Source of the DNA: Halarcobacter mediterraneus
GTDB taxonomy: Bacteria > Campylobacterota > Campylobacteria > Campylobacterales > Arcobacteraceae
Assembly (NCBI RefSeq): GCF_004116625.1
Contig: NZ_NXIE01000001.1
Span: 434,001-498,000 of the forward strand
DNA: 64,000 nt
Direction of reading: 5' to 3'
Below the pieces are notes generated by a model that saw only the letters and a program-made list of their open reading frames with translations, made no database searches and was not told where the DNA came from. Positions 1 to 64,000 of the stretch are shown piece by piece. Made by a program: the position numbers and the translations under genes. How positions within the stretch are numbered: the stretch's first letter is position 1; the number at the start of each line of letters is the position of its first letter.

Positions 1-1506
1 TTTTCCAGTTTCATAATGCTTAGCAAACATTTTTAATACTTCCTTATCATAAGAGAAGTATTCAAGGAATTGTGATGGGAACTCAACAACATCCCAAGCT
101 ACACCTGCAATACCACTTACAAAAGCTTCAGGTACTTTACTAAATAAGTGATGTAAGGCATGTCCCATCTCATGGAACAGTGTTACAACATCAGAATGTC
201 TTAATAATGAAGGAACGCCCTCTTTTGATTGTGGGAAATTACATACAATATATGCAGTAGGAAGCTTTTTATTTCCATCCATATCTACATAATGAGAGTG
301 CCAATTGTTCATCCAAGCACCACCTCTTTTCTCTTTTTTAGCTTCTAAATCAATATATATTCTTGCAAAGACTTTTGAGTTTTCTTTTATATTACATACT
401 AATACATCTTTATCCCAAGCTTTTGCATCTTTTATTTCTTCAAACTCTACATTAAAGATCTTGTTTAAGAAACTAAAAAAACCATTTAATACAGAAGTCT
501 TTTCAAAATAAGGTCTATAATATTCTTCATCAATATCATATTTTTCTTCTTTTAACTTCTCACTATAATAAGCTAAATCAAAACTTTTTATATCAGAAAT
601 GCCATCTTTTAAAGCATACTCTTTTAACTCTTCTATCTCTTCTAATGCTCTATCTTTACCTTTTTTTGCAAGTTCTTCTAAGAAGTTAATTACCTCTTCT
701 TCTTTTTTAGCCATTTTAGTTGAAAGTGAGTATGAAGCATAATTTTCAAAACCTAGAATTTTCACTTTTTCATCTTTTAAAGAAAGGATTTCTTCAATTA
801 TTTTTCCATTCTGGGGTGCTCTTGTCGAGTATGCTTTATAAATTTCTTCTCTTCTTTGTCTATTACTTCCATAAGTAATATAAGCTAAATAAGATGGCAT
901 TTGAAGTGTGAATTTATATTTAGTTTTTCCATCTTCTTCAAACTTAGCAAACTCTAAATCAGAGGCCGGAATTTCTTTTACATCTTCATAATCTTCAATT
1001 ATCATTTCATATTCATTTGTTGCATTTAAAAGATTTTGTGAAAACTTATGCGATAACTCACTTAATCTTAAATTTATCTCTTTAAGTCTTTCTTTAATTT
1101 CGTTATTTAAATGACAACCACTTAATTCAAAATCTCTAATCTCATTTTCAAGTACTTTTTTTTGTATATCATTTAATGATCTATAACTCTTATCTTGTAT
1201 AACTTTTAAAGACCTATAAATATTATCATTCTGTGAAACTTCAGTTTCGTAGTTTGAGATTAGAGGAAGGCACTCTTCATAAACTTTTTGCGTTATTTCT
1301 GAATTTTTAACCGAATCTATATGAAAGATTGGTGTAATAAAATCACTTAATCTCTCCCCTACTTCTTCATAAGGTTTTACAAAGTTTTTATAACTTTTTT
1401 CTTCTATTTTTAATAACTCATCAATTTTATTTTTACTATCTTCTAAAATTTCTTCTAATCTTTTTTTACTATTTTCTAAATCTGTTAGATCAAACTCTTT
1501 AAACAT
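1..1506 (-). CDS. prlC: M3 family zinc oligopeptidase (oligopeptidase A-like), 3' end outside window
   Basis: Cytosolic zinc metallopeptidase that degrades short peptides, including products of larger proteases. The frame is open from the ATG at 1506 to the window edge (502 codons). It contains the M3 signature FHEMGHALHHL with zinc-binding HExxH at residues 445-449. The N-terminal part is the usual helical, charged region of the family. The C-terminal part, including the third zinc ligand region, lies beyond base 1. It starts 17 bp after prmC and reads as the last visible gene of hemW-prmC-prlC. The family call is firm; the choice between PrlC and Dcp-like names rests on length and N-terminus and is less certain. 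Confidence 0.9.
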   Translation of the reverse strand, partial: MFKEFDLTDLENSKKRLEEILEDSKNKIDELLKIEEKSYKNFVKPYEEVGERLSDFITPIFHIDSVKNSEITQKVYEECLPLISNYETEVSQNDNIYRSLKVIQDKSYRSLNDIQKKVLENEIRDFELSGCHLNNEIKERLKEINLRLSELSHKFSQNLLNATNEYEMIIEDYEDVKEIPASDLEFAKFEEDGKTKYKFTLQMPSYLAYITYGSNRQRREEIYKAYSTRAPQNGKIIEEILSLKDEKVKILGFENYASYSLSTKMAKKEEEVINFLEELAKKGKDRALEEIEELKEYALKDGISDIKSFDLAYYSEKLKEEKYDIDEEYYRPYFEKTSVLNGFFSFLNKIFNVEFEEIKDAKAWDKDVLVCNIKENSKVFARIYIDLEAKKEKRGGAWMNNWHSHYVDMDGNKKLPTAYIVCNFPQSKEGVPSLLRHSDVVTLFHEMGHALHHLFSKVPEAFVSGIAGVAWDVVEFPSQFLEYFSYDKEVLKMFAKHYETGK

Positions 1507-1523
1507 ATATTCTCCTTTTAATT

Positions 1524-2354
1524 TTATATTTTTTTAAATTCAACTGTAAATCCTCTATCAAACTTTTCATAATCTTGATAAAATGAGTAGTCTTTTATCA
1601 AAAAATTATTTAAATAGTTTTCCAAAGGTTTCTTCTGATCATATCCCATTTCACAAAGTAAATATTTAATCTCTCTTTTTGAAGTCTCTTCAATGATATT
1701 TTTTAATAATTCATCTCCAACTTCTCCTCCAAAAAGTGCATTTTGAGGTTCATATTTTACATTTTGAGGAAGCTTATAATCGTTTGCAATATATGGAGGA
1801 TTTGAAATTGTCATATAAATTTCTTCATCTTCACTAATATTAGTATATAAATCACTTTTGATAAAAGTGATTCTATCTTCTACATTATGTTTTTTTGCAT
1901 TCTCTTTTGCTAGAGCAATTGCATCATCATTTATATCAACAGCTATAATTTTAATATCTTTTATTAAAAGTGCTAACATAACTGATATAATTCCAGAACC
2001 TGTCCCTATTTCTAAAACTGTTTTATTTTTAGTATCTTTTAAAATCTCAACAGCATTGTCAACAAGAAGTTCAGTTTCTGGTCTAGGAATTAGAACATTT
2101 TCTTTCACTAAAAAACTTTCTCCATAAAAAGATGCTCTACCAATTAGATACTCTAAAGGATAATCTTTTTTTCTTTTCTCTATTAGTTTTTCTAATTGTT
2201 TTATTTCACTAAACTCATTATTATAATTAAGATGCAACCATATATTGTTTTTTTCTAAAATATGACATATAAATATTTCAACTTCTTTAGCTGGAATATG
2301 AGTTACATCTTTTAATTGTTTAGAATAATTCCTTACAACTTCTTTTATTGTCAT
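1524..2354 (-). CDS. prmC: Release factor glutamine N5-methyltransferase PrmC
   Basis: Methylates the glutamine of the GGQ motif in RF1/RF2 using S-adenosylmethionine, which makes peptide release efficient. The 276-residue length is normal for the family. The SAM-binding motif VLEIGTGSGIISV lies near residue 115 and the catalytic NPPY (ISNPPYIAND) near residue 186; the N-terminal helical bundle precedes them. It sits between hemW and the M3 peptidase on the same strand, 45 bp after hemW and 17 bp before prlC, so it is probably cotranscribed. No anomalies seen. Confidence 0.93.
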   Translation of the reverse strand: MTIKEVVRNYSKQLKDVTHIPAKEVEIFICHILEKNNIWLHLNYNNEFSEIKQLEKLIEKRKKDYPLEYLIGRASFYGESFLVKENVLIPRPETELLVDNAVEILKDTKNKTVLEIGTGSGIISVMLALLIKDIKIIAVDINDDAIALAKENAKKHNVEDRITFIKSDLYTNISEDEEIYMTISNPPYIANDYKLPQNVKYEPQNALFGGEVGDELLKNIIEETSKREIKYLLCEMGYDQKKPLENYLNNFLIKDYSFYQDYEKFDRGFTVEFKKI

Positions 2355-2399
2355 TTATATCCTTACTTCTATAAAAGTTTTTATTATATCAAAAAGAGT

Positions 2400-3461
2400 T
2401 TACTCTAATATATAAAGAGCAATTTCATCTGCTAAAAGAAAGTTTTTGTTATAAACTTTCTTATCTTTTATATATATTTTTTCTTCTTTTATTAAGTGTT
2501 CTACTCTTTTTAATTCATCTTGAGTAAAAATAGAAAGTTCTACTCCTAAAATACATCTAAAACCTAAAAGTACTTTTTCTACTTTAATATCTTCATTTGA
2601 TAGTTCTTCTATTTCATAAGAAATTGGATTTTTGATATATTCATCTAAATCTTTACTTGGGTAATATCTTCTATTGTTTATATATCCAACAGCTCCAGCT
2701 CCAACACCTAAATACTCTTTATGTTCCCAGTATCCAAAATTATGTTTTGATTGGAACCTTTTATCTTTTGCAAAATTTGATATTTCATATTGAGAAAATC
2801 CATTCTTTTCTATAAAGTCAAATATTTCATAAGATAACGCTTCATCATCTATTTTTACTTCACTTTTATTGAAAAATTTTGTTCCTTCTTCTAAGGTTAA
2901 AGAATAAGCACTTAAGTGAGTAACTGGTAATGAAAAAGCTTGTAATAAATCTTCTTTAATATTATTTATTGTGTCAGTTCTAAAACCATAAATTATATCG
3001 CAGTTAATACTATCAAAACCTATACAAGAGGCATTTTGTATAGCAGTTATAGCACTATTTGCATTATGTGCACGATTTAATTCTTTTAGCTTATTTTCTT
3101 GAAAACTTTGAACACCAAAACTAATACGATTAACACCAAAATTCATCATCTCTTTTTGCCACTTTCTAGTAGCAGAATTAGGATTTGATTCAGTTGTTAT
3201 TTCTGTATTCTCATCAATATAATTTTCTAATATTTTAAAAGTTTCTTCATAATATTTTGGGTTTATTGTACTTGGAGTCCCTCCTCCTATAAATATTGTT
3301 TCTAACTTCTTATTTTGACAATATTTGTATAAATCATGTTGTAACTGTTTATTCAAAGCTTTCATATATTCTTTCTTTAAATTAAACTTTGTTGTATATG
3401 AATTGAAAGCACAGTAGTGACATTTACTATCACAAAAAGGTATATGCATATATAAAAGCAA
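2400..3461 (-). CDS. hemW: HemW-like radical SAM protein (heme chaperone family)
   Basis: Member of the HemN/HemW radical SAM family. The N-terminus MHIPFCDSKCHYCAF carries CX3CX2C for the 4Fe-4S cluster. At 353 residues it is the short HemW type and lacks the CXCX extension of true HemN; a genuine hemN lies at 43331. HemW proteins bind heme and are thought to deliver it to membrane targets. The start is taken as TTG at 3461 because AGGA at 3469-3472 lies 7 nt upstream and the resulting LLYMHIPFC matches the family N-terminus; the internal ATG at 3449 is the alternative. First gene of hemW-prmC-prlC. Confidence 0.88.
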   Translation of the reverse strand: MLLYMHIPFCDSKCHYCAFNSYTTKFNLKKEYMKALNKQLQHDLYKYCQNKKLETIFIGGGTPSTINPKYYEETFKILENYIDENTEITTESNPNSATRKWQKEMMNFGVNRISFGVQSFQENKLKELNRAHNANSAITAIQNASCIGFDSINCDIIYGFRTDTINNIKEDLLQAFSLPVTHLSAYSLTLEEGTKFFNKSEVKIDDEALSYEIFDFIEKNGFSQYEISNFAKDKRFQSKHNFGYWEHKEYLGVGAGAVGYINNRRYYPSKDLDEYIKNPISYEIEELSNEDIKVEKVLLGFRCILGVELSIFTQDELKRVEHLIKEEKIYIKDKKVYNKNFLLADEIALYILE

Positions 3462-3480
3462 TTTTTAATCCTAGGTTTAT

Positions 3481-3486
3481 TATAAT
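3481..3486 (+). promoter_or_regulatory. Candidate -10 box upstream of rppH
   Basis: TATAAT in the short gap between divergent hemW and rppH, 30 bp before the rppH start. The -35 region is only T/A-rich, as is common in Campylobacterota. It would drive rppH-lysC-hobA-holB-folP. Single-motif evidence. Confidence 0.4.
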
Positions 3487-3516
3487 ATCGAGCTAATTAT
3501 AAGGGAATTATTATTT

Positions 3517-4011
3517 ATGACTGATAAAGAAAACAAAGAAATTGAAAATAAAAAAAATTACAGACCAAATGTAGCAGCAATAGTATTATCAGCAAAATAT
3601 CCAGAAAAATGTGAGATTTTTATTGCTTCAAGAACTGATGTAGAAAATGCTTGGCAATTTCCTCAAGGGGGAATTGATGAAGGTGAAAACCCTAATGAAG
3701 CTTTGCATAGAGAACTTGAAGAGGAAATAGGTACAAAGGATATTGAGATAATTGCAGAATACCCAAAATGGGTAAGTTACGATTTTCCTCCTGCTATTGC
3801 TAAAAAAATGCACCCTTATGATGGCCAAATTCAGAAATATTACTTAGTTAAACTAAAAAAAGGCGCAAAAATAGATATAAACACTGAAATACCAGAGTTT
3901 AGCGAATATAAATTTGTTCCTACTGAGAATATTTATGATTATATTACATTTTTCAAAAGAACTGTTTATAAGCAGGTTTTAAAATATTTTAAAAAAGAGG
4001 GTTATATTTAA
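3517..4011 (+). CDS. rppH: RNA pyrophosphohydrolase RppH (Nudix)
   Basis: Removes pyrophosphate from triphosphorylated 5' ends of RNA and so starts mRNA decay; older annotations call it dinucleoside polyphosphate hydrolase. The Nudix box is complete: GG at residues 51-52 followed by the E-ALHRELEEEIG segment. The fold opens with the typical YRPNVAAIVL strand and WQFPQGGIDEGE. The 164-residue length is normal. It has an AAGGG ribosome-binding site and is first in the run leading into lysC, 4 bp away. This rppH-lysC-hobA-holB-folP order is familiar from Campylobacterota. Confidence 0.92.
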   Translation: MTDKENKEIENKKNYRPNVAAIVLSAKYPEKCEIFIASRTDVENAWQFPQGGIDEGENPNEALHRELEEEIGTKDIEIIAEYPKWVSYDFPPAIAKKMHPYDGQIQKYYLVKLKKGAKIDINTEIPEFSEYKFVPTENIYDYITFFKRTVYKQVLKYFKKEGYI

Positions 4012-4015
4012 AAAA

Positions 4016-5227
4016 ATGTTAAAAGTTTTAAAATTTGGTGGAACAAGTGTAGGAACACTTGAAAGAATACAAAACGTAGCCAATATAATAAAAAAAATAA
4101 AAGATGAAGGTCATGATGTGATTGCAGTAGTTTCTGCAATGAGTGGTGAAACAAATAAATTGTTAGAGTATGCAGCTAATTTTTCTAATAATCCTGAAGC
4201 AAATGAAATAGATATGCTATTAAGTTCAGGAGAAAGAGTTACTTCTGCCCTACTTTCTATTGCTTTAAATGAACAAGGATATAAAGCAACTTCAATGAGT
4301 GGAAGAGAAGCAGGGATTGTAACGGATAATGCTCATACTAAGGCTAGAATTGAATCAATAGATACAACGAATATGAAAAATGCACTTAATGATGGAAAAG
4401 TTATTATTGTTGCAGGGTTTCAAGGTGTAACAGAAGACTCAAAAAGAGTTTCAACTTTAGGTAGAGGTGGTTCAGATTTAACTGCAGTTGCCATTGCTGG
4501 TGCTATTGAAGCTGATGTTTGTGAGATATATACTGATGTTGATGGAATTTATACAACAGATCCAAGAATTGAACCAAGAGCTAAAAAACTAGATAAAATT
4601 TCTTACGATGAAATGCTAGAACTAGCTTCTTTAGGTGCAAAGGTTTTACAAAATAGATCTGTTGAAATGGCGAAAAAATTAAATGTAAATTTAGTATCTA
4701 GAAGTAGCTTTACGCCAGAAGTTGAAGGTACATTAATAACTAAGGAAGAGAATATTATGGAAAAACCAGTTGTAAGTGGTATCGCATTAGATAGAAATCA
4801 AGTAAGAGTTGGTATGTATGGAGTAATAGATAGACCAGGAATTGCATCATCTATTTTTACAGCCCTTGCAGATGCAAATATAAATGTCGATATGATTGTT
4901 CAGACTAGAGGTCTTGATGGAACAACTGATTTAGATTTTACAATCCCAAGAACAGATTGGGAAGATTGTAAAAAAGTAATGGAAAAATTTAAAACTGAAA
5001 CAAAAAATATTGATTATAATGATACTATTTGTAAAGTATCTATTGTTGGTGTAGGTATGAAATCTCATACTGGAGTAGCTTCAAAAGCTTTCAGTGCCTT
5101 AGCTAATGAAAATATTAATATTAGAATTATTTCAACAAGTGAAATAAAAATTTCTATGGTTGTTGAAGAAAAATATGCAGAGTTAGCTGTAAGAGCATTA
5201 CATGATGCATACAATTTGGATAAATAA
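4016..5227 (+). CDS. lysC: Aspartate kinase
   Basis: Phosphorylates aspartate, the first step toward lysine, diaminopimelate, threonine and methionine. KFGGTSVG at residues 5-12 is the nucleotide-binding signature and VSTLGRGGSDLTAVA is the kinase core. Two ACT domains occupy roughly residues 265-400 (RPGIASSIF... and SHTGVASKAF...), the usual site of feedback inhibition by lysine or threonine. The 403-residue length is that of the monofunctional enzyme. It follows rppH by 4 bp and precedes hobA by 2 bp, so it lies in a tightly packed operon. Confidence 0.95.
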   Translation: MLKVLKFGGTSVGTLERIQNVANIIKKIKDEGHDVIAVVSAMSGETNKLLEYAANFSNNPEANEIDMLLSSGERVTSALLSIALNEQGYKATSMSGREAGIVTDNAHTKARIESIDTTNMKNALNDGKVIIVAGFQGVTEDSKRVSTLGRGGSDLTAVAIAGAIEADVCEIYTDVDGIYTTDPRIEPRAKKLDKISYDEMLELASLGAKVLQNRSVEMAKKLNVNLVSRSSFTPEVEGTLITKEENIMEKPVVSGIALDRNQVRVGMYGVIDRPGIASSIFTALADANINVDMIVQTRGLDGTTDLDFTIPRTDWEDCKKVMEKFKTETKNIDYNDTICKVSIVGVGMKSHTGVASKAFSALANENINIRIISTSEIKISMVVEEKYAELAVRALHDAYNLDK

Positions 5228-5229
5228 AA

Positions 5230-5781
5230 GTGCAAGAATTTCTGAATTGGACAGTTGATACAATTAGGGAAGATAGACTTATCTCCCCTTGGTTAGAAGA
5301 AAAAAAATATGAATGGGTTCCTTTAGTATCTAAATCTATAATAAATCTTTTTGAAAAAGGTTGTTCTATTTTAGTAATTACAGATAGTGATAGGGATTGG
5401 TTTTTAAAATATATTTTGACAAATATTAATTCACAAAAAAAGAATAGACCTTTTTTACCTTTTTACAACTTTAAGTCTTTTTATAAAGATTTAGATGAAG
5501 TTAAAACTGAAGATGAAATAAGATTTATCAAAGATATGTTAAATATATCTTTTCCAAATGGATATTGTTTTTGGTATATAGGGAAAAGTCAAGATGCAAG
5601 AGCTATTTTACCAAAATTTTCAAAGAATTCTTTTCTTTGGATTTTTGATGAAGAAATACAAGATGCTTTTAATTTAAAAAATAATGATGAAGCTTTAGAT
5701 ATGAAACTTCTTCAAATGTTTAGACTTTATGATAAAACTTTAAGTGCAGCTCTTTTTGCAGAAATTAATGTAGAAAATTAA
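5230..5781 (+). CDS. hobA: HobA, DnaA-interacting replication initiation factor
   Basis: HobA is the Campylobacterota DnaA-binding protein, a structural homologue of DiaA that forms tetramers and scaffolds DnaA at oriC. Recognition rests on the N-terminus (FLNWTVDTIREDRLISPW), the 183-residue length and the position between lysC and holB, as I recall it from Helicobacter pylori. The start is GTG, 2 bp after the lysC stop, and the stop TAATG overlaps the holB start by 1 base. Coupling a DnaA regulator to a clamp-loader subunit gives a small replication module inside an otherwise metabolic operon. Confidence 0.88.
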   Translation: MQEFLNWTVDTIREDRLISPWLEEKKYEWVPLVSKSIINLFEKGCSILVITDSDRDWFLKYILTNINSQKKNRPFLPFYNFKSFYKDLDEVKTEDEIRFIKDMLNISFPNGYCFWYIGKSQDARAILPKFSKNSFLWIFDEEIQDAFNLKNNDEALDMKLLQMFRLYDKTLSAALFAEINVEN

Positions 5782-6413
5782 TGTTTAATGAAAAAATAGA
5801 AACAGCTCATATTTTAATTGTAAATGATATAGAAGAAACTCTAAACTCTTTATTACCTTTATATTCAAAACATAATACAAGAATAATAAAAAATGAAGAG
5901 AAAGAAGAGTTTCTTCTCGCTCAAGCAAATGCAACAATTAAAGAAGCCTATATCTCGTCAAATGAAAAAAAGTATATTTTTCTTTGTGGAAAAACTTTTA
6001 GAAATGAAGCTCAAAATTCTTTATTAAAAATATTAGAAGAACCTCCTAAAAATGTTGTTTTTATTATAATAACAAACTCAAAGTCAACAATTTTACCTAC
6101 AATATTTTCTAGAATGCCTCATAAGATTTTTAGAAAAAGACAAGAGAAAGAAGATTTACATTTAAATATCGAAAAACTAGACCTAAAAGATATTTATGAG
6201 TTTCTAAAAGAAAACCAGAGGATTTCAAAAAATGAAGCAACTAATTTTGTAGAAGCTTTATTATTAAAAATTAATAAAGAACAACTTAGGTTAACACAAG
6301 AAGAATTAAACTCTTTTTCAAAAGCAATAAAACTTTTAAATTTAAATTCAAGACCTATCAATGTTTTAAATACTCTACTTTTAATTTTATTAAATAGGAA
6401 AAATAAAAAATAA
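5781..6413 (+). CDS. holB: DNA polymerase III delta-prime subunit, short form
   Basis: Clamp-loader subunit. The sensor-type segment EAQNSLLKILEEPPKN and the following TILPTIFSRMPHKI are typical of delta-prime. At 210 residues it is much shorter than the roughly 330 of enterobacterial HolB and has no Walker A at the N-terminus, so it cannot hydrolyse ATP itself, which fits a delta-prime role. Short versions like this are usual in Campylobacterota. It overlaps hobA by one base and is followed by folP with a 1-bp gap. Confidence 0.85.
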   Translation: MFNEKIETAHILIVNDIEETLNSLLPLYSKHNTRIIKNEEKEEFLLAQANATIKEAYISSNEKKYIFLCGKTFRNEAQNSLLKILEEPPKNVVFIIITNSKSTILPTIFSRMPHKIFRKRQEKEDLHLNIEKLDLKDIYEFLKENQRISKNEATNFVEALLLKINKEQLRLTQEELNSFSKAIKLLNLNSRPINVLNTLLLILLNRKNKK

Positions 6414-6414
6414 T

Positions 6415-7221
6415 ATGAAAAATAGTTTTAAAACAAAAATAATGGGTGTATTAAATGCCAATAATGATTCATTTTTCAAAAATAGTCGCATAAATAATGA
6501 AAACCAAACTATTATAAAAATTGAAAAAATGATAGAAGATGGTGCAGATATAATAGATATTGGTGCAGTATCAAGTAGACCAGGTAGTGTTGCTGTCTCA
6601 CCAAAGGAAGAGTTAAATAGAATAAAAAATATTGTTGACGACATTTACAGTCAAAAATTATATGAAAAAGTAAACTTCTCCATAGATTCTTTTGAACCTT
6701 TAGTTATAAACTATGTTCTAAATAAAGGATTTTCTATAGTTAATGATATAACAGGTTTACAAAATGAAGAAGTAATAAAACTTTGTGCAAATTTTAATGC
6801 TACGGCAATTATTATGCATATGCAAAACAACCCTCAAAATATGCAAGAAAATCCTCATTATGATAATGTAGTTTTAGAAGTAAAAGATTTTTTAAAGCAA
6901 CAGGCTTTAAAGGCAGAAAGTTTTGGAGTAAAAAGTATTGTTTTAGATGTGGGAATTGGTTTTGGGAAAAACTTAGATCATAATCTAAAACTTTTAAAGC
7001 ATCTTGATAGTTTAAAAGATTTAAATTATGAATTATTAATAGGTGCTAGTAGAAAATCAATGATAGATAAAATCACATACTCTACTATAGAAGAAAGATT
7101 GCCTGGAACTTTAGCAATACATCTTCAAGCAATAAATAATGGAGCTTCAATAATTAGATGTCATGATGTAAAAGAACATTTTCAAGCAATTAAAGTTAAT
7201 GAAGCTATAAAAAATGCATGA
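6415..7221 (+). CDS. folP: Dihydropteroate synthase
   Basis: Condenses p-aminobenzoate with dihydropterin pyrophosphate in folate synthesis; the target of sulfonamides. The DHPS landmarks are present but altered: GVLNANNDSFF near residue 12 stands for GVxNVTPDSF, DIGAVSSRPGS for DIGGESTRPG, and VLDVGIGFGKN and SRKSMI are near-canonical. The 268-residue length is standard. Last gene of the rppH-folP run; it converges on tyrA, whose terminator hairpin overlaps the folP stop. Family assignment is strong; the changed pterin-site signature is worth noting. Confidence 0.88.
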   Translation: MKNSFKTKIMGVLNANNDSFFKNSRINNENQTIIKIEKMIEDGADIIDIGAVSSRPGSVAVSPKEELNRIKNIVDDIYSQKLYEKVNFSIDSFEPLVINYVLNKGFSIVNDITGLQNEEVIKLCANFNATAIIMHMQNNPQNMQENPHYDNVVLEVKDFLKQQALKAESFGVKSIVLDVGIGFGKNLDHNLKLLKHLDSLKDLNYELLIGASRKSMIDKITYSTIEERLPGTLAIHLQAINNGASIIRCHDVKEHFQAIKVNEAIKNA

Positions 7222-7242
7222 AAATCTATAAGATTTCATGCA
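7209..7242 (-). terminator. Intrinsic terminator of tyrA in the folP/tyrA junction
   Basis: Inverted repeat TGCATGAAATCT / AGATTTTCATGCA (one bulged base) at 7215-7242, followed on the minus strand by six T (A-run at 7209-7214). It spans both stop codons of the convergent pair and ends tyrA transcription. On the plus strand it lacks a T-tract, so it is probably one-directional. Confidence 0.7.
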
Positions 7243-8056
7243 GAGTATTTGCTTTTTTCATCCACTGTTTTAAATCACTATAATCTTCTTCTTCAACCAT
7301 TTGCCTAACTTTTTTCATATGTTCTTCAAAAAGATCTATTGATTTTAATAAATTTTTTCTATTTTGTTTAAAAATATCTGTCCACATCTCAGGACTAGAT
7401 TTTGCAATTCTACTCATATCTTTAAATCCACCAGCAGCTAAAGCAATTATAGACTTTGGATCTTCATGTCCCATAACTGTATTTGCAAGAGAGTATGAAA
7501 TAGCATGAGGTAAATGAGACATATAACAAGCATGAATATCATGCTCATTAGCATCCATAACAACAATTCTCATTCCTATTTCTTGAAACACTTTAAAAGC
7601 CCTATTTACATGAATATTTTCATTATCCTCTAAGTTACATAGAACTACTGTTCTTCCTTCATATAAATCATCAATTGCTGCTTTCGGTCCTGATTTTTCA
7701 GTACCCGTCATAGGATGCGCAGCAATGAAGTTTTTTCTTATCTTACTAGGAACATTGTTTACTATAAACTCTTTTGTAGAACCTAAATCCATAATTGTTG
7801 TATTAGAAGAAATATCTAAAAATTCAGGAAGCATAGAAATAATATTATCAACAGGAATAGCTAATACTATTAAATCACAATTATCTTTTAATGTTTTAAT
7901 ATCAACTATTTCATCTACTAAATTTAACTCTATTATTTCTTCTTTAGATTTTTCACTTCTTGCATAACCATAAACTTTCTCTGCAATAGAGTATCTTTTT
8001 AATGCTTTTGCAAAAGAACCACCCATTAGTCCTAATCCAATTATTCCAACATTCAA
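7226..8056 (-). CDS. tyrA: Prephenate dehydrogenase
   Basis: Oxidises prephenate to 4-hydroxyphenylpyruvate with NAD(P), the committed step to tyrosine. The N-terminal Rossmann motif is GIIGLGLMGGSFAKAL. The family His appears in AAHPMTGTEKSGP (about residue 115-127), and the helical dimerisation region carries ACYMSHLPHAISYSLA. The 276 residues are a stand-alone enzyme with no chorismate mutase or ACT domain. Transcribed alone, divergent from bamA and convergent with folP. Confidence 0.92.
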   Translation of the reverse strand: MNVGIIGLGLMGGSFAKALKRYSIAEKVYGYARSEKSKEEIIELNLVDEIVDIKTLKDNCDLIVLAIPVDNIISMLPEFLDISSNTTIMDLGSTKEFIVNNVPSKIRKNFIAAHPMTGTEKSGPKAAIDDLYEGRTVVLCNLEDNENIHVNRAFKVFQEIGMRIVVMDANEHDIHACYMSHLPHAISYSLANTVMGHEDPKSIIALAAGGFKDMSRIAKSSPEMWTDIFKQNRKNLLKSIDLFEEHMKKVRQMVEEEDYSDLKQWMKKANTLHEIL

Positions 8057-8164
8057 GTTTCAACCTTCTTTAATATATAAATTTCAAAGGCATTATACCT
8101 TAAACATCCTATAAAGTTTATTTAGATATATTTTAACTTTAATTATTAAAAACCAAGGATAACT

Positions 8165-10426
8165 GTGAAAAAGAAAAGTATCTTATTATCTGTTACATTA
8201 GCTTCACTTCTACAAGCTGAACAAATCACTTCAATTGAGTATATAAACTTAACAAAAATTTCTCCAACAATTGCGAAAGAAACATTATCAATAAAAGTAG
8301 GAGATGAACTTGATGTTGAAAAAGTCAATAAAGCAATAAAAGACTTTTATAAATTTAATTATTTTGATGATATTCAAGCAAATATATCAGAAGAAGGAAA
8401 ATTAAAATTTATATTCAAAGAAAAAGCTTCCGTTGCAAATGTTGATATAAATGGTTACAAAAGTAGAGAAGAAGACAAAAATAACCTAAAAGTTTTAATG
8501 GGACTAACAAAAGGAACAATGTTCTCTGAAAAAAGAGTTAAAGCTGCAAAAGAAAAATTATTAAAAGAATTGGAAAGAGAAGGTTATATTAATTCGGTTG
8601 TAGAAGTTGATGTTGAACATTTAAGTGAAGATTCTGTATCAATCACTTTTGACGTAAATAAAGGTGATGAAATTGTTATTAAAAAAGTAAACTATTTTGG
8701 TGCACAAAATTTAGAAGATGACGATTTCGAACCATTTATTGCAAACAAAGAAGAAGAGTTTGCCTCTTGGTTTATTACACAAAATGATGGAGAGTTAAAA
8801 GCAGATCAATTAGAATATGATGGTAAAAGAATTCAGGAAGTATATCTAGAACATGGATATTTAGATGTAAAAGTAAAAGATCCTTTTTTAGAAGTTGATT
8901 TTGCTTCAAACCAAGCGGATTTAGATTTTTATATAGAAGAAGGTATTCAATATAAAGTTAATACTATTACAATATATGCAAATTCTGAGATAGTTGATCC
9001 TAAAGATATTTATCCTGAACTACAATTAGAAAAAGATAAGATTTTTAATATAAAAAGACTAAGAAAAGATGCTGATTATATAAAAACATTAATTGCAGAT
9101 AAAGGTTATGCTTTTACCCAAGTAAATTATGATATTAAAAAAGATGAAAAAAATGGTACAGCTGATTTAGTTTTTAATGTTGTTCCAGGTGAAAAAGTAT
9201 ACATTAGAGATGTTAAAATATCAGGTAATGCAAGAACACTAGATAGAGTTATTAGAAGAAATGTATACCTTGCTCCAGGAGATTTATTTAATTTAACTGA
9301 TTATAATGATTCTAAAAATAGATTAAGAAGAACAGGTTTCTTTGATGATGTAATAATAGAGCAAAAAAGAGTTTCTGCAGATAAAATGGATATTATTGTA
9401 AAAGTAAAAGAAGGTGCAACAGGAGCTTTAACTCTAGGTGGAGGATATGGTTCTTATGATGGTTTAATGATTAGTGGTTCAGTATCAGATAATAATATTT
9501 TTGGTTCAGGGTTAACCTTAGCAGTTTCTGCTGATTTATCAAAAAGAAAAAGTGATTTAACAATAAGAATAAAAAATCCTGCAATATCAGATAGTAAATT
9601 TCATGGAGATTTTGAAATTCATTCAGATGTAACTGAAATTGATAACTCAAAATATGATTTAGATAGAGATGCAAAAGGTTTTTCTTTTGGAATTGGTAGA
9701 GAGATCATAAGAAATCTTCAAGTTGGAGCAAGATATAAACTTGATTTTATTCAAGAAGATTATGAATATGCTGATGGAGAAAGAGATGATTTAATAAGAA
9801 AAGGGAAAACACCATATGATGATACTGATTATGTAACAAGTTCTATTACTCCTTATATTAATTTTGATAATACTGATGACTATTTTAATCCAAGAAGTGG
9901 TTTTAAAGCTTCATCTTCTTTAGAGTATGCTGGATTAGGTGGTGATTCGAAATATCTTAAGAGTATTTCATCTTTTAGATACTTCTATTCTTTAAATGAA
10001 CTTTATGATTTAGATTGGATTTTAAGATATAAGCTTCAAACAAGGCTTCTTGTGGATAATGGTCAAATTAACCAAGGGGATTCATTATATCTAGGTGGAA
10101 CAAAATCTTTAAGAGGATTTAAATCTTATGCTTTCCCTAAAAATGATACAGGTGAAGTTGTTTCTCCATATAAAAAGATGGCAGCAACATCTATTGAATT
10201 AAGCTTCCCTCTTTCAGAACAAGCAAAAATGAGATGGGGTATTTTCTACGATTATGGGATGATAGGAGAAGATAATTTTACAGATGTTAAAAGATCTTCG
10301 ACTGGGGCTTTATTTGAATGGATTTCACCTTTTGGACCCTTACAGTTAATATTTGCTAGTCCTTTAGACGATGAACCAGGAGATGATACTTCTAGCTTTG
10401 AGTTCTCATTAGGAACTAGTTTTTAA
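8165..10426 (+). CDS. bamA: Outer membrane protein assembly factor BamA
   Basis: Omp85 protein that folds and inserts beta-barrel proteins into the outer membrane. It starts at GTG with AAGGA 6 nt upstream. Signal peptide VKKKSILLSVTLASLLQA, then POTRA repeats to about residue 415 (e.g. VYIRDVKISGNARTLDRVIRR), then the C-terminal 16-strand barrel with the conserved SLYLGGTKSLRGF of the lid-lock loop (the VRGF/Y equivalent) near residue 645, ending in Phe (FSLGTSF) as a barrel signal should. The 753-residue length is normal. Leads into mqnC, 19 bp downstream. Confidence 0.95.
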   Translation: MKKKSILLSVTLASLLQAEQITSIEYINLTKISPTIAKETLSIKVGDELDVEKVNKAIKDFYKFNYFDDIQANISEEGKLKFIFKEKASVANVDINGYKSREEDKNNLKVLMGLTKGTMFSEKRVKAAKEKLLKELEREGYINSVVEVDVEHLSEDSVSITFDVNKGDEIVIKKVNYFGAQNLEDDDFEPFIANKEEEFASWFITQNDGELKADQLEYDGKRIQEVYLEHGYLDVKVKDPFLEVDFASNQADLDFYIEEGIQYKVNTITIYANSEIVDPKDIYPELQLEKDKIFNIKRLRKDADYIKTLIADKGYAFTQVNYDIKKDEKNGTADLVFNVVPGEKVYIRDVKISGNARTLDRVIRRNVYLAPGDLFNLTDYNDSKNRLRRTGFFDDVIIEQKRVSADKMDIIVKVKEGATGALTLGGGYGSYDGLMISGSVSDNNIFGSGLTLAVSADLSKRKSDLTIRIKNPAISDSKFHGDFEIHSDVTEIDNSKYDLDRDAKGFSFGIGREIIRNLQVGARYKLDFIQEDYEYADGERDDLIRKGKTPYDDTDYVTSSITPYINFDNTDDYFNPRSGFKASSSLEYAGLGGDSKYLKSISSFRYFYSLNELYDLDWILRYKLQTRLLVDNGQINQGDSLYLGGTKSLRGFKSYAFPKNDTGEVVSPYKKMAATSIELSFPLSEQAKMRWGIFYDYGMIGEDNFTDVKRSSTGALFEWISPFGPLQLIFASPLDDEPGDDTSSFEFSLGTSF

Positions 10427-10445
10427 TTATAAAAATGGAAAAGTA

Positions 10446-11516
10446 ATGGTAAAAAAAATTGATATTATAAATAGAAGAATTTCTAATGAAGAAGCCCTTG
10501 ATTTAATTCAAAATGCTTCTTTAGTAGAATTAGGAAAATTAGCTTCAAAAAAGAAAGAACAACTTCATCCTGAAAAAGTTACAACTTTTGTGGTTGATAG
10601 AAATATTAACTATACAAATGTATGTTGGGTAGATTGTAAATTCTGTGCATTTTATAGACATGGGAAAGATGAAGATTCTTATGTGTTAAAATTTGATGAA
10701 ATAGACAAAAAAATTGAAGAATTATTAGAAATTGGTGGAACTCAGATTTTAATGCAAGGTGGAGTTCACCCAAAACTTAAAATTGACTATTATGAAGAGT
10801 TAGTGGAACATATTCATACAAAATTTCCACAAATAACTTTACACTCGTTTTCAGCTATTGAAATTTGTTATATTGCGAAGGTTTCAAAAATCTCAAGGCT
10901 TGAAGTTTTAAAAAGATTACAAGCAAAAGGATTAAGCTCAATTCCAGGAGCTGGTGCTGAAATTTTATCAGATAGAGTAAGAGATGTTATTGCTCCTAGA
11001 AAGATTGATACAGATGATTGGTTAGAAATTCATAGATTAGCCCATTCAATTGGTATGAAAACAACTGCTACAATGATGTTTGGAACAGTTGAAACTGATG
11101 AAGAAATCATTGAGCATTGGAATAGAATAAGACAATTACAAGATGAAACAGGTGGTTTTAGAGCCTTTATTATGTGGTCTTTTCAAAGTGATAACACGAA
11201 ATTAAAAGAAGAAATCCCTGATTTAAAACCACAATCATCAAATAGATATTTAAGATTACTTGCTGTTTCAAGATTATATTTAGATAATTTTCCTAATATT
11301 CAAAGTTCATGGGTTACACAAGGAAGTTATATTGGTCAAATGGCTCTTAAGTATGGAGCAAATGATTTAGGAAGTACAATGATGGAAGAAAATGTAGTTG
11401 CAGCAGCAGGAGCAACAAATTGCATGAACCAAGATGAAATGATTGAACTAATTCAAGACATTGGGGAAAACCCAGCAAAAAGAAATACTGCTTATGAGAT
11501 ATTAGAAAGGTTTTAA
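10446..11516 (+). CDS. mqnC: Cyclic dehypoxanthine futalosine synthase MqnC
   Basis: Radical SAM enzyme of the futalosine menaquinone pathway that makes cyclic dehypoxanthinyl futalosine. The cluster motif CWVDCKFC (CX3CX2C) is near residue 60, followed by GGTQILMQGGVHP, which separates MqnC from its relatives MqnE and CofH. The 356-residue length fits. Use of this pathway rather than MenA-H is typical of Campylobacterota respiring on menaquinone. It lies 3 bp before the M16 homologue, suggesting cotranscription. Confidence 0.92.
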   Translation: MVKKIDIINRRISNEEALDLIQNASLVELGKLASKKKEQLHPEKVTTFVVDRNINYTNVCWVDCKFCAFYRHGKDEDSYVLKFDEIDKKIEELLEIGGTQILMQGGVHPKLKIDYYEELVEHIHTKFPQITLHSFSAIEICYIAKVSKISRLEVLKRLQAKGLSSIPGAGAEILSDRVRDVIAPRKIDTDDWLEIHRLAHSIGMKTTATMMFGTVETDEEIIEHWNRIRQLQDETGGFRAFIMWSFQSDNTKLKEEIPDLKPQSSNRYLRLLAVSRLYLDNFPNIQSSWVTQGSYIGQMALKYGANDLGSTMMEENVVAAAGATNCMNQDEMIELIQDIGENPAKRNTAYEILERF

Positions 11517-11519
11517 ATA

Positions 11520-12809
11520 ATGAACCTTTTTAAATCTTTTCTTATATTACTAATAATTCAAGGATATTTAATGTCTGCTACTTTAAAGCATATAAAAATT
11601 AACAATATTAACGTACCTATCGTTTTTGAAGAGGACAAGCACCTGCCAATATTAAATTTGCAGCTTGTCTTTAAAAATTCTGGATATATACAAGATAAAA
11701 ATAAAAATGGTTTAGCATCTCTTTCAGCAAAACTGCTTAATGAAGGGACTAAAGAATTAGGTTCTACAAAGTTTGCACAAAAACTTGAGGACTCTGCAAT
11801 TTCTTTACATTCTAATATAGGATTTGAAACTTTTGTAATTGAACTTTCATCAATTAAAGAAGTAAATGACAAAGGACTTAAACTTTTAAAACAATTATTA
11901 AATGATCCTAATTATGATAAAGATGTTTTAGAAAAACTTAAAACAATAAGTACAGGTGGCTTAAAAAGAAAAGAACATGATTTTGACTATATTGCAAGTA
12001 CAAATCTAAAAAAAATCCTTTTTAAAAATACTCCTTTAGAAAGTCCTGCTAGTGGAACAATAAAGTCGATTTCTAATATAAAACTTTCTGATATTGAAAA
12101 CTTTTTAAATAAGACAATAGATTTAAACAACTTAATAATTGTTGCAGGTGGAGATATTAATTTTAAAGATTTATCTAAAAAATTAAACTCATTATTAAAA
12201 GACATAAAAGCAGATAATAGTAATAAATTCCAAGAAGTAAAGGTATCAGAAAAAGTTCAAACAAAAATTATAAAAAAAGATACTCAACAAGCCTATATTT
12301 ATTTTGGAAGTCCATTTTATACAAATGTATCTAGTAATGACAACTATAAAGCAAAAGTTGCTTCATTCATTCTTGGAGGAAGTGGTTTTGGAAGTAGACT
12401 TATGGAAGAGATAAGAGTTAAAAGAGGTTTAGCTTATTCTGCATATGGATATGTATCAATTAATAAATCACATACTTACTTCACAGGATATTTACAAACA
12501 AAGTTAGAAAGTGCTGATGAAGCTAAAGATTTAGTAATTCAAATTGTTGATAATTTCGTTAAAGAAGGAGTTACTAAAGAAGAATTAGATTCAGCTAAAA
12601 ATTTTATTTTAGGTAGTGAACCACTAAGAACAGAAACACTATCTCAAAGGCTACATAGAGCTTTTACTTTATATTACAGAGGTTTAGACTTTAACTATAC
12701 TGAAAAAGAACTAGAAAAAATAGAAAACCTAACATTAGAAGAGTTAAACTCTTATATCCAATCTCATAAAGAGATTAAAAAATTATCATTCTCAATAGTA
12801 AGGAAATAA
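11520..12809 (+). CDS. Secreted M16 (insulinase-type) homologue without zinc site
   Basis: M16 fold protein of 429 residues with an N-terminal hydrophobic export signal (residues 1-20). In the N-terminal domain the HxxEH zinc motif is replaced: the segment [14 protein letters not shown] (64-77) aligns with GIAHFLEHMLFKGT, so His, Glu and His become Ser67, Ala70 and Lys71. The C-terminal domain keeps the substrate-binding [12 protein letters not shown]. This combination is that of the non-catalytic partner of two-chain bacterial M16 peptidases; no catalytic partner gene is visible nearby. Follows mqnC and precedes the GluRS-like gene by 2 bp. Confidence 0.85.
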
Positions 12810-12811
12810 TT

Positions 12812-14083
12812 TTGTTAAGATTTACTATAAATCCTATAAATGACATAAATATAGATGATTTAAGAATAGTTTTATACAACTATATAATTTCAAAACAGCT
12901 AAATGAAAAACTTTTAATAAGAATCAATGATTTAGAAAAAGATAAAATTGCAGAAGGAAAAGATAAAGAAACTTTAGAAATTCTATCTCTTTTTTCAATA
13001 GATTATGAGAATACTATTTACCAAAGTGATAATCTAAAATATCATCAAAAACTTGCAATGCAATTAATGAATCAAAAAAAAGCTTTTGCATGTTTTTGCT
13101 CCGATGAAAAACTAGAAGAATTAAAGGGTGAAGCTAAAAAACAAAATAAACCTTTTGAATATGATGGATTTTGTGAAACTCTTTCAGATGAAACTGTATT
13201 GAATGTAAATGCTCCTTTTACAGTAAGAATAAAAAAACCTGAAACAAAAATTGAATTTAATAATTTATTAAAAGAAAAGCTTTCTTTTTCACCTTCTGAA
13301 ATAGATTCTTTTGTAATCCTAAATCATGATAAGAAACCAACATATAACTATGCTTGTTCTGTAGATGATATGCTATATGATATTTCAACAGTAATTAGAA
13401 AAGAGGCTTATTCTGTAAATAGTGCAAAACAAATACATATAAGAAATCTACTTAATTATGATAAAGAAATTAACTATATTCACATAGCAAGTCTTGAATC
13501 TAAAAATAATTATACAATCAAAAGTCTTATTGATGAAGGTTTTCTTCCCGCAGCTATCGCCAATTATTTGGTACTTCTTGGAAATGAATCACATGATGAA
13601 CTTTTTACGATAGAAGATGCTATTGAATGGTTTGACATAAAAAAAATATCCAAAAAAGTACTTCATTTTGATATTGATAAATTAAAATCTTTAAATAAGA
13701 AACATCTTGAAGAAATAGATGAGATGAGACTTTCTAAAATTTTAGGTTTTGCAGATGTTGATATTGGAAAATTAGCAAAACTCTTCTTAGAAGATTCAAA
13801 TACAATAAAAGAAATAAAAGAAAAAATAAATCTTGTATTTTCTCAGAAATCAAATTATCAAGGTTCCAATGAAGATTTTCAACAAATAAAAAAATGCTTA
13901 AGAAACGCTCCTTTTATTGAAACTTTTGAAGAATTAAAAACTTATATTTTAAATAAAACAAATTTAAAAAAAGAAAATATAATCACTCCATTAACTTATC
14001 TTTTAATAGGAGAAGAAAAAAATAAAGATATTTCTAAAATATATTTATTAATTAAAAACTACTTAGGAGAAATAATAAAATGA
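12812..14083 (+). CDS. Glutamyl-tRNA synthetase-like protein lacking HIGH and KMSKS motifs
   Basis: Class I GluRS homologue over its whole 423 residues, e.g. [20 protein letters not shown] and the anticodon-domain segment [17 protein letters not shown]. Both catalytic signatures are gone: the HIGH position reads NIDD at residues 13-16, VIRGEDH has become VIRKEAY, and the KMSKR loop is replaced by [10 protein letters not shown] around 229-238. It starts with TTG 2 bp after the M16 gene and overlaps yggT by 4 bp. The neighbours yggT-slt match those of gltX in Campylobacter and gltX2 in Helicobacter, as I recall, so this is probably the decayed or repurposed orthologue. It is unlikely to aminoacylate. 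Confidence 0.85.
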
Positions 14084-14358
14084 TAGACGCACTTTTAGGT
14101 TCAATATTTACGGTTATACTAAGTGTAATCTTTCTTTATAAATGGGTTATAATTATTGCAGCAATAATTTCATGGGTAAGACCAGATCCTTACAATCCTA
14201 TAGTTCAAATGTTATATAGATTAACAGAACCTGCTTATAATCTTGTGAGAAAATATATTCCTACAGTATTTGGTGGTATGGATTTTGCTCCAATTATTGT
14301 AATATTAGTATTGATTTTTCTTGAAACATTCCTAGGCAAATTATTTATGAGTATGTAA
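14080..14358 (+). CDS. YggT family inner membrane protein
   Basis: Small integral membrane protein of 92 residues with two hydrophobic segments (about 6-30 and 66-88) separated by the family signature [20 protein letters not shown]. YggT proteins are linked to osmotic tolerance, cell shape and division in other bacteria, but the molecular role is not settled. It overlaps the upstream GluRS-like gene by ATGA and is followed directly by the slt-like gene (stop and start adjacent), so all three are translated as a unit. Confidence 0.9.
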
Positions 14359-15723
14359 ATGAAAACTTCTACCCTATTTTTATCTACTTTTTTAATAGTA
14401 AATTTGTATTCTCAAGAAGTTGAAGAAAAAATACAAAAACCAGAACTTTTAAATCTAGAAAAAATAGAAAAAGAAAATAAAGGAATAAAAAGAGACTTTT
14501 TAATAAATAAATATTTAAAACAAGATTCAATTTCTTCTGAACAAGCTTTTGAAGTTTTAAAATTAATTGATAATATGAATTTAGAATTATTTGAGAACTT
14601 TGCAAAAAAGTTTGGTCATGATGAAACACTTGCTGTAATGCAGTGTATTAAAATGCCACTTAAACAGCTAATAAACTCTTATCCTGATTGTATTTCTTTA
14701 GGATTAACAAATAATGAAGCATTGACATTAAATTCAATAGAACTTAATGTTCTAATAAAAAAACTTTACGAAAAATATCCAGATTTTTCAAAAAGGTTAA
14801 AAGTTTTAAATGCACCTATTCCTTTTACAAAATTAATTAGTTTATCTAGCTCAAATTTTTATAAACTTTTTTTTAATTTAAAAGATAGTTATATAGAAAA
14901 GCATTTTAATTATAAACTTCCCAAAAGCACTTTAAACAAAATAATAAAAGATAAAGAAAATTTTCAAAGACTCTTAATAAAAACTTTAAAAAATCAAAAA
15001 CTTGATATGCTAAATAAAAGTTTTTATAATTTAGATTTCAATTATAATGAAGAAGTATTATTCTCTTTTGCAATGAATTCATATTTTAATCAAAACCTTG
15101 AATTAAGCTCAAACTTTTTACAAGAAGCAAAAAAATTCAATACCTTAAAAAACAACAATAAATATAACTTTTGGTTATTTAAAGTTACAAAAGATGAAAG
15201 CTACTTAAAAGAAATTTTAGAAAATAGTAATATAAATATATATACTATTTTTGCAAAAGAGTTATTAAATAAAAATAATAAAATAATTCTTTATACTGAA
15301 AATAAAATGTTAGAAGAAAGTATGAAAAAAATTACTAAAGAAAATCAAGCTTTTTTATACTCTTTAGCTAAAGTTGAATCTAATCTGAATGAAAATTTTA
15401 TTTCATCTAGCTTTAAAACAGGTATTTTTCAAACTAAAAAGTCATTAAAAACAGATATTAAATCATCAATTGAAAATATGGAAAACAAACTAAATAATAT
15501 CGAAGAAGAAAATCCACTTATAAAATATCTTATTTTCAAAAATAAAGAAAAAATAGTTTCAAATGTTATAGAAACAAAAGACAAGTATTTAGCATTGGAA
15601 CTAATTCCAAAAAATGAAAAAATTAAAGAGTTTTTATTTACTTATTATTTATACTATTCAAATAAAAATAATAATTTTAAATTAAATTCACTCTTTTCTG
15701 AAAGTAAAAAAAGTTTGCCCTAA
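14359..15723 (+). CDS. Divergent Slt-like lytic transglycosylase
   Basis: Periplasmic protein of 454 residues: signal peptide (1-18), a long helical superhelix region typical of Slt70, and a C-terminal lysozyme-like part. The catalytic Glu is present in SLAKVESNLNENFIS (Glu340), followed by SSFKTGIFQ where active enzymes have SxAGAxGLMQ. The downstream GxxYL and AYNAGP motifs expected in family-1 transglycosylases are not seen, and the segment after the Glu is short (about 115 residues). Its place after yggT matches slt in relatives. Either a strongly divergent enzyme or one losing activity. Confidence 0.7.
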   Translation: MKTSTLFLSTFLIVNLYSQEVEEKIQKPELLNLEKIEKENKGIKRDFLINKYLKQDSISSEQAFEVLKLIDNMNLELFENFAKKFGHDETLAVMQCIKMPLKQLINSYPDCISLGLTNNEALTLNSIELNVLIKKLYEKYPDFSKRLKVLNAPIPFTKLISLSSSNFYKLFFNLKDSYIEKHFNYKLPKSTLNKIIKDKENFQRLLIKTLKNQKLDMLNKSFYNLDFNYNEEVLFSFAMNSYFNQNLELSSNFLQEAKKFNTLKNNNKYNFWLFKVTKDESYLKEILENSNINIYTIFAKELLNKNNKIILYTENKMLEESMKKITKENQAFLYSLAKVESNLNENFISSSFKTGIFQTKKSLKTDIKSSIENMENKLNNIEEENPLIKYLIFKNKEKIVSNVIETKDKYLALELIPKNEKIKEFLFTYYLYYSNKNNNFKLNSLFSESKKSLP

Positions 15724-16185
15724 TCTAGAATGAATAAATTTTAAATTTAAATCTCTATTGTTCTTTTTATTTTCAAACTTAATCAAAAAATATTTTGCCC
15801 ATGGACTCTTTAAAGAAATTCCTTGTACTAAAGAAGAAGTATTTGCATCCAGATTTTCTATAGAAAAAGACTTTTGTTTATTTAAAAACAATTTAAACTC
15901 ATCTTTGAAAAGATTTTCTTTTTCTTTATTTGCTAACTGTATACCTAAAATAAATGTTTCAATACCTTTTTCATCATATTTATCACTTATTTTATTTAAA
16001 TAAGTTAAAAAAACCAAAGCTTCAACCTGACCGTTATCAAGTAAATCTCTTTTTTTTGTATACTGTATTGCTTTAGCACTATATTTATCTTTTTCAAAAT
16101 GATTTAAGGCAGTTGTTTTATCTGAACATGCAGCAAAAAAAGTTAGTGAAAGTAATAGTAAAAAACTATTAATTATATTCATCAA
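15688..16185 (-). CDS. Putative lipoprotein, function unknown
   Basis: 165 residues with a type II signal peptide: hydrophobic run LLLLSLTFF and lipobox FAAC with the acyl-acceptor Cys near residue 20. The rest is helical and Lys/Glu/Asn-rich with no recognised domain. It converges on the slt-like gene and overlaps its 3' end by 36 bp. A lipoprotein between slt and mobB also occurs, as I recall, in Campylobacter (the Cj0842 position), so it is likely conserved and possibly tied to cell-wall turnover by context only. Confidence 0.75.
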   Translation of the reverse strand: MMNIINSFLLLLSLTFFAACSDKTTALNHFEKDKYSAKAIQYTKKRDLLDNGQVEALVFLTYLNKISDKYDEKGIETFILGIQLANKEKENLFKDEFKLFLNKQKSFSIENLDANTSSLVQGISLKSPWAKYFLIKFENKKNNRDLNLKFIHSRLGQTFFTFRKE

Positions 16186-16259
16186 AGTATCCTAAATAAG
16201 TATTAAGTAATATTATACACTAATGTAACTTTAACATATATTTAGGTAAAATATTAAGC

Positions 16260-16763
16260 ATGAATAAACAATATAAAAAATTTGCAATAGCCTTTAGTGG
16301 CCCTTCTAATAGTGGTAAAACAACACTTATTATTAAAATTTCAGAAGCTTTACAAGCTAAAGGTCATAAAGTTTGTATTGTTAAGCATGATCCAGGGGAT
16401 AAAGCAAACTTTGACTTTCCCAAAAAAGATAGTTTCAAGTTTTCTCAAACAGGTGCAAATGTAGCAGTTGTTAGCCCTAAACGAACAACTTATTTTAAGA
16501 ATGAAACTTCATCAATTGATGAAATTATTGAAACATTTAAAGAATTTGATTATTTACTAGTTGAAGGATTAAAAACACTTCCTCTTCCTAGAATAACTAT
16601 ATTTAGAGAAAAGGTAGATGAAAGTTATTTCAAATATAGTGATGCTATTGCTATAGACCATACAATAAACCAAAAAGATATTCCCTCTACTTTAGATAAA
16701 TTAAATTTAAATAATTTGAATGAAATAATAAACTGGATTGAAAATAAAGCAAAGAGAGTTTAA
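16260..16763 (+). CDS. mobB: Molybdopterin-guanine dinucleotide biosynthesis adapter MobB
   Basis: P-loop GTPase that assists MobA in making the guanine dinucleotide form of the molybdenum cofactor. Walker A is [13 protein letters not shown] near residues 12-24. [20 protein letters not shown] and [14 protein letters not shown] are typical MobB segments. The 167-residue length is normal. It overlaps fbp by one base (TAATG). The pairing with fbp is a Campylobacterota synteny rather than a functional link. Confidence 0.92.
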
Positions 16764-17608
16764 TGCAAGAAATATTTGAAGCAATAAAAGAAGCAAGTAA
16801 GCAAATACAAGATGTAATCGAATTAGGTGATACTGCAAAAAGTGAAAACGAAAATTCTACAGGAGATACTCAGTTAAAACTTGATATTGCAAGTGATATC
16901 ATTATTGAAAAAATATTTTCGACTATACCTTCAATAAAATCAATAGTTAGTGAAGAAAGAGAAGATATTATTCAATTAAATGATGAAGGTGATTATCTAA
17001 TTGCATATGATCCTTTAGATGGTTCTTCTCTAGTTGATGTAAATTTATCGGTTGGTTCAATTTATGGAATATATAAAAATGACTTTTCAGGAGAAAATAT
17101 AATTGCCTCTGTATATGTTGTTTTTGGACCAAGAGTTGAAATGGTAATAGCTGCTAATAATGAAGTAAAATTATACAGACTATTTGAAAATAATTTTAAT
17201 TATATAAAAGATATAAAATTAGAAAAAAAAGGTAGTTTAACAGCTACAGGTTCTACTCAAATGTGTTGGTCTGAACAACATAAAAAACTTATAAATCAAA
17301 TGTATGAAGATGGTTATTATTTAAGGTATTCAGGAGGAATGGTTCCTGATTTACATCAAATACTTTTAAAAGGTGGAGGACTTTTTTCTTACCCTGGAAC
17401 AACGGATAGACCAGAAGGAAAATTAAGACAATTATTTGAAGTTTTTCCTTTTGCTCTAACCTATGAATTCGCAGGGGGAAAAGCTGTTAATGGTAAAGAT
17501 AGAGTTTTAGAAATTAAAACCAATCACATCCATGATACAAGCCCATGTTTTTTTGGTTCTAATGATGAAATTAATAGAGTATTAGAAGTTTATAAAGAAA
17601 ATGTCTAA
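16763..17608 (+). CDS. fbp: Fructose-1,6-bisphosphatase class 1
   Basis: Hydrolyses fructose-1,6-bisphosphate in gluconeogenesis. Metal-binding motif [22 protein letters not shown] is complete (about residues 77-98), with the upstream SEERE acidic residues and the C-terminal substrate region [15 protein letters not shown]. The 281 residues are shorter than the roughly 330 of the E. coli enzyme but typical of epsilon-type FBPases. With pckA and oxaloacetate decarboxylase at 21749-26765 it outlines a gluconeogenic metabolism. It overlaps the following small gene by 8 bp. Confidence 0.93.
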
Positions 17609-17816
17609 AAATATAGAAAAAGACAAATGGGAAAAAAACCTTGAAGAAGTAAAAATGGAGTTAAATAACTGTCAAAAATCACTACATAATAAACTTTCTT
17701 GCCAACCAAATGGTGTTTATTGTGAAAGTTTTTTTGACTGTGAACTTAGAAAAAAATATGTATTAGCTGTTTATGAGTCAATGAATAAAGGCTCTGGCGG
17801 TGGATTTGAATTTTAA
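17601..17816 (+). CDS. Conserved small four-cysteine protein, unknown function
   Basis: 71-residue protein; residues 1-27 are charged and helical ([19 protein letters not shown]), followed by Cys residues spaced as C-x10-C-x6-C-x6-C, then a Gly-rich tail ending GSGGGFEF. The four Cys could bind a metal or form disulfides; no signal peptide, so a cytosolic metal site is more likely. It overlaps the fbp 3' end by 8 bp and ends 16 bp before metG. A gene of this size occupies the same fbp-metG slot in Campylobacter, as I recall. I do not recognise a function. Confidence 0.75.
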
Positions 17817-17832
17817 TAAAAAAGGTATTTAT

Positions 17833-19782
17833 ATGGAAAAATCTTGTAAAAATGTTTATATTACTACACCAATTTATTATGTAAATGATGTGGCTCACAT
17901 AGGTCATGCATATACAACAATAATTGCTGATATGTTAGCAAGATATTCAAGACTAACAGGGGAAAAGACTTTCTTTCTAACAGGTACTGATGAACATGGA
18001 CAAAAGATTGCTCAAAGTGCAGAAGCTAGAGGAAAAACTGCAAAAGAGTATGCAGATGAAGTTTCTGGTAAATTTAGACAACTTTGGGATGATTTTGATA
18101 TTACTTATGACAAGTTTATTAGAACAACAGATGAAGAACATAAAACTGGTGTTCAAAAAGCTTTTGAAAAAATGTATAACAAAGGCGATATATATAAAGG
18201 TGAGTATGAAGGTTTTTACTGTGTATCATGTGAAACTTTTTTTACAGAAAAACAATTAGTTGATGAAGAGTTTTGCCCTGACTGTGGTCGACCGACTACT
18301 ATCGTAAAAGAAGAAAGTTTCTTTTTTAAATTATCTGCATATGAAGATAATTTAATTAAATGGTATGAAGAAAATGAAGATTGTATTTTACCAAGAGCAA
18401 AGAAAAATGAAATAATTAATTTTGTTAAAGGTGGATTAAAAGATTTATCTATCTCTAGAACTTCATTTGATTGGGGAGTTAAACTACCTGAATCTTTAAA
18501 TGAACCACATCACGTTATGTATGTTTGGCTTGATGCTTTATTAAATTATATTACAGCATTGGGTTATGGTACAAATGAAGAAAATATGGAGTTTTGGCCA
18601 GCAAATATACAGCTTGTAGGGAAAGATATATTAAGATTCCACTCTATTTATTGGCCAGCTTTTCTAATGAGTTTAGACCTACCTCTTCCAAAACATATTG
18701 CAGCGCATGGATGGTGGACAAGAGATGGAGAAAAGATGTCTAAATCGAAAGGAAATGTAGTTGATCCTAAAGAAGTAGCTGATGCTTATGGGCTAGACGC
18801 TTTCAGATATTTTATGTTAAGAGAAGTACCTTTTGGACAAGATGGTGACTTTTCACAAAAAGCTTTAATTGATAGAATTAATTCTGATTTAGGGAATGAT
18901 TTAGGGAATTTATTAAATAGAATATCTGGAATGAGTGGAAAATATTTTGATTTTAAAATTGATTCTAAAGATGTAAAAAAATATCACGAAAAAGAATTAA
19001 AAGAAGTAGAAGATATTTTAAATAATATAGAAAACTATATTTTCAACATGCAATTAAATAAGTACTTAGAAGATATTTGGAAAGTTTTAACTATTGCAAA
19101 TAAAGCTATCGGTGATTATGAACCTTGGGCCAAAATGAAAGAAGGTAAAGAAGAAGAAGCAATGGCATTAGTAGCATTAATCACAAATATAATGGCTAAA
19201 GTTGCCCTACTTTTAGATTCAGTTATGCCTGAAAAAATTTCAAAAATAGCAAATTCTTTAGGAATAGAAATAAACACTGATACTTATAATAAATTAATAA
19301 AAAATAAAGAATTAATAGATACTACAACAATAACAAAAGTAGAACAACTTTTCCCAAGAATTGAAGAAGTTTTACTGGAACAAGCTAAAGTAACTGATAT
19401 ATCAAAAAGTGAAGTAGAAGAAAAAGCTTCAAAAACAGAAGAGATAGAAGAAGACAATTTAATTACTATTGATAAGTTTTTTGATACTACCTTAAAAATT
19501 GGAACAATAATAGAAGCAGAAGAAGTTCCTAAATCTAAAAAATTATTAAAATTAAAAGTAGACTTAGGTGAAGAAAACCCAAGACAAATATTAGCTGGAA
19601 TAAAAGAATTTTATTCTGCTGAAGAACTAATAGGTACTCAAGCTTGTGTTGTGGCAAACTTAAAACCAGCAAAGTTAATGGGAATGATTAGTGAAGGTAT
19701 GCTCTTAGCTGCAAAAGATGAAAATGGTTTATCTTTATTAAGACCAGAAGCATCTAAAAAGAATGGTACAAAAGTAAGCTAG
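17833..19782 (+). CDS. metG: Methionyl-tRNA synthetase
   Basis: Charges tRNA-Met and tRNA-fMet (both lie at 28040-28214). Class I motifs are intact: YVNDVAHIGHAYTT near the N-terminus and GEKMSKSKGN near residue 300. A zinc knuckle (CVSCETFF...CPDCGRP) lies between. The C-terminal 100 residues are the EMAP-type tRNA-binding domain used for dimerisation. The ATG at 17833 is chosen over an in-frame GTG 33 bp upstream, because it fits the family N-terminus and the upstream GTG would fall inside the preceding gene. Confidence 0.95.
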   Translation: MEKSCKNVYITTPIYYVNDVAHIGHAYTTIIADMLARYSRLTGEKTFFLTGTDEHGQKIAQSAEARGKTAKEYADEVSGKFRQLWDDFDITYDKFIRTTDEEHKTGVQKAFEKMYNKGDIYKGEYEGFYCVSCETFFTEKQLVDEEFCPDCGRPTTIVKEESFFFKLSAYEDNLIKWYEENEDCILPRAKKNEIINFVKGGLKDLSISRTSFDWGVKLPESLNEPHHVMYVWLDALLNYITALGYGTNEENMEFWPANIQLVGKDILRFHSIYWPAFLMSLDLPLPKHIAAHGWWTRDGEKMSKSKGNVVDPKEVADAYGLDAFRYFMLREVPFGQDGDFSQKALIDRINSDLGNDLGNLLNRISGMSGKYFDFKIDSKDVKKYHEKELKEVEDILNNIENYIFNMQLNKYLEDIWKVLTIANKAIGDYEPWAKMKEGKEEEAMALVALITNIMAKVALLLDSVMPEKISKIANSLGIEINTDTYNKLIKNKELIDTTTITKVEQLFPRIEEVLLEQAKVTDISKSEVEEKASKTEEIEEDNLITIDKFFDTTLKIGTIIEAEEVPKSKKLLKLKVDLGEENPRQILAGIKEFYSAEELIGTQACVVANLKPAKLMGMISEGMLLAAKDENGLSLLRPEASKKNGTKVS

Positions 19783-20777
19783 TGCAAATCACATCTATTT
19801 TAGACATAATTGATGGAAGGTTATTAAATCAACCATCAATCTCTTTTATATATTCAATAAAAACTAATGTAAAAAGAGTAAAAGAAGGTGACTTATTTAT
19901 TGTACAAAAAAAAGAAGACATTCCTTTAGCTCTAGAAAATGGTGCCTTTGCAATTGTTATTGATGAAGAAGTGGAGATATTAGATAATGAAATTGCATGG
20001 ATAAAAGTAAAAAAACTAAATGAAGCAATAATAAAACTTATTAGATTTTTATTATCAAATAAAAAACTAACTGCTTTTTTTTGTAATACAATAAGCTTTC
20101 AACTTTTTAATATACTAAAAAAAACCACTTTACATTCACATATAAAAATAGTGCCTAATGACTTATCAAAGTTTTTTAAGTTAATTGATGAGCTTGAAGA
20201 TAACGATACTATCATTTGTTCAAAAAAAGAGTTACTTGATGATATTTATCCAGTAAATTTTGATTTTAACACAAAGCATTATGAAATAAAAAACTTAATT
20301 GAACATTCAATCTTTGAAACTTCGTTCTCTTATCAAGATAGATATTTTTCAAAAGTAAAAATTTCAAGTTTATATCTAAAAGAATTTTTAGATGTTTATA
20401 GTTTTTTAGGTTTCAATGCAGATTTAAATAAACTAAAAAAATTTAATAATCTAAAACCAATTTTTGTAGATAAATTAATAAATCATACAGATTATGGAAA
20501 AACAGATAAATTTTTAATTGCACAAAATAATCAGCTCTTAATAGATCAAGAAATAAAATATTTAAAAAATAAATATAAATATGCAAAAATCTTATATCTA
20601 ACATTAGAAGAAGTTGATGATAATACTAATTTAGACTACATCCATATTGATTCCTTAGAAGATTTAAAAAATATTCTAAAAAAAAGTCAATTTAATGCAG
20701 TCTATTTTTTAGGAATTGATTATGAAACACTTTATAATCAAATCTCAAAGCAAAATAATGGTCCTACTTTAATTTAA
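19782..20777 (+). CDS. MurF/Mur-ligase-like protein lacking the ATP-binding core
   Basis: 331 residues starting with GTG that shares a base with the metG stop (TAGTG). The N-terminal 80 residues resemble the substrate-binding domain of MurE/MurF: SIKTNVKRVKEGDLFIVQ, then ALENGAFAIVIDEEVE. The central part shows no GxxGKTT P-loop and the rest is Lys/Leu/Asn-rich without recognised motifs, so ligase activity is not expected. A real murF would be about 480 residues. It ends 4 bp into the convergent repressor gene. Reading: conserved downstream partner of metG of unknown role; the Mur relationship is an inference from the N-terminus only. Confidence 0.6.
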   Translation: MQITSILDIIDGRLLNQPSISFIYSIKTNVKRVKEGDLFIVQKKEDIPLALENGAFAIVIDEEVEILDNEIAWIKVKKLNEAIIKLIRFLLSNKKLTAFFCNTISFQLFNILKKTTLHSHIKIVPNDLSKFFKLIDELEDNDTIICSKKELLDDIYPVNFDFNTKHYEIKNLIEHSIFETSFSYQDRYFSKVKISSLYLKEFLDVYSFLGFNADLNKLKKFNNLKPIFVDKLINHTDYGKTDKFLIAQNNQLLIDQEIKYLKNKYKYAKILYLTLEEVDDNTNLDYIHIDSLEDLKNILKKSQFNAVYFLGIDYETLYNQISKQNNGPTLI

Positions 20778-21430
20778 TAAATCATTCCAAATGTACTTGT
20801 TACTTTACCAAGTACATTTACTTCACTTTTATCTAATATCTGAATGGGATAGTCTTTATTGTCCGAAATAATATCAAGTTTACCATCAACTCTTCTTTGT
20901 ATTCTTTTAACAAAAAGTCCATGATTTGTTGTAAAAGCATAAATCCCATCCCTTGAAACATCTATTTTAGTTTTGTCTAAAAATATTATATTTTCACTAT
21001 TTAATGTTGGTTCCATAGAGTCTCCCACAACATTAATTGCTTCAATATTTTTAAGATTTTCCTTCCCTCCTAACATATTTAAGAAATAAGGAGGTACTTC
21101 TAAACTTTCATATTCATCTATATTTTCAAAAGCACCTCCCCCTGCACTTACATTTACCTCAGGATAATATCTTATCCAGTATTTATCTGTTGAATCTACA
21201 AGAGAACCTGGATTTTGATTATATAGTAACCAGTTAATTGAAATCTTTTTTTTAGCACAGAAATCTAAGATATTTGAAAAAGGTATTTTACCTCGGTTTT
21301 TCATTGTTGCAAAATTCACTTGGCTTAAAGCTAAAGCACTAGCCACATCTTTATCAAAAATTTTTCCATTTTTGCCATCTTTACTGATTATATCTTTTAG
21401 TTTTTCTATAATTTCTGAAACATTTAGCAT
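20774..21430 (-). CDS. CI/LexA-type transcriptional repressor with S24 peptidase domain
   Basis: 218 residues. The N-terminal helix-turn-helix region (about 22-70) includes DKDVASALALSQVNFATMKN. The C-terminal S24 domain carries the catalytic pair Ser138 (VVGDSMEPTL) and Lys175 (LFVKRIQR). A possible self-cleavage Ala-Gly lies in VSAGGGAF (96-97). Such proteins respond to DNA damage through RecA or act as phage-like repressors; there are no phage genes here. A palindrome overlies its own promoter (21448-21476), suggesting autorepression. It converges on the MurF-like gene with a 4-bp overlap. Confidence 0.87.
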   Translation of the reverse strand: MLNVSEIIEKLKDIISKDGKNGKIFDKDVASALALSQVNFATMKNRGKIPFSNILDFCAKKKISINWLLYNQNPGSLVDSTDKYWIRYYPEVNVSAGGGAFENIDEYESLEVPPYFLNMLGGKENLKNIEAINVVGDSMEPTLNSENIIFLDKTKIDVSRDGIYAFTTNHGLFVKRIQRRVDGKLDIISDNKDYPIQILDKSEVNVLGKVTSTFGMIY

Positions 21431-21447
21431 AAATACTCCTTTTTATA

Positions 21448-21476
21448 ATTATATTACAAAATGCAATATTTTTCAA
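21448..21476 (-). promoter_or_regulatory. Promoter and candidate operator of the S24 repressor
   Basis: On the minus strand TTGAAA (21471-21476) and TATAAT (21448-21453) are separated by 17 bp. Between and overlapping them is the near-perfect palindrome ATATTGCA-TTT-TGTAATAT (21451-21469, 7 of 8 pairs). An operator in that place would let the repressor shut off its own transcription. Confidence 0.6.
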
Positions 21477-21530
21477 GAGTTTTTATTTTTTTTTATAAAA
21501 TTTGTAAATAAAAAATAAAAGGAAGATAAA

Positions 21531-21626
21531 ATGTCAGTAAAAATCAATAAATTAAGCACTTCTGTAATGAATTTAGTTTTAAAATTTGATAATTTATTAC
21601 TAGAAATAGGTAAAAAAATATTATAA
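21531..21626 (+). CDS. Possible 31-residue peptide divergent from the S24 repressor
   Basis: ATG preceded by AAAGGAAG at 5-6 nt, a good ribosome-binding site, then 31 codons (MSVKINKLSTSVMN..., ending EIGKKIL). The peptide is amphipathic: a hydrophobic stretch (VMNLVLKFDNLLLEI) flanked by Lys. No homology recognised. It is divergent from the repressor, with a TATAAA element at about 21494. Its shortness leaves real doubt, but codon choice and the ribosome-binding site are like the neighbours. Confidence 0.35.
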   Translation: MSVKINKLSTSVMNLVLKFDNLLLEIGKKIL

Positions 21627-21738
21627 AAACTAATATAACCATTAAATTCCAAAATTTATCCTAAATACAGACAAAAATAAATTTTAATAAAGCAAACTTT
21701 CTATAGAATTGTATCACAAATTACACGATGGTAACCAC
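21627..21738 (+). other. Leader region before oadG
   Basis: The gene-poor stretch between the repressor and oadG (21431-21748) holds the repressor promoter/operator, the possible 31-codon ORF, and this AT-rich segment, in which I see no strong hairpin or RNA gene. The transcription start of the oad operon probably lies here; TATAGAATTG near 21702 is the only -10-like element. Confidence 0.3.
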
Positions 21739-21748
21739 GGGGAGTAAT

Positions 21749-21997
21749 ATGGAAACTAACTTAATTGCTGAAGCAGTCAAGTTTATGATTTTAGGTATGG
21801 GAATAGTTTTTCTATTCTTAATCGTAATGGTTTATGCATTAAAATTACAAGCTAAGATAATTGCTAAGTTCTTTCCTGAGAAAGAAGAAGCTAAACCTAC
21901 TAAATCAAAAACTACACAGGCTTCAAATAATAATAACACTGCAAAGATAGCTGCTATTGTAGCTGCTGTTCAACATCACAAAAATCTAAAAGGTTAA
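21749..21997 (+). CDS. oadG: Oxaloacetate decarboxylase gamma subunit
   Basis: Small membrane subunit (82 residues from the ATG at 21749) with one N-terminal transmembrane helix (FMILGMGIVFLFLIVMVYAL) and a charged cytoplasmic tail, the OadG layout, which tethers the alpha subunit to the membrane complex. The start at 21749 is preferred over ATG 21728 because GGGGAG at 21739-21744 lies just upstream of it, while the earlier ATG has no ribosome-binding site. First gene of oadG-oadA-oadB-pckA. Confidence 0.88.
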   Translation: METNLIAEAVKFMILGMGIVFLFLIVMVYALKLQAKIIAKFFPEKEEAKPTKSKTTQASNNNNTAKIAAIVAAVQHHKNLKG

Positions 21998-22002
21998 TTT
22001 AT

Positions 22003-23826
22003 ATGGCTAAGAAATATATTGATGTCATGGATACTACTTTTAGAGATGGATTTCAATCTGTCTTCGGAGGTAGAGTTTTAATGGAAGACTTCTTCCCTGC
22101 AGTTGAGGCTGCAAAAGAAGCTGGTATTACACATTTTGAATTTGGTGGAGGAGCAAGATTCCAATCTTTATTTTTCTACTTACAGGAAAATGCTTTTGAA
22201 ATGATGGATAAGTTTAGAGAACTTGTTGGTCCTGAAGCAAATTTACAAACTTTAGCAAGAGGTATTAATACTGTAATGCTAGATACAGGTTCTAGAGAAC
22301 TTGTTGAAATGCATGCAAAAATGTTTTCTAAACATGGAGTAACAACGGTAAGAAACTTTGATGCTTTAAATGATGTTCAAAACCTTGAATATTCAGCAGA
22401 ATGTATAAAAAAATATGGTTTAAATCATGAAGTTGTTGTAACTCTTATGGATTTACCTCCAGGTTGTACAGGAGCACATGATGTTCCTTTCTATGAAAAA
22501 ACTTTAAGAAATATATTAGATAAAGGTGTTCCTTTTGATTCTATTTGTTTTAAAGATGCTTCAGGTACATCTTCTCCTCAAAAAGTTTTTGATACTATAA
22601 AAATGGCTAGAAGTCTTGTAGGGGAAGACACTCATATAAGACTTCATACTCATGAAACTGCTGGAGTCTCAGTATCTTGCTATTTAGCTGCTCTTGATGC
22701 AGGAGCTGATGGTATTGATTTAGCTGCAAGTCCTGTAAGTGGAGGGACATCTCAACCAGATATTTTAACAATGATGCATGCAGTAAAAGGTATGAATTAT
22801 GATCTTGGTGGATTAGATACTCAAAAAATATTAAAATATCAAGAAGTATTAAATAATTGTCTAAAAGATTATTTTATGCCTCCTGAAGCAACTCAAGTAT
22901 CTCCTTTAATTCCTTTCTCACCTATGCCAGGTGGAGCATTAACTGCAAATACTCAAATGATGAGAGATAATGGAACTTTAGATAAATTTCCAGAAGTAAT
23001 TAAGGCTATGAGAGAAGTAGTTGAAAAAGGTGGATATGGAACTTCAGTAACACCTGTTTCTCAATTTTATTGGCAGCAAGCATATGCAAATGTTATGTTT
23101 GGACCTTGGAAACAAATAGCGCCAGGTTATGGAAAAATGGTTTTAGGTTATTTTGGTAAAACACCTGTTCAACCTGATGAAGAAATAGTAAAATTAGCTT
23201 CAGAAAAATTAAAACTTGAACCAACTTCTGAAAACCCATTAGACATAGCTGATAAAGATGAAAAAAAGACTATGAAATATTGGGAGAATAGACTAAAAGA
23301 AGAAAGTCTAGAAACTTCAGAAGAAAATATATTCATTGCTGCAGCTTGTGATGAAAAAGGAATTGCTTTCTTAAAAGGAGAAAGTCCTTTAAATGTAAGA
23401 AAAGTTGATAATTCAACTTGTGAAAATGATAAAAATTGTGAATTAGGAGAAAATAACGGTATGAGTAATGCAAGTGGAAACTACACTGTTGTTGTAGATG
23501 GTCAAAAATTTAGTGTAAGTGTTGCTGAGGGTGATGCAGATATTCAAGTAACTCCAGTAGAAAATAAAACTTCTGAAGCTTCAACAACTACAAATACACA
23601 AACATCAGGAAGTGGTTCAGAAGTTCCTGCAACTGTTTCTGGAAACTTATGGAAGATGAATGTTAAAGTAGGAGATACTGTTAAACAAGGTGAAATTATA
23701 GCAATTTTAGAAGCTATGAAAATGGAAATTGATGTAGAAGCTCCTTGTGATGGAACAGTTAGTGCAATTTTAGCTAATCCAGGTGATGCCGTCGAAGAGG
23801 GTCAAGCAATAGCAACTATTAGCTAA
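22003..23826 (+). CDS. oadA: Biotin-dependent oxaloacetate decarboxylase alpha subunit / PycB-like carboxyltransferase
   Basis: 607 residues: HMGL-like carboxyltransferase TIM barrel (1-300), conserved carboxylase domain, a Ser/Thr-rich linker, and a C-terminal biotinyl domain with the biotinylated Lys573 in LEAMKMEI. It moves CO2 from oxaloacetate to biotin. The metal-site signature reads DTTFRDGFQS instead of DTTLRDAHQS and the segment around residue 470 has an unusual Cys/Asn-rich insert, marking a divergent subfamily. Its place between oadG and oadB supports a decarboxylase rather than an anaplerotic carboxylase role; the family alone would allow pyruvate carboxylase subunit B. Confidence 0.88.
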   Translation: MAKKYIDVMDTTFRDGFQSVFGGRVLMEDFFPAVEAAKEAGITHFEFGGGARFQSLFFYLQENAFEMMDKFRELVGPEANLQTLARGINTVMLDTGSRELVEMHAKMFSKHGVTTVRNFDALNDVQNLEYSAECIKKYGLNHEVVVTLMDLPPGCTGAHDVPFYEKTLRNILDKGVPFDSICFKDASGTSSPQKVFDTIKMARSLVGEDTHIRLHTHETAGVSVSCYLAALDAGADGIDLAASPVSGGTSQPDILTMMHAVKGMNYDLGGLDTQKILKYQEVLNNCLKDYFMPPEATQVSPLIPFSPMPGGALTANTQMMRDNGTLDKFPEVIKAMREVVEKGGYGTSVTPVSQFYWQQAYANVMFGPWKQIAPGYGKMVLGYFGKTPVQPDEEIVKLASEKLKLEPTSENPLDIADKDEKKTMKYWENRLKEESLETSEENIFIAAACDEKGIAFLKGESPLNVRKVDNSTCENDKNCELGENNGMSNASGNYTVVVDGQKFSVSVAEGDADIQVTPVENKTSEASTTTNTQTSGSGSEVPATVSGNLWKMNVKVGDTVKQGEIIAILEAMKMEIDVEAPCDGTVSAILANPGDAVEEGQAIATIS

Positions 23827-23851
23827 AACATAAAAATTGGAGAAGTATTTA

Positions 23852-25168
23852 ATGAATAAAAAAATAATAGCTTCAATGCTAATGTTATTTTTTACACTAT
23901 TCACTGTAAACGCTTTAGCAAGTGCAAATACTGCACCTGCTGAAGAAGTTAAACATGAATATAGCGAAAAATCATTGGGACAACTTTTAGAATCTTTCTA
24001 TAAGACTACTGGAATTTATGCATTTACAAATCCAAGTGATGATGTAATGACTTCAGAAGCTCATGCAGAAGATGCAAGACCAATGACTACTTTTGAACAA
24101 ACTTGGGGTAGACTCATAATGATAGCTATTTGTCTATTCTTATTTTATTTAGCAATTGCTAAAGGATTTGAACCATTACTATTAATGCCTATTGCATTTG
24201 GTGGAATCTTAGCTAATATTCCTCTTGCAGGAATTGGTGGAGAAACAGGAATGCTTGGTATAATTTATAATATGGGAATTGCTAATGGATTCTTTCCATT
24301 ATTAATCTTCATGGGTGTTGGAGCAATGACAGACTTCACGCCATTATTAGCGAATCCTAAATCTGCAATATTAGGTGGTGCTGCACAATTTGGAATTTTT
24401 GGTTCTCTTGTTGGTGCCGTTGCATTAGGTTTTGATTTACAATCAGCTTCTGCTATTTCAATTATTGGTGGTGCTGATGGGCCTACTTCAATTTTTATTG
24501 CAAATAGACTTGCTCCTGAACTATTAGGTGCAATTGCAGTTGCTGCATACTCTTATATGGCACTTGTTCCAGTAATTCAACCTCCAATTATGAAGGCTTT
24601 AACAACTGAGGCTGAAAGAAAAATAAAGATGCCAAAATTAAGAAAAGTTAATAAATTAGAAAACTTAACTTTACCAATTGTTATTTTATTGTTAGCAATT
24701 TTATTCTTACCAGAATCTACTCCTTTAATTGGTGCCTTTTGTTTAGGAAACTTTTTTAAACAATCAGGTGCAGTTGAGAGACTTTCTGATACAATGCAAA
24801 ATTCATTAATAAATATTGTTACAATATTTTTAGGATTAGGAGTTGGTTCAAAATTAGCTGCTGATAAGTTTCTAGTATTAGAAACTTTAGGTATTATGAT
24901 AATTGGATTAATTGCATTTGCAGCTGGAACAGCAGCAGGTGTTATTATGGCAAAAGTAATGAATAAATTTTCTTCAGAAGAAAATAGAATTAATCCATTA
25001 ATTGGAGCAGCGGGTGTATCTGCTGTTCCAATGGCAGCAAGAGTTGTTAGTAAAGTTGGACAAGAGTATGATAAGTCGAATGTATTATTAATGCATGCGA
25101 TGGGTCCAAATGTTGCTGGAGTTATTGGTTCTGCCGTAGCTGCTGGTGTATTATTATCAATATTTTAA
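23852..25168 (+). CDS. oadB: Oxaloacetate decarboxylase beta subunit, sodium pump
   Basis: Polytopic membrane subunit that decarboxylates carboxybiotin and couples this to Na+ export. The OadB hallmarks are exact: [30 protein letters not shown] (with the essential Asp), [19 protein letters not shown] and [18 protein letters not shown]. The start is ATG 23852 with GGAG at 23839-23842; the in-frame TTG at 23837 overlaps that ribosome-binding site and is rejected. The first ~85 residues are a hydrophobic signal-like segment and a soluble stretch longer than I expect for OadB. Confidence 0.93.
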
Positions 25169-25187
25169 ATAGTAGGGAATATAGGAA

Positions 25188-26765
25188 ATGTCTGAAATCA
25201 AAGACTCACTTGGCTTAAAGAATGTAGGTAAGGTATATAGAAACTTAGACGTTGATACTTTAATAAAGCACTCAGTTGAAAATGAAGGGGCTAAAGTCTC
25301 TTCAAATGGTGCATTAATGATTGATACTGGTATTTTTACTGGTAGAAGTCCAAAAGATAAATTTTTTGTTAATCAAGACCCTTCAAATAAATATATTGCT
25401 TGGGGAGATATAAATAGAAAAGTTTCTAAAGAAGTTTATGAAGATTTAGAAGTTGTTGCTAAAAAACAACTAGGTGGAAAAGATGTTTATGTAACAGATG
25501 TATATTGTGGTTCTTCTTTAGATAGTAGAAGATCTGTAAGATTTATTACAGAAGTTGCTTGGCAAGCACATTTTATTCAAAATATGTTTATTGTACCACC
25601 TCAAGAAGATTTAGAAAACTTTGAACCTGAATTCACTGTTTATAATGCTTGTAAAACTGTAGATATGGCATATGTTAGTCATGGATTACATTCAGAAGTT
25701 TTTGTAGTCTTTAATGTAGAAGATAATATTGCCTTAATTGGTGGAACTTGGTATGCAGGAGAAATGAAAAAAGGTGTTTTCTCAATGATGAATTACTGGC
25801 TTCCTTTAGAAGGAAAACTAGCAATGCATTGTTCTGCAAATATAGGAAAAGATGGAGATACTGCATTATTCTTTGGACTATCAGGTACAGGGAAAACAAC
25901 TTTATCAACAGACCCTAAAAGAAAACTTATTGGTGATGATGAACACGGTTGGGATGATAAAGGTATTTTTAACTTTGAAGGTGGTTGCTACGCGAAAGTA
26001 ATTAATCTTGATAAAGATTCAGAACCAGATATTTACAATGCTATTAAAAAAGGTGCTATTTTAGAAAATGTAGTTGCTGATGAAAATGGTGTAGTAGATT
26101 ATACAGATTCAAGTAAAACAGAAAATACAAGAGTTTCATATCCTATAACACATATAGAAAACCATGCAAAAGATCTAAGAGGTGGTCATCCTAATAATAT
26201 TATTTTCTTATGTGCTGATGCTTTTGGAGTATTACCTCCTGTATCAAAACTAGATAAAAGACAAGCAATGTACTACTTTTTAAGCGGATATACTGCAAAA
26301 GTTGCAGGTACTGAAAGAGGGATTACTGAGCCAGTAGCAACATTCTCTTCTTGTTTTGGTGAAGCATTTTTACCCTTGAATCCAACAGTATATGCGGAAT
26401 TACTTGGTGAAAAAATTGATGAACATAATGTAAATGTTTATCTTGTTAATACGGGTTGGACTGGTGGCCCATATGGTATTGGGTCAAGAATGAGTATAAA
26501 AAATACTAGAGCTTGCATTGATGCTATTTTAGATGGTTCAATTGAGCACTCTGAATTTGAAACATTACCTATATTCAATTTAACTATTCCAAAAACATTA
26601 CATGGAGTAGACACAGAAGTTTTAAATCCAAGAAATACTTGGGAAGATAAAGAATCATATGATGAAACTGCTATAAAATTAGCAAGTATGTATATAGATA
26701 ATTTCAAAAAATACTTAACTCTTGAAAGTGATTATGACTTTACGTCAGCAGGACCTAAACTATAA
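25188..26765 (+). CDS. pckA: Phosphoenolpyruvate carboxykinase (ATP)
   Basis: Converts oxaloacetate and ATP to PEP and CO2, the entry to gluconeogenesis. ATP-type PEPCK motifs are intact: [13 protein letters not shown]-loop, LIGDDEHGW metal site, GRSPKDKF near residue 50, and GTERGITEP. The 525-residue length is standard. Last in the oad operon, 19 bp after oadB, and ended by a perfect hairpin at 26778. Putting PEPCK with a Na+-pumping decarboxylase places two competing fates of oxaloacetate under one promoter. Confidence 0.95.
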
Positions 26766-26777
26766 AATATTAATAAT

Positions 26778-26809
26778 AAATAGAGTGTTAGAAAATTAAC
26801 ACTCTATTT
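26778..26809. terminator. Bidirectional hairpin between pckA and ribBA
   Basis: Perfect 13-bp stem AAATAGAGTGTTA / TAACACTCTATTT with loop GAAAAT. It lies in the 30-bp gap of the convergent pair and includes the last codons and stop of ribBA. A/T-rich flanks on both sides suit termination in both directions. Confidence 0.75.
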
Positions 26810-27836
26810 GAATTTCTTCAATAATTTCTAAACCAAATCCATTTAAGCCTACGAATGAGTGTTTCCCTCCACTCGTCATTAATTTAATTTTCTTAACATT
26901 TAAAGAGTTTAAAATCTGTGCGCCAATTCCATAATCTTTTTGAGACTCTTTATTTATTCTATCTTCATTAAGAAAAATTAGTAAACCACCTTTTTTTTGT
27001 AAGAAATTTATTGTTTTAAGCATTGAGTTCAATTTTTCATCATTTAGAAATAATTCTATATCAGGTATAACTGTATGAAATTTAATATGACTTATATCAT
27101 TCAACTCTCCAAATTGAATTACTGTATGAATATGTCCTAAATGATCTTTAAACTCTTTTTTTATTACATCCGAATCAAAAAATTTTGATTGAGTACTTGA
27201 TATTTCATCAACTAATTTTTCATGACTTAATCTATACTCCACCAAATCTGAAATATAAATTTGTTTCATTTTATGAGTTTTAGCAAAAATATCTAAATCA
27301 TCTCTTCTTGCCATAGTTCCATCATCTTTCATAATCTCACAAATAACTGCTTCACCATTAAGACCTGCAAGTTTACATAAATCTACACTTCCTTCTGTAT
27401 GACCTGTTCTTACTAAAACTCCTCCATCTTTTGCGATTAAAGGAAATATATGTCCAGGCTTTACTAACTCTGTTTTCTTTGAAATAGGATTTGCTAAAAT
27501 CTTAATTGTATCATCTCTTTCACCTGCACTAATTCCTGTTGCTGCATCTGCTGCATCTACAGATACTGTGAAAGCTGTTTCATAAGAAGAAGTATTAGAT
27601 TCAACCATAGGATTTAAATCTAATCTTACTGCTGTTTGTTTAGGTACAGAAACACAAATTAAACCTTTTGCATAACTTGCCATAAAATTTACTTTTTCTG
27701 GACTACTCAAAGCAGCTGAATAAACTAAATCTCCTTCATTTTCTCTATCTTCATCATCCAACATGATTACCATGTTACCTTTTTGTATCTCTTCTATAGC
27801 TTCTTTTACTCTTTGTATTGCATTCATTATATTCAT
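26796..27836 (-). CDS. ribB: 3,4-dihydroxy-2-butanone 4-phosphate synthase with degenerate RibA-like C-terminus
   Basis: Residues 1-205 are a complete RibB: LDDEDRENEGDLV metal/substrate motif near residue 25 and the GHTEGSVDL segment. It makes the four-carbon precursor of riboflavin from ribulose-5-phosphate. Residues 210-346 follow the GTP cyclohydrolase II fold (KDYGIGAQILNSLNVKKIKLMT) but lack the GDxLGSxxCDC zinc motif, so this half is probably inactive. A stand-alone, intact RibA is encoded at 35828-36403. RibBA proteins with a dead RibA half are known in Helicobacter. Monocistronic, ended by the shared hairpin. Confidence 0.9.
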   Translation of the reverse strand: MNIMNAIQRVKEAIEEIQKGNMVIMLDDEDRENEGDLVYSAALSSPEKVNFMASYAKGLICVSVPKQTAVRLDLNPMVESNTSSYETAFTVSVDAADAATGISAGERDDTIKILANPISKKTELVKPGHIFPLIAKDGGVLVRTGHTEGSVDLCKLAGLNGEAVICEIMKDDGTMARRDDLDIFAKTHKMKQIYISDLVEYRLSHEKLVDEISSTQSKFFDSDVIKKEFKDHLGHIHTVIQFGELNDISHIKFHTVIPDIELFLNDEKLNSMLKTINFLQKKGGLLIFLNEDRINKESQKDYGIGAQILNSLNVKKIKLMTSGGKHSFVGLNGFGLEIIEEIQIEC

Positions 27837-27907
27837 CTTTCATTAAATAAAATTTTATAAAGTTTATATCATTATAGCAAAAATTTTAAAATTTCTTCTA
27901 AAAACCC

Positions 27908-27936
27908 TTGACAAAAGATTCAAAATTAACTATAAT
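27908..27936 (+). promoter_or_regulatory. Consensus sigma-70 promoter of the tRNA cluster
   Basis: TTGACA (27908-27913), 17-bp spacer, TATAAT (27931-27936), 16 bp before the first tRNA base. Both hexamers match consensus exactly, which is unusual in a phylum where -35 boxes are weak, and fits a strong stable-RNA promoter. Confidence 0.85.
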
Positions 27937-27952
27937 TTCGTCACTTAAAAAA

Positions 27953-28027
27953 TGGGGTATCGCCAAGCGGTAAGGCACTGGTTTTTGGTACCAGCATTCG
28001 CAGGTTCGAATCCTGCTATCCCATCCA
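27953..28027 (+). tRNA. tRNA-Gln (TTG)
   Basis: Cloverleaf: acceptor TGGGGTA pairs with TATCCCA, anticodon arm CTGGT-TTTTGGT-ACCAG gives TTG, T arm GCAGG-TTCGAAT-CCTGC, discriminator T and encoded CCA. 75 nt. First of four tandem tRNAs. Confidence 0.96.
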
Positions 28028-28039
28028 TTTTAAGAGTAT

Positions 28040-28116
<77 letters not shown>

Positions 28117-28137
28117 ATTTTATAACTGATGTCTTAT

Positions 28138-28214
28138 GTCAAGGTAGCTCAGCTGGCTAGAGCGCTGGTCTCATAAGCCGGAGGTCGAGAGTTCAAGTCT
28201 CTCTCTTGACACCA
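28138..28214 (+). tRNA. tRNA-Met (CAT), probably elongator
   Basis: 77 nt with encoded CCA; acceptor GTCAAGG pairs with TCTTGAC; loop CTCATAA gives anticodon CAT. The first acceptor pair is a normal G-C, so it is not an initiator. A CAT anticodon could also belong to tRNA-Ile2 modified by TilS; I prefer elongator Met on overall appearance but cannot exclude Ile2. Confidence 0.85.
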
Positions 28215-28287
28215 TTTAAAATATCTCAAATCGTGGGATTGGATAGACATCAATTATGTTTCCCTTTAAATATTTATATATTTATTT

Positions 28288-28364
28288 GCTGGTGTAGCTC
28301 AGTTGGCTAGAGCAGCTGATTTGTAATCAGCAGGTCGGGGGTTCAAATCCCTTCACCAGCTCCA
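28288..28364 (+). tRNA. tRNA-Thr (TGT)
   Basis: 77 nt with encoded CCA; acceptor GCTGGTG pairs with CACCAGC; anticodon arm GCTGA-TTTGTAA-TCAGC gives TGT; T arm CGGGG-TTCAAAT-CCCTT (one G-T pair). Separated from tRNA-Met by 73 bp in which I see no further gene. Confidence 0.95.
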
Positions 28365-28385
28365 CTACATTTTAATCGACTTTAT

Positions 28386-28391
28386 TATACT
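28386..28391 (+). promoter_or_regulatory. -10-like box immediately before the alpha/beta hydrolase start
   Basis: TATACT ends 8 bp before the ATG at 28400, and no ribosome-binding site lies between them. If used, the mRNA would be leaderless or nearly so. Confidence 0.35.
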
Positions 28392-28399
28392 ATTTCATA

Positions 28400-29089
28400 A
28401 TGAAAACAAAACTTTTTTTAATTCCAGGTTTAATGTGTGATAATAATCTTTGGTCTAAACTAAATATTCATAAAGAATTTGATTTAGTTTATCTAGAACT
28501 TCCTAGTAAAAACTCTATAAATGAAATAGTATCTTCTTTTCACAAACTTTTAAAGAATGAAGAAAAAGTGAATATTTTAGGTTTTTCTTTAGGTGGATAC
28601 TTAGGATTATATTATTTATGTAAATACCCACATAAAATAGAAAAGGCTTACATTATCTCCTCAGGAATAAACTCTTTAGTAGAAGAAGAAATTAAAAATA
28701 GAAAGAACCTAATTAAATTAATTGATAACAATAATATAACTTCAATAAGTACCAAATCTATAAATAAACTTTTAGAAAATAAAAATGATTTACAAAATAT
28801 TGAAATTATCCAAGAAATGTTTATAAACTTGGGAATAAAGACATATAAAAATCAATTAATTTCTACATTATATAGAAAAGATTTGTACCCTACTCTTTCT
28901 AAAACTAAAACTCCAATAAAATTTCTATATTCAGAAAATGACTATCTATTTAATAAAAATCAATTAAAAAAACTTATTTTAGAAAATCATAACATAGAAG
29001 AAAAAGTTTTAAATTCTAATTCTCATATGCTACCCTTAGAATATAATGAATTACTATCTAATGAGATTAAAAAGTTTTTTAAAAAATAA
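28400..29089 (+). CDS. Alpha/beta hydrolase
   Basis: 229-residue serine hydrolase fold: LFLIPGLMCDNNLW oxyanion region, nucleophile elbow GFSLGG with Ser63, and a C-terminal His in NSHMLPLE near residue 211. The acid is probably Asp in LYSENDYLF near 180. Substrate cannot be told from sequence; BioH-like and generic esterase relatives share these features. No signal peptide, so cytosolic. Followed 14 bp later by a sensor kinase, which may be cotranscribed. Confidence 0.85.
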   Translation: MKTKLFLIPGLMCDNNLWSKLNIHKEFDLVYLELPSKNSINEIVSSFHKLLKNEEKVNILGFSLGGYLGLYYLCKYPHKIEKAYIISSGINSLVEEEIKNRKNLIKLIDNNNITSISTKSINKLLENKNDLQNIEIIQEMFINLGIKTYKNQLISTLYRKDLYPTLSKTKTPIKFLYSENDYLFNKNQLKKLILENHNIEEKVLNSNSHMLPLEYNELLSNEIKKFFKK

Positions 29090-29103
29090 GGATATAATTC
29101 ATA

Positions 29104-30534
29104 ATGTTAAAAATAAAAAGTCTAAAAAATTTATATATTACTTATTCAATTGTTTTTTTATCTCTTGTTTTCTGGGCATTTTTTGCCTTCACTACAATGA
29201 ATCAAATGATTTCTACTCAAAAAAAATATGCAAAGATAATAAATATAACAGGTAAACAAAGAATGTTATCACAAAGAATAGTTTTAATGGCAAAATTTTA
29301 TTATGAAGAAAATGATATTTATTATTTAGATGAAACAATGAAACTTCTATATGAAATGAAAGAAGATTATAAGTTTATTACATCTAATTTCACCTCAAAG
29401 AATATTAAAAATATATATTACACAGAAAAACAAATCAATCTTTTTACAAAAAGCTTTTTTAGAATAATTCAATCCTATATAAAAAATCCTCAAAAGAATA
29501 ATCTTCAAAATTTAGAGACATATTCTAATATTTTACTTCCAAAACTTGATTATGCAGTAAAATCATATGAAAAAGAAAGTGATAATAGCATTGAAAAACT
29601 AAAAAAACGAGAATTATTTATTCTTTTAGGTACTTTATTAACATTACTACTTGAAGCTATATTAATTGTTCTCCCATCAATTTCTTTTAATAAAGAAAAG
29701 GAGGCACAATTAAAAAAGTTAAATAGACAATTAAAAGAAAAAATAGATATAGAAATAAATAAAAATAAAGCAAGAGACTTAATAATTCTTGAACAATCAA
29801 AAAAATCGACTATGCAAGAAATAATTAATAATATTTCTCATCAATTAAGACAGCCATTGTCTGTTATTTCAACGGTAATTAGTAGATTAAAATTGAAAAA
29901 AAGAAATGATGTAATTACCTTAAAAGATTTAGACTCAACAATTAATATAGCTCTTAATAACTGTAATTCATTATCTAATTTAATAGAAGAGTTAAGAAGC
30001 TTTTTTAATGAAAATGAAAATAAATATTATACATTTAAAGAAGCGATTGACAGAGTTAAACTTTTCTTATCACATAAATATATTGATAAAAGAATAGAAA
30101 TCATAGAAGAAATACAAAATGTCTCATACAACAAAGACTTTAGTAAGCTAGTACAGATTATTTTCAATATTCTAAATAACTCAATAGATGCTTTAGAGCA
30201 TAAACTATCAAAAAAATATATATTTATAAATATAAAAACAAAAAATGATTTAGTTTTTATACAAATAAAAGATAATGCAGGTGGTATCGCTGAAAATATA
30301 ATAAATAAAGTATTTGAACCATATTTTACAACAAAAAATAAAGACTATATTGAAAGAGGAATAGGATTATATAGTAGTAGGCAAACAATAGAAACAATTT
30401 TTAAAGGTAAAATCATGGTTTCTAATGAAACATATTCTTATAAAAATAAAAATTATATAGGTGCTTGTTTTACTGTAGTTTTACCTAAAATAGTTACAGA
30501 AGAAGATTATTCTTCCTCTTCTGTCATTTTATGA
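29104..30534 (+). CDS. Membrane sensor histidine kinase with PilJ/NarX-type N-terminus
   Basis: 476 residues. TM1 about 12-32, periplasmic PilJ-like segment starting with NITGKQRMLSQRI (a four-helix sensor seen in NarX and PilJ), TM2 about 168-190, coiled coil, then the phospho-acceptor His246 in NNISHQLRQPLSV and an HATPase with N box NILNNSIDAL, G1 DNAGGI and G2 GIGLYSS. No response regulator gene adjoins it, so it is an orphan kinase. The last 28 bp overlap the convergent small lipoprotein gene. Confidence 0.88.
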   Translation: MLKIKSLKNLYITYSIVFLSLVFWAFFAFTTMNQMISTQKKYAKIINITGKQRMLSQRIVLMAKFYYEENDIYYLDETMKLLYEMKEDYKFITSNFTSKNIKNIYYTEKQINLFTKSFFRIIQSYIKNPQKNNLQNLETYSNILLPKLDYAVKSYEKESDNSIEKLKKRELFILLGTLLTLLLEAILIVLPSISFNKEKEAQLKKLNRQLKEKIDIEINKNKARDLIILEQSKKSTMQEIINNISHQLRQPLSVISTVISRLKLKKRNDVITLKDLDSTINIALNNCNSLSNLIEELRSFFNENENKYYTFKEAIDRVKLFLSHKYIDKRIEIIEEIQNVSYNKDFSKLVQIIFNILNNSIDALEHKLSKKYIFINIKTKNDLVFIQIKDNAGGIAENIINKVFEPYFTTKNKDYIERGIGLYSSRQTIETIFKGKIMVSNETYSYKNKNYIGACFTVVLPKIVTEEDYSSSSVIL

Positions 30535-30680
30535 ATTGCTTTCTTTGTTGCTTTATAAGCCTTTTTAGTCTCTGTTTTAGTTGTTTTCCAAGCATCTGAG
30601 GAGTCTTTTTTTACTCCTTTCCATGTAGCACAAGCACTAAATAAAAAAATAGTGCTAAACAAAAGTAAAAAAGTTTTCAT
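30507..30680 (-). CDS. Small lipoprotein (57 residues)
   Basis: Type II signal peptide MKTFLLLFSTIFLFSAC with lipobox FSAC (Cys17), then a Lys/Thr-rich mature part (KKDSSDAWKTTKTETKKAYK) ending in acidic TEEEE. The pattern resembles small entericidin-like or YtxH-like envelope peptides, but I do not claim homology. It begins 24 bp after the glyS stop and overlaps the convergent kinase gene by 28 bp. Short, but the lipobox, ATG and clean frame support a real gene. Confidence 0.7.
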   Translation of the reverse strand: MKTFLLLFSTIFLFSACATWKGVKKDSSDAWKTTKTETKKAYKATKKAIHKMTEEEE

Positions 30681-30703
30681 ATTTGTCCTTAAAATAATTT
30701 AAC

Positions 30704-32716
30704 TTATATTGTAATTTCTTTAATATCTGCAATTTCTTTAAATGTTTGATATATTTTACCAATAATATTTTTTCTATTTGCTTTAATACTATCATTTTCA
30801 TGATTAACAAAAACATTATCAAAGAAATTATCAAGTTGTGGTTTTAAAGCAAATAAAGCATCTAACTCTTCTTCATAGTTAGAGTATTCTTTAGAAGTAA
30901 CACTAGTAAATACTTCATATAACTCTATTTCTTCTTTGTCTTCTAGAAGCTCTGGTTTTACTTCTAGTTCTGAATTAATATCTAAATCTTTAATAATATT
31001 TGCAACCCTTTTAAATGTTGCAGAATACTCTTTAAAGTTGTCACTTAAAACAATTGGATTTAAAGCACAAAGTTTTTGAGAGATTTCATAAATATTACTT
31101 TCATTTGAACCAAGAACTGCTTTTAAAACAGATGGGTTTACATCAAAAATTTTAAATAGTCTCTCATTGAAAAACTCTACAAGTTTTGCTTTCTGTAAAC
31201 CTTTATAGTTTAAGCTTAATGTATCAATAATCTCTTCTAAATCAATTGGTAATTTATGTTCAATTGCAATCTTTACAATACCAGCTGAAGCACGTCTAAG
31301 TCCAAATGGATCTTTTGAACCTGAAGGAATCTTTCCAACAGAAAATAGTCCCATTAAGTTATCAAGTTTATATGAAAGTGCAATAATAGAAGAGAATACA
31401 GTTGATGGCAACTCAGAATCTTCACCATCTGGTAAATATTGCTCTTTTAGTGCCGTATAAACTTCTTCTTTTTCTCCAGCAATTTTTGCATAGTAGTATC
31501 CCATAAGTCCTTGAAGTTCTGTAAACTCAAATACCATTTCAGACATTAAATCAGCTTTTGAAAGCATTACTGCTTTTTGTACTAATTCTTTATCTTCACC
31601 AAGTTTTTCTGCTAAGAATGTAGCTATTTTAGCTTCTCTTTCGCATTTTTCATACATAGAACCTAAACCTTCTACAAAAGTTAACTTTTTAAGCCCCTCA
31701 TTTGAAAGTCCATTTGCAATATCATTTTTCCAGAAGAACATACCATCTGCAAGTCTAGGTCTAAGTACTTTCTCATTTCCAGCAATAATATAAGAGAAAT
31801 CTTCAGTTTTAGAGTTTGATACAACGATAAAGTTATTTGTTAGTTCTCCATCTTTATAAACAGCAAAATATCTTTGATGCTCTTTCATTGAAGTTACAAT
31901 AACCTCTTGGGGTAACTCTAAAAACTCTTCATCAAATTTACCAATTAAAGCAGTTGGATATTCAGTAATTGCAACAACTTCTTCTAATAACTCTTCATCA
32001 ATATCAATTTTTACACCATTTGAAGCTTCAATCTCTTTCATTTGCCCTAAGATTCTTTTTCTTCTTTCATCTGGGTAAAGAATAACACCATTCTTATCTA
32101 GTTTGCAGAAATAATCACCTGCAAAATCATAAGTGAAAGGCTCATATGAAACCATTCTATGAGCATATGAAAAATTAGAAGATTTTACACCAAAAAGTTC
32201 TGCTTCCACTACTTCTTCACCTAATAAAATAGCTAAAGATCTAATTGGTCTAATAAAACTGTCAGTTCTACTTGCCCATCTCATTGATTTTCCAAAATCT
32301 AAGCTTGAGATAAACTCATTTACCATATCATTTAATAAATTCTTTGCTTCAATACCTGAAACTTCTTTTTTATAGTATAGAACTTCACCTTTACCTTGAT
32401 CTTTTCTTTCAAGTTCCTCAACACTTACACCACATTTTTTTGCAAAACCAAGTGCAGCAGGAGTTGGTTCTGCATCTTTAAATGCAATTTTTACAGGAGC
32501 TCCAAACATTTCTTCAACTGAATCTTCTTGTTTAACTTGAAATTCTCTATGCCATAATACTAATCTTCTTGGTGTATAAAAAAAATCAAAATCACATAAT
32601 AATCTATTTTCTTCCAATATTTTTGCCCATTTTTTTTCAATATTTGGTAGTTCTTTTAAAAATGGAATAGCTGGTAATTCTTCTACACCAATCTCTATTA
32701 ATAATGGTTTATTCAT
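30704..32716 (-). CDS. glyS: Glycyl-tRNA synthetase beta subunit
   Basis: Beta chain of the alpha2beta2 bacterial GlyRS; contributes tRNA binding and catalysis with the alpha chain GlyQ, which is not in this window. Recognised by LLIEIGVEELPA at the N-terminus, GKSMRWASR and DGMFFWKND in the core, and the HD-like GIPSGSKDPFGLRRA equivalent (GKIPSGSKDPFGLRRAS) near residue 465, plus the C-terminal anticodon-binding domain. The 670-residue length is normal. Start is ATG at 32716. Confidence 0.95.
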   Translation of the reverse strand: MNKPLLIEIGVEELPAIPFLKELPNIEKKWAKILEENRLLCDFDFFYTPRRLVLWHREFQVKQEDSVEEMFGAPVKIAFKDAEPTPAALGFAKKCGVSVEELERKDQGKGEVLYYKKEVSGIEAKNLLNDMVNEFISSLDFGKSMRWASRTDSFIRPIRSLAILLGEEVVEAELFGVKSSNFSYAHRMVSYEPFTYDFAGDYFCKLDKNGVILYPDERRKRILGQMKEIEASNGVKIDIDEELLEEVVAITEYPTALIGKFDEEFLELPQEVIVTSMKEHQRYFAVYKDGELTNNFIVVSNSKTEDFSYIIAGNEKVLRPRLADGMFFWKNDIANGLSNEGLKKLTFVEGLGSMYEKCEREAKIATFLAEKLGEDKELVQKAVMLSKADLMSEMVFEFTELQGLMGYYYAKIAGEKEEVYTALKEQYLPDGEDSELPSTVFSSIIALSYKLDNLMGLFSVGKIPSGSKDPFGLRRASAGIVKIAIEHKLPIDLEEIIDTLSLNYKGLQKAKLVEFFNERLFKIFDVNPSVLKAVLGSNESNIYEISQKLCALNPIVLSDNFKEYSATFKRVANIIKDLDINSELEVKPELLEDKEEIELYEVFTSVTSKEYSNYEEELDALFALKPQLDNFFDNVFVNHENDSIKANRKNIIGKIYQTFKEIADIKEITI

Positions 32717-32817
32717 TTATATTATCCTTAGTATTAACTCTATGAAGTATTTTATTATTTATCTTAAGAAGTAATTATTTTATCTAATGAAGGCTTATTT
32801 TTTGGTTAGTATTTAAT

Positions 32818-32848
32818 AAAAAGATTTAGGCTTAACCTAAATCTTTTT
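32818..32848 (-). terminator. Intrinsic terminator of the BCCT transporter gene
   Basis: Stem AAAAAGATTTAGG / CCTAAATCTTTTT with a 5-nt loop (cttaa on the plus strand), starting 6 bp after the transporter stop, with its T-run on the minus strand. The only other gene nearby is glyS downstream, which this separates. Confidence 0.75.
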
Positions 32849-32854
32849 ATACTT

Positions 32855-34417
32855 TTAAGTATAAAGTTTTTTTTCAGTATTTAATCCCTTATATAAACTA
32901 ATACACATTAGTATTAATATGATTGTAAAAGGTAATCCTGTTGAAATAGCTCCTGCTTGTAAAGCATCTAAGGCTTCTTTCCCTCCAATATAAAGTAAAG
33001 AACCAGCGATTAAACCTTCCATTGTTGCCCAAAAAATCCTCTGAGGAATTGGGGCATCAACTTTACCCCCAGAAGTAATTGAATCTATCACCAATGACCC
33101 TGAGTCAGAAGATGTAATAAAAAATACTAAAACTAAGATCACTGCTAAAAAAGAAGTAATTGCACTTAAAGGTAAATTTTCTAACATTTGATACATTGCT
33201 AAAGGAACTTTTGTAATACCATCACTTAAAGCACCTATATTATTCATTGTTTGATCTAATGCCGATCCACCAAAAGTAGACATCCATACTATAGTTACTA
33301 AGGTAGGAATAACTAAAACAGCAATTAAAAATTCTCTTACTGTTCTTCCTTTTGATACTCTTGCAATAAACATACCAACAAATGGAGACCAAGAAATCCA
33401 CCAAGCCCAGTAAAATACTGTCCAACCATGAAACCATGTAGAATCTTCTCTATCAATCCAAGTACTTAAAGGAATAATATTTGTAATATAACTATTTGCT
33501 GTAGAAAAAACCCCTGAAAAAATATCAAGAGTAGAACCTGCAAAAAATACAAAAGATAAAAGTACTATTGCAATTAACATATTTATATTACTTAATAATT
33601 TAACTCCACCATCAATCCCTCTAATAACTGAGATAATTGCAACTGAGGTAACAAAAATTATAATTCCAATTTGTGTATTTATTCCTGCTTCAATATTAAA
33701 AAGATAACTTAATCCTGAACTAGCTTGTTGAGCTCCTAATCCTAAAGATGTAGCTAAACCAAAGATTGTGGCAAATACAGCTAGTAAATCAATTAAATGC
33801 CCAGGCCAACCCCAAATTTTTTCACCTAATAAAGGATAAAAAGCTGATCTTACAGTAAGAGGTAGACCTTTATTATATGTAAAGAAAGCTAACGATAATC
33901 CTACTACAGCATATATTGCCCAAGGATGAACACCCCAATGGTACATTGTAGCACCCATTGCTAAATCTGCTGCTTCAGCAGTATTTGCTTCGACACCTAA
34001 AGGTGTTTTATACCAGCCAGTATAATAAGCAACTGGCTCAGCAACACTCCAGAACATCAGTCCTATACCCATACCTGCTGCAAATAACATTGCAAACCAT
34101 GATAATCTAGAGTACTCTGGTTTAGTATATTTACCACCTAATCTAATCTTACCTAAGGGAGAAAATATTAATGCGATACAAAATAATACAAAAATATTAC
34201 CACCTAGCATAAATAACCAATCAAAATTATTTATTGACCATGTTTTCATTCCACCTAAAATCTCTTTAGACCCAATGGGGAAAACTATTGTAACAATTAC
34301 AAATGACAAAATTATTAATGCACTAATAATAAATACAGGATTATGTATATCCATTCCAAAGGCTTTGAGGTTATCCTGTCCCACCTCATAATCGGTATCA
34401 TATTCAATTCTTCTCAT
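32855..34417 (-). CDS. BCCT family transporter (betaine/choline/carnitine type)
   Basis: 520-residue secondary transporter with 12 predicted membrane helices. The signature GMGIGLMFWSVAEPVAYYTGW (split here: GIGLMFWSVAEP, then YYTGW) and the Trp-rich segment WAWWISWSPFVGMFIARVSKGRT near residue 340 define the family. It imports compatible solutes driven by Na+ or H+, useful for osmotic adaptation in a marine or estuarine lifestyle. The N- and C-termini are short, so the osmosensing tail of BetP is missing. Monocistronic with a good GGAG ribosome-binding site and its own terminator. Confidence 0.92.
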   Translation of the reverse strand: MRRIEYDTDYEVGQDNLKAFGMDIHNPVFIISALIILSFVIVTIVFPIGSKEILGGMKTWSINNFDWLFMLGGNIFVLFCIALIFSPLGKIRLGGKYTKPEYSRLSWFAMLFAAGMGIGLMFWSVAEPVAYYTGWYKTPLGVEANTAEAADLAMGATMYHWGVHPWAIYAVVGLSLAFFTYNKGLPLTVRSAFYPLLGEKIWGWPGHLIDLLAVFATIFGLATSLGLGAQQASSGLSYLFNIEAGINTQIGIIIFVTSVAIISVIRGIDGGVKLLSNINMLIAIVLLSFVFFAGSTLDIFSGVFSTANSYITNIIPLSTWIDREDSTWFHGWTVFYWAWWISWSPFVGMFIARVSKGRTVREFLIAVLVIPTLVTIVWMSTFGGSALDQTMNNIGALSDGITKVPLAMYQMLENLPLSAITSFLAVILVLVFFITSSDSGSLVIDSITSGGKVDAPIPQRIFWATMEGLIAGSLLYIGGKEALDALQAGAISTGLPFTIILILMCISLYKGLNTEKKLYT

Positions 34418-34503
34418 AAAACTCCTTTATACAAATTGTATAATAGAGTACAGAAATAAGCTTAATTAACAATTAATTAGAAACTTTTATGTAATTTTAA
34501 TGA

Positions 34504-34638
34504 TTATTTAGTATCTTTTTTGGAAGAATCAATTTTGTCTTTATATTTATCAATTTGCTGTTTATTAAAACCTTTTATAAACATAAAAACAAAAAAGACA
34601 AATAAAGCAAGAACTATAAAGTCTAAGATTTCTTTCAT
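34504..34638 (-). CDS. Small single-pass membrane protein (44 residues)
   Basis: Begins 4 bp after the upstream gene's stop, with GGAG 7 nt ahead of the ATG. One transmembrane helix (DFIVLALFVFFVFMFI, residues 6-21) is followed by a Lys/Asp-rich cytoplasmic tail. No family recognised. Last gene of the ribA-rsmG operon. Close packing and the ribosome-binding site make a real product likely. Confidence 0.6.
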   Translation of the reverse strand: MKEILDFIVLALFVFFVFMFIKGFNKQQIDKYKDKIDSSKKDTK

Positions 34639-34642
34639 TTTT

Positions 34643-35020
34643 TTATTCTCCTATTAATAAAGAAGAGTATATAACTCCATCAATTTCATTTAAAGCAATT
34701 TTTTCTATTTCAGTATTATCATCAATTATTGCAAGAACTCTTGAGTCAAAAATATAATTGTCTGCAAGCTTTTGTATTGTTTTAGCAAGTTTCTTTTCAC
34801 AAATAATATATTTAGAATTAAGGGCATTACAATAAATAGCTTCTTTTATTGAGTTAACTATAACAGCAAAATTCAAACTATTTTTACTACAATAAAGTAA
34901 TAAATTTTCATCATAACTAAAAATTATTGTTGAATTTGCTAAGGTATGTTCAATATCTGCAATAGAATCAACAAAACTTAGTTCTTCATAGGGAATAATT
35001 TTATCACCAATTAAAATCAA
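34643..35020 (-). CDS. Conserved hypothetical protein, 125 residues
   Basis: Soluble alpha/beta protein without signal peptide or recognised motif. Alternating hydrophobic strands and helices (STIIFSYDENLLLYC, KYIICEKKLAKTIQKLADNY, RVLAIIDDNTEIEKIA) suggest a small Rossmann-like or receiver-like fold lacking catalytic residues. It lies 8 bp after the PP0621-like gene in the ribA-rsmG operon. I do not recognise a function. Confidence 0.7.
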   Translation of the reverse strand: MILIGDKIIPYEELSFVDSIADIEHTLANSTIIFSYDENLLLYCSKNSLNFAVIVNSIKEAIYCNALNSKYIICEKKLAKTIQKLADNYIFDSRVLAIIDDNTEIEKIALNEIDGVIYSSLLIGE

Positions 35021-35028
35021 AGAATCTC

Positions 35029-35250
35029 CTATTTATTTATTAAACATTCTTTTGAACAGTAAAACTGTCCATTACTTAAGATTGCTTCTTTTTTTGAAAC
35101 AAATGTCCCACAAGTAGGACATTCAACCATTATGTCTTCTATTTTTTCATCTTTTTTATTCGTTTTTACTTCTTTTTCCCTATCTTTTTTAAATAAGACA
35201 ATATAAATAAGAAAAAGTACAATTGCTGCTACTAGAAATTTTAAAATCAT
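35029..35250 (-). CDS. PP0621-like small membrane protein with zinc ribbon
   Basis: 73 residues: one N-terminal transmembrane helix (LKFLVAAIVLFLIYIVLF) followed by a charged linker and a C-terminal Cys motif CPTCGTFVSKKEAI...YCSKECL, a zinc-ribbon/TRASH-like site. The layout matches the PP0621 family. Its start overlaps the rsmG stop (ATGA). Function unknown. Confidence 0.78.
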   Translation of the reverse strand: MILKFLVAAIVLFLIYIVLFKKDREKEVKTNKKDEKIEDIMVECPTCGTFVSKKEAILSNGQFYCSKECLINK

Positions 35251-35828
35251 AAATTACCTTTTAAATAAAGATAGTTTCTATCTTTTCTTTTTTTTATAAT
35301 ACAATCTTCTAGTTTTGCATCTTCTACTTCTGTCTCAAGTAATGAGCCTTTGTAAAAAAGAAAAGATGTATTTTCTTTGGAAATATTTGTAGTTAAATCT
35401 AATAATAATTTTGTATTTGTAACAGCCCTTGAAGTAATAAGGTCAACTTTAATATTAGATACTTCTTCTACTCTTTTAGAAATTATTTCTATATTATTTA
35501 AAGCTAAAGTATTTTTAACAAAATTTAAAAAAGCAACCCTTTTTTGACGAGGTTCTATTAAATATGCTTTTTTATCTGCTCTTGCCATAGCTAAGATAAG
35601 TCCAGGATAACCTGCTCCTGTACCAATATCAGCAAAACTATTGTATTCATTAATAAATTCTAAAGGAGTAATTGAATCAATAATATTTTCTTCAATATCA
35701 ATTTGTGTTAATTTTCCAGTTAAATTATGAACTTTACCCCACTTTTGTAAAAGTGAGATAAAAGTTTCACATCTAGAAAAAAATTCTTTATCTAAATTTA
35801 ATTTATCAATATCAATTTTATTAAGCAT
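35247..35828 (-). CDS. rsmG: 16S rRNA m7G527 methyltransferase RsmG
   Basis: SAM-dependent methyltransferase acting on G527 of 16S rRNA; loss gives low-level streptomycin resistance in other bacteria. SAM motif FADIGTGAGYPGLILA near residue 66, LIEPRQKRVAFL next to it, and ITSRAV near 133 are typical. 193 residues. Its start overlaps the ribA stop by one base and its end overlaps the next gene by 4 bp. Confidence 0.94.
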   Translation of the reverse strand: MLNKIDIDKLNLDKEFFSRCETFISLLQKWGKVHNLTGKLTQIDIEENIIDSITPLEFINEYNSFADIGTGAGYPGLILAMARADKKAYLIEPRQKRVAFLNFVKNTLALNNIEIISKRVEEVSNIKVDLITSRAVTNTKLLLDLTTNISKENTSFLFYKGSLLETEVEDAKLEDCIIKKRKDRNYLYLKGNL

Positions 35829-36403
35829 TAGAACATATGTCCCATTTGCTCTTTTTTTGTATTAATATAATTCTTATTATGGTTATTAGCTTTTGTAATA
35901 GCTGGAATTCTTTCAACTATTTCAATACCTAAAGACTCTACGTATTTTATTTTTTCAGGATTATTTGTAATTAGTTTGATTTTATTAAGATTTAAATCTT
36001 TAAAAACCTCTTCAACTACACTATAATCTCTATCGTCTTCACCAAATCCAAGCTCTAAGTTAGCTTCAATTGTGTTTCTACCTTGGTCTTGTAAAGCATA
36101 GGCATTAACTTTATTTAGTAAACCTATGTTTCGTCCTTCTTGTCTGTGATAAATTACTAAACCACCCTCTTTTGAAATAAACTTTAAAGCTAAGTCAAGT
36201 TGATTTTGACAATCACACTTTAAGCTTCCTAGAGTATCCCCTGTTAAACATTCTGAATGAACTCTTACATAAGGAGCCTCGATATCTTCGAAGTTTTTAC
36301 TCATAATAGCTAAGTGTTCTTGATTATCTTGTTTATAAGCTCTAATTTTAAATTTTCCATATTTTGTAGGTAGGTTAGCAATAGTTGATTTTTCTATATT
36401 CAT
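35828..36403 (-). CDS. ribA: GTP cyclohydrolase II
   Basis: First enzyme of riboflavin synthesis; opens GTP and releases formate and pyrophosphate. The zinc motif is complete: VRVHSECLTGDTLGSLKCDCQ with three Cys near residues 53-66. The catalytic segment YHRQEGRNIGLLNKVNAYALQ follows. The 191 residues are a stand-alone RibA, explaining why the RibA half at 26796 could decay. First gene of a five-gene minus-strand operon, divergent from hemB. Confidence 0.95.
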   Translation of the reverse strand: MNIEKSTIANLPTKYGKFKIRAYKQDNQEHLAIMSKNFEDIEAPYVRVHSECLTGDTLGSLKCDCQNQLDLALKFISKEGGLVIYHRQEGRNIGLLNKVNAYALQDQGRNTIEANLELGFGEDDRDYSVVEEVFKDLNLNKIKLITNNPEKIKYVESLGIEIVERIPAITKANNHNKNYINTKKEQMGHMF

Positions 36404-36463
36404 ATCTTTTTAAACCTTATATTGTTAAAATAAGCACGATTATAGCTAACAAAGGTAAATATA

Positions 36464-37435
36464 ATGTTTAAAAGATTTAGAAGATTAAGAATTAATGAAA
36501 CTCTAAGAAACTTAGTACAAGAAACTACTTTAACAACAAATGATTTTATATATCCACTTTTTGTAAAAGAAGGAGAAAATATTAAAATAGAAGTTTCTTC
36601 AATGCCTGGTGTTTTTCAAATGAGTATTGATGAAATCCTTAAAGAGTGCGAATATCTTTATTCAATTGGATTAAAATCTATTATTTTATTTGGTATTCCT
36701 GATGTAAAAGACTCTGTAGGAAGTGAATGTCTATGTGAAGAAAGTATAATTGCAAGAACAATTAAAGCAATTAAAGCAAAATTTCCTGATATGTTTATTG
36801 TTACTGATTTATGTTTTTGTGAATATACAGACCATGGACACTGTGGAATTTTAGACCCAAGAACAGGTACTGTTGACAATGATAAAACTCTTGAGATATC
36901 AGCACAACAAGCAATAGTTCATGCAAAAGCTGGTGTTGATATGATTGCACCTAGTGGAATGATGGATGGAATTATAGAAACATTAAGAACTGCTCTTGAT
37001 GAGAATGGATATGAAGACCTTCCAATTATGGCTTATTCTACAAAATTTGCAAGTGCTTATTATGGTCCTTTTAGAGATGTAGCAGAATCAAGTCCATCTT
37101 TTGGTGATAGAAGAACTTATCAAATGAACCCAGCTAATAGACTAGAAGCACTAGAAGAATCATTAGAAGATGAAAAACAAGGTGCTGATATTCTTATGGT
37201 TAAACCTGCATTATCTTTTATGGATGTAATTAGAGATGTTAGAAATAATACTAATCTTCCAGTTTGTGCTTATAATGTAAGTGGAGAATATGCAATGATT
37301 AAACATGCTGGAAATGCAGGTTTAATTGATTATGAAAAAGTTATGATGGAAACATTACTTAGTTTTAAAAGAGCAGGAGCAGATTTAATTATCACTTATC
37401 ATGCAAAAGAGGCTTGTGAATTATTAAATAAATAA
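36464..37435 (+). CDS. hemB: Delta-aminolevulinic acid dehydratase (porphobilinogen synthase)
   Basis: Condenses two aminolevulinate molecules to porphobilinogen in tetrapyrrole synthesis. Zinc-site segment [16 protein letters not shown], first Schiff-base Lys in [16 protein letters not shown] and second in [13 protein letters not shown] are all present. 323 residues, normal. Divergent from ribA across a 60-bp gap; followed 5 bp later by a sensor kinase, so signalling genes may be read from the hemB promoter. Confidence 0.96.
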
Positions 37436-37440
37436 TTATT

Positions 37441-38637
37441 ATGAATCAAACTTACCAAGAAGCAATTGAAAATTCAAATATTGTATCAAGAACAGATACA
37501 AATGGAATAATAACTTTTGTAAATGATGAATTCTGTAAAATTTCAGGCTTTACAAAAGAAGAGCTTCTTGGAAAGAATCATAATATTGTACGTCATCCAG
37601 ATGTTCCAAAAGAGAATTTTACTACTCTTTGGCAAACTATCTTAAATAAAAAACCTTATAAAACCACTGTAAAAAACTTATGCAAAGATGGTTCAACTAT
37701 TTACTTAAATACTACTATTACTCCAATTTTAGATGAAAGTAATGATATTAAAGAGTTTATTGCTATAAGATATGATGTAACAGAAGAAGTAAATTTAAAA
37801 AAGAATTTAGAAATAAAAGATAAAGAATTAAAACTTCTAAATCAAACTTTAGAAGAAAAAGTACAAAAACAAACAGCACAGCTTTTAAAATTAAATCAAA
37901 CCTTAGAACATCGAGTTCAAGAAGAAATTGCTAAAAATGAGGAAAAACAAAAACTTCTTTTTTGGCAATCAAAAATGGCAAGTTTAGGACAAATGATTGC
38001 AAATATTGCTCACCAGTGGAGACAACCTCTTACAGAACTTACCCTTACTTTATTTAATATGAAAAAAGAGACTTCAAAAAATAATATAAAAAAATCAAAC
38101 TTGTATTATGATGAATCTCTTAAAATAATAAATAATATGTCAAAAACAATTGATGATTTTTCTAATTTTTTTAATCCTAATAAAGAAAAAGAGTTTTTCT
38201 TTTTAGAAAATGCTATTAATGAGGCTTTATTTATTACAAAAAAAATGCTTGAAAAAGAGAGTATCTCTATTTATTCTAATTTGGAAAATATAAAAGTATT
38301 TGGTATTTCAAATGAATTATCTCAAGTTATTATAAATCTATTACAAAATTCAAAAGAGGCTTTTTCAAATAAAAATAATAAAGAAGTTAAAATAGATATC
38401 TCCAAAAAAAACAAATTTGCAATAATTGAATATTCTGATAATGCTGGAGGAGTAAAAGAAGAACTTTTAGAAAAGATTTTTGAACCTTATTTTACTACAA
38501 AACATCAGTCAAATGGAACAGGTTTAGGTTTATTTATGTCTAAAATGATTTTAGAACAAAGTTTAAATGCTGAAATTATTGTAAAAAACTTTTGTGATGG
38601 ACTTAAATTTGAGATTATAATTCCTATGGAGAAATAA
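37441..38637 (+). CDS. Cytosolic PAS sensor histidine kinase with Aer-type PAS
   Basis: 398 residues with no membrane segment. PAS domain about 10-115 contains GKNHNIVRHPDVPKENF, the FAD-associated motif of the aerotaxis receptor Aer, so redox or oxygen sensing is likely. A coiled coil (115-170) leads to His191 in ANIAHQWRQPLTE, then an HATPase with NLLQNSKEAF, DNAGGVKEE and GTGLGLFMSK. Its partner regulator begins immediately after the stop codon. Neighbouring hemB may share its promoter. Confidence 0.9.
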   Translation: MNQTYQEAIENSNIVSRTDTNGIITFVNDEFCKISGFTKEELLGKNHNIVRHPDVPKENFTTLWQTILNKKPYKTTVKNLCKDGSTIYLNTTITPILDESNDIKEFIAIRYDVTEEVNLKKNLEIKDKELKLLNQTLEEKVQKQTAQLLKLNQTLEHRVQEEIAKNEEKQKLLFWQSKMASLGQMIANIAHQWRQPLTELTLTLFNMKKETSKNNIKKSNLYYDESLKIINNMSKTIDDFSNFFNPNKEKEFFFLENAINEALFITKKMLEKESISIYSNLENIKVFGISNELSQVIINLLQNSKEAFSNKNNKEVKIDISKKNKFAIIEYSDNAGGVKEELLEKIFEPYFTTKHQSNGTGLGLFMSKMILEQSLNAEIIVKNFCDGLKFEIIIPMEK

Positions 38638-39321
38638 ATGAAATATGAAATATTAAAAGATTTAAAGATTCTATTTGTTGAAGATGAAAATAATATTTCT
38701 AAATTACTTAAAAATGCAGTTAGTGACTATTTTTATTCTTTTATTACAGCAAAAGATGGTAAAGAAGGAATTGAAAAATATAAAAATACAAGCCCTGATA
38801 TAGTTATATCAGATATTATGATGCCAAATCTTGATGGATTAGAGATGACTAAAGTATTAAGAGAAATAGATGAGAGCTTACCTATTATTATATTAAGTGC
38901 TTTTTCAGATAAAGAAAAACTATTAAAAGCTATAGATTTAGGAATAAACAAATATTTTATAAAACCTTTTAATCCTGAAGAGTTATTAGAATACCTTTCT
39001 ACTTTGGCTGAAAAACTAGATAAACAAAGAATACTTTGTATAAATAAACATTTTTCTTATGATAAAAACTCAAAGAACTTATATGAAAAAGATGAATTAA
39101 TTAAATTATCAAAAAGAGAAAAAATGTTTCTTTCTTTACTTATAAAAAATAAAAAAACTTTTGTATCAAATGAATTAATGAAAAAAGAATTATGGGAAGA
39201 AGCTGAGGTTTCACCTGAAAGAATAAGAACTTTTATAAAGAGATTTAGACAAAAAACAAAAAAAGAGTTGATAAAAAATATTTCAGGACAAGGATATCTA
39301 ATTTCTAAAGACGACATCTAA
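38638..39321 (+). CDS. OmpR-family response regulator, partner of the Aer-PAS kinase
   Basis: 227 residues: receiver domain 1-120 with the phospho-acceptor Asp in DIVISDIMMPNLDG and conserved Lys in YFIKPFNPEE, followed by a winged-helix DNA-binding domain (LSKREKMFLSLL..., ERIRTFIKRFRQK...GQGYLIS). Its ATG directly follows the kinase stop, so the two form a two-component pair. Its 3' end overlaps the convergent nrdG by 24 bp. Confidence 0.92.
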   Translation: MKYEILKDLKILFVEDENNISKLLKNAVSDYFYSFITAKDGKEGIEKYKNTSPDIVISDIMMPNLDGLEMTKVLREIDESLPIIILSAFSDKEKLLKAIDLGINKYFIKPFNPEELLEYLSTLAEKLDKQRILCINKHFSYDKNSKNLYEKDELIKLSKREKMFLSLLIKNKKTFVSNELMKKELWEEAEVSPERIRTFIKRFRQKTKKELIKNISGQGYLISKDDI

Positions 39322-39969
39322 AGTTTTATGAAGTTTTGTAGTATCAAAATTTTTTTTGCTATCTTTTAAATTTGCAAAATTCTCAGTTTCTAAGAAATTT
39401 TGAATAAAAAAAGTTTTATTATAGCCTTCATCTTTTAATACTTTTTGCATAAAATTAATATCTTCTTCATTTAATAAGTCTTTATGAAGAGTTGTTCTTA
39501 CCTCATATTCAATAGAAGAATTTATTAAATACTTTAAAGATTTTATAAATCTATCATAAAATTTACCTTTTGTTATAAACTCATATTTTTCTTGTGTTCC
39601 TTTAAAATCTAAAGATACAAAATCAAGAAATTTCTTTTTTAACAACTGTTTTAAAAGTTCTGGATTAGTACCATTCGTATCTAATTTTATTTTAAAACCT
39701 AGTTTTTTTATTTTTTTACAAATTTCTAATAAATCATGAAGAGAGGCTTCTCCTCCACTTAAAACAACAGAATCAAGAAGCCCTACTCTTTTCATAAGAA
39801 AATCCATTAAATCTTCAACTGTATATTGTCCATTTTGAGATGTCACAATATCATAATTATAACAATATTGACATCTCATATTACAATGAACAAACCACAC
39901 TATACAAGATAAATGGTTTTCATAATCAACAGTTGTAAAAGGTGTTATATTATAGATAATCTTTTTCAA
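39298..39969 (-). CDS. nrdG: Anaerobic ribonucleotide reductase activating protein
   Basis: Radical SAM activase that places the glycyl radical on NrdD. The cluster motif is CNMRCQYC (CX3CX2C) near residue 31, then VVLSGGEASLHD. The 223-residue length fits. The start is TTG at 39969, 20 bp inside the preceding 52-codon gene, with AAAGGG about 9 nt upstream; translational coupling is likely. It must act on a glycine encoded by that neighbouring small gene rather than by the large NrdD gene. Confidence 0.9.
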   Translation of the reverse strand: MKKIIYNITPFTTVDYENHLSCIVWFVHCNMRCQYCYNYDIVTSQNGQYTVEDLMDFLMKRVGLLDSVVLSGGEASLHDLLEICKKIKKLGFKIKLDTNGTNPELLKQLLKKKFLDFVSLDFKGTQEKYEFITKGKFYDRFIKSLKYLINSSIEYEVRTTLHKDLLNEEDINFMQKVLKDEGYNKTFFIQNFLETENFANLKDSKKNFDTTKLHKTLDVVFRN

Positions 39970-40108
39970 GAAATTTTACCCTTTGTCTATGCTCACCTTT
40001 TTTACCAATGTTAAAACTTTCTACTGGTCTATGATATCCCATTACTCTCGTATATACAATACACTTTGTTCTTTTTTCTTGTAACTTTTTAGGCTCTAAG
40101 CTTTTCAT
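39950..40108 (-). CDS. Separate C-terminal glycyl-radical piece of class III ribonucleotide reductase (NrdD)
   Basis: 52-residue protein matching the extreme C-terminus of ordinary NrdD: TKCIVYTRVMGYHRPVES, then FNIGKKGEH and RQRVKF. RVMGY holds the candidate radical glycine, Gly24. The upstream 703-residue NrdD ends after its Cys-rich zinc segment without this motif. The ATG is 20 bp inside the nrdD 3' end in another frame and is preceded by AGGAGG at 9 nt (40118-40123), so it is built for its own translation. It overlaps the nrdG start by 20 bp. Too short for standard gene calls and easily missed. Confidence 0.82.
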   Translation of the reverse strand: MKSLEPKKLQEKRTKCIVYTRVMGYHRPVESFNIGKKGEHRQRVKFLEKDYL

Positions 40109-42200
40109 TATTTAATTCCTCCTCTAGAATTTCTTCATCACATTTTGGACAATATTCATATTCTCCACTAATATAACCATGTTTTGGACATATTGAAAAA
40201 ACTGGTGTAATAGTGATATATGGTAAAGTAAAATTTGAAATAACATTTTTTACTAATTTTCGACAAACTTCTGCACTAGATAATTTTTCTCTCATATACA
40301 AATGAAGTACTGTTCCCCCTGTATATTTCCCTTGCAAATCATCTTGTAAAGTAAGTGCTTTAAATACATCATCCGTATAGTCAACTGGAAGTTGAGAAGA
40401 GTTTGTATAATAAATATTTTCTCCAAAACCTGCTTGTAAAATATCTTTATATCTCTTTTTATCTTCTTTTGCAAAACGATAAGTTGTTCCTTCTGCTGGT
40501 GTTGCTTCAAGATTATATAAATTTCCAGTTTCTTCTTGATAGGAAATCATTTTATTTCGCATAAATTCTAGAATCTCATTTGCAAAATTTATCCCAAAAT
40601 TACTAGTTATATCAAACTCTTTTTCTGAAAAATTTATTATCATCTCATTTATGCCATTAACACCAATTGTTGAAAAATGATTATTAAAATTTGGAAGATA
40701 TCTTTTTGTATAAGGGAATAGTCCTCTTTCATACATTTCATTTACAAAAACTCTTTTTTTCTCTAAAGTAGATTTAGCTAAATCCATTAAGTCTTCTAAT
40801 CTTTCAAAAAGTTTTTCTTTATTTGCTTTATATAAAAAGCCTAGTCTAGCCATATTTATTGTCACAACACCTATACTTCCTGTCATTTCAGCACTTCCAA
40901 AAAGTCCACCACCTCTTTTTAAAAGTTCCCGTAAATCTAATTGTAATCTACAACACATTGATCTAACATGTCCTGGTTTATAAGCTTTTTCATTTGGAAT
41001 CAAATTACCATTATCATCTTTTATATATTGACTTCCTATAAAATTTTGGAAATAAGAACTTCCTATCTTTGCAGTATTTTCAAAAAGTAAATCTGTATTT
41101 TCTCCATACCAATCAAAATCTTCAGTTAAATTTACAGTAGGAATAGGAAAAGTAAAAGGTTGCCCTGTTTTATCACCTTCTGTCATCACTTCATAATATG
41201 CTTTATTTATCATATTCATTTGTTTTTGAAAAGCTTTATATGTCATATTTGTAAGTTTTTCAAAACCTTTAGATTTAGCTATTTCTAAAAGTTCTTCATC
41301 TTCTAAGCCTTCAAATAAATGTTTCTGATTTTTAGTAGGTGTTTGATCTTTTAAATCACTAGGAACTGTCCAATCAATTGTAATATTGGTAAAAGGGCTT
41401 TGTCCCCAACGGGCAGGAACATTTAAATTATAAATAAAACTTCTAATACTTTTTTTTACCTCTTCAAAAGATAATTTATCTTTAAAAACATATGGAGCTA
41501 AATAAGTATCAAAAGAAGAAAAAGCTTGTGCTCCTGCCCATTCACTTTGTAAAATTCCTAAAAAATTTGCCATTTGTCCTAAAGCTTCTCTAAAATGATT
41601 TGGAGCATAACTTTCAACTCTTCCTCTTACTCCATTAAATCCTTCATCTAATAAAACTCTTAAACTCCAACCTGCACAATAACCACTTAAACAATCTAAA
41701 TCATGTATATGATAGTCTGCATTTCTATGAGCATAACCTTCTTCTTTTGAGTAAACCTTATCTAACCAATAATTTGCAATAACTTTTCCTGCTGTATTAT
41801 TTATTAATCCAGCATGAGAATAACCAGTATTTGAATTTGCATTAATTCTCCAATCACTTCCATTTATATATTCTTCGATTGTTTGAGTAGAGTTAATATA
41901 AGTAGTATCTTCATCTAATCCTAATACTTGTTCTCTTTGTAATTTATGTAAATGCCTATAAAGCATAAAAGATTTTAATTCATCAAAATATCTTGCTTTA
42001 AATAATTCATTTTCAATAATATCTTGAATATCTTCAACTGCAACAACTCTTTTTTCTTCAATTTTTTCTAAAACATTAAAATAGATGGAGTAATCAAAAA
42101 CAGTATGAACACTTTTAAAAGCTTTTTTTATAGCATCTTTTATTTTATAAGAATGAAATGCTTCATTTTTACCATCTCTTTTTAATATACTTTCTACCAT
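40089..42200 (-). CDS. nrdD: Anaerobic ribonucleoside-triphosphate reductase, large piece lacking the glycyl-radical tail
   Basis: Class III ribonucleotide reductase making dNTPs without oxygen. 703 residues: N-terminal ATP-cone (1-90, ILKRDGKNEAFHSYKIKDAI), ten-stranded barrel with active-site Cys in VRSMCCRLQL, and a C-terminal zinc segment FSICPKHGY...YEYCPKC. It stops 17 residues after CPKC; the RVxGY glycyl-radical motif that should follow is encoded by the separate gene at 39950-40108. Genes are ordered nrdD, C-terminal piece, nrdG with 20-bp overlaps. Confidence 0.93.
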   Translation of the reverse strand: MVESILKRDGKNEAFHSYKIKDAIKKAFKSVHTVFDYSIYFNVLEKIEEKRVVAVEDIQDIIENELFKARYFDELKSFMLYRHLHKLQREQVLGLDEDTTYINSTQTIEEYINGSDWRINANSNTGYSHAGLINNTAGKVIANYWLDKVYSKEEGYAHRNADYHIHDLDCLSGYCAGWSLRVLLDEGFNGVRGRVESYAPNHFREALGQMANFLGILQSEWAGAQAFSSFDTYLAPYVFKDKLSFEEVKKSIRSFIYNLNVPARWGQSPFTNITIDWTVPSDLKDQTPTKNQKHLFEGLEDEELLEIAKSKGFEKLTNMTYKAFQKQMNMINKAYYEVMTEGDKTGQPFTFPIPTVNLTEDFDWYGENTDLLFENTAKIGSSYFQNFIGSQYIKDDNGNLIPNEKAYKPGHVRSMCCRLQLDLRELLKRGGGLFGSAEMTGSIGVVTINMARLGFLYKANKEKLFERLEDLMDLAKSTLEKKRVFVNEMYERGLFPYTKRYLPNFNNHFSTIGVNGINEMIINFSEKEFDITSNFGINFANEILEFMRNKMISYQEETGNLYNLEATPAEGTTYRFAKEDKKRYKDILQAGFGENIYYTNSSQLPVDYTDDVFKALTLQDDLQGKYTGGTVLHLYMREKLSSAEVCRKLVKNVISNFTLPYITITPVFSICPKHGYISGEYEYCPKCDEEILEEELNNEKLRA
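40118..40123 (-). promoter_or_regulatory. Strong ribosome-binding site of the split NrdD C-terminal gene
   Basis: AGGAGG on the minus strand, 9 nt before the ATG at 40108, lying inside the end of nrdD. It is one of the best Shine-Dalgarno matches in the window and argues that the downstream 52-codon frame is initiated in its own right. Confidence 0.8.
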
Positions 42201-42398
42201 AATTTTTCCTTTATTCGTAGGTAGAAGTTTAGAGCTTTCGTACTTAAAAAATAATAATTAAAATTGTCACAAAAATGTCATTATATAGACTTTTAAAATA
42301 AAAATACTTTCTTATGATTTTAAGAAAAAACTCATCTAAGAAAAGAGTAACATAGTTTTAGGTAATATTTATTCTTTTTTCAAATATAAAGGTAGACT

Positions 42399-43331
42399 AT
42401 GAGACACTTTTTAACTTTAAAAGATTATACTAAAGAAGAAATTTTAGAAATTTTAGAATTAGCTTCAAAAATCAAAAAAGAAACAAAGAATAGAGTTTTT
42501 AAAGACTATATGCCAAAGCATACTTTAGGAATGATTTTTGAAAAAAGCAGTACAAGAACAAGAGTTAGCTTCGAAACAGGAATATATCAACTTGGTGGAA
42601 TAGGATTATTTCTTTCATCAAATGATATTCAACTTGGAAGAGGAGAACCTATGTCTGATACATCAAGAGTTGTATCAAGTATGGTAGATATGGTTATGAT
42701 TAGAACTTTTGCCCAATCAAAAATTGAAGAGTTTGCAAAATACTCAAAAGTTCCAGTAATAAATGGATTAACTACAGAATATCATCCCGTTCAATTAATG
42801 GCTGATTACTTAACTATTCAAGAAGCAGGATTAGATAAAGATTTAATTGTTTCATATATTGGAGATGGGAATAATCTTGCACATTCATGGTTAATGTTAG
42901 CTTCAAAACTTGGATTTGAACTTAGAATTGCAACTCCAAAAGGTTATGAAGTAGATGAAAACATTTTAAATGATGCTTTAAAATTTGCAAAAGAGTCTGG
43001 AGCAAAAATCACTATAGGAAATGACCCTAAAGAAGCGTGTAAGAATGCAACAATTATTACAACAGATACATGGGTTTCTATGGGACAAGAAGATGAAAAA
43101 GAACAAAGAATTAAAGACTTTGATGGATATATAGTTGATAGTAAAATGATGGCACTAGGAGCAAACAATGTAAAATTTTTACATTGTTTACCTGCTTACA
43201 GAGGCTATGAAGTAAGTGAAGACATAATTGAGGGGTCTCAAAGTTTAGTTTTTGAAGAAGCAGAAAATAGACTACATGCACAAAAAGGTGTTATGGTTTG
43301 GCTTAACAATATAAATAAAAAAGATAAATAA
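42399..43331 (+). CDS. argF: Ornithine carbamoyltransferase
   Basis: Forms citrulline from ornithine and carbamoyl phosphate in arginine synthesis; argG follows the pathway at 59968. Carbamoyl-phosphate site [10 protein letters not shown] near residue 50, ornithine loop [12 protein letters not shown] near 255-266, and [10 protein letters not shown] are conserved. 310 residues. The stop overlaps the hemN start by one base (TAATG). The argF-hemN pairing is familiar from Campylobacter. Confidence 0.95.
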
Positions 43332-44698
43332 TGATTGATTTTAAAAAATTTGAAAAATATTCAAAACCAGGTCCAAGATATACTTCTTATCCTACTGCAC
43401 CTGAATTTACAGAAAGTTTTTCGCAGGAAGATTTAATTAACTATTTTAAAAATCAAGATAGTAATAGAAATTTATCTTTATATGTGCATCTTCCTTTTTG
43501 TAGAAGTGCCTGTTATTTTTGTGGTTGTAATGTTATTTTTACATCAAAAGAAGAAAAAAAAGTTACTTATTTAGAATATTTAAAAAAAGAATTAAATATT
43601 TTAAAGCAACATTTAAATACCAATAGAAAAGTTACTCAAATGCATTTTGGAGGAGGAACACCAACATACTTTTCTCCCGAACAATTACAAGCAGTTATTT
43701 CAATGATAAAAGAAGTATTTCCAAACTTTAGTGAAGATGCTGAAATATCTTGTGAAGTAGACCCTCGATACTTTACAAAAGAGCATATGGATGTTCTTAA
43801 AGCAGGTGGATTTAATAGACTGAGCTTTGGAGTTCAAGATATAAATGAAGAGGTTCAAAAAACTATTCACAGAATTCAACCATATGAAACAACTTTAAAT
43901 GTAATGAATATAGCAAGAGATGCTGGAATTAAATCTATCAATATTGATTTAATTTACGGGCTTCCTCACCAAAATAAAAAAACTTTTCATGAAACAATTG
44001 AACAAGTAATAAAACTAAATCCAGATAGATTAGCTGTATTTAACTATGCTCATGTTCCATGGCTTATGAAAACTATGAGAAAGTTTGACGAATCAACTTT
44101 TGCTCCACCATCAGAAAAGTTAGAGATTTTAAAAGATACTATTGAGTTCTTTACTACTAATGGTTATAAAATGGTTGGAATGGATCACTTTGCAAAACCT
44201 GAAGATGAGTTATTTAAAGCCATTGAAAAAGGTGAGCTTCATAGAAACTTCCAAGGTTATACAACTAAAGGTGGTGCTGATTTAATAGGAATTGGTGTTA
44301 CTTCTATTGGAAATGGTGTTGATTATTATGCACAAAACTTCAAAGACTTAAAACAATATGAAGCTGCAATTGATAATGGCGATTTACCAATTTTCAAAGG
44401 TTATAAATTAAGTGATGATGATATATTAAGACAATATGTTATTATGGAACTTATGAGTAACTTCTCTTTAAATATAAAAAGAGTAGAAGAAAACTTTAAT
44501 ATAGCTTTTAATGAATACTTTGATGATGCATTAGAAGCTTTAAATGAATTTATAGAAGCTAAACTTGTAGAGATTACAGAAGAAAAAATACAAGTATCTC
44601 AAACAGGAACAATGCTTATTCGAAATATTTGTATGCCATTTGATGCATATTTAAATAAAATTCCCGAAGATAAAAGAAGATTTTCTAAGACAATTTAG
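43331..44698 (+). CDS. hemN: Oxygen-independent coproporphyrinogen III dehydrogenase HemN
   Basis: Radical SAM enzyme decarboxylating coproporphyrinogen III to protoporphyrinogen IX without oxygen. YVHLPFCRSACYFCGCN carries the CX3CX2CXC motif that marks true HemN, near residue 55; GGGTPTYFSPEQL follows. 455 residues, full length. Distinct from the shorter HemW at 2400. With hemB it makes this window rich in heme genes. It overlaps argF by one base and ends in a hairpin spanning its stop. Confidence 0.95.
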   Translation: MIDFKKFEKYSKPGPRYTSYPTAPEFTESFSQEDLINYFKNQDSNRNLSLYVHLPFCRSACYFCGCNVIFTSKEEKKVTYLEYLKKELNILKQHLNTNRKVTQMHFGGGTPTYFSPEQLQAVISMIKEVFPNFSEDAEISCEVDPRYFTKEHMDVLKAGGFNRLSFGVQDINEEVQKTIHRIQPYETTLNVMNIARDAGIKSINIDLIYGLPHQNKKTFHETIEQVIKLNPDRLAVFNYAHVPWLMKTMRKFDESTFAPPSEKLEILKDTIEFFTTNGYKMVGMDHFAKPEDELFKAIEKGELHRNFQGYTTKGGADLIGIGVTSIGNGVDYYAQNFKDLKQYEAAIDNGDLPIFKGYKLSDDDILRQYVIMELMSNFSLNIKRVEENFNIAFNEYFDDALEALNEFIEAKLVEITEEKIQVSQTGTMLIRNICMPFDAYLNKIPEDKRRFSKTI

Positions 44699-44708
44699 TC
44701 TTAGAAAA
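44681..44708 (+). terminator. Hairpin at the end of hemN
   Basis: 11-bp perfect stem TTTTCTAAGAC / GTCTTAGAAAA with a 6-nt loop containing the hemN stop codon. There is no clear T-tract afterwards, so termination or 3'-end protection is possible but not assured. Confidence 0.5.
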
Positions 44709-44812
44709 TTCATAAAAAACATTCACTAACTCTTAACACTTTTTATTGTATAATCCAAGAAAATTTACAAAAATTATTTTAAATTTTATTTAACTAAGGT
44801 TATAAAAAAACA

Positions 44813-46102
44813 ATGGAAAAATTTGACTATACCACAATTTCAGATGACTGTGTAAAATGTGGTAAATGTAAACCTGTATGTACAATCTTTAATATAAACC
44901 AAGATGAAACAACAAGTCCAAGAGGCTTTATTGATTTACTTGGAGCATATAAAAGAGATGAATTAGAACTTGATAAAAATGCTAAAGATATTTTTGAATC
45001 ATGTTTTTTATGTACAAACTGTGTAGAAGTTTGCCCTAATGATTTACCAACTGATATGATTATCGAACAAGTAAGAAGTGATATTGCCCAAAAATATGGT
45101 ATTGCTTGGTATAAAAGATTATTCTTTTTCTTACTTAGACATAGAAAAACTATGGACTTTTTATCAAAACTTGGATGGATGTTCCAAACATGTGCATTAA
45201 AAGTAAATGAAAAAAAGAAATCTGCACTTCCTAGATTTTCTTTACCAATTGTAAAGAAAGATAGAGCTTTACCTTATGCTGATTCAAAATCATTTTTAAA
45301 TAAATATCCTGAAAATATTTCATCAAATAAAAAAGAGATTATAGATTCTAAGAAAAACAAAGTTGCCATTTTTATTGGATGTATGAGTAATTATACTTAT
45401 ACAAAAACTGGGGACTCATTAGTAAAAATCCTAAAAAAACTTGAATTAGATATTTTTATTCCTAAAAAACAATTATGCTGTGGTGCTCCTGCATATTTTA
45501 CTGGAGCATTTGATACAGTTGATTTCTTAGTAAAACATAATATTGAGTATTTTGAATCTTGGATTGATGATGTTGATGCAATTATTATACCTGAAGCTAC
45601 ATGTAGTGCCATGATAAACCAAGACTGGGAACACTATTTACATAACCAACCTGAATGGAAAGAAAGAGCAGCTAAAATCTCTAAAAAAGTATATATGGCT
45701 ACAAAATGGCTTGAAAATAATACAGAACTAAAAGATATATTAGCTAAGTCTAATAAAAAAATGAATGAGTTAGTAACCTACCATGATCCATGTCATGCTA
45801 AAAAAATGCAAGGTGTTTGGCAAGAACCAAGAACCCTTTTACAACAAAACTACAATTTACAAGAAATGAGTGATTCAAATAGATGTTGTGGTTTTGGTGG
45901 AGTTACAATGCAAACAGAAAAATATGACTTTGCAAAAGCAGCAGGACTACCGAAAGCTGCAATGATAAAAGAAACAAAGGCTCAAATTGTAAGTGCTGAA
46001 TGTTCTGCCTGTAGAATGCAAATCACGAACTCTTTACATCTAGCTGATGTTGATGTTCAATTTAAAAATCCAATTGAATTAATTGCAGAGGCTTTAGATT
46101 AG
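44813..46102 (+). CDS. Fe-S oxidoreductase with two CCG domains (GlcF/HdrD-like)
   Basis: 429 residues. Two N-terminal 4Fe-4S ferredoxin motifs (CVKCGKCKPVC and CFLCTNCVEVCP) are followed by two cysteine-rich CCG domains (LCCGAPAYF and NRCCGFGGVT), the architecture of glycolate oxidase GlcF, LutA and heterodisulfide reductase HdrD. It carries electrons from an unidentified flavoprotein partner toward the quinone pool; no partner gene adjoins it. A TATAAT at 44749 is a candidate -10. Its TAG stop overlaps the ribosome-binding site of lgt. Confidence 0.88.
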   Translation: MEKFDYTTISDDCVKCGKCKPVCTIFNINQDETTSPRGFIDLLGAYKRDELELDKNAKDIFESCFLCTNCVEVCPNDLPTDMIIEQVRSDIAQKYGIAWYKRLFFFLLRHRKTMDFLSKLGWMFQTCALKVNEKKKSALPRFSLPIVKKDRALPYADSKSFLNKYPENISSNKKEIIDSKKNKVAIFIGCMSNYTYTKTGDSLVKILKKLELDIFIPKKQLCCGAPAYFTGAFDTVDFLVKHNIEYFESWIDDVDAIIIPEATCSAMINQDWEHYLHNQPEWKERAAKISKKVYMATKWLENNTELKDILAKSNKKMNELVTYHDPCHAKKMQGVWQEPRTLLQQNYNLQEMSDSNRCCGFGGVTMQTEKYDFAKAAGLPKAAMIKETKAQIVSAECSACRMQITNSLHLADVDVQFKNPIELIAEALD

Positions 46103-46110
46103 GAGAAACA

Positions 46111-46932
46111 TTGGAATATTGGCAAAATATATACTCACAATTTAACCCTGTAGCTTTTAATTTAGGTTCAATTGCTGTACATTGGTATGGAATTATGTAT
46201 GCATTGGCTTTATTATCTGCTATTTTTGTTGCAAAATGGCTAATAAAAAAAGATAAATTAGCTATTTCAAATGAACTATTTGATTCTTATATATGGTGGG
46301 TTGAAATAGGCGTAATTCTAGGTGCAAGATTAGGTTATGTAATTTTTTATGACCCAAATACAATTTACTACTTAACTCACCCTTGGCAAATTTTTAATCC
46401 TTTTGTAAATGGTGAATTTACAGGTATTTCAGGAATGAGTTATCACGGTGCTTTTATTGGTTTCTTAATTTCATCAATTCTATTTTGTAGAAAAAACAAA
46501 GTTTCTTTTTGGTTTTTAGCTGATATTGCAGTACTTGGTATAAGTGCAGGATATGTTTTTGGAAGAATCGGTAACTTTTTTAATCAAGAGTTAGTTGGGC
46601 GAGTTACAGATGTTCCTTGGGGTATTTATGTAAACGGAGTATTAAGACACCCTTCTCAGCTTTATGAAGCAATATTAGAAGGAATTTTAATTTTTGTTAT
46701 TCTATATATAGTAAGAAATAAAAAAAGCTTTGATGGGCAACTAGCTATTATGTATGGAATACTTTACTCCGTAGCAAGAATTATTGCAGAAATATTTAGG
46801 CAGCCTGATATTCAATTAGGTTTTATATATAGTGATTGGTTAACAATGGGAATGTTAATTTCTGCAGTTTTTGCATTTTTTAGTACAGTAGTTTTATTAA
46901 TAATAATTAATAAAAAAAGAAAGTTTATCTAA
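46111..46932 (+). CDS. lgt: Prolipoprotein diacylglyceryl transferase
   Basis: Inner-membrane enzyme that adds diacylglycerol to the lipobox Cys of prelipoproteins, such as the three encoded in this window. Seven membrane helices; the Lgt signature GRIGNFFNQELVGRVTD is near residue 155, and SYHGAFIG and HPSQLYEA are conserved. 273 residues. The start is TTG at 46111 with AGGAG 5 nt upstream overlapping the preceding stop. Its 3' end overlaps the convergent REC-PAS gene by 8 bp. Confidence 0.95.
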   Translation: MEYWQNIYSQFNPVAFNLGSIAVHWYGIMYALALLSAIFVAKWLIKKDKLAISNELFDSYIWWVEIGVILGARLGYVIFYDPNTIYYLTHPWQIFNPFVNGEFTGISGMSYHGAFIGFLISSILFCRKNKVSFWFLADIAVLGISAGYVFGRIGNFFNQELVGRVTDVPWGIYVNGVLRHPSQLYEAILEGILIFVILYIVRNKKSFDGQLAIMYGILYSVARIIAEIFRQPDIQLGFIYSDWLTMGMLISAVFAFFSTVVLLIIINKKRKFI

Positions 46933-48208
46933 CGGTAATCTTTCCATACTGTTTTTCATAAGCTTCAATCAAATCTTCCAAGTTTTCTATTTTTTTTCTA
47001 TATTCATCTATATAACTTTGTAAAGTTTTTATTGCTTCTTGTGATTTTTCTAATTTTTCAGTAATTAAAATATTTTTCTTTTTAAAGCTTTCATACTTTT
47101 CTAAAGATATAATTGCATTTTTATGAACTTTTTCAATTCTTTCTTGATAGTTTGTCTGCATATTATCTATTCTATCAACAGCATTTTTAAGTTTTCTTTC
47201 TAAAGAAAGGATTCTTCCTTTTCCATCATTATTTTTTTCTCTTAATGACTTTATTTGTTCATTAAGACCTTGTATAAACTTTGCCATTTTTTCATCATTT
47301 GCCATTTTTGCTGCATGAACAGCATCATGAAATTCTTCTTGTAATTGTTTTTCATGTTTCACTTGCAAAGATTTTTGATTCATTATATATTTTTTCAGTT
47401 TATGTTTTTCCTGTTCCTGCTCTGTGATTAAAAATCTACTTGAAACATATTTTTCTATTTCACCATCAGCATTTAATATAGGAAACATTGTTGCTTGAAC
47501 ATAGTAAGTAGTACCATCTTTAGTTAAATTTTTAAGTTTACCTTTCCAAGTTTTTTTATTTTGAATAGTATTCCATAATTCCTCATAAATTTTCTCAGAA
47601 ACATCTGGATGTCGTACAATATTATGATTTTGACCTATTAACTCTTCTTTAGTATACCCTGAAACTTCACAAAAAATATCATTTACATATGTAATGAAAC
47701 CTTTTAAATCAGTTTCACTCACTAAATTTTCTTTATCTAAAATATCTTTATATACTAATAGTTCATTTTGTTGTTTTTCTACAAGTTTCTTATTTTCAAC
47801 ATCTTCAAGAGTTTTTCTCATAATATTTAGAGTCGTATTAAATTGAATAGGTTTTAGTATATAGTCAGTAATTTTCAACCTTATTGCTTTCATAAGCTCT
47901 GAATTATCTTTAAAAGTAGTAACAAGTAAAATTGGAATATTAATATCTATTTCTCTTATTTTAGAAATAAAATCTATACTTTTTTTATCTAGATTAACTA
48001 ATATAATATCAATTTTAGATTTATTTTGAGAATATAATTTAATACTGTCTTCTAAATCATTAGAGCTAAGTACTTCATTAAAAGTATCATTAAAAAGAGA
48101 TAAAGCATTTGTTTCAATAACTTTATCATCTTCTAAATATAATAAGGTTACTTGATTTAATATTGTTTCTTTAAAATTTATTTCATTAGTTTGATTCAAC
48201 GTATCCAT
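46925..48208 (-). CDS. Receiver-PAS-coiled-coil signalling protein with altered phospho-site
   Basis: 427 residues in three parts. Residues 20-140 are receiver-like: acidic YLEDD and Lys119 (ILKPI) are kept, but the phospho-acceptor position is Asn72 (ILVNLDK), so normal phosphorylation is unlikely. Residues 155-270 form an Aer-type PAS with GQNHNIVRHPDVSE, suggesting FAD binding. Residues 270-425 are a long coiled coil. There is no kinase, GGDEF or DNA-binding output domain. Last gene of a four-gene operon, overlapping the zinc-ribbon gene by 23 bp; probably a scaffold or sensor acting on partners. Confidence 0.85.
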   Translation of the reverse strand: MDTLNQTNEINFKETILNQVTLLYLEDDKVIETNALSLFNDTFNEVLSSNDLEDSIKLYSQNKSKIDIILVNLDKKSIDFISKIREIDINIPILLVTTFKDNSELMKAIRLKITDYILKPIQFNTTLNIMRKTLEDVENKKLVEKQQNELLVYKDILDKENLVSETDLKGFITYVNDIFCEVSGYTKEELIGQNHNIVRHPDVSEKIYEELWNTIQNKKTWKGKLKNLTKDGTTYYVQATMFPILNADGEIEKYVSSRFLITEQEQEKHKLKKYIMNQKSLQVKHEKQLQEEFHDAVHAAKMANDEKMAKFIQGLNEQIKSLREKNNDGKGRILSLERKLKNAVDRIDNMQTNYQERIEKVHKNAIISLEKYESFKKKNILITEKLEKSQEAIKTLQSYIDEYRKKIENLEDLIEAYEKQYGKITVR

Positions 48209-48446
48209 ACTCTATTGCCAATTCTTCAATTTTTTTTTGCAATAGATCTATTCTCCAACCATGCCTATTCCCAAAATTTTCTATTTCAAGTTCTCTTTGT
48301 TCAGGAGTACAAAAAACAAATATTCTCTTTAAAAATGGTTTAGGTACTTGAATTGCTATTAACTGAAAATAGTTTTCCTTACAACTTCTTGAGCAAAAAG
48401 CCTTACTCATCGCAATTTTCTTACCACAATATGGACAATGTGACAT
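48186..48446 (-). CDS. Small zinc-ribbon protein, unknown function
   Basis: 86 residues: N-terminal metal site CPYCGKKIAMSKAFCSRSC (four Cys in two CxxC-like pairs), then KENYFQLIAI and a helical, charged C-terminus. No signal peptide. Its start shares a base with the stop of the upstream 65-residue gene, and its end overlaps the REC-PAS gene by 23 bp, so it belongs to the signalling operon. I do not recognise a family. Confidence 0.75.
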   Translation of the reverse strand: MSHCPYCGKKIAMSKAFCSRSCKENYFQLIAIQVPKPFLKRIFVFCTPEQRELEIENFGNRHGWRIDLLQKKIEELAIEYGYVESN

Positions 48447-48643
48447 TATTTCTTCCCCTCTTTCGGTATTAGTTTGTAAAATTTAGCATTAGAAATATCT
48501 TGTAAATATTTAGGTTCGACATCATGTAGTGCAACAATCTCTACTTCTTCTTCACCCATTATCCAACCATTACCAGAATCAATAATTTTTTCTTCTTCAA
48601 ATAATTGTATCAATTCTTCTTTAGATAAAACTTGTTCTTCCAT
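48446..48643 (-). CDS. Small acidic protein, unknown function
   Basis: 65 residues, acidic and Glu-rich, with no transmembrane segment or known motif; the mid-section DSGNGWIMGEEEVEIVAL looks like a beta hairpin and the C-terminus KFYKLIPKEGKK is basic. It starts 15 bp after the response regulator stop and is coupled by TAATG to the zinc-ribbon gene. Conservation of this pair elsewhere would be the best clue to its role. Confidence 0.65.
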   Translation of the reverse strand: MEEQVLSKEELIQLFEEEKIIDSGNGWIMGEEEVEIVALHDVEPKYLQDISNAKFYKLIPKEGKK

Positions 48644-48658
48644 ATTTTTCTACATTTT

Positions 48659-49354
48659 TTAATTTTCGTCTAGGGTATAACCCTTATTAGAATGATTTCT
48701 TATTATTTCATAATAAGTTTTTTGTCTAATTTTATTAACAATATTTCTCATTGTATAAATAGACATATTCTTACCTTTCCATACTACATTCTTTATAGTA
48801 TCATAATCAACCAATTCTCCTCTTTTAGAAATAAGAAGTTTCATAAAACCTTTTTCTAATCGAGTAAAATCAATTAAAACACCACCTGCTTTAAAAAATT
48901 GGTCTCTATATTCATCAAAATAAATTCCATTTTGAAACTCTACTTTATCTCCTCTTTTAGTCTGATTTAAACACATAATAATAGATAATCTGATATCTTC
49001 AGCTCTTAAAGGTTTTGTTAAAAAAGTATAAGCACTATTATTAATAGCAACAACAATATTTTCATTAGTTGCATTTGAAGAAATAATTATTTTAGGGAGA
49101 GTTGGTGCAACTTGTGTTATTCTATTACAGGTAGCATCAAAATCTTTTGTATTTATATCTGTATCAATAATAATCATATCAAAACTATGTTCTTGAACTA
49201 AGTGAGTAGCTTGATTTAGATCATTCACCAATTTTAATTCTTTGAAATAATCATCAAATTTTGTTTCTATTGTATTCTTTACTTCTTCATCACTACTTAC
49301 AACTAGTAATTTTGCGTTATATAATTTTCTAATATTTTTTAAAGTTTTAAGCAT
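48659..49354 (-). CDS. OmpR-type response regulator
   Basis: 231 residues: a receiver domain with the phospho-acceptor Asp in DMIIIDTDIN and Lys in FLTKPLR, and a C-terminal winged helix (DFTRLEKGFMKLL, MRNIVNKIRQKTYYEI, NKGYTL). The receiver departs from consensus (DTDIN for DxMMP). No kinase adjoins it; candidates in the window are the orphan kinases at 29104 and 52256. First gene of the operon that continues through two small proteins to the REC-PAS protein. Confidence 0.88.
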   Translation of the reverse strand: MLKTLKNIRKLYNAKLLVVSSDEEVKNTIETKFDDYFKELKLVNDLNQATHLVQEHSFDMIIIDTDINTKDFDATCNRITQVAPTLPKIIISSNATNENIVVAINNSAYTFLTKPLRAEDIRLSIIMCLNQTKRGDKVEFQNGIYFDEYRDQFFKAGGVLIDFTRLEKGFMKLLISKRGELVDYDTIKNVVWKGKNMSIYTMRNIVNKIRQKTYYEIIRNHSNKGYTLDEN

Positions 49355-49456
49355 AATTCAACTCTTTATATACAGGTTTTTGTGTATTTTATCAAAATAA
49401 TATCTAATTGTCAAAGAAAAATTATTATAAAATAAATTTATTTTATATTTTTTCCT

Positions 49457-52159
49457 TTATTTTAATTCCTGCCAGCTTGAACCTATTGAACTAGTCACTC
49501 TTAGAGGAATATTTAACTCATATATATTTTCCATAATATATACTAACTCATTAGTTATTTTTTCTACTTCTGACTCTTTTATTTCAAAAATTAATTCATC
49601 ATGAATTTGTAAAAGCATTTTAATATTATTATTATCCTTAAATTTTTTATAAATTTCTAACATTGATAATTTTATTAAATCTGCTGCACTTCCTTGAAAT
49701 AAAGTATTTACAGACTCTCTTAAATATGCTGCTCTCATCATTGCATTTGCTGAGTCAAAATCAAAAAGCCTTCTTCTTTTTAATAATGTTTCAACATATC
49801 CATTGTCTAAAGCACCCTCTTCTACTGATTTAAAATAATCTTTTACACTAACAAAAGCTTTAAAATATGACTCAATATATGTTTTTGCTTCTTTTGTAGA
49901 TATCCCTAAAGTATCTGCAAGTTTTCTACTTCCCATTCCATAAAGTAATCCAAAGTTAATTGATTTTGCAATAGATCTTTTTTCTTTAGCTTCTTCTTCA
50001 CCAAATATTTTAACAGCGGTTTGGTGATGAATATCTAAATCATTTTTAAAAGCTTCAACTAAAGCTTTATCTTTGCTAAAGTGAGCAAGAAGTCTTAGCT
50101 CTATTTGAGAATAATCAATTCCAACTAATTTGTATCCTTCTTTTGGTATAAAGATACTTCTAATTAAAGCTCCGGCTTCACTTCTAACTGGAATATTTTG
50201 TAAATTTGGACTTTTTGAACTTAATCTTCCTGTTGCTGTTCCTGTTTGCAGGAATGATGTATATATTCTATTTTTTTCATCTTTTAATGCTAATTCTAAT
50301 AAAGGTTCTATATATGTTGATTGTAATTTAAAAGCTTCTCTATACTTCAATAATAAAGGTATTACTTCATGTTCATTATATAATTTTTGTAAAACAACTT
50401 CATTTGTACTATAACCACTTTTTGTTTTTTTAGAAGGTGGCAATTTTAAAGTTTCAAAAAGAACCTCTCCTAATTGTTTAGGAGAATTTATATTAAACTC
50501 AACACCTGCAGTTTCATAAATTTTTGTTTTTAACTCTTGTATATTTAAAATACTTTTACTTTTTAACTCTTCTAATTTTTTTATATCAATTTTAATTCCA
50601 TTTTCTTCCATATTTGCAAGAACATAAATAAAATCAAACTCTATATCATGAGCTATTTGAATTAAATGTTCACTTTTGTTTTCTTTAAGCTCATCAAGTA
50701 GTTTAAAGTATATAGCTCTAGTAAAAAGTGCATCTTCTGCTGCATATTTACAAGCTTCATTTATTTCTACATTAGAAAAGTTTTCACCTTTTTTGACAAT
50801 ACTCTTAAAACTTATCATTTCATGTTCAAAATATTTTAAAGCTAAAGCATCAAGACCTACTTTAGAACTAGTATCTAAAAGCCAGGCAAGAATCATTGTA
50901 TCTGCATATAACTTTAATTCAAAGTTTAATTCATTTTTTATTATTGAATAATCATATTTGAAATTTTGTAATACTAATTTTTTCTTATTCAAAATTTCAA
51001 TGGCTTCTTTTGCTACTTTTTTTGAGACTTGAGAGGGAACACCTAAATAGTTATGACCCATAGGTATATAATAAGCTTTACCCTCTTCAAAACAAAATGA
51101 AAACCCAACTAAAGAAGCATTTTTTACATCTAAATCAGTTGTTTCTGTATCAAAAGCAACAATAGCAATATCAGGAATAGAAGAAACTACTTCTAAAAGT
51201 TTTTTCTCATCATTTAATAAAATATATTCTTTTTTTAGTTCTTGTTTTACTTCTACAGGTTTTTCTTCATACCCTTTTGGTATAGTTGTTTTATAACTTA
51301 ATCCATCTTTTTCAACTTTTGATATAATTCTATTTAAATCATATTCCATTAAAGTATCTGCTATTTTTAAAATAGGGTTTTCAGTAGGTAAAATATATTT
51401 ATCAATATCATCAATACTATGACACTCGGTGTAAAGAGTTACTAATTTTTTTGAAATATATGCTAATTCTTTACCTTCAGTTAAAAGGTTTTTCCATCTT
51501 GTTTTTTCTATATTTTCAAGATTTTCATAAATATTGTCTAAAGTTCCATACTCTTTTATCAGGGCTTCTGCTGTTTTAGCTCCAACTCCTTTTACACCAG
51601 GGACATTATCAGCACTATCTCCTAGTAAAGACTGATAATCAGTAAATTGTGCTGGTGTTACGCCATATTTATCAAAACACTTTTCTTCATTAACAACTGT
51701 TTTTTTAATAGGGTCAAAAAGATAAACATCATCACCAATTAATTGATATAAATCCTTGTCATGACTTACAACTCTAACTTCAAGATTCTTTTCTTTTGCA
51801 TCTTTTGCAATTGAGGCTATTACATCATCTGCTTCATAACCATCTTCCATAGCTATTTGAAAGCCCATCTTTTCAATCCATTCAATTGCTATAGGTAACT
51901 GTTTTAATAAGTCTTCGGGAACATCTGGTCTATGAGATTTATACTCAGTATATATCTCTTTTCTAAAAGTATCACCCTTTGAGTCAAGGGCAAAAACTAA
52001 ATAATCTGTTTGAAAGTCTTTTCCTATATTTGAAATAAAGTTCATAAATCCTGTTAATAGTCCTGTTGGAAAACCGTTTTTTGATTTTAAAGGTGGAAGT
52101 GCATAGTAACTTCTAAATAAAAATCCAAATGTATCAATTACTGTAATTGTTTTTTTCAT
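49457..52159 (-). CDS. polA: DNA polymerase I
   Basis: 900-residue three-domain polymerase. 5'-nuclease domain (1-270) with SLLGDSADNVPGVKGVGAKTA; 3'-5' exonuclease domain with an intact metal site FDTETTDLD near residue 340, so proofreading is expected (many bacteria have lost it); polymerase domain with GIDYSQIELRLLAHFS near 670, SINFGLLYGMG and LQIHDELIFE. Fills gaps in repair and removes Okazaki primers. Monocistronic, divergent from the PAS kinase at 52256. Confidence 0.96.
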   Translation of the reverse strand: MKKTITVIDTFGFLFRSYYALPPLKSKNGFPTGLLTGFMNFISNIGKDFQTDYLVFALDSKGDTFRKEIYTEYKSHRPDVPEDLLKQLPIAIEWIEKMGFQIAMEDGYEADDVIASIAKDAKEKNLEVRVVSHDKDLYQLIGDDVYLFDPIKKTVVNEEKCFDKYGVTPAQFTDYQSLLGDSADNVPGVKGVGAKTAEALIKEYGTLDNIYENLENIEKTRWKNLLTEGKELAYISKKLVTLYTECHSIDDIDKYILPTENPILKIADTLMEYDLNRIISKVEKDGLSYKTTIPKGYEEKPVEVKQELKKEYILLNDEKKLLEVVSSIPDIAIVAFDTETTDLDVKNASLVGFSFCFEEGKAYYIPMGHNYLGVPSQVSKKVAKEAIEILNKKKLVLQNFKYDYSIIKNELNFELKLYADTMILAWLLDTSSKVGLDALALKYFEHEMISFKSIVKKGENFSNVEINEACKYAAEDALFTRAIYFKLLDELKENKSEHLIQIAHDIEFDFIYVLANMEENGIKIDIKKLEELKSKSILNIQELKTKIYETAGVEFNINSPKQLGEVLFETLKLPPSKKTKSGYSTNEVVLQKLYNEHEVIPLLLKYREAFKLQSTYIEPLLELALKDEKNRIYTSFLQTGTATGRLSSKSPNLQNIPVRSEAGALIRSIFIPKEGYKLVGIDYSQIELRLLAHFSKDKALVEAFKNDLDIHHQTAVKIFGEEEAKEKRSIAKSINFGLLYGMGSRKLADTLGISTKEAKTYIESYFKAFVSVKDYFKSVEEGALDNGYVETLLKRRRLFDFDSANAMMRAAYLRESVNTLFQGSAADLIKLSMLEIYKKFKDNNNIKMLLQIHDELIFEIKESEVEKITNELVYIMENIYELNIPLRVTSSIGSSWQELK

Positions 52160-52255
52160 AAAATATTTCTCTCAAAATTATATTTTTTAAATAAAGTACT
52201 CTTGTTTAAAGATTTTATATTATAATAAAAAGAACTGAAAATAAGGTTTATAATA

Positions 52256-53761
52256 TTGATAAATGAAGATATAGAAAAAATCAAAAAAAACAATGAAGAA
52301 CTTCTAGAAATTATTAATAACTCATGGGATGGGATTGGAATAATTGACTCCAATTCAAAATTGATTTATGTAAATAATGCTTTCATGCCTATTTTAGGTT
52401 TTCAAAAAAATGAATTAATAAAACACCAATTAATAAGTTTTATGGAAAATAAATATATTGACTCTTTTTTAGAGCTTTTAAAACCTATAGAAAAAGATAA
52501 AAAGTATAAAGCAGAAATAGATATAGCTTGTATTAGAAAAGATCAACAAAAAGTATATTTAAAAATAACTATTTCTTCAATGATTAATAAAAACCTTTTT
52601 GTAATAAATACTAAAGATATTACTTCTTCTATTTCAGATGAACAAATAATTGATGATTATGTTGTTTCGATGCATACAGATTTACATGGACATATTTTAA
52701 AAGTTAGTAAAGCTTTTTTAGATTTATTTGACTTTACAAAAGAAGATATTATTGCTAAACATTTTTCTAAAATTATTCATAAAGATATAAATCCTATTGT
52801 AATTGAAAATATAAATAAATCTTTACAAACATATCAAGAATCAGATGGAAAAATAAAAGTAAAAAATAAAAGAAACAAAGCTATTTGGCTAAATTTCAAA
52901 GCAAAAGCAATTTTTAATAAATATGGAGATATTACTGCTTATACTTACTTGTTTTTTGATATTACAAATGAAGTTACATTAAACGATGAAAAAGATATTT
53001 TAAATAAACAAGTTGAAGTTTCAAAAGAAGAAATTCTACAAAAAAATAGACTTTTACAAGAACAATCAAAATTATCCATAATGAGTGAAACATTAAGAAG
53101 ATTATCTCACGAGTGGAGACAACCTTTAAATTTTATTTCAATACAAGCACAAAAATTAGAATTAACATATGCAATGGGAGAAACTCCTTCCAATGAAGAT
53201 ATTATTGATAGTTTAAATAAAATAAAAAATGAAGCTACAAACCTGTCAAATACTATAGAAAACTTTCAAAATTTTTTAAGACCTAAAAAAGATAAAGATA
53301 AATTAGTTTTGAAAGAATTATTTTCAGAACTTTTAAATAAATTTAAAAAGTCAAATAAAAATATTGAGTTAAATATTTCTCAAGATAATCAATTAACTTT
53401 TTTTTCATATAAGCAAGATTTTGAGTTATTGTTTAATAATATTTTAAAAAACTCCGTAGAAAATATAGAAAAGAACTCTATTTTAAATTCTAAAATAGAT
53501 ATAATGTCACATTTTGAGAATGGAAGGTTATATATAAATTTTATAGATAATGCGGGTGGAATTGAAGATAGTATTATCAATAAAGTTTTTGAGCCATATT
53601 TTTCAACAAAAGAAGAAAAGAATGGTGTAGGATTAGGACTATATATTACTAAGATGATTGTTAACCTACATTTAAATGGTATTATTACTGCTATAAGTTC
53701 TAATAATACTACAACAATAAAAATATCAATACCAATAGAAGAAGAGGATTTTATTAAATGA
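52256..53761 (+). CDS. Cytosolic sensor histidine kinase with two PAS domains
   Basis: 501 residues, no transmembrane helices. PAS 1 (about 12-120, GIGIIDSNSKLIYVNNAF) and PAS 2 (about 135-240, MHTDLHGHILKVSKAFLDL) are followed by a short coiled coil, His285 in LRRLSHEWRQPLNFI, and an HATPase with NILKNSVENIE, DNAGGIEDS and GVGLGLYITK. It starts with TTG at 52256; no better start is visible. It overlaps kdsB by ATGA, an odd pairing with an LPS sugar gene. No adjacent cognate regulator. Confidence 0.88.
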   Translation: MINEDIEKIKKNNEELLEIINNSWDGIGIIDSNSKLIYVNNAFMPILGFQKNELIKHQLISFMENKYIDSFLELLKPIEKDKKYKAEIDIACIRKDQQKVYLKITISSMINKNLFVINTKDITSSISDEQIIDDYVVSMHTDLHGHILKVSKAFLDLFDFTKEDIIAKHFSKIIHKDINPIVIENINKSLQTYQESDGKIKVKNKRNKAIWLNFKAKAIFNKYGDITAYTYLFFDITNEVTLNDEKDILNKQVEVSKEEILQKNRLLQEQSKLSIMSETLRRLSHEWRQPLNFISIQAQKLELTYAMGETPSNEDIIDSLNKIKNEATNLSNTIENFQNFLRPKKDKDKLVLKELFSELLNKFKKSNKNIELNISQDNQLTFFSYKQDFELLFNNILKNSVENIEKNSILNSKIDIMSHFENGRLYINFIDNAGGIEDSIINKVFEPYFSTKEEKNGVGLGLYITKMIVNLHLNGIITAISSNNTTTIKISIPIEEEDFIK

Positions 53762-54483
53762 TTATTATACCAGCAAGACTGAATTCAAGTAGATTTGAAA
53801 ATAAAATATTAGTAGATATCTTAGGATTACCAATGGTAATAAAAACAGCAAAACAAGTAAGTAAACTTGATAAAGTTGTTATTGCAACTGATTCTGAAGA
53901 AGTTGCAAATTTATCAAAAGAATATGGTTTTGATTCAGTATTAACCTCTACAGAGCATCAAAGTGGAACTGATAGAATAAATGAAGCAGTAAATAAACTA
54001 AATTTAGATGAAAATGAGATAATAATTAATGTACAAGCAGATGAGCCATTTATAGAAGAAAATGTGATAAAAGCTGTAATACAAAGAGTTGAGAAGATAA
54101 AAGAAAACAATGAAGATATAATGATTACAAGTTGTTATAAAAAAATTTCTTCAGAATTAGCTGATGATCCAAATCATGTAAAAGTAGTTTTAGATAACCA
54201 TGAAAATGCAATTTATTTTTCTAGAGCAAAAGTACCATATCACAGAGATCACTATGAAAGTGCTCAATATTATGGACACCTTGGAATTTATGGATTTACA
54301 AAAAAAACTCTAAATGCTTTTTGTAAATTAAAAACATCAAAATTAGAAAATGTTGAAAAATTAGAACAGTTAAGAGCTATTGATAATGGATATACTATTA
54401 CAATGGTAGAAGTAGAATCAAAATCCTTTGGAATAGATACAAAAGAAGATTTAGAAAATGCCCTTAAAATGTTTAATAAGTAA
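53758..54483 (+). CDS. kdsB: 3-deoxy-manno-octulosonate cytidylyltransferase
   Basis: Activates KDO as CMP-KDO for lipid A-core assembly. IIPARLNSSRFENKIL at the N-terminus is the CTP-binding signature, NVQADEPFI near residue 95 binds metal, and YFSRAKVPYHR and HLGIYGF are typical. 241 residues. Translationally coupled to the upstream kinase by a 4-bp overlap. LptB, the LPS exporter ATPase, is nearby on the opposite strand. Confidence 0.94.
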   Translation: MIIIPARLNSSRFENKILVDILGLPMVIKTAKQVSKLDKVVIATDSEEVANLSKEYGFDSVLTSTEHQSGTDRINEAVNKLNLDENEIIINVQADEPFIEENVIKAVIQRVEKIKENNEDIMITSCYKKISSELADDPNHVKVVLDNHENAIYFSRAKVPYHRDHYESAQYYGHLGIYGFTKKTLNAFCKLKTSKLENVEKLEQLRAIDNGYTITMVEVESKSFGIDTKEDLENALKMFNK

Positions 54484-54490
54484 TATTTGT

Positions 54491-54496
54491 TATAAT
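54491..54496 (+). promoter_or_regulatory. Candidate -10 box of the diguanylate cyclase gene
   Basis: TATAAT 38 bp before the ATG at 54535, within TTTGTTATAATTG; no clear -35. It would allow expression independent of the kinase-kdsB unit. Confidence 0.4.
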
Positions 54497-54534
54497 TGTT
54501 ATACAATTTAGTTTAAAAGCAAGGTACTTTAAAT

Positions 54535-55857
54535 ATGAATAAAGAAATCTTAAAAAATATTAATGTTTTATATGTGGAAGATGAAAAAGATGTGAGAGAA
54601 TTCACAAGTAAAACAATAAGCACCATTGTAAATAAAATTATTACGGCAGAAAATGGTAAAGAAGGCCTTGATAAATTTAAGGAAAATAAAGATATTAATT
54701 TAATATTAACGGACATAAATATGCCTAAAATGGGTGGATTAGAAATGTGTTCAGAAATAAGAAAAATAGATGCTGAAGTTCCTATTGTAATTACCAGTGC
54801 TCATAGTGATCCAGATTTTTTAAAAAAAGCCATTGATGTAAAAGTAAGTGCTTATGCCATGAAACCTATTGATTTATATCATTTAATAGAGAGTATGATT
54901 AAAGCTGTTGAACCAATTTTTCTAAGAAAAGAATTAGAAATGATTAATCTAACTTTAGAAAATAGAGTGGAAGAAGCAATTAAACAAACAAAATCAATAT
55001 TAGATGCACAAGATAATATGGTAATTTTAACAGACTTAAAACAAACTATTGATGCAAATAAAAAATTCTTTGAATATTTTCAAGTTAATAACTTAGAAGA
55101 ATTTTTTAATAAATATGACTCTGTTGTTTCATCTTTTAAGTGTGAAAATGGTTTATTTAGTAAATCATGTATTGAAGATGAGTCTAAAAATTGGATTGAA
55201 ACAATTTCAGAATTAAGTGAAATAGATAGAACTGTAAAAATAGAAAATAAAGATGGTGAAGATAGAATTTTTACTGTAAATATTGATGACTATGAACAAA
55301 AAGGTGAGCATTATGTAATTTCATTTACAGATATTACAGAATTAAAAGAAAAATCAAATTTATTAGAATATCAAGCAAACCATGACCAGTTAACAGGTCT
55401 TTTTAATAGACAAAAATTTAATGAAGTTTTTGCAAAAGAAATAAAAAGAGAAAGAAGATATGAAAATTGTTTATCTTTGATTATTTTTGATATTGATAAT
55501 TTTAAAAAATTCAATGATACTTATGGACACAATATGGGAGATGAGGTTTTAAAAACTATTTCTAAAATAGTATTAAAAAGTATTAGAGAACATGACACTG
55601 TTGCAAGATGGGGTGGAGAAGAGTTTGTCGTATTATTACCTCAAACAGATATTACCGGAGCAAAGAATGTTGCTGAAAAAATAAGAAGAGCAATTGCAGA
55701 ATATGAAGATGAAGTAATTCCAGAAAGAATCACTTCAAGCTTTGGTGTAAGTCAATTACAAAAAGAAGAAAATGAACAAAATCTTCTAAAAAATGCTGAT
55801 ATTGCACTGTATGAAGCAAAAGCTCAAGGTAAAAATATTGTTATACCATTTTATTAA
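54535..55857 (+). CDS. Response-regulator diguanylate cyclase (REC-PAS-like-GGDEF)
   Basis: 440 residues. Receiver (1-125) with phospho-acceptor Asp60 in LTDINMPKMGG; a middle PAS-like region (about 150-265) ending FTDITELKEKS; and a GGDEF domain with active-site GGEEF at 360-364. The allosteric I-site RxxD (Arg351-Asp354) sits exactly five residues before it, so product inhibition by c-di-GMP is expected. It therefore synthesises c-di-GMP in response to phosphorylation. Its 3' end overlaps the convergent lptB by 4 bp. Confidence 0.93.
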   Translation: MNKEILKNINVLYVEDEKDVREFTSKTISTIVNKIITAENGKEGLDKFKENKDINLILTDINMPKMGGLEMCSEIRKIDAEVPIVITSAHSDPDFLKKAIDVKVSAYAMKPIDLYHLIESMIKAVEPIFLRKELEMINLTLENRVEEAIKQTKSILDAQDNMVILTDLKQTIDANKKFFEYFQVNNLEEFFNKYDSVVSSFKCENGLFSKSCIEDESKNWIETISELSEIDRTVKIENKDGEDRIFTVNIDDYEQKGEHYVISFTDITELKEKSNLLEYQANHDQLTGLFNRQKFNEVFAKEIKRERRYENCLSLIIFDIDNFKKFNDTYGHNMGDEVLKTISKIVLKSIREHDTVARWGGEEFVVLLPQTDITGAKNVAEKIRRAIAEYEDEVIPERITSSFGVSQLQKEENEQNLLKNADIALYEAKAQGKNIVIPFY

Positions 55858-56576
55858 AAACTAAAACTTTCTCCTAAATAGTGTTCTCTCACACTTCCAT
55901 CACTTTTAATATCTTCGCTATTTCCTGATGCTAATAAAGTTCCATTTTTCATAACATAAGCTCTATGGCAGATTTGTAAAGTTTCCCTTACATTATGGTC
56001 TGTAATTAAAATACCTATTCCAAATTTAGTTAAAGTATCAATAATTTCTTGGATATCCTTTACAGCAATCGGATCTACCCCTGCAAAAGGCTCGTCTAAA
56101 AGTAAAAATTTTGGTTTTGAGACAAGAGCTCTTGCTATTTCCGTCCTTCTTCTTTCTCCACCTGATAAAGAAACACCTTTTCTTTGTCTAATTGGTTCAA
56201 TATTAAATACTTCAAGTAAATCTTCTACCCTTTTTCGTTGCTCTTCCTTATCTTTAGTCACAATTTGAGCAGCTAACATAAGATTATCTTCAACACTTAA
56301 ATCTTTAAAGATTGATGATTCTTGAGGTAAATAACCAATACCTTTTAAAGCTCTTTTATGTAAAGGAAGTTTTGTAATATCTTCGTCATCAAAAAAAACT
56401 TTTCCACTTGTTGGAGCAACAAGTCCACATACTGTATAAAATGTTGTTGTTTTTCCAGCTCCATTAGGTCCTAATAATCCAACAATTTCACCAGAACTAA
56501 CTTCTAAAGAGATACCATGTAATATTTGTGTCTTTTTTATATTTTTTTTAATATCTTCTGCTCTTAATTTACTCAT
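55854..56576 (-). CDS. lptB: LPS export ABC transporter ATPase LptB
   Basis: ATPase of the LptB2FG complex that extracts LPS from the inner membrane. Walker A GPNGAGKTT near residue 38, Q-loop LPQES, signature LSGGERRR, Walker B FLLLDEPFAGVDP and H-loop TDHNV are intact. 240 residues. It overlaps tsaE by 8 bp in an operon tsaE-lptB. LptF/G/C/A are not in the window. Confidence 0.95.
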   Translation of the reverse strand: MSKLRAEDIKKNIKKTQILHGISLEVSSGEIVGLLGPNGAGKTTTFYTVCGLVAPTSGKVFFDDEDITKLPLHKRALKGIGYLPQESSIFKDLSVEDNLMLAAQIVTKDKEEQRKRVEDLLEVFNIEPIRQRKGVSLSGGERRRTEIARALVSKPKFLLLDEPFAGVDPIAVKDIQEIIDTLTKFGIGILITDHNVRETLQICHRAYVMKNGTLLASGNSEDIKSDGSVREHYLGESFSF

Positions 56577-56982
56577 TTATTATATATTGCCTTTTATCTT
56601 TATCTTTTTTTATTTCTAATACAAAAACATCAAAACCATAAGACTTTAAAAGTTTTTCAAGCTTTTCATCACCCCACTCTACAAAATGAATACCTTCTTT
56701 TTCAAACTCTTCTAATAAGCCTAAAGAAATAAATTCTTCTAAACTTTTATTATAAATATCATAATGAAATACTTTTTCAGAATAAATCGATTGTATGGAA
56801 AAAGTAGGAGAAGTCACAATATCCTCTAAATTTAAATATTTTACAAAATGTTTTACAAAAGTAGTTTTTCCACTTGCTAAATCACCTTTTAAAATAACTA
56901 TGCAATTATTATTTTTTGTTTTTGTAAGAGAAAAAACTTCATAAATAATCTTTTCAATTTCATTTAATGCTAAAATTAACAT
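56569..56982 (-). CDS. tsaE: tRNA threonylcarbamoyladenosine biosynthesis ATPase TsaE
   Basis: P-loop protein that energises the TsaBDE complex making t6A37 of ANN-decoding tRNAs. Walker A LKGDLASGKTTFVKHF near residue 33, then TSPTFSIQSIY and the family HYDIYN and FVEWGDE motifs. 137 residues, normal. It begins 4 bp after the trpD stop and overlaps lptB by 8 bp. Confidence 0.93.
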   Translation of the reverse strand: MLILALNEIEKIIYEVFSLTKTKNNNCIVILKGDLASGKTTFVKHFVKYLNLEDIVTSPTFSIQSIYSEKVFHYDIYNKSLEEFISLGLLEEFEKEGIHFVEWGDEKLEKLLKSYGFDVFVLEIKKDKDKRQYIINE

Positions 56983-56986
56983 TTTA

Positions 56987-57970
56987 CTACTTTAGTTTAG
57001 AAGAAACTTCAATAATTTGTTTTAATTTATCTTTTGCTTTTCCACTTAAAATAGCTTCACGTGCTATTTCAATTCCTTCTTTTATATCTCGTGCCTTTCC
57101 ATCAACTTCTAAAGCTGTTGCTGCATTTAAAAGAACAATATCAAGTTTAGCACCATCTAAATTATTTTCTAAAATATCTTTTGTTATTTGAGCATTATGC
57201 TTACTGTCTGCTCCTATTATTTCATCTTTTGATGCAAGTTTAAATCCATAGGCTTGAGGATCAATTTCAAAATCTTCTATTTTCCCATTATCTAATTTAG
57301 TTGCATAAGTAATATCAGAAATTGAAATTTCATCCATTCCATCTTTTGAAGAAACAACAATTGCTCGTTTAGTTTCTAACAAATCTAAAGCTGTAGCTAT
57401 TTTATTAATATAACTTTTGTCAAAAACTCCAATTAGTTGCTTAGAAACCGTTGCTGGATTTGATAAAGGTCCCAAAATATTAAAAATAGTTCTGTGTTCT
57501 ATTGATTTTCTAATAGGCATAATATACTTCATTGCAGGATGATGATTTTGAGCAAACATAAAACAAAAACCTGTTTCTTCAAGCATTTTTGAAGTGTTTT
57601 CTAAAGTTAAATCTAATTTTATCCCAAGTGACTCTAGCATGTCAGCACTTCCACTTTTACTTGTTATGCTTCTATTCCCATGTTTAGCAACATATGAATC
57701 ACAAGCAGCTAACAGAAGAGAAACTGTACTTGATATATTAAAACTATAACTTTTATCTCCTCCTGTTCCAACTACATCAATTGCTTTTTCTTTTAAATCA
57801 TAATGAAGAGGTAAAGGTATTAAATGTTCTCTCATTGCACTTGCAGCACCTGCAATTTCTGCTGCTGTTTCACCTCTTTCATAAAGTTCAATTAAATAAT
57901 CTCTGACTTCTTTTTCAGATAACTTATTTTCAAAAATATCATCAAACTTTAATTTTGCCATATTAAACAT
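56987..57970 (-). CDS. trpD: Anthranilate phosphoribosyltransferase
   Basis: Second step of tryptophan synthesis: anthranilate plus PRPP to phosphoribosyl-anthranilate. PRPP loop DVVGTGGDKSYSFNISS near residue 66, KHGNRSITSKSGSADMLE near 95, and the substrate segment FNILGPLSNPA near 160. 327 residues. It is separated from other trp genes here and sits in an S4 protein-trpD-tsaE-lptB run, so regulation by tryptophan may be loose. The initiator is ATG at 57970, with a second in-frame ATG 9 bp on. Confidence 0.93.
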   Translation of the reverse strand: MFNMAKLKFDDIFENKLSEKEVRDYLIELYERGETAAEIAGAASAMREHLIPLPLHYDLKEKAIDVVGTGGDKSYSFNISSTVSLLLAACDSYVAKHGNRSITSKSGSADMLESLGIKLDLTLENTSKMLEETGFCFMFAQNHHPAMKYIMPIRKSIEHRTIFNILGPLSNPATVSKQLIGVFDKSYINKIATALDLLETKRAIVVSSKDGMDEISISDITYATKLDNGKIEDFEIDPQAYGFKLASKDEIIGADSKHNAQITKDILENNLDGAKLDIVLLNAATALEVDGKARDIKEGIEIAREAILSGKAKDKLKQIIEVSSKLK

Positions 57971-57988
57971 GTTTAATTTCCTCTTTTT

Positions 57989-58234
57989 TTAACATTTTTT
58001 TATGTACTCTTCCATTTTTGATTTTGGAGTGGACTTAGTAGTTGGTATTTGTAAAACTTGAAATTTATCAGTTTTTTCTAAATATTTTATTTCAATTATA
58101 TCTCCAACTTTTACCTCTTTTGCTTTCTTAACAACCTGTCCATTTATAAAGACAACTTTGTGCTCAAGCATATCTTCAGCAACTGCTCTTCTTTTTGTTA
58201 TATTAACTGCATTTAAATATTTATCTATTCTCAT
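57989..58234 (-). CDS. S4-domain RNA-binding protein
   Basis: 81 residues that are almost wholly an S4 fold: MRIDKYLNAVNITKRRAVAEDM, then VVFINGQVVKKAKEVKVGD. Stand-alone S4 proteins of this kind (HslR/YlxH-like) bind structured RNA, often 50S-associated rRNA, and rescue stalled subunits in E. coli; the specific role here is not proven. First gene of the run leading to trpD, 18 bp downstream. Confidence 0.85.
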   Translation of the reverse strand: MRIDKYLNAVNITKRRAVAEDMLEHKVVFINGQVVKKAKEVKVGDIIEIKYLEKTDKFQVLQIPTTKSTPKSKMEEYIKKC

Positions 58235-58402
58235 AGTATAAATTATATCTAAAACTATTTAAAAACACTTTTTTATAAATGAAAATAAATTTAAAAAAAA
58301 CATAAAAGTAAAAGAAAATGATACTTTTAGAACACTATCTTCTATTATAATTTTTTTAACAATTGAAATATAAGTAAATAAAATTTGAATATCACATATT
58401 TC

Positions 58403-58424
58403 AAGTACTTAAAGGGAGGTACTT
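58403..58424 (+). promoter_or_regulatory. Ribosome-binding site presented in a small hairpin loop before the chemoreceptor gene
   Basis: AAGTAC (58403-58408) can pair with GTACTT (58419-58424), putting most of the strong Shine-Dalgarno GGGAGG (58414-58419) in a 10-nt loop just upstream of the ATG at 58428. Such placement could modulate initiation; only a 6-bp A/T-rich stem, so weak. Confidence 0.35.
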
Positions 58425-58427
58425 ATT

Positions 58428-59864
58428 ATGTTTAATTTAGGAAAAACACAGGAAGAATCAGGGAGATTACTTGCAATGGAAGAAAACTATGCAATTATAT
58501 CTTTTAAACCTGATGGTACAATTATTCATGCAAATAATAATTTTTTAAATGCTCTAGGGTACTCTTTAGATGAAATTGAAGGGAAACACCACAGAATGTT
58601 TTGTGATAAAAATTATGCAAATTCTGATGAATACTCACAATTTTGGAAAGATTTAGCTAGTGGTAAATCAAATATTAATGAATTTGAAAGATTCAAAAAA
58701 GATGGTAGTTCAATCTGGATTCAAGCTTCTTATACTCCTGTAAAGAATAGTAAAGGTGTTGTAATAAGAGTAGTTAAATTTGCTCAAGATATTACAGACT
58801 CAAAAAGGGTAATTACGTCAGTAAAAGATGCTATAGATATAGCAAAAGAAGGTAATATGAATCAAACAATAGAAGAAAATACAAAAAATACAGCTATTGA
58901 AGAACTTAAAAATGGGATTAATGAACTGTTTAAAATTGTATCTTCTAAAGTCAATAATGATTTAAATGATATTACAAAGGCTTTAATCTCTTATCAAAAC
59001 CTTGACTTTACATATAAAATAGCTGATAATAATAATTTAGGCGAAACAGCAATTGGGTTAAATAACTTAGCAGATGTTATTAATAAAATGTTATTAGATA
59101 ACAAAAAAAATGGACTTACACTAGAAAAAAGTTCTAATGTCCTTTTAGCAAATGTTGATAGCTTAAATACTAATTCAAATGAAGCTGCTGCATCATTAGA
59201 AGAAACAGCTGCTGCTTTAGAAGAAATTACCTCAAACATTTCATTAAACACGCAAAATGTTATAAAAATGACTGAATTTGCAAATCAAGTTACAACTTCC
59301 GCAAATGAAGGAAAAGATTTAGCACAACAAACAACAACTGCGATGAATGAAATTGATGATGAAGTTAATGCTATAAATGAAGCAATTACAGTAATTGACC
59401 AAATAGCATTTCAAACAAATATTCTTTCACTAAATGCAGCTGTTGAAGCAGCTACTGCTGGTGAAGCAGGAAGAGGATTTGCAGTTGTTGCACAAGAAGT
59501 TAGAAACTTAGCATCTAGGTCTGCTGAAGCAGCAAAAGAGATTAAAAACTTAGTTGAAAAAGCTACAGACAAAGCAAATAATGGAAAAGTGATTTCAGAT
59601 AAAATGATATTAGGATATAACTATCTAAATGAAAATATTACTAAAACAATTGAACTTATTTCAAATGTGGAATCTGCTTCAAAAGAACAGGAAGCTGGAA
59701 TTGTTCAGATTAATGATGCAGTCAATAGTCTTGACCAACAAACACAACAAAATGCTTCAATTGCCAATGAAACTAAAACTGTAGCTCAACAAACAGACGA
59801 AATAGCTAAATTCATTGTCTCTGAAGCAAATAAAAAAGAATTTATTGGGAAAAATACTGCTTAA
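58428..59864 (+). CDS. Soluble PAS-containing methyl-accepting chemotaxis protein
   Basis: 478 residues and no transmembrane segment, so a cytosolic receptor. One PAS domain (about 15-125) with [17 protein letters not shown], as in BdlA/Aer2-like receptors, then a HAMP-like helical linker, then the signalling domain with the hairpin tip [23 protein letters not shown] near 330-350. It should report an internal redox or metabolic state to CheA. Stand-alone gene with its own strong ribosome-binding site and terminator. Confidence 0.93.
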
Positions 59865-59886
59865 ACAAAAAATAACATAATAAAAA

Positions 59887-59924
59887 AGAAGAAAGTTATA
59901 TAAACTATTTTATAGCTTTCTTTT
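59887..59924 (+). terminator. Intrinsic terminator after the chemoreceptor gene
   Basis: Stem GAAAGTTATA / TATAGCTTTC (10 pairs, one G-T), 10-nt loop, extended by A/T pairs and followed by TTTT. It begins 23 bp after the stop codon. Confidence 0.75.
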
Positions 59925-59967
59925 GATAAAATGCATTCTTTAAAATAACCGTTTTATAGGATATATT

Positions 59968-61203
59968 ATGAACAAAAAAGATGTTAAAAAAGTAGTATTA
60001 GCTTACAGTGGTGGCTTAGATACTTCTACTATATTAAAATGGCTTCAAGACGAATACAATGCAGAAGTTATAACTTTTACAGCTGATTTAGGTCAAGGTG
60101 AAGAAGTTGAACCAGCAAGAGAAAAAGCACTTGCTTGTGGAATTAAACCAGAGAATATTTTTATTTTAGATATTAAAGAAGAGTTTGTTAAAGATTATGT
60201 ATTCCCAATGTTTAGAGCAAATGCAATTTATGAAGGTGAGTATTTATTAGGTACTTCTATTGCTAGACCTCTTATTGCTAAAAAGCAAATTGAAATTGCT
60301 AAAAAAATGGGTGCAGATGCAGTATCTCATGGTGCAACAGGTAAAGGAAATGACCAAGTAAGATTTGAACTTGGTTATTTAGGATTAAATCCAGATATTA
60401 CTGTAATTGCTCCTTGGAGAGAGTGGGATTTAAACTCAAGAGAAAAATTATTAGCATATGCAAAAGAGCATGGAATTGAAATAGATAAAAAACATATTGA
60501 TGCAGATGGAAATCCTGCAATTTCTCCATACTCTATGGATGCAAACCTTTTACATATTTCTTATGAAGGTTTATCTTTAGAAGATCCTAATGCAGAACCA
60601 GAAGAAGCTATGTGGTTATGGACAAACTCACCTGAAGAAGCTCCTGATGAGCCAGAATATATTACAATTTCATATAAAAATGGTGATCCAATTGCAATTA
60701 ATGGTGAGGAAATGTCACCTGCAACTATTTTAGAAACTTTAAATAACTATGGAAATAAACATGGTATTGGAAGAATTGATATTGTTGAAAATAGATATGT
60801 TGGTATGAAAGCTAGAGGTTGCTATGAAACTCCAGGTGGAACAATCATGCTAAAAGCTCACAGAGCAATTGAATCAATAACTTTAGATAGAGAAGCTGCT
60901 CACTTAAAAGATGAGTTAATGCCTAAATATGCTAAGTTAATCTACCAAGGTTACTGGTTCTCTCCTGAAAGAGAAATGATGCAAGCAGCAATTGACAAAA
61001 CGCAAGAAAATGTAGAAGGAACTGTTAAGTTAAAACTTTACAAAGGTAATGTTATTGTTGTTGGAAGAGAATCTAAAAAATCTTTATTCTCTGAAGCACA
61101 CTCTACTTTTGAAGAAGACGAAGTATATAACCAAAAAGATGCAGAAGGATTTATTAGACTTAATGCCTTAAGATTTATTATTGCTGGACAAAATAAAAAA
61201 TAA
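59968..61203 (+). CDS. argG: Argininosuccinate synthase
   Basis: Joins citrulline and aspartate at the cost of ATP, the step after ArgF. ATP-PP motif [13 protein letters not shown] near residue 11, [15 protein letters not shown] near 118, and [19 protein letters not shown] near 268 are intact. 411 residues. Monocistronic between two terminators; TAAAAT near 59927 is a possible -10. Confidence 0.96.
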
Positions 61204-61217
61204 ATCAATACCTAATT

Positions 61218-61245
61218 AAAGAAGATTAATTACTTAATCTTCTTT
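61218..61245 (+). terminator. Terminator hairpin after argG
   Basis: Perfect 12-bp stem AAAGAAGATTAA / TTAATCTTCTTT with tetraloop TTAC, 14 bp after the argG stop. The following ATCTCTCTT is only moderately T-rich; the arm itself supplies the T-run. Confidence 0.7.
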
Positions 61246-61300
61246 ATCTCTCTTGATATTTTCATATAATTTAAATAAATTATAACAAAGGTTTCAAAAT

Positions 61301-61801
61301 ATGCTTATAAAATTTAAAAATAATTATCCTAAAATTCACCCTACTTCATGGATTGCCCCAAGTGCAGATGTTATTGGAAAGGTTGAGATAGGAGAAAACT
61401 CTTCAGTTTGGTTTGGTTGTGTTTTAAGAGGTGATATAAATAATATTAAAATTGGTAAAAATACAAATGTACAAGATTTATCAATGATTCATATGGATAC
61501 AGATTCTCAAACAATCCTAGGAGATAATGTAACTATTGGACATAAAGTTATGCTCCATGGATGTACAATTGAAGATAACTGTTTAATAGGAATGAGTGCT
61601 ACTATCTTAGATCATGCAGTTATTGGTCAAGGAAGTATTGTTGGAGCTAATTCTTTAGTAACTTCTGGAAAAAAATTTCCACCAAAAAGTTTAATTATGG
61701 GAAGTCCAGCAAAAGTAGTCAAACAATTAACAGATGAAGATGTGAATAAATTAATTAAACATGCAGGTCGATATGTAGATTATAAAAATGATTACTGTTA
61801 A
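61301..61801 (+). CDS. Gamma carbonic anhydrase family protein
   Basis: 166-residue left-handed beta-helix protein with hexapeptide repeats (IGENSSVWFGCVLRGD, IGKNTNVQDLS). The three zinc-binding His are present: IHMD, GHKVM and LHGC (about residues 64, 81 and 86). Members include YrdA, CaiE and PaaY; some are true carbonic anhydrases or thioesterases, others have no known activity. No partner gene adjoins it. Confidence 0.88.
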   Translation: MLIKFKNNYPKIHPTSWIAPSADVIGKVEIGENSSVWFGCVLRGDINNIKIGKNTNVQDLSMIHMDTDSQTILGDNVTIGHKVMLHGCTIEDNCLIGMSATILDHAVIGQGSIVGANSLVTSGKKFPPKSLIMGSPAKVVKQLTDEDVNKLIKHAGRYVDYKNDYC

Positions 61802-61812
61802 AATTAGAGTCT

Positions 61813-61983
61813 TTATTTACATAAGGCTCTTATTTCATATTTCCCTGTTCTATAGTTTAACACTTTTTCTTTTTTTAAACTAAGTCCTTGTTTTTTACAC
61901 TCTTCTTTTGTTACATCTTCTGATGGAACACAAGCAGAAAATGAAAAAAGAATAAAAATTGAAAAAATAAATATTTTCATCAT
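61813..61983 (-). CDS. Small lipoprotein (56 residues)
   Basis: Type II signal: MMKIFIFSIFILFSFSAC with lipobox FSAC and acyl-acceptor Cys18, followed by VPSEDVTKEECKKQGLSL and a basic C-terminal half with two more Cys. These two Cys could form a periplasmic disulfide. It converges on the carbonic anhydrase-like gene and follows the CheY-like gene by 10 bp. No family recognised. Confidence 0.68.
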   Translation of the reverse strand: MMKIFIFSIFILFSFSACVPSEDVTKEECKKQGLSLKKEKVLNYRTGKYEIRALCK

Positions 61984-61993
61984 TACTAATCCT

Positions 61994-62377
61994 TTAAGAA
62001 TTTTCTAACAATTCAACACTATTTTTTAAAAGATCTTCCATATCAAAAGGTTTTGAAACATATTTACAAATACCAATACTATTCGCCATTTCAACTAAAT
62101 CCATATCAACAGAAGAAGTTACAATGCAAGGTAAAGTAGGATTTAATAATTTTATATCTCTTAACATTGAAAAACCATCTTTTAAAGGCATATTAATGTC
62201 AGTAATAACTAAATCAATATTTTCGTTGTTAAATTTTTCTAAACCTTCTTGCCCGTTTTTAGCAATAACTACATTAAAAAGAAATTTTAAACAACGTTCA
62301 ACATTATCTCTTATTATATGTTCATCTTCAACATATAAAACTGTAAAATTTTTATAGCTTTTTGATGTATTTAACAT
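61994..62377 (-). CDS. Single-domain response regulator (CheY-like)
   Basis: 127 residues, receiver domain only: acidic pair in LYVEDEH, phospho-acceptor Asp in DLVITDINMPLKDG near residue 58, and Lys in KYVSKPFDMED. With no output domain it probably passes phosphate on, or binds a partner, together with the neighbouring regulator and kinase. It has GGAGG before the ATG, a TATAAT -10 and an upstream direct repeat (62398-62429). Confidence 0.9.
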   Translation of the reverse strand: MLNTSKSYKNFTVLYVEDEHIIRDNVERCLKFLFNVVIAKNGQEGLEKFNNENIDLVITDINMPLKDGFSMLRDIKLLNPTLPCIVTSSVDMDLVEMANSIGICKYVSKPFDMEDLLKNSVELLENS

Positions 62378-62397
62378 GATACACCTCCACTAAAATA

Positions 62398-62429
62398 ATT
62401 ATAATGGAAAAGAGTATCGTAATAGTATC
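62398..62429 (-). promoter_or_regulatory. Promoter of the CheY-like gene with 11-bp-period GATACT direct repeat
   Basis: On the minus strand GATACT occurs at 62424-62429 and 62413-62418, start-to-start 11 bp, and TATAAT lies at 62398-62403, 9 bp further. Two hexamers one helical turn apart in the -35 position are the usual layout for OmpR/PhoB-type activators, and an OmpR-type regulator is the adjacent gene (62428). The upstream half-site overlaps that gene's stop codon. Confidence 0.5.
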
Positions 62430-63174
62430 ATTTTAAGTTTATTCTATAGCCAAAACCATATACATTTTCAAGATCTAATTCTGGAATTTTTCTTCTTAAT
62501 CTTGAAATTATATTTTTTAGATTTGCTATATTTGAAGTATCTTCATCCTCTTCAGCCCACAGTACAGTGAGGATTTCCTCTATTGTATGCGTTTTCTCTG
62601 AATATTTTAAAAGTAATTCTATAAGAAGAATTTCTTTTTTTGTTAACTTTATATTTTCTTCATTTTTATATAATTGTTTATTTTCTTTATTCCAAGAAAG
62701 AGTATCATTTATAGTTAAAATAGTATCATTAATAGTATCATTTTCATTTCTATTTTCATGTAACTCTTTTAATTTTGTATATAAAACATGTACAAAAGAA
62801 TCATAATTTAAAGGTTTTGAAATAAAATGTGAAATACCAATATTAACAAGCTCAAGTAAATAATTAGATTCACTATGGGCAGAAAGAATAACTAAAAGTT
62901 GATCTTTATTTATTTTATAAATTTCTTTTGTTAATTCAATACCATCCATCTTAGGCATTTTTATATCACTAATAACTAAATCATAATGTTTATTAGTTAA
63001 GTTATAATGTTTTTTATACTTATCTAGTCCTTCTTCTCCATTTGAAGCCACATCTACCTTTGCAAATATTAACTCCAAAAGTTCACTAGTCTCTTCTAAT
63101 ATATCTCCATCATCTTCAACAAAAAGAACATCTTTGTCTTTTGCATACTCCTCTAATAAAATATAATCAACCAT
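62428..63174 (-). CDS. OmpR-family response regulator
   Basis: 248 residues: receiver with LFVEDDGD, phospho-acceptor Asp in DLVISDIKMPKMDG near residue 67 and Lys in FISKPLNYDS; a linker with repeated Asn-Asp-Thr (ENDTINDTILTINDTL); and a winged helix (LTKKEILLIELLL, NIISRLRRKI, YGFGYRIN). It is divergent from the kinase at 63239 across 64 bp and upstream of the CheY-like gene, forming a three-gene signalling unit. Confidence 0.92.
   Translation of the reverse strand: MVDYILLEEYAKDKDVLFVEDDGDILEETSELLELIFAKVDVASNGEEGLDKYKKHYNLTNKHYDLVISDIKMPKMDGIELTKEIYKINKDQLLVILSAHSESNYLLELVNIGISHFISKPLNYDSFVHVLYTKLKELHENRNENDTINDTILTINDTLSWNKENKQLYKNEENIKLTKKEILLIELLLKYSEKTHTIEEILTVLWAEEDEDTSNIANLKNIISRLRRKIPELDLENVYGFGYRINLK
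62701..62739 (-). repeat. Short GATACT repeats in the regulator linker
   Basis: Three AGTATC/GATACT copies at 62701, 62722 and 62734 (spacings 21 and 12), two within tandem 12-mers AATGATACTATT that encode the NDTI repeats. The same 12-mer also spans the stop codon of this gene next to the downstream promoter. Confidence 0.6.
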
Positions 63175-63238
63175 TTTAGCTCCTAAAAAGTATTATTAAA
63201 TTATACTAAAAAGATATTTTATTTTTATTAGGAAAAGT

Positions 63239-64000
63239 GTGAAAGATAATATTTTTAGAAACTTTTTTGATCATACAATAGAAGGTATATTAATAATTGA
63301 AGATGGTTTTATTTTAAATTTAAATAAAGCAATGCTTGAAATATTAAAATATGATTCAAAAGAAGAACTAATAGGTAACCTAGCAACAGGTATTTTAATA
63401 CCTAACATACAACAAAAACTTTTGGAATATAATAATACTATTTTTGAAGAAATATCTTTATTGACAAAAGAGGGGAAAATCATTCCTGCAGTTATTAAAA
63501 TAAAGGATTTCAAAGAAGATAATAAAAACTACAAAGTTGTTTTTATCCATAACTTATCAGATTTAAAAGAAAAAGAAAGTTTATTAATTGAACAATCAAG
63601 AATGGCTGCAATGGGAGAAATGATTTCTATGATTGCTCATCAATGGAAACAACCACTTTCATCAATAGGTACAGCTATTTCAAATCTAAAACTTCGTATT
63701 AATATGAAAAGATATGAAGAGAATATTTTTGAGAAAAAATTAGATGATATAGAAAGATATTTAAAATATATGTCAACAACTATTGATGATTTCAGAAACT
63801 TCTTTAAAAAAGATAGAGAAAAAGAGCTAAGTAATATATATTATATTGTTGATATTGCTCTAGAAATGTTTGAAGAAGTATTTGAAAGGCATGGTATTTC
63901 TATAATAAATAAAGATACCAAAAAACTAGAAAATGTTTTTTTATATAAAAATGAACTCTTACAAGTAATAATAAATATATTAAATAACTCAAAAGATGCA
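63239..64000 (+). CDS. Cytosolic PAS sensor histidine kinase, 3' end outside window
   Basis: GTG start with AGGAAAAG upstream and 254 codons to the window edge. PAS-like domain about 5-110 (FFDHTIEGILIIEDGF...), then the phospho-acceptor His134 in ISMIAHQWKQPLSSI, and the start of the HATPase with N box NILNNSKDA at the very end. No membrane segment. Divergent from the OmpR-type regulator at 62428, which is the likely partner. Confidence 0.88.
   Translation, partial: MKDNIFRNFFDHTIEGILIIEDGFILNLNKAMLEILKYDSKEELIGNLATGILIPNIQQKLLEYNNTIFEEISLLTKEGKIIPAVIKIKDFKEDNKNYKVVFIHNLSDLKEKESLLIEQSRMAAMGEMISMIAHQWKQPLSSIGTAISNLKLRINMKRYEENIFEKKLDDIERYLKYMSTTIDDFRNFFKKDREKELSNIYYIVDIALEMFEEVFERHGISIINKDTKKLENVFLYKNELLQVIINILNNSKDA

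Follow-up and report, generated by a model that had tools for sequence, protein, structure and literature searches.

A class III ribonucleotide reductase with its predicted glycyl-radical loop on a separate small protein in Halarcobacter mediterraneus and other bacteria

Introduction

Class III ribonucleotide reductases (RNRs) depend on a radical which is made by NrdG and stored as a glycyl radical, and it is there that oxygen cleaves the enzyme (PMC3019208). The C-terminal radical domain sits by the finger loop, the cysteine motifs of which fall into classes (MGCR or MCCR; PMC9669993), and two RNR phylogeny papers place the radical domain of the class III protein NrdD at its C-terminus (PMC9669993, PMC9531940). 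Small free-standing glycyl-radical proteins are described for pyruvate formate-lyase (PFL), where only YfiD and phage T4 Y06I have been validated as spare parts and others may exist (PMC8683613). Divided RNR genes have been described in phages, with the nrdA of phage Aeh1 being split by a mobile element and the nrdD of phage phiAS4 lying in three pieces, the cause of which is unknown (PMC3653736). In the literature that we searched, which mostly did not cover subscription journals, we found no account of a class III RNR with its radical domain split off. The RNR genes of class II can also be split, as NrdJa and NrdJb, and the class III NrdD of Cupriavidus necator is said to be a complete protein of 76.2 kDa with its radical at Gly650.

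Here we describe an nrdD locus in a stretch of 64,000 nucleotides from Halarcobacter mediterraneus (assembly GCF_004116625.1, contig NZ_NXIE01000001.1, positions 434,001 to 498,000), referred to below as the window.

Results

All genes of the locus lie on the reverse strand. The gene for the large (catalytic) subunit of the split NrdD (40089..42200) encodes 703 amino acids, which match the Pfam family NRDD (PF13597) over positions 2-531 of 562 (E 2e-158) and NF006126 (PRK08270) over positions 2-657 of 684 (1085 bits). It has an ATP-cone at residues 4-86 (41943..42191; PF03477, E 2.5e-16), a finger-loop motif MCCR of the double-cysteine class III type, read from the sequence (40947..40958), and a zinc segment, CPKHGYISGEYEYCPKC, at residues 671-687 (40140..40190), which lines up with the ribbon at the C-terminus of solved NrdD structures and for which zinc binding is inferred. 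The chain ends ...CPKCDEEILEEELNNEKLRA and has no RVxGY. The original prediction, of an ATP cone, a barrel and a cysteine zinc segment without RVxGY, agrees with this in all but the zinc ligands, which follow the pattern CxxH...CxxC (C671, H674, C684 and C687) and are not four cysteines.

The absent motif is found on a second gene, for a small (glycyl-radical) subunit of 52 amino acids (39950..40108, ATG start), with its own AGGAGG ribosome-binding site 9 nt upstream of the ATG (40118..40123). Its product, MKSLEPKKLQEKRTKCIVYTRVMGYHRPVESFNIGKKGEHRQRVKFLEKDYL, includes TRVMGYHRP, where Gly24 (codon 40037..40039) is the predicted radical glycine from alignment to the C-terminus of PF13597 and TIGR02487; eight residues before it, Cys16 (codon 40061..40063) is near-invariant in cellular and viral copies. 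Next comes nrdG (39298..39969, TTG start), encoding a radical-SAM activase of 223 amino acids that matches NrdG2 (TIGR02495, E 3.3e-57; PF04055), so that the activase gene expected beside NrdD is present. The prediction had this separate overlapping frame, its ribosome-binding site and the following nrdG as we find them from the open reading frames, and the coordinates confirm the 20-bp overlaps it gave for both ends of the small gene: the large and small genes share 40108-40089 (20 nt), and the small gene and nrdG also share 20 nt. The NCBI annotation lists both genes, with no remark on the split.

The small protein matches NRDD over positions 531-562 (E 4.1e-7), and because the match of the large protein stops at 531 the two pieces abut, so both proteins together make up one complete NrdD, cut after the zinc segment and before the radical loop. 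The class III RNR features found are thus the NRDD barrel with ATP cone, MCCR and the zinc segment on the large chain, and RVxGY on the 52-residue protein. As the radical glycine is not in the barrel chain, the expectation that an NrdD carries it in the same chain fails, and this is a variant and not a standard class III NrdD member.

The genome of origin (2.83 Mb, rated 100% complete) gave no NRDD matches beyond the large and small pieces in a profile search, and so did not contain the second complete nrdD which had been named as a finding that would refute the prediction. Neither a PFL-like enzyme nor a Gly_radical domain (PF01228) was found in it, and it has one class I/II-type large RNR subunit. 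With no other NrdD, PFL-like enzyme or Gly_radical domain, the NrdD barrel is the only partner visible for the small protein; the idea that the small gene is a PFL spare part was rejected for this genome on the same absences. Across 11 same-genus genomes, pN/pS was 0.089 for the small gene (40 codons) compared to 0.143 for a stretch of 110 codons in the large gene, and by this estimate the small gene is under purifying selection and not a chance open reading frame.

A search of Campylobacterota genomes for a truncated NrdD with a small frame beside it, proposed earlier as a check, came out as expected. Among 60 genomes (the genome of origin and its relatives), 39 have NrdD and in 37 of these it is split, each with a small piece; in one (G011) the small piece is in the same frame behind a stop and in two (G024, G026) the large gene is fragmented. 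The remaining 2 of the 39 (G019, G048) have a full-length NrdD of another type, with 22-25% identity (L003, L005). Of 199 genomes sampled from the order, 101 have NrdD, which is full-length in 6 of the 101 (G048, G363, G309, G352, G201 and G019, of which only G048 and G019 were compared with the NrdD of the window), so the split is common, not universal; small pieces were not all counted in this sample, and one genome (G351) has barrel fragments only among the matches listed. We read 14 stretches from 12 genomes, mostly picked for odd-looking table entries, and in 13 the large open reading frame ends after the zinc segment and is accompanied by the small motif (in one, G337, the motif is present though an ATG-only scan lists no small open reading frame); the other stretch (G218, C75) has the small gene alone.

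Named loci led to 19 genomes of unstated completeness, 15 from Bacteroidota and four from Campylobacterota (one of these Sulfurospirillum arcachonense), and all 19 have a single large piece and a single small one. An even draw of 80 Bacteroidota contained 7 with NrdD, which is split in 5 (two of which are also among those 19 genomes) and full-length in 2. The split is also found on complete plasmids of Sulfuricurvum, Sulfuricystis, Cupriavidus, Azospira, Aquabacterium, Bradyrhizobium, Shinella, Cereibacter, Paracoccus and Thiothrix, the last (L142) being the only gammaproteobacterium found with both parts, with a large gene that is read in two frames. Of the 8 fetched plasmid records that annotate both genes, 7 label the large gene ‘ribonucleoside triphosphate reductase’ and its small partner ‘nrdD’; the eighth calls the small gene a ‘hypothetical protein’. 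As far as gene sequences can tell, split class III NrdD is a recurrent arrangement in Campylobacterota, Bacteroidota and Pseudomonadota. The NrdD of Pseudomonas aeruginosa, given as 76 kDa (PMC12284477), may also be split. The equivalent of Cys16 is kept in 104/104 distinct cellular windows; a role for it as a fourth zinc ligand tethering the subunits was rejected, as CxxH...CxxC can supply four ligands and the nearest fused chains also have this cysteine.

Small subunits were also found apart from any large one. A scan of IMG/VR with an alignment of the small subunit gave 139 contigs encoding a relative, of which 80 were kept (57 distinct among 78 thinned). Within the fetched flanks 79/80 have no large subunit, one contig (L185) alone having a large subunit or nrdG there, and when 64 of the 79 were searched as whole records, which may be fragments, no barrel was found: 63 match NRDD at its C-terminal end (one with an extra scrap at 503-529) and one has no NRDD match at 1e-3. 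Six places away from the small gene are genes of terminase, portal, major head and tail tape-measure families (among the 25 of 212 families listed), so the contigs look largely like tailed phages. One genome (G028) has a second small gene, the contig of which also carries genes for a terminase large subunit, a major head protein and a reverse transcriptase, and a holin-like gene. On two Allochromatium plasmids there is a small ‘nrdD’ gene, and neither the fetched flanks nor the 60 of 116 records listed show a large one; on one of these plasmids the small gene adjoins the gene for a CHAP-domain protein. In an annotated phage collection the small protein of the window had no match at E 0.01, and a viral query of proteobacterial type gave only weak matches (E 0.07 to 3, 10 records, several annotated as whole NrdD); the lone genes therefore rest on the IMG/VR contigs, genome contigs and the two plasmids. 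The original suggestion that the arrangement might be lineage-wide and unremarked was right as far as it went and drawn too narrowly, the split being present in Bacteroidota, Pseudomonadota and some phages as well.

All ten small proteins tested (one from the window, one from C. necator and 8 from viruses or prophages) matched PHROG 4132, annotated as ‘unknown function’, within profile columns 100-157, that is, in the C-terminal part of the profile only, with E values for phrog_4132 from 3.8e-8 (window) to 4.1e-12 (L171). Some phage small genes are near lysis genes: one (L186) is flanked by a weakly holin/Rz-like gene and by one of lysozyme type, another (L206) has an endolysin and a weakly spanin-like gene nearby, and endolysin phrog_7 accounts for 5 of the 106 genes adjacent to the small gene. 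As the control of 81 genes six places away had only 25 of 212 families listed, enrichment of lysis genes is suggested, not shown. This position, perhaps late in infection, and the absence of functional data leave room for the phage proteins being decoys or inhibitors of the host NrdD, or serving some other purpose, and not being spare radical parts. We consider this unlikely without setting it aside, as the phage copies keep the glycine at the radical position in 80/80 aligned (one of the two search patterns contained it) and the cysteine eight residues before it in 79/80, and the prophage copy in G028 is identical to its host’s own small protein at 46 of 49 residues. Our proposal for the phage genes is that they supply spare radical subunits.

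For the cellular genes, a programmed frameshift or read-through could join the two frames to give an ordinary one-chain NrdD. The 20-nt overlap in the window would allow this, and in some genomes the parts are in one frame with a stop between them (L041, L055; G299, G346). We nevertheless reject it and give it very little credence, since a fixed frame relation and site would be expected of a programmed frameshift gene whereas the TRVMGY codons start anywhere from 25 to 912 nt past the stop of the large gene and in all three frames (68, 24 and 19 of 111 loci, near-duplicates kept). A whole gene intervenes at some loci (NifU_N in L010, L052 and L066; in L267 a radical-SAM gene that is presumably nrdG), and the small gene stands alone in viral contigs. 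A Shine-Dalgarno-like site precedes the small-gene ATG in 66/66 Campylobacterota loci scored (by a lenient test with no chance baseline) and, by the same lenient test, in 0/39 Bacteroidota loci; absence of such sites is usual in Bacteroidota. The related genomes, the loci with an intervening gene and the lone viral genes all favour the true split that had been argued for over a sequencing error or frameshift.

It could also be that the radical glycine is in the large chain after all, in the HGY of the zinc segment, with the small protein an accessory. A 1999 study of C. necator by Siedow et al. reportedly assigned the radical to Gly650 of NrdD on the ground that a G650A mutant was deficient in DNA. 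Residue 650 of the 676-residue C. necator NrdD is the glycine of CPTHGYLAG, that is, the HGY glycine. Against this, CPxHGY and RVMGY occur together in one fused chain in Acidiphilium (L117) and Actinomyces oris (L143), where the first reads CPVHGY, suggesting that the HGY glycine is most likely part of the zinc segment, and the small protein aligns with the C-terminal motif of one-chain NrdD models. We thus think it very improbable that the large chain holds the radical; the G650A protein could have failed for structural reasons, and there is a possible MISASSIGNMENT, in that the published C. necator radical-site assignment may be wrong. That nrdD has merely decayed or been mis-assembled, with the true NrdD continuous, is hardly credible, as broken single large genes were seen only elsewhere (Thiothrix L142 and one of two copies in G317) and not for the window, and the idea is contradicted by conservation of the split across independent assemblies, complete plasmids included, and by the small-gene pN/pS of 0.089.

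The original prediction also had the small protein docking into the barrel, and for this there is support from a predicted model only. The fold input was a Sulfurimonas locus (L041) with a single in-frame stop between the parts, read through with the stop as Q. A first fold with a 48-row alignment including two fused homologues gave pLDDT of 32-44 for the last 34 residues, and a second with 78 rows, containing 46 fused viral NrdDs and 48 fused homologues in all, gave a mean pLDDT of 90.8 and pTM of 0.86, with 85-94 (in blocks of ten) for the small part. Residues 80..754 of this model align to 2..647 of T. maritima NrdD (4u3e; Z 31.9, rmsd 2.8 over 541 residues), 82..752 to P. copri NrdD (Z 33.6) and 123..736 to T4 NrdD (Z 33.0), ranges which extend past the radical loop at model 726-730. 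Each range states just its two end residues, and in 5 of the 21 NrdD rows the alignment stops at 664-665, short of the radical part. As one chain with a read-through linker was folded, with 48 fused homologues in the alignment, native docking was partly built in; the small part is predicted to dock in the usual NrdD place, which indicates compatibility, with no binding data. A PDB sequence search with the 52-residue protein gave no match at E 10.

Two quick trees of the barrel, excluding the radical part (56 and 53 rows, with SH-aLRT support only), placed the cellular split rows used (and phage L342 in the second) in one group with SH-aLRT 99, inside which are two fused rows, Acidiphilium and Actinomyces oris. 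The split and fused labels change 3 and 4 times, and 0/500 label shuffles were as low; the fused rows sit on long branches. The trees suggest one main split followed by one or two re-fusions (Acidiphilium, Actinomyces). Fused queries found 80 viral NrdD loci, comprising 73 fused genes, 3 fragments and 4 without an in-frame motif. Two of these 4, L332 and L342, have the small gene on its own some 1.4 and 2.0 kb downstream, and L332 appears to have split independently among fused relatives.

Discussion

The genes for the two parts are conserved and co-occur, no other glycyl-radical enzyme was found in the genome of origin, and at some loci whole genes separate them. We hold with high confidence that this class III RNR consists of a large subunit and, translated on its own, a radical subunit of about 45-70 amino acids, with a radical on Gly24 made by NrdG and the loop in the barrel. 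The large subunit would supply the ATP cone, barrel, MCCR finger loop and zinc segment, NrdG would make the radical on Gly24 of the small subunit, and the small-subunit loop would sit in the barrel next to the finger-loop cysteines to start nucleotide reduction. Formation of the complex and the place of the radical are inferred, there being no expression, complex or EPR data behind the two-component model. Since the large chain lacks a radical glycine, the small protein should be required at all times and not only after damage.

Supply of the radical loop in trans would make a damaged radical part replaceable, and we infer, as a proposal, that an oxygen-cleaved small subunit could be swapped for a fresh one. 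Whether the radical domain is exchangeable by design, and whether the PHROG 4132 phages sustain host dNTPs with it, we regard as evenly balanced. Cells of changing oxygen exposure would then replace a cleaved 6-kDa peptide and not an 80-kDa chain, and a large set of phages with the peptide alone would keep the split RNR of the host making dNTPs during infection. If this is true, the small protein would be, to our knowledge, the first obligate in-trans glycyl-radical cofactor. Host lifestyles, which include microaerophiles and denitrifiers, seem to fit the exchange idea; there are no correlation data.

If the two-component model is correct, the textbook picture of one RNR class changes for many bacteria, C. 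necator H16 included, a testable function is offered for a phage family of unknown function, and a natural two-piece glycyl-radical enzyme would allow radical installation and exchange to be studied separately from the barrel. Filtering by length can conceal such subunits; one phylogeny of RNRs discarded all sequences under 400 residues (PMC9531940).

Comparison with known systems

The class III NrdD proteins of E. coli, T4, T. maritima and P. copri share with this locus the ATP cone, barrel, finger loop, zinc segment, radical-loop motif and adjacent nrdG, and the predicted read-through chain matches solved NrdD structures, but in the window the radical loop is on a separate protein. The C. 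necator H16 NrdD, encoded on pHG1, belongs to the same family (NF006126, 1131 bits) and has the same split into 676 and 66 amino acids followed by nrdG; it differs in being reportedly described as a complete one-chain NrdD with its radical at Gly650. NrdJa/NrdJb, Aeh1 NrdA and phiAS4 nrdD are alike in that an RNR chain is divided between genes, but neither phage gene is described as a conserved radical-domain subunit. PHROG 4132 is matched by the small proteins and differs in having no function assigned. YfiD/GrcA of E. coli and Y06I of phage T4 resemble the small subunit in being small free-standing glycyl-radical proteins which dock in a large barrel, with a phage version in existence. They differ in family, as the small protein matches PF13597 and there is no PF01228 match in the genome, and in role, as PFL retains its own glycine and is merely repaired by YfiD (PMC8683613) whereas the large chain of the window has none. 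If the reading of an exchangeable, phage-supplied radical part is true, the phage-borne small subunit would be the RNR counterpart of T4 Y06I.

Small subunits and split operons

The small subunits have a near-invariant cysteine (codon at window positions 40061-40063) eight residues N-terminal of the radical glycine, and their nearest fused, one-chain relatives share it. In some Campylobacterota the large nrdD and the small gene are separated by a gene encoding a NifU_N-domain protein (L010, 3117-3608; L052, 5118-5576; L066, 5425-5904), which is perhaps the supplier of the iron-sulphur cluster of NrdG.

G218 has, besides its split operon, a second small gene standing alone (locus L264 on contig C75, 2422-2640), which may possibly lie on a mobile element; a C5-cytosine methyltransferase gene is found about 600 nt away. 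G317 has two copies of the split operon (L260 and L261), in one of which the large gene is read as two overlapping frames.

Viral NrdD proteins

The viral NrdD at locus L332 (4285-5656), in which a ThyX-type gene comes after the small gene, looks to have undergone a split of its own, separate from that of the main clade. The NrdD of a faecal phage (L137, MT835493.1; 1983-4388) has the complete NRDD profile (1-562) with a glutaredoxin/thioredoxin-like domain joined to its C-terminal end, and the next gene (4395-5300) encodes a pyridine-nucleotide disulphide reductase; the fused domain and adjoining reductase together suggest that this branch of NrdD uses a thiol as its reductant.
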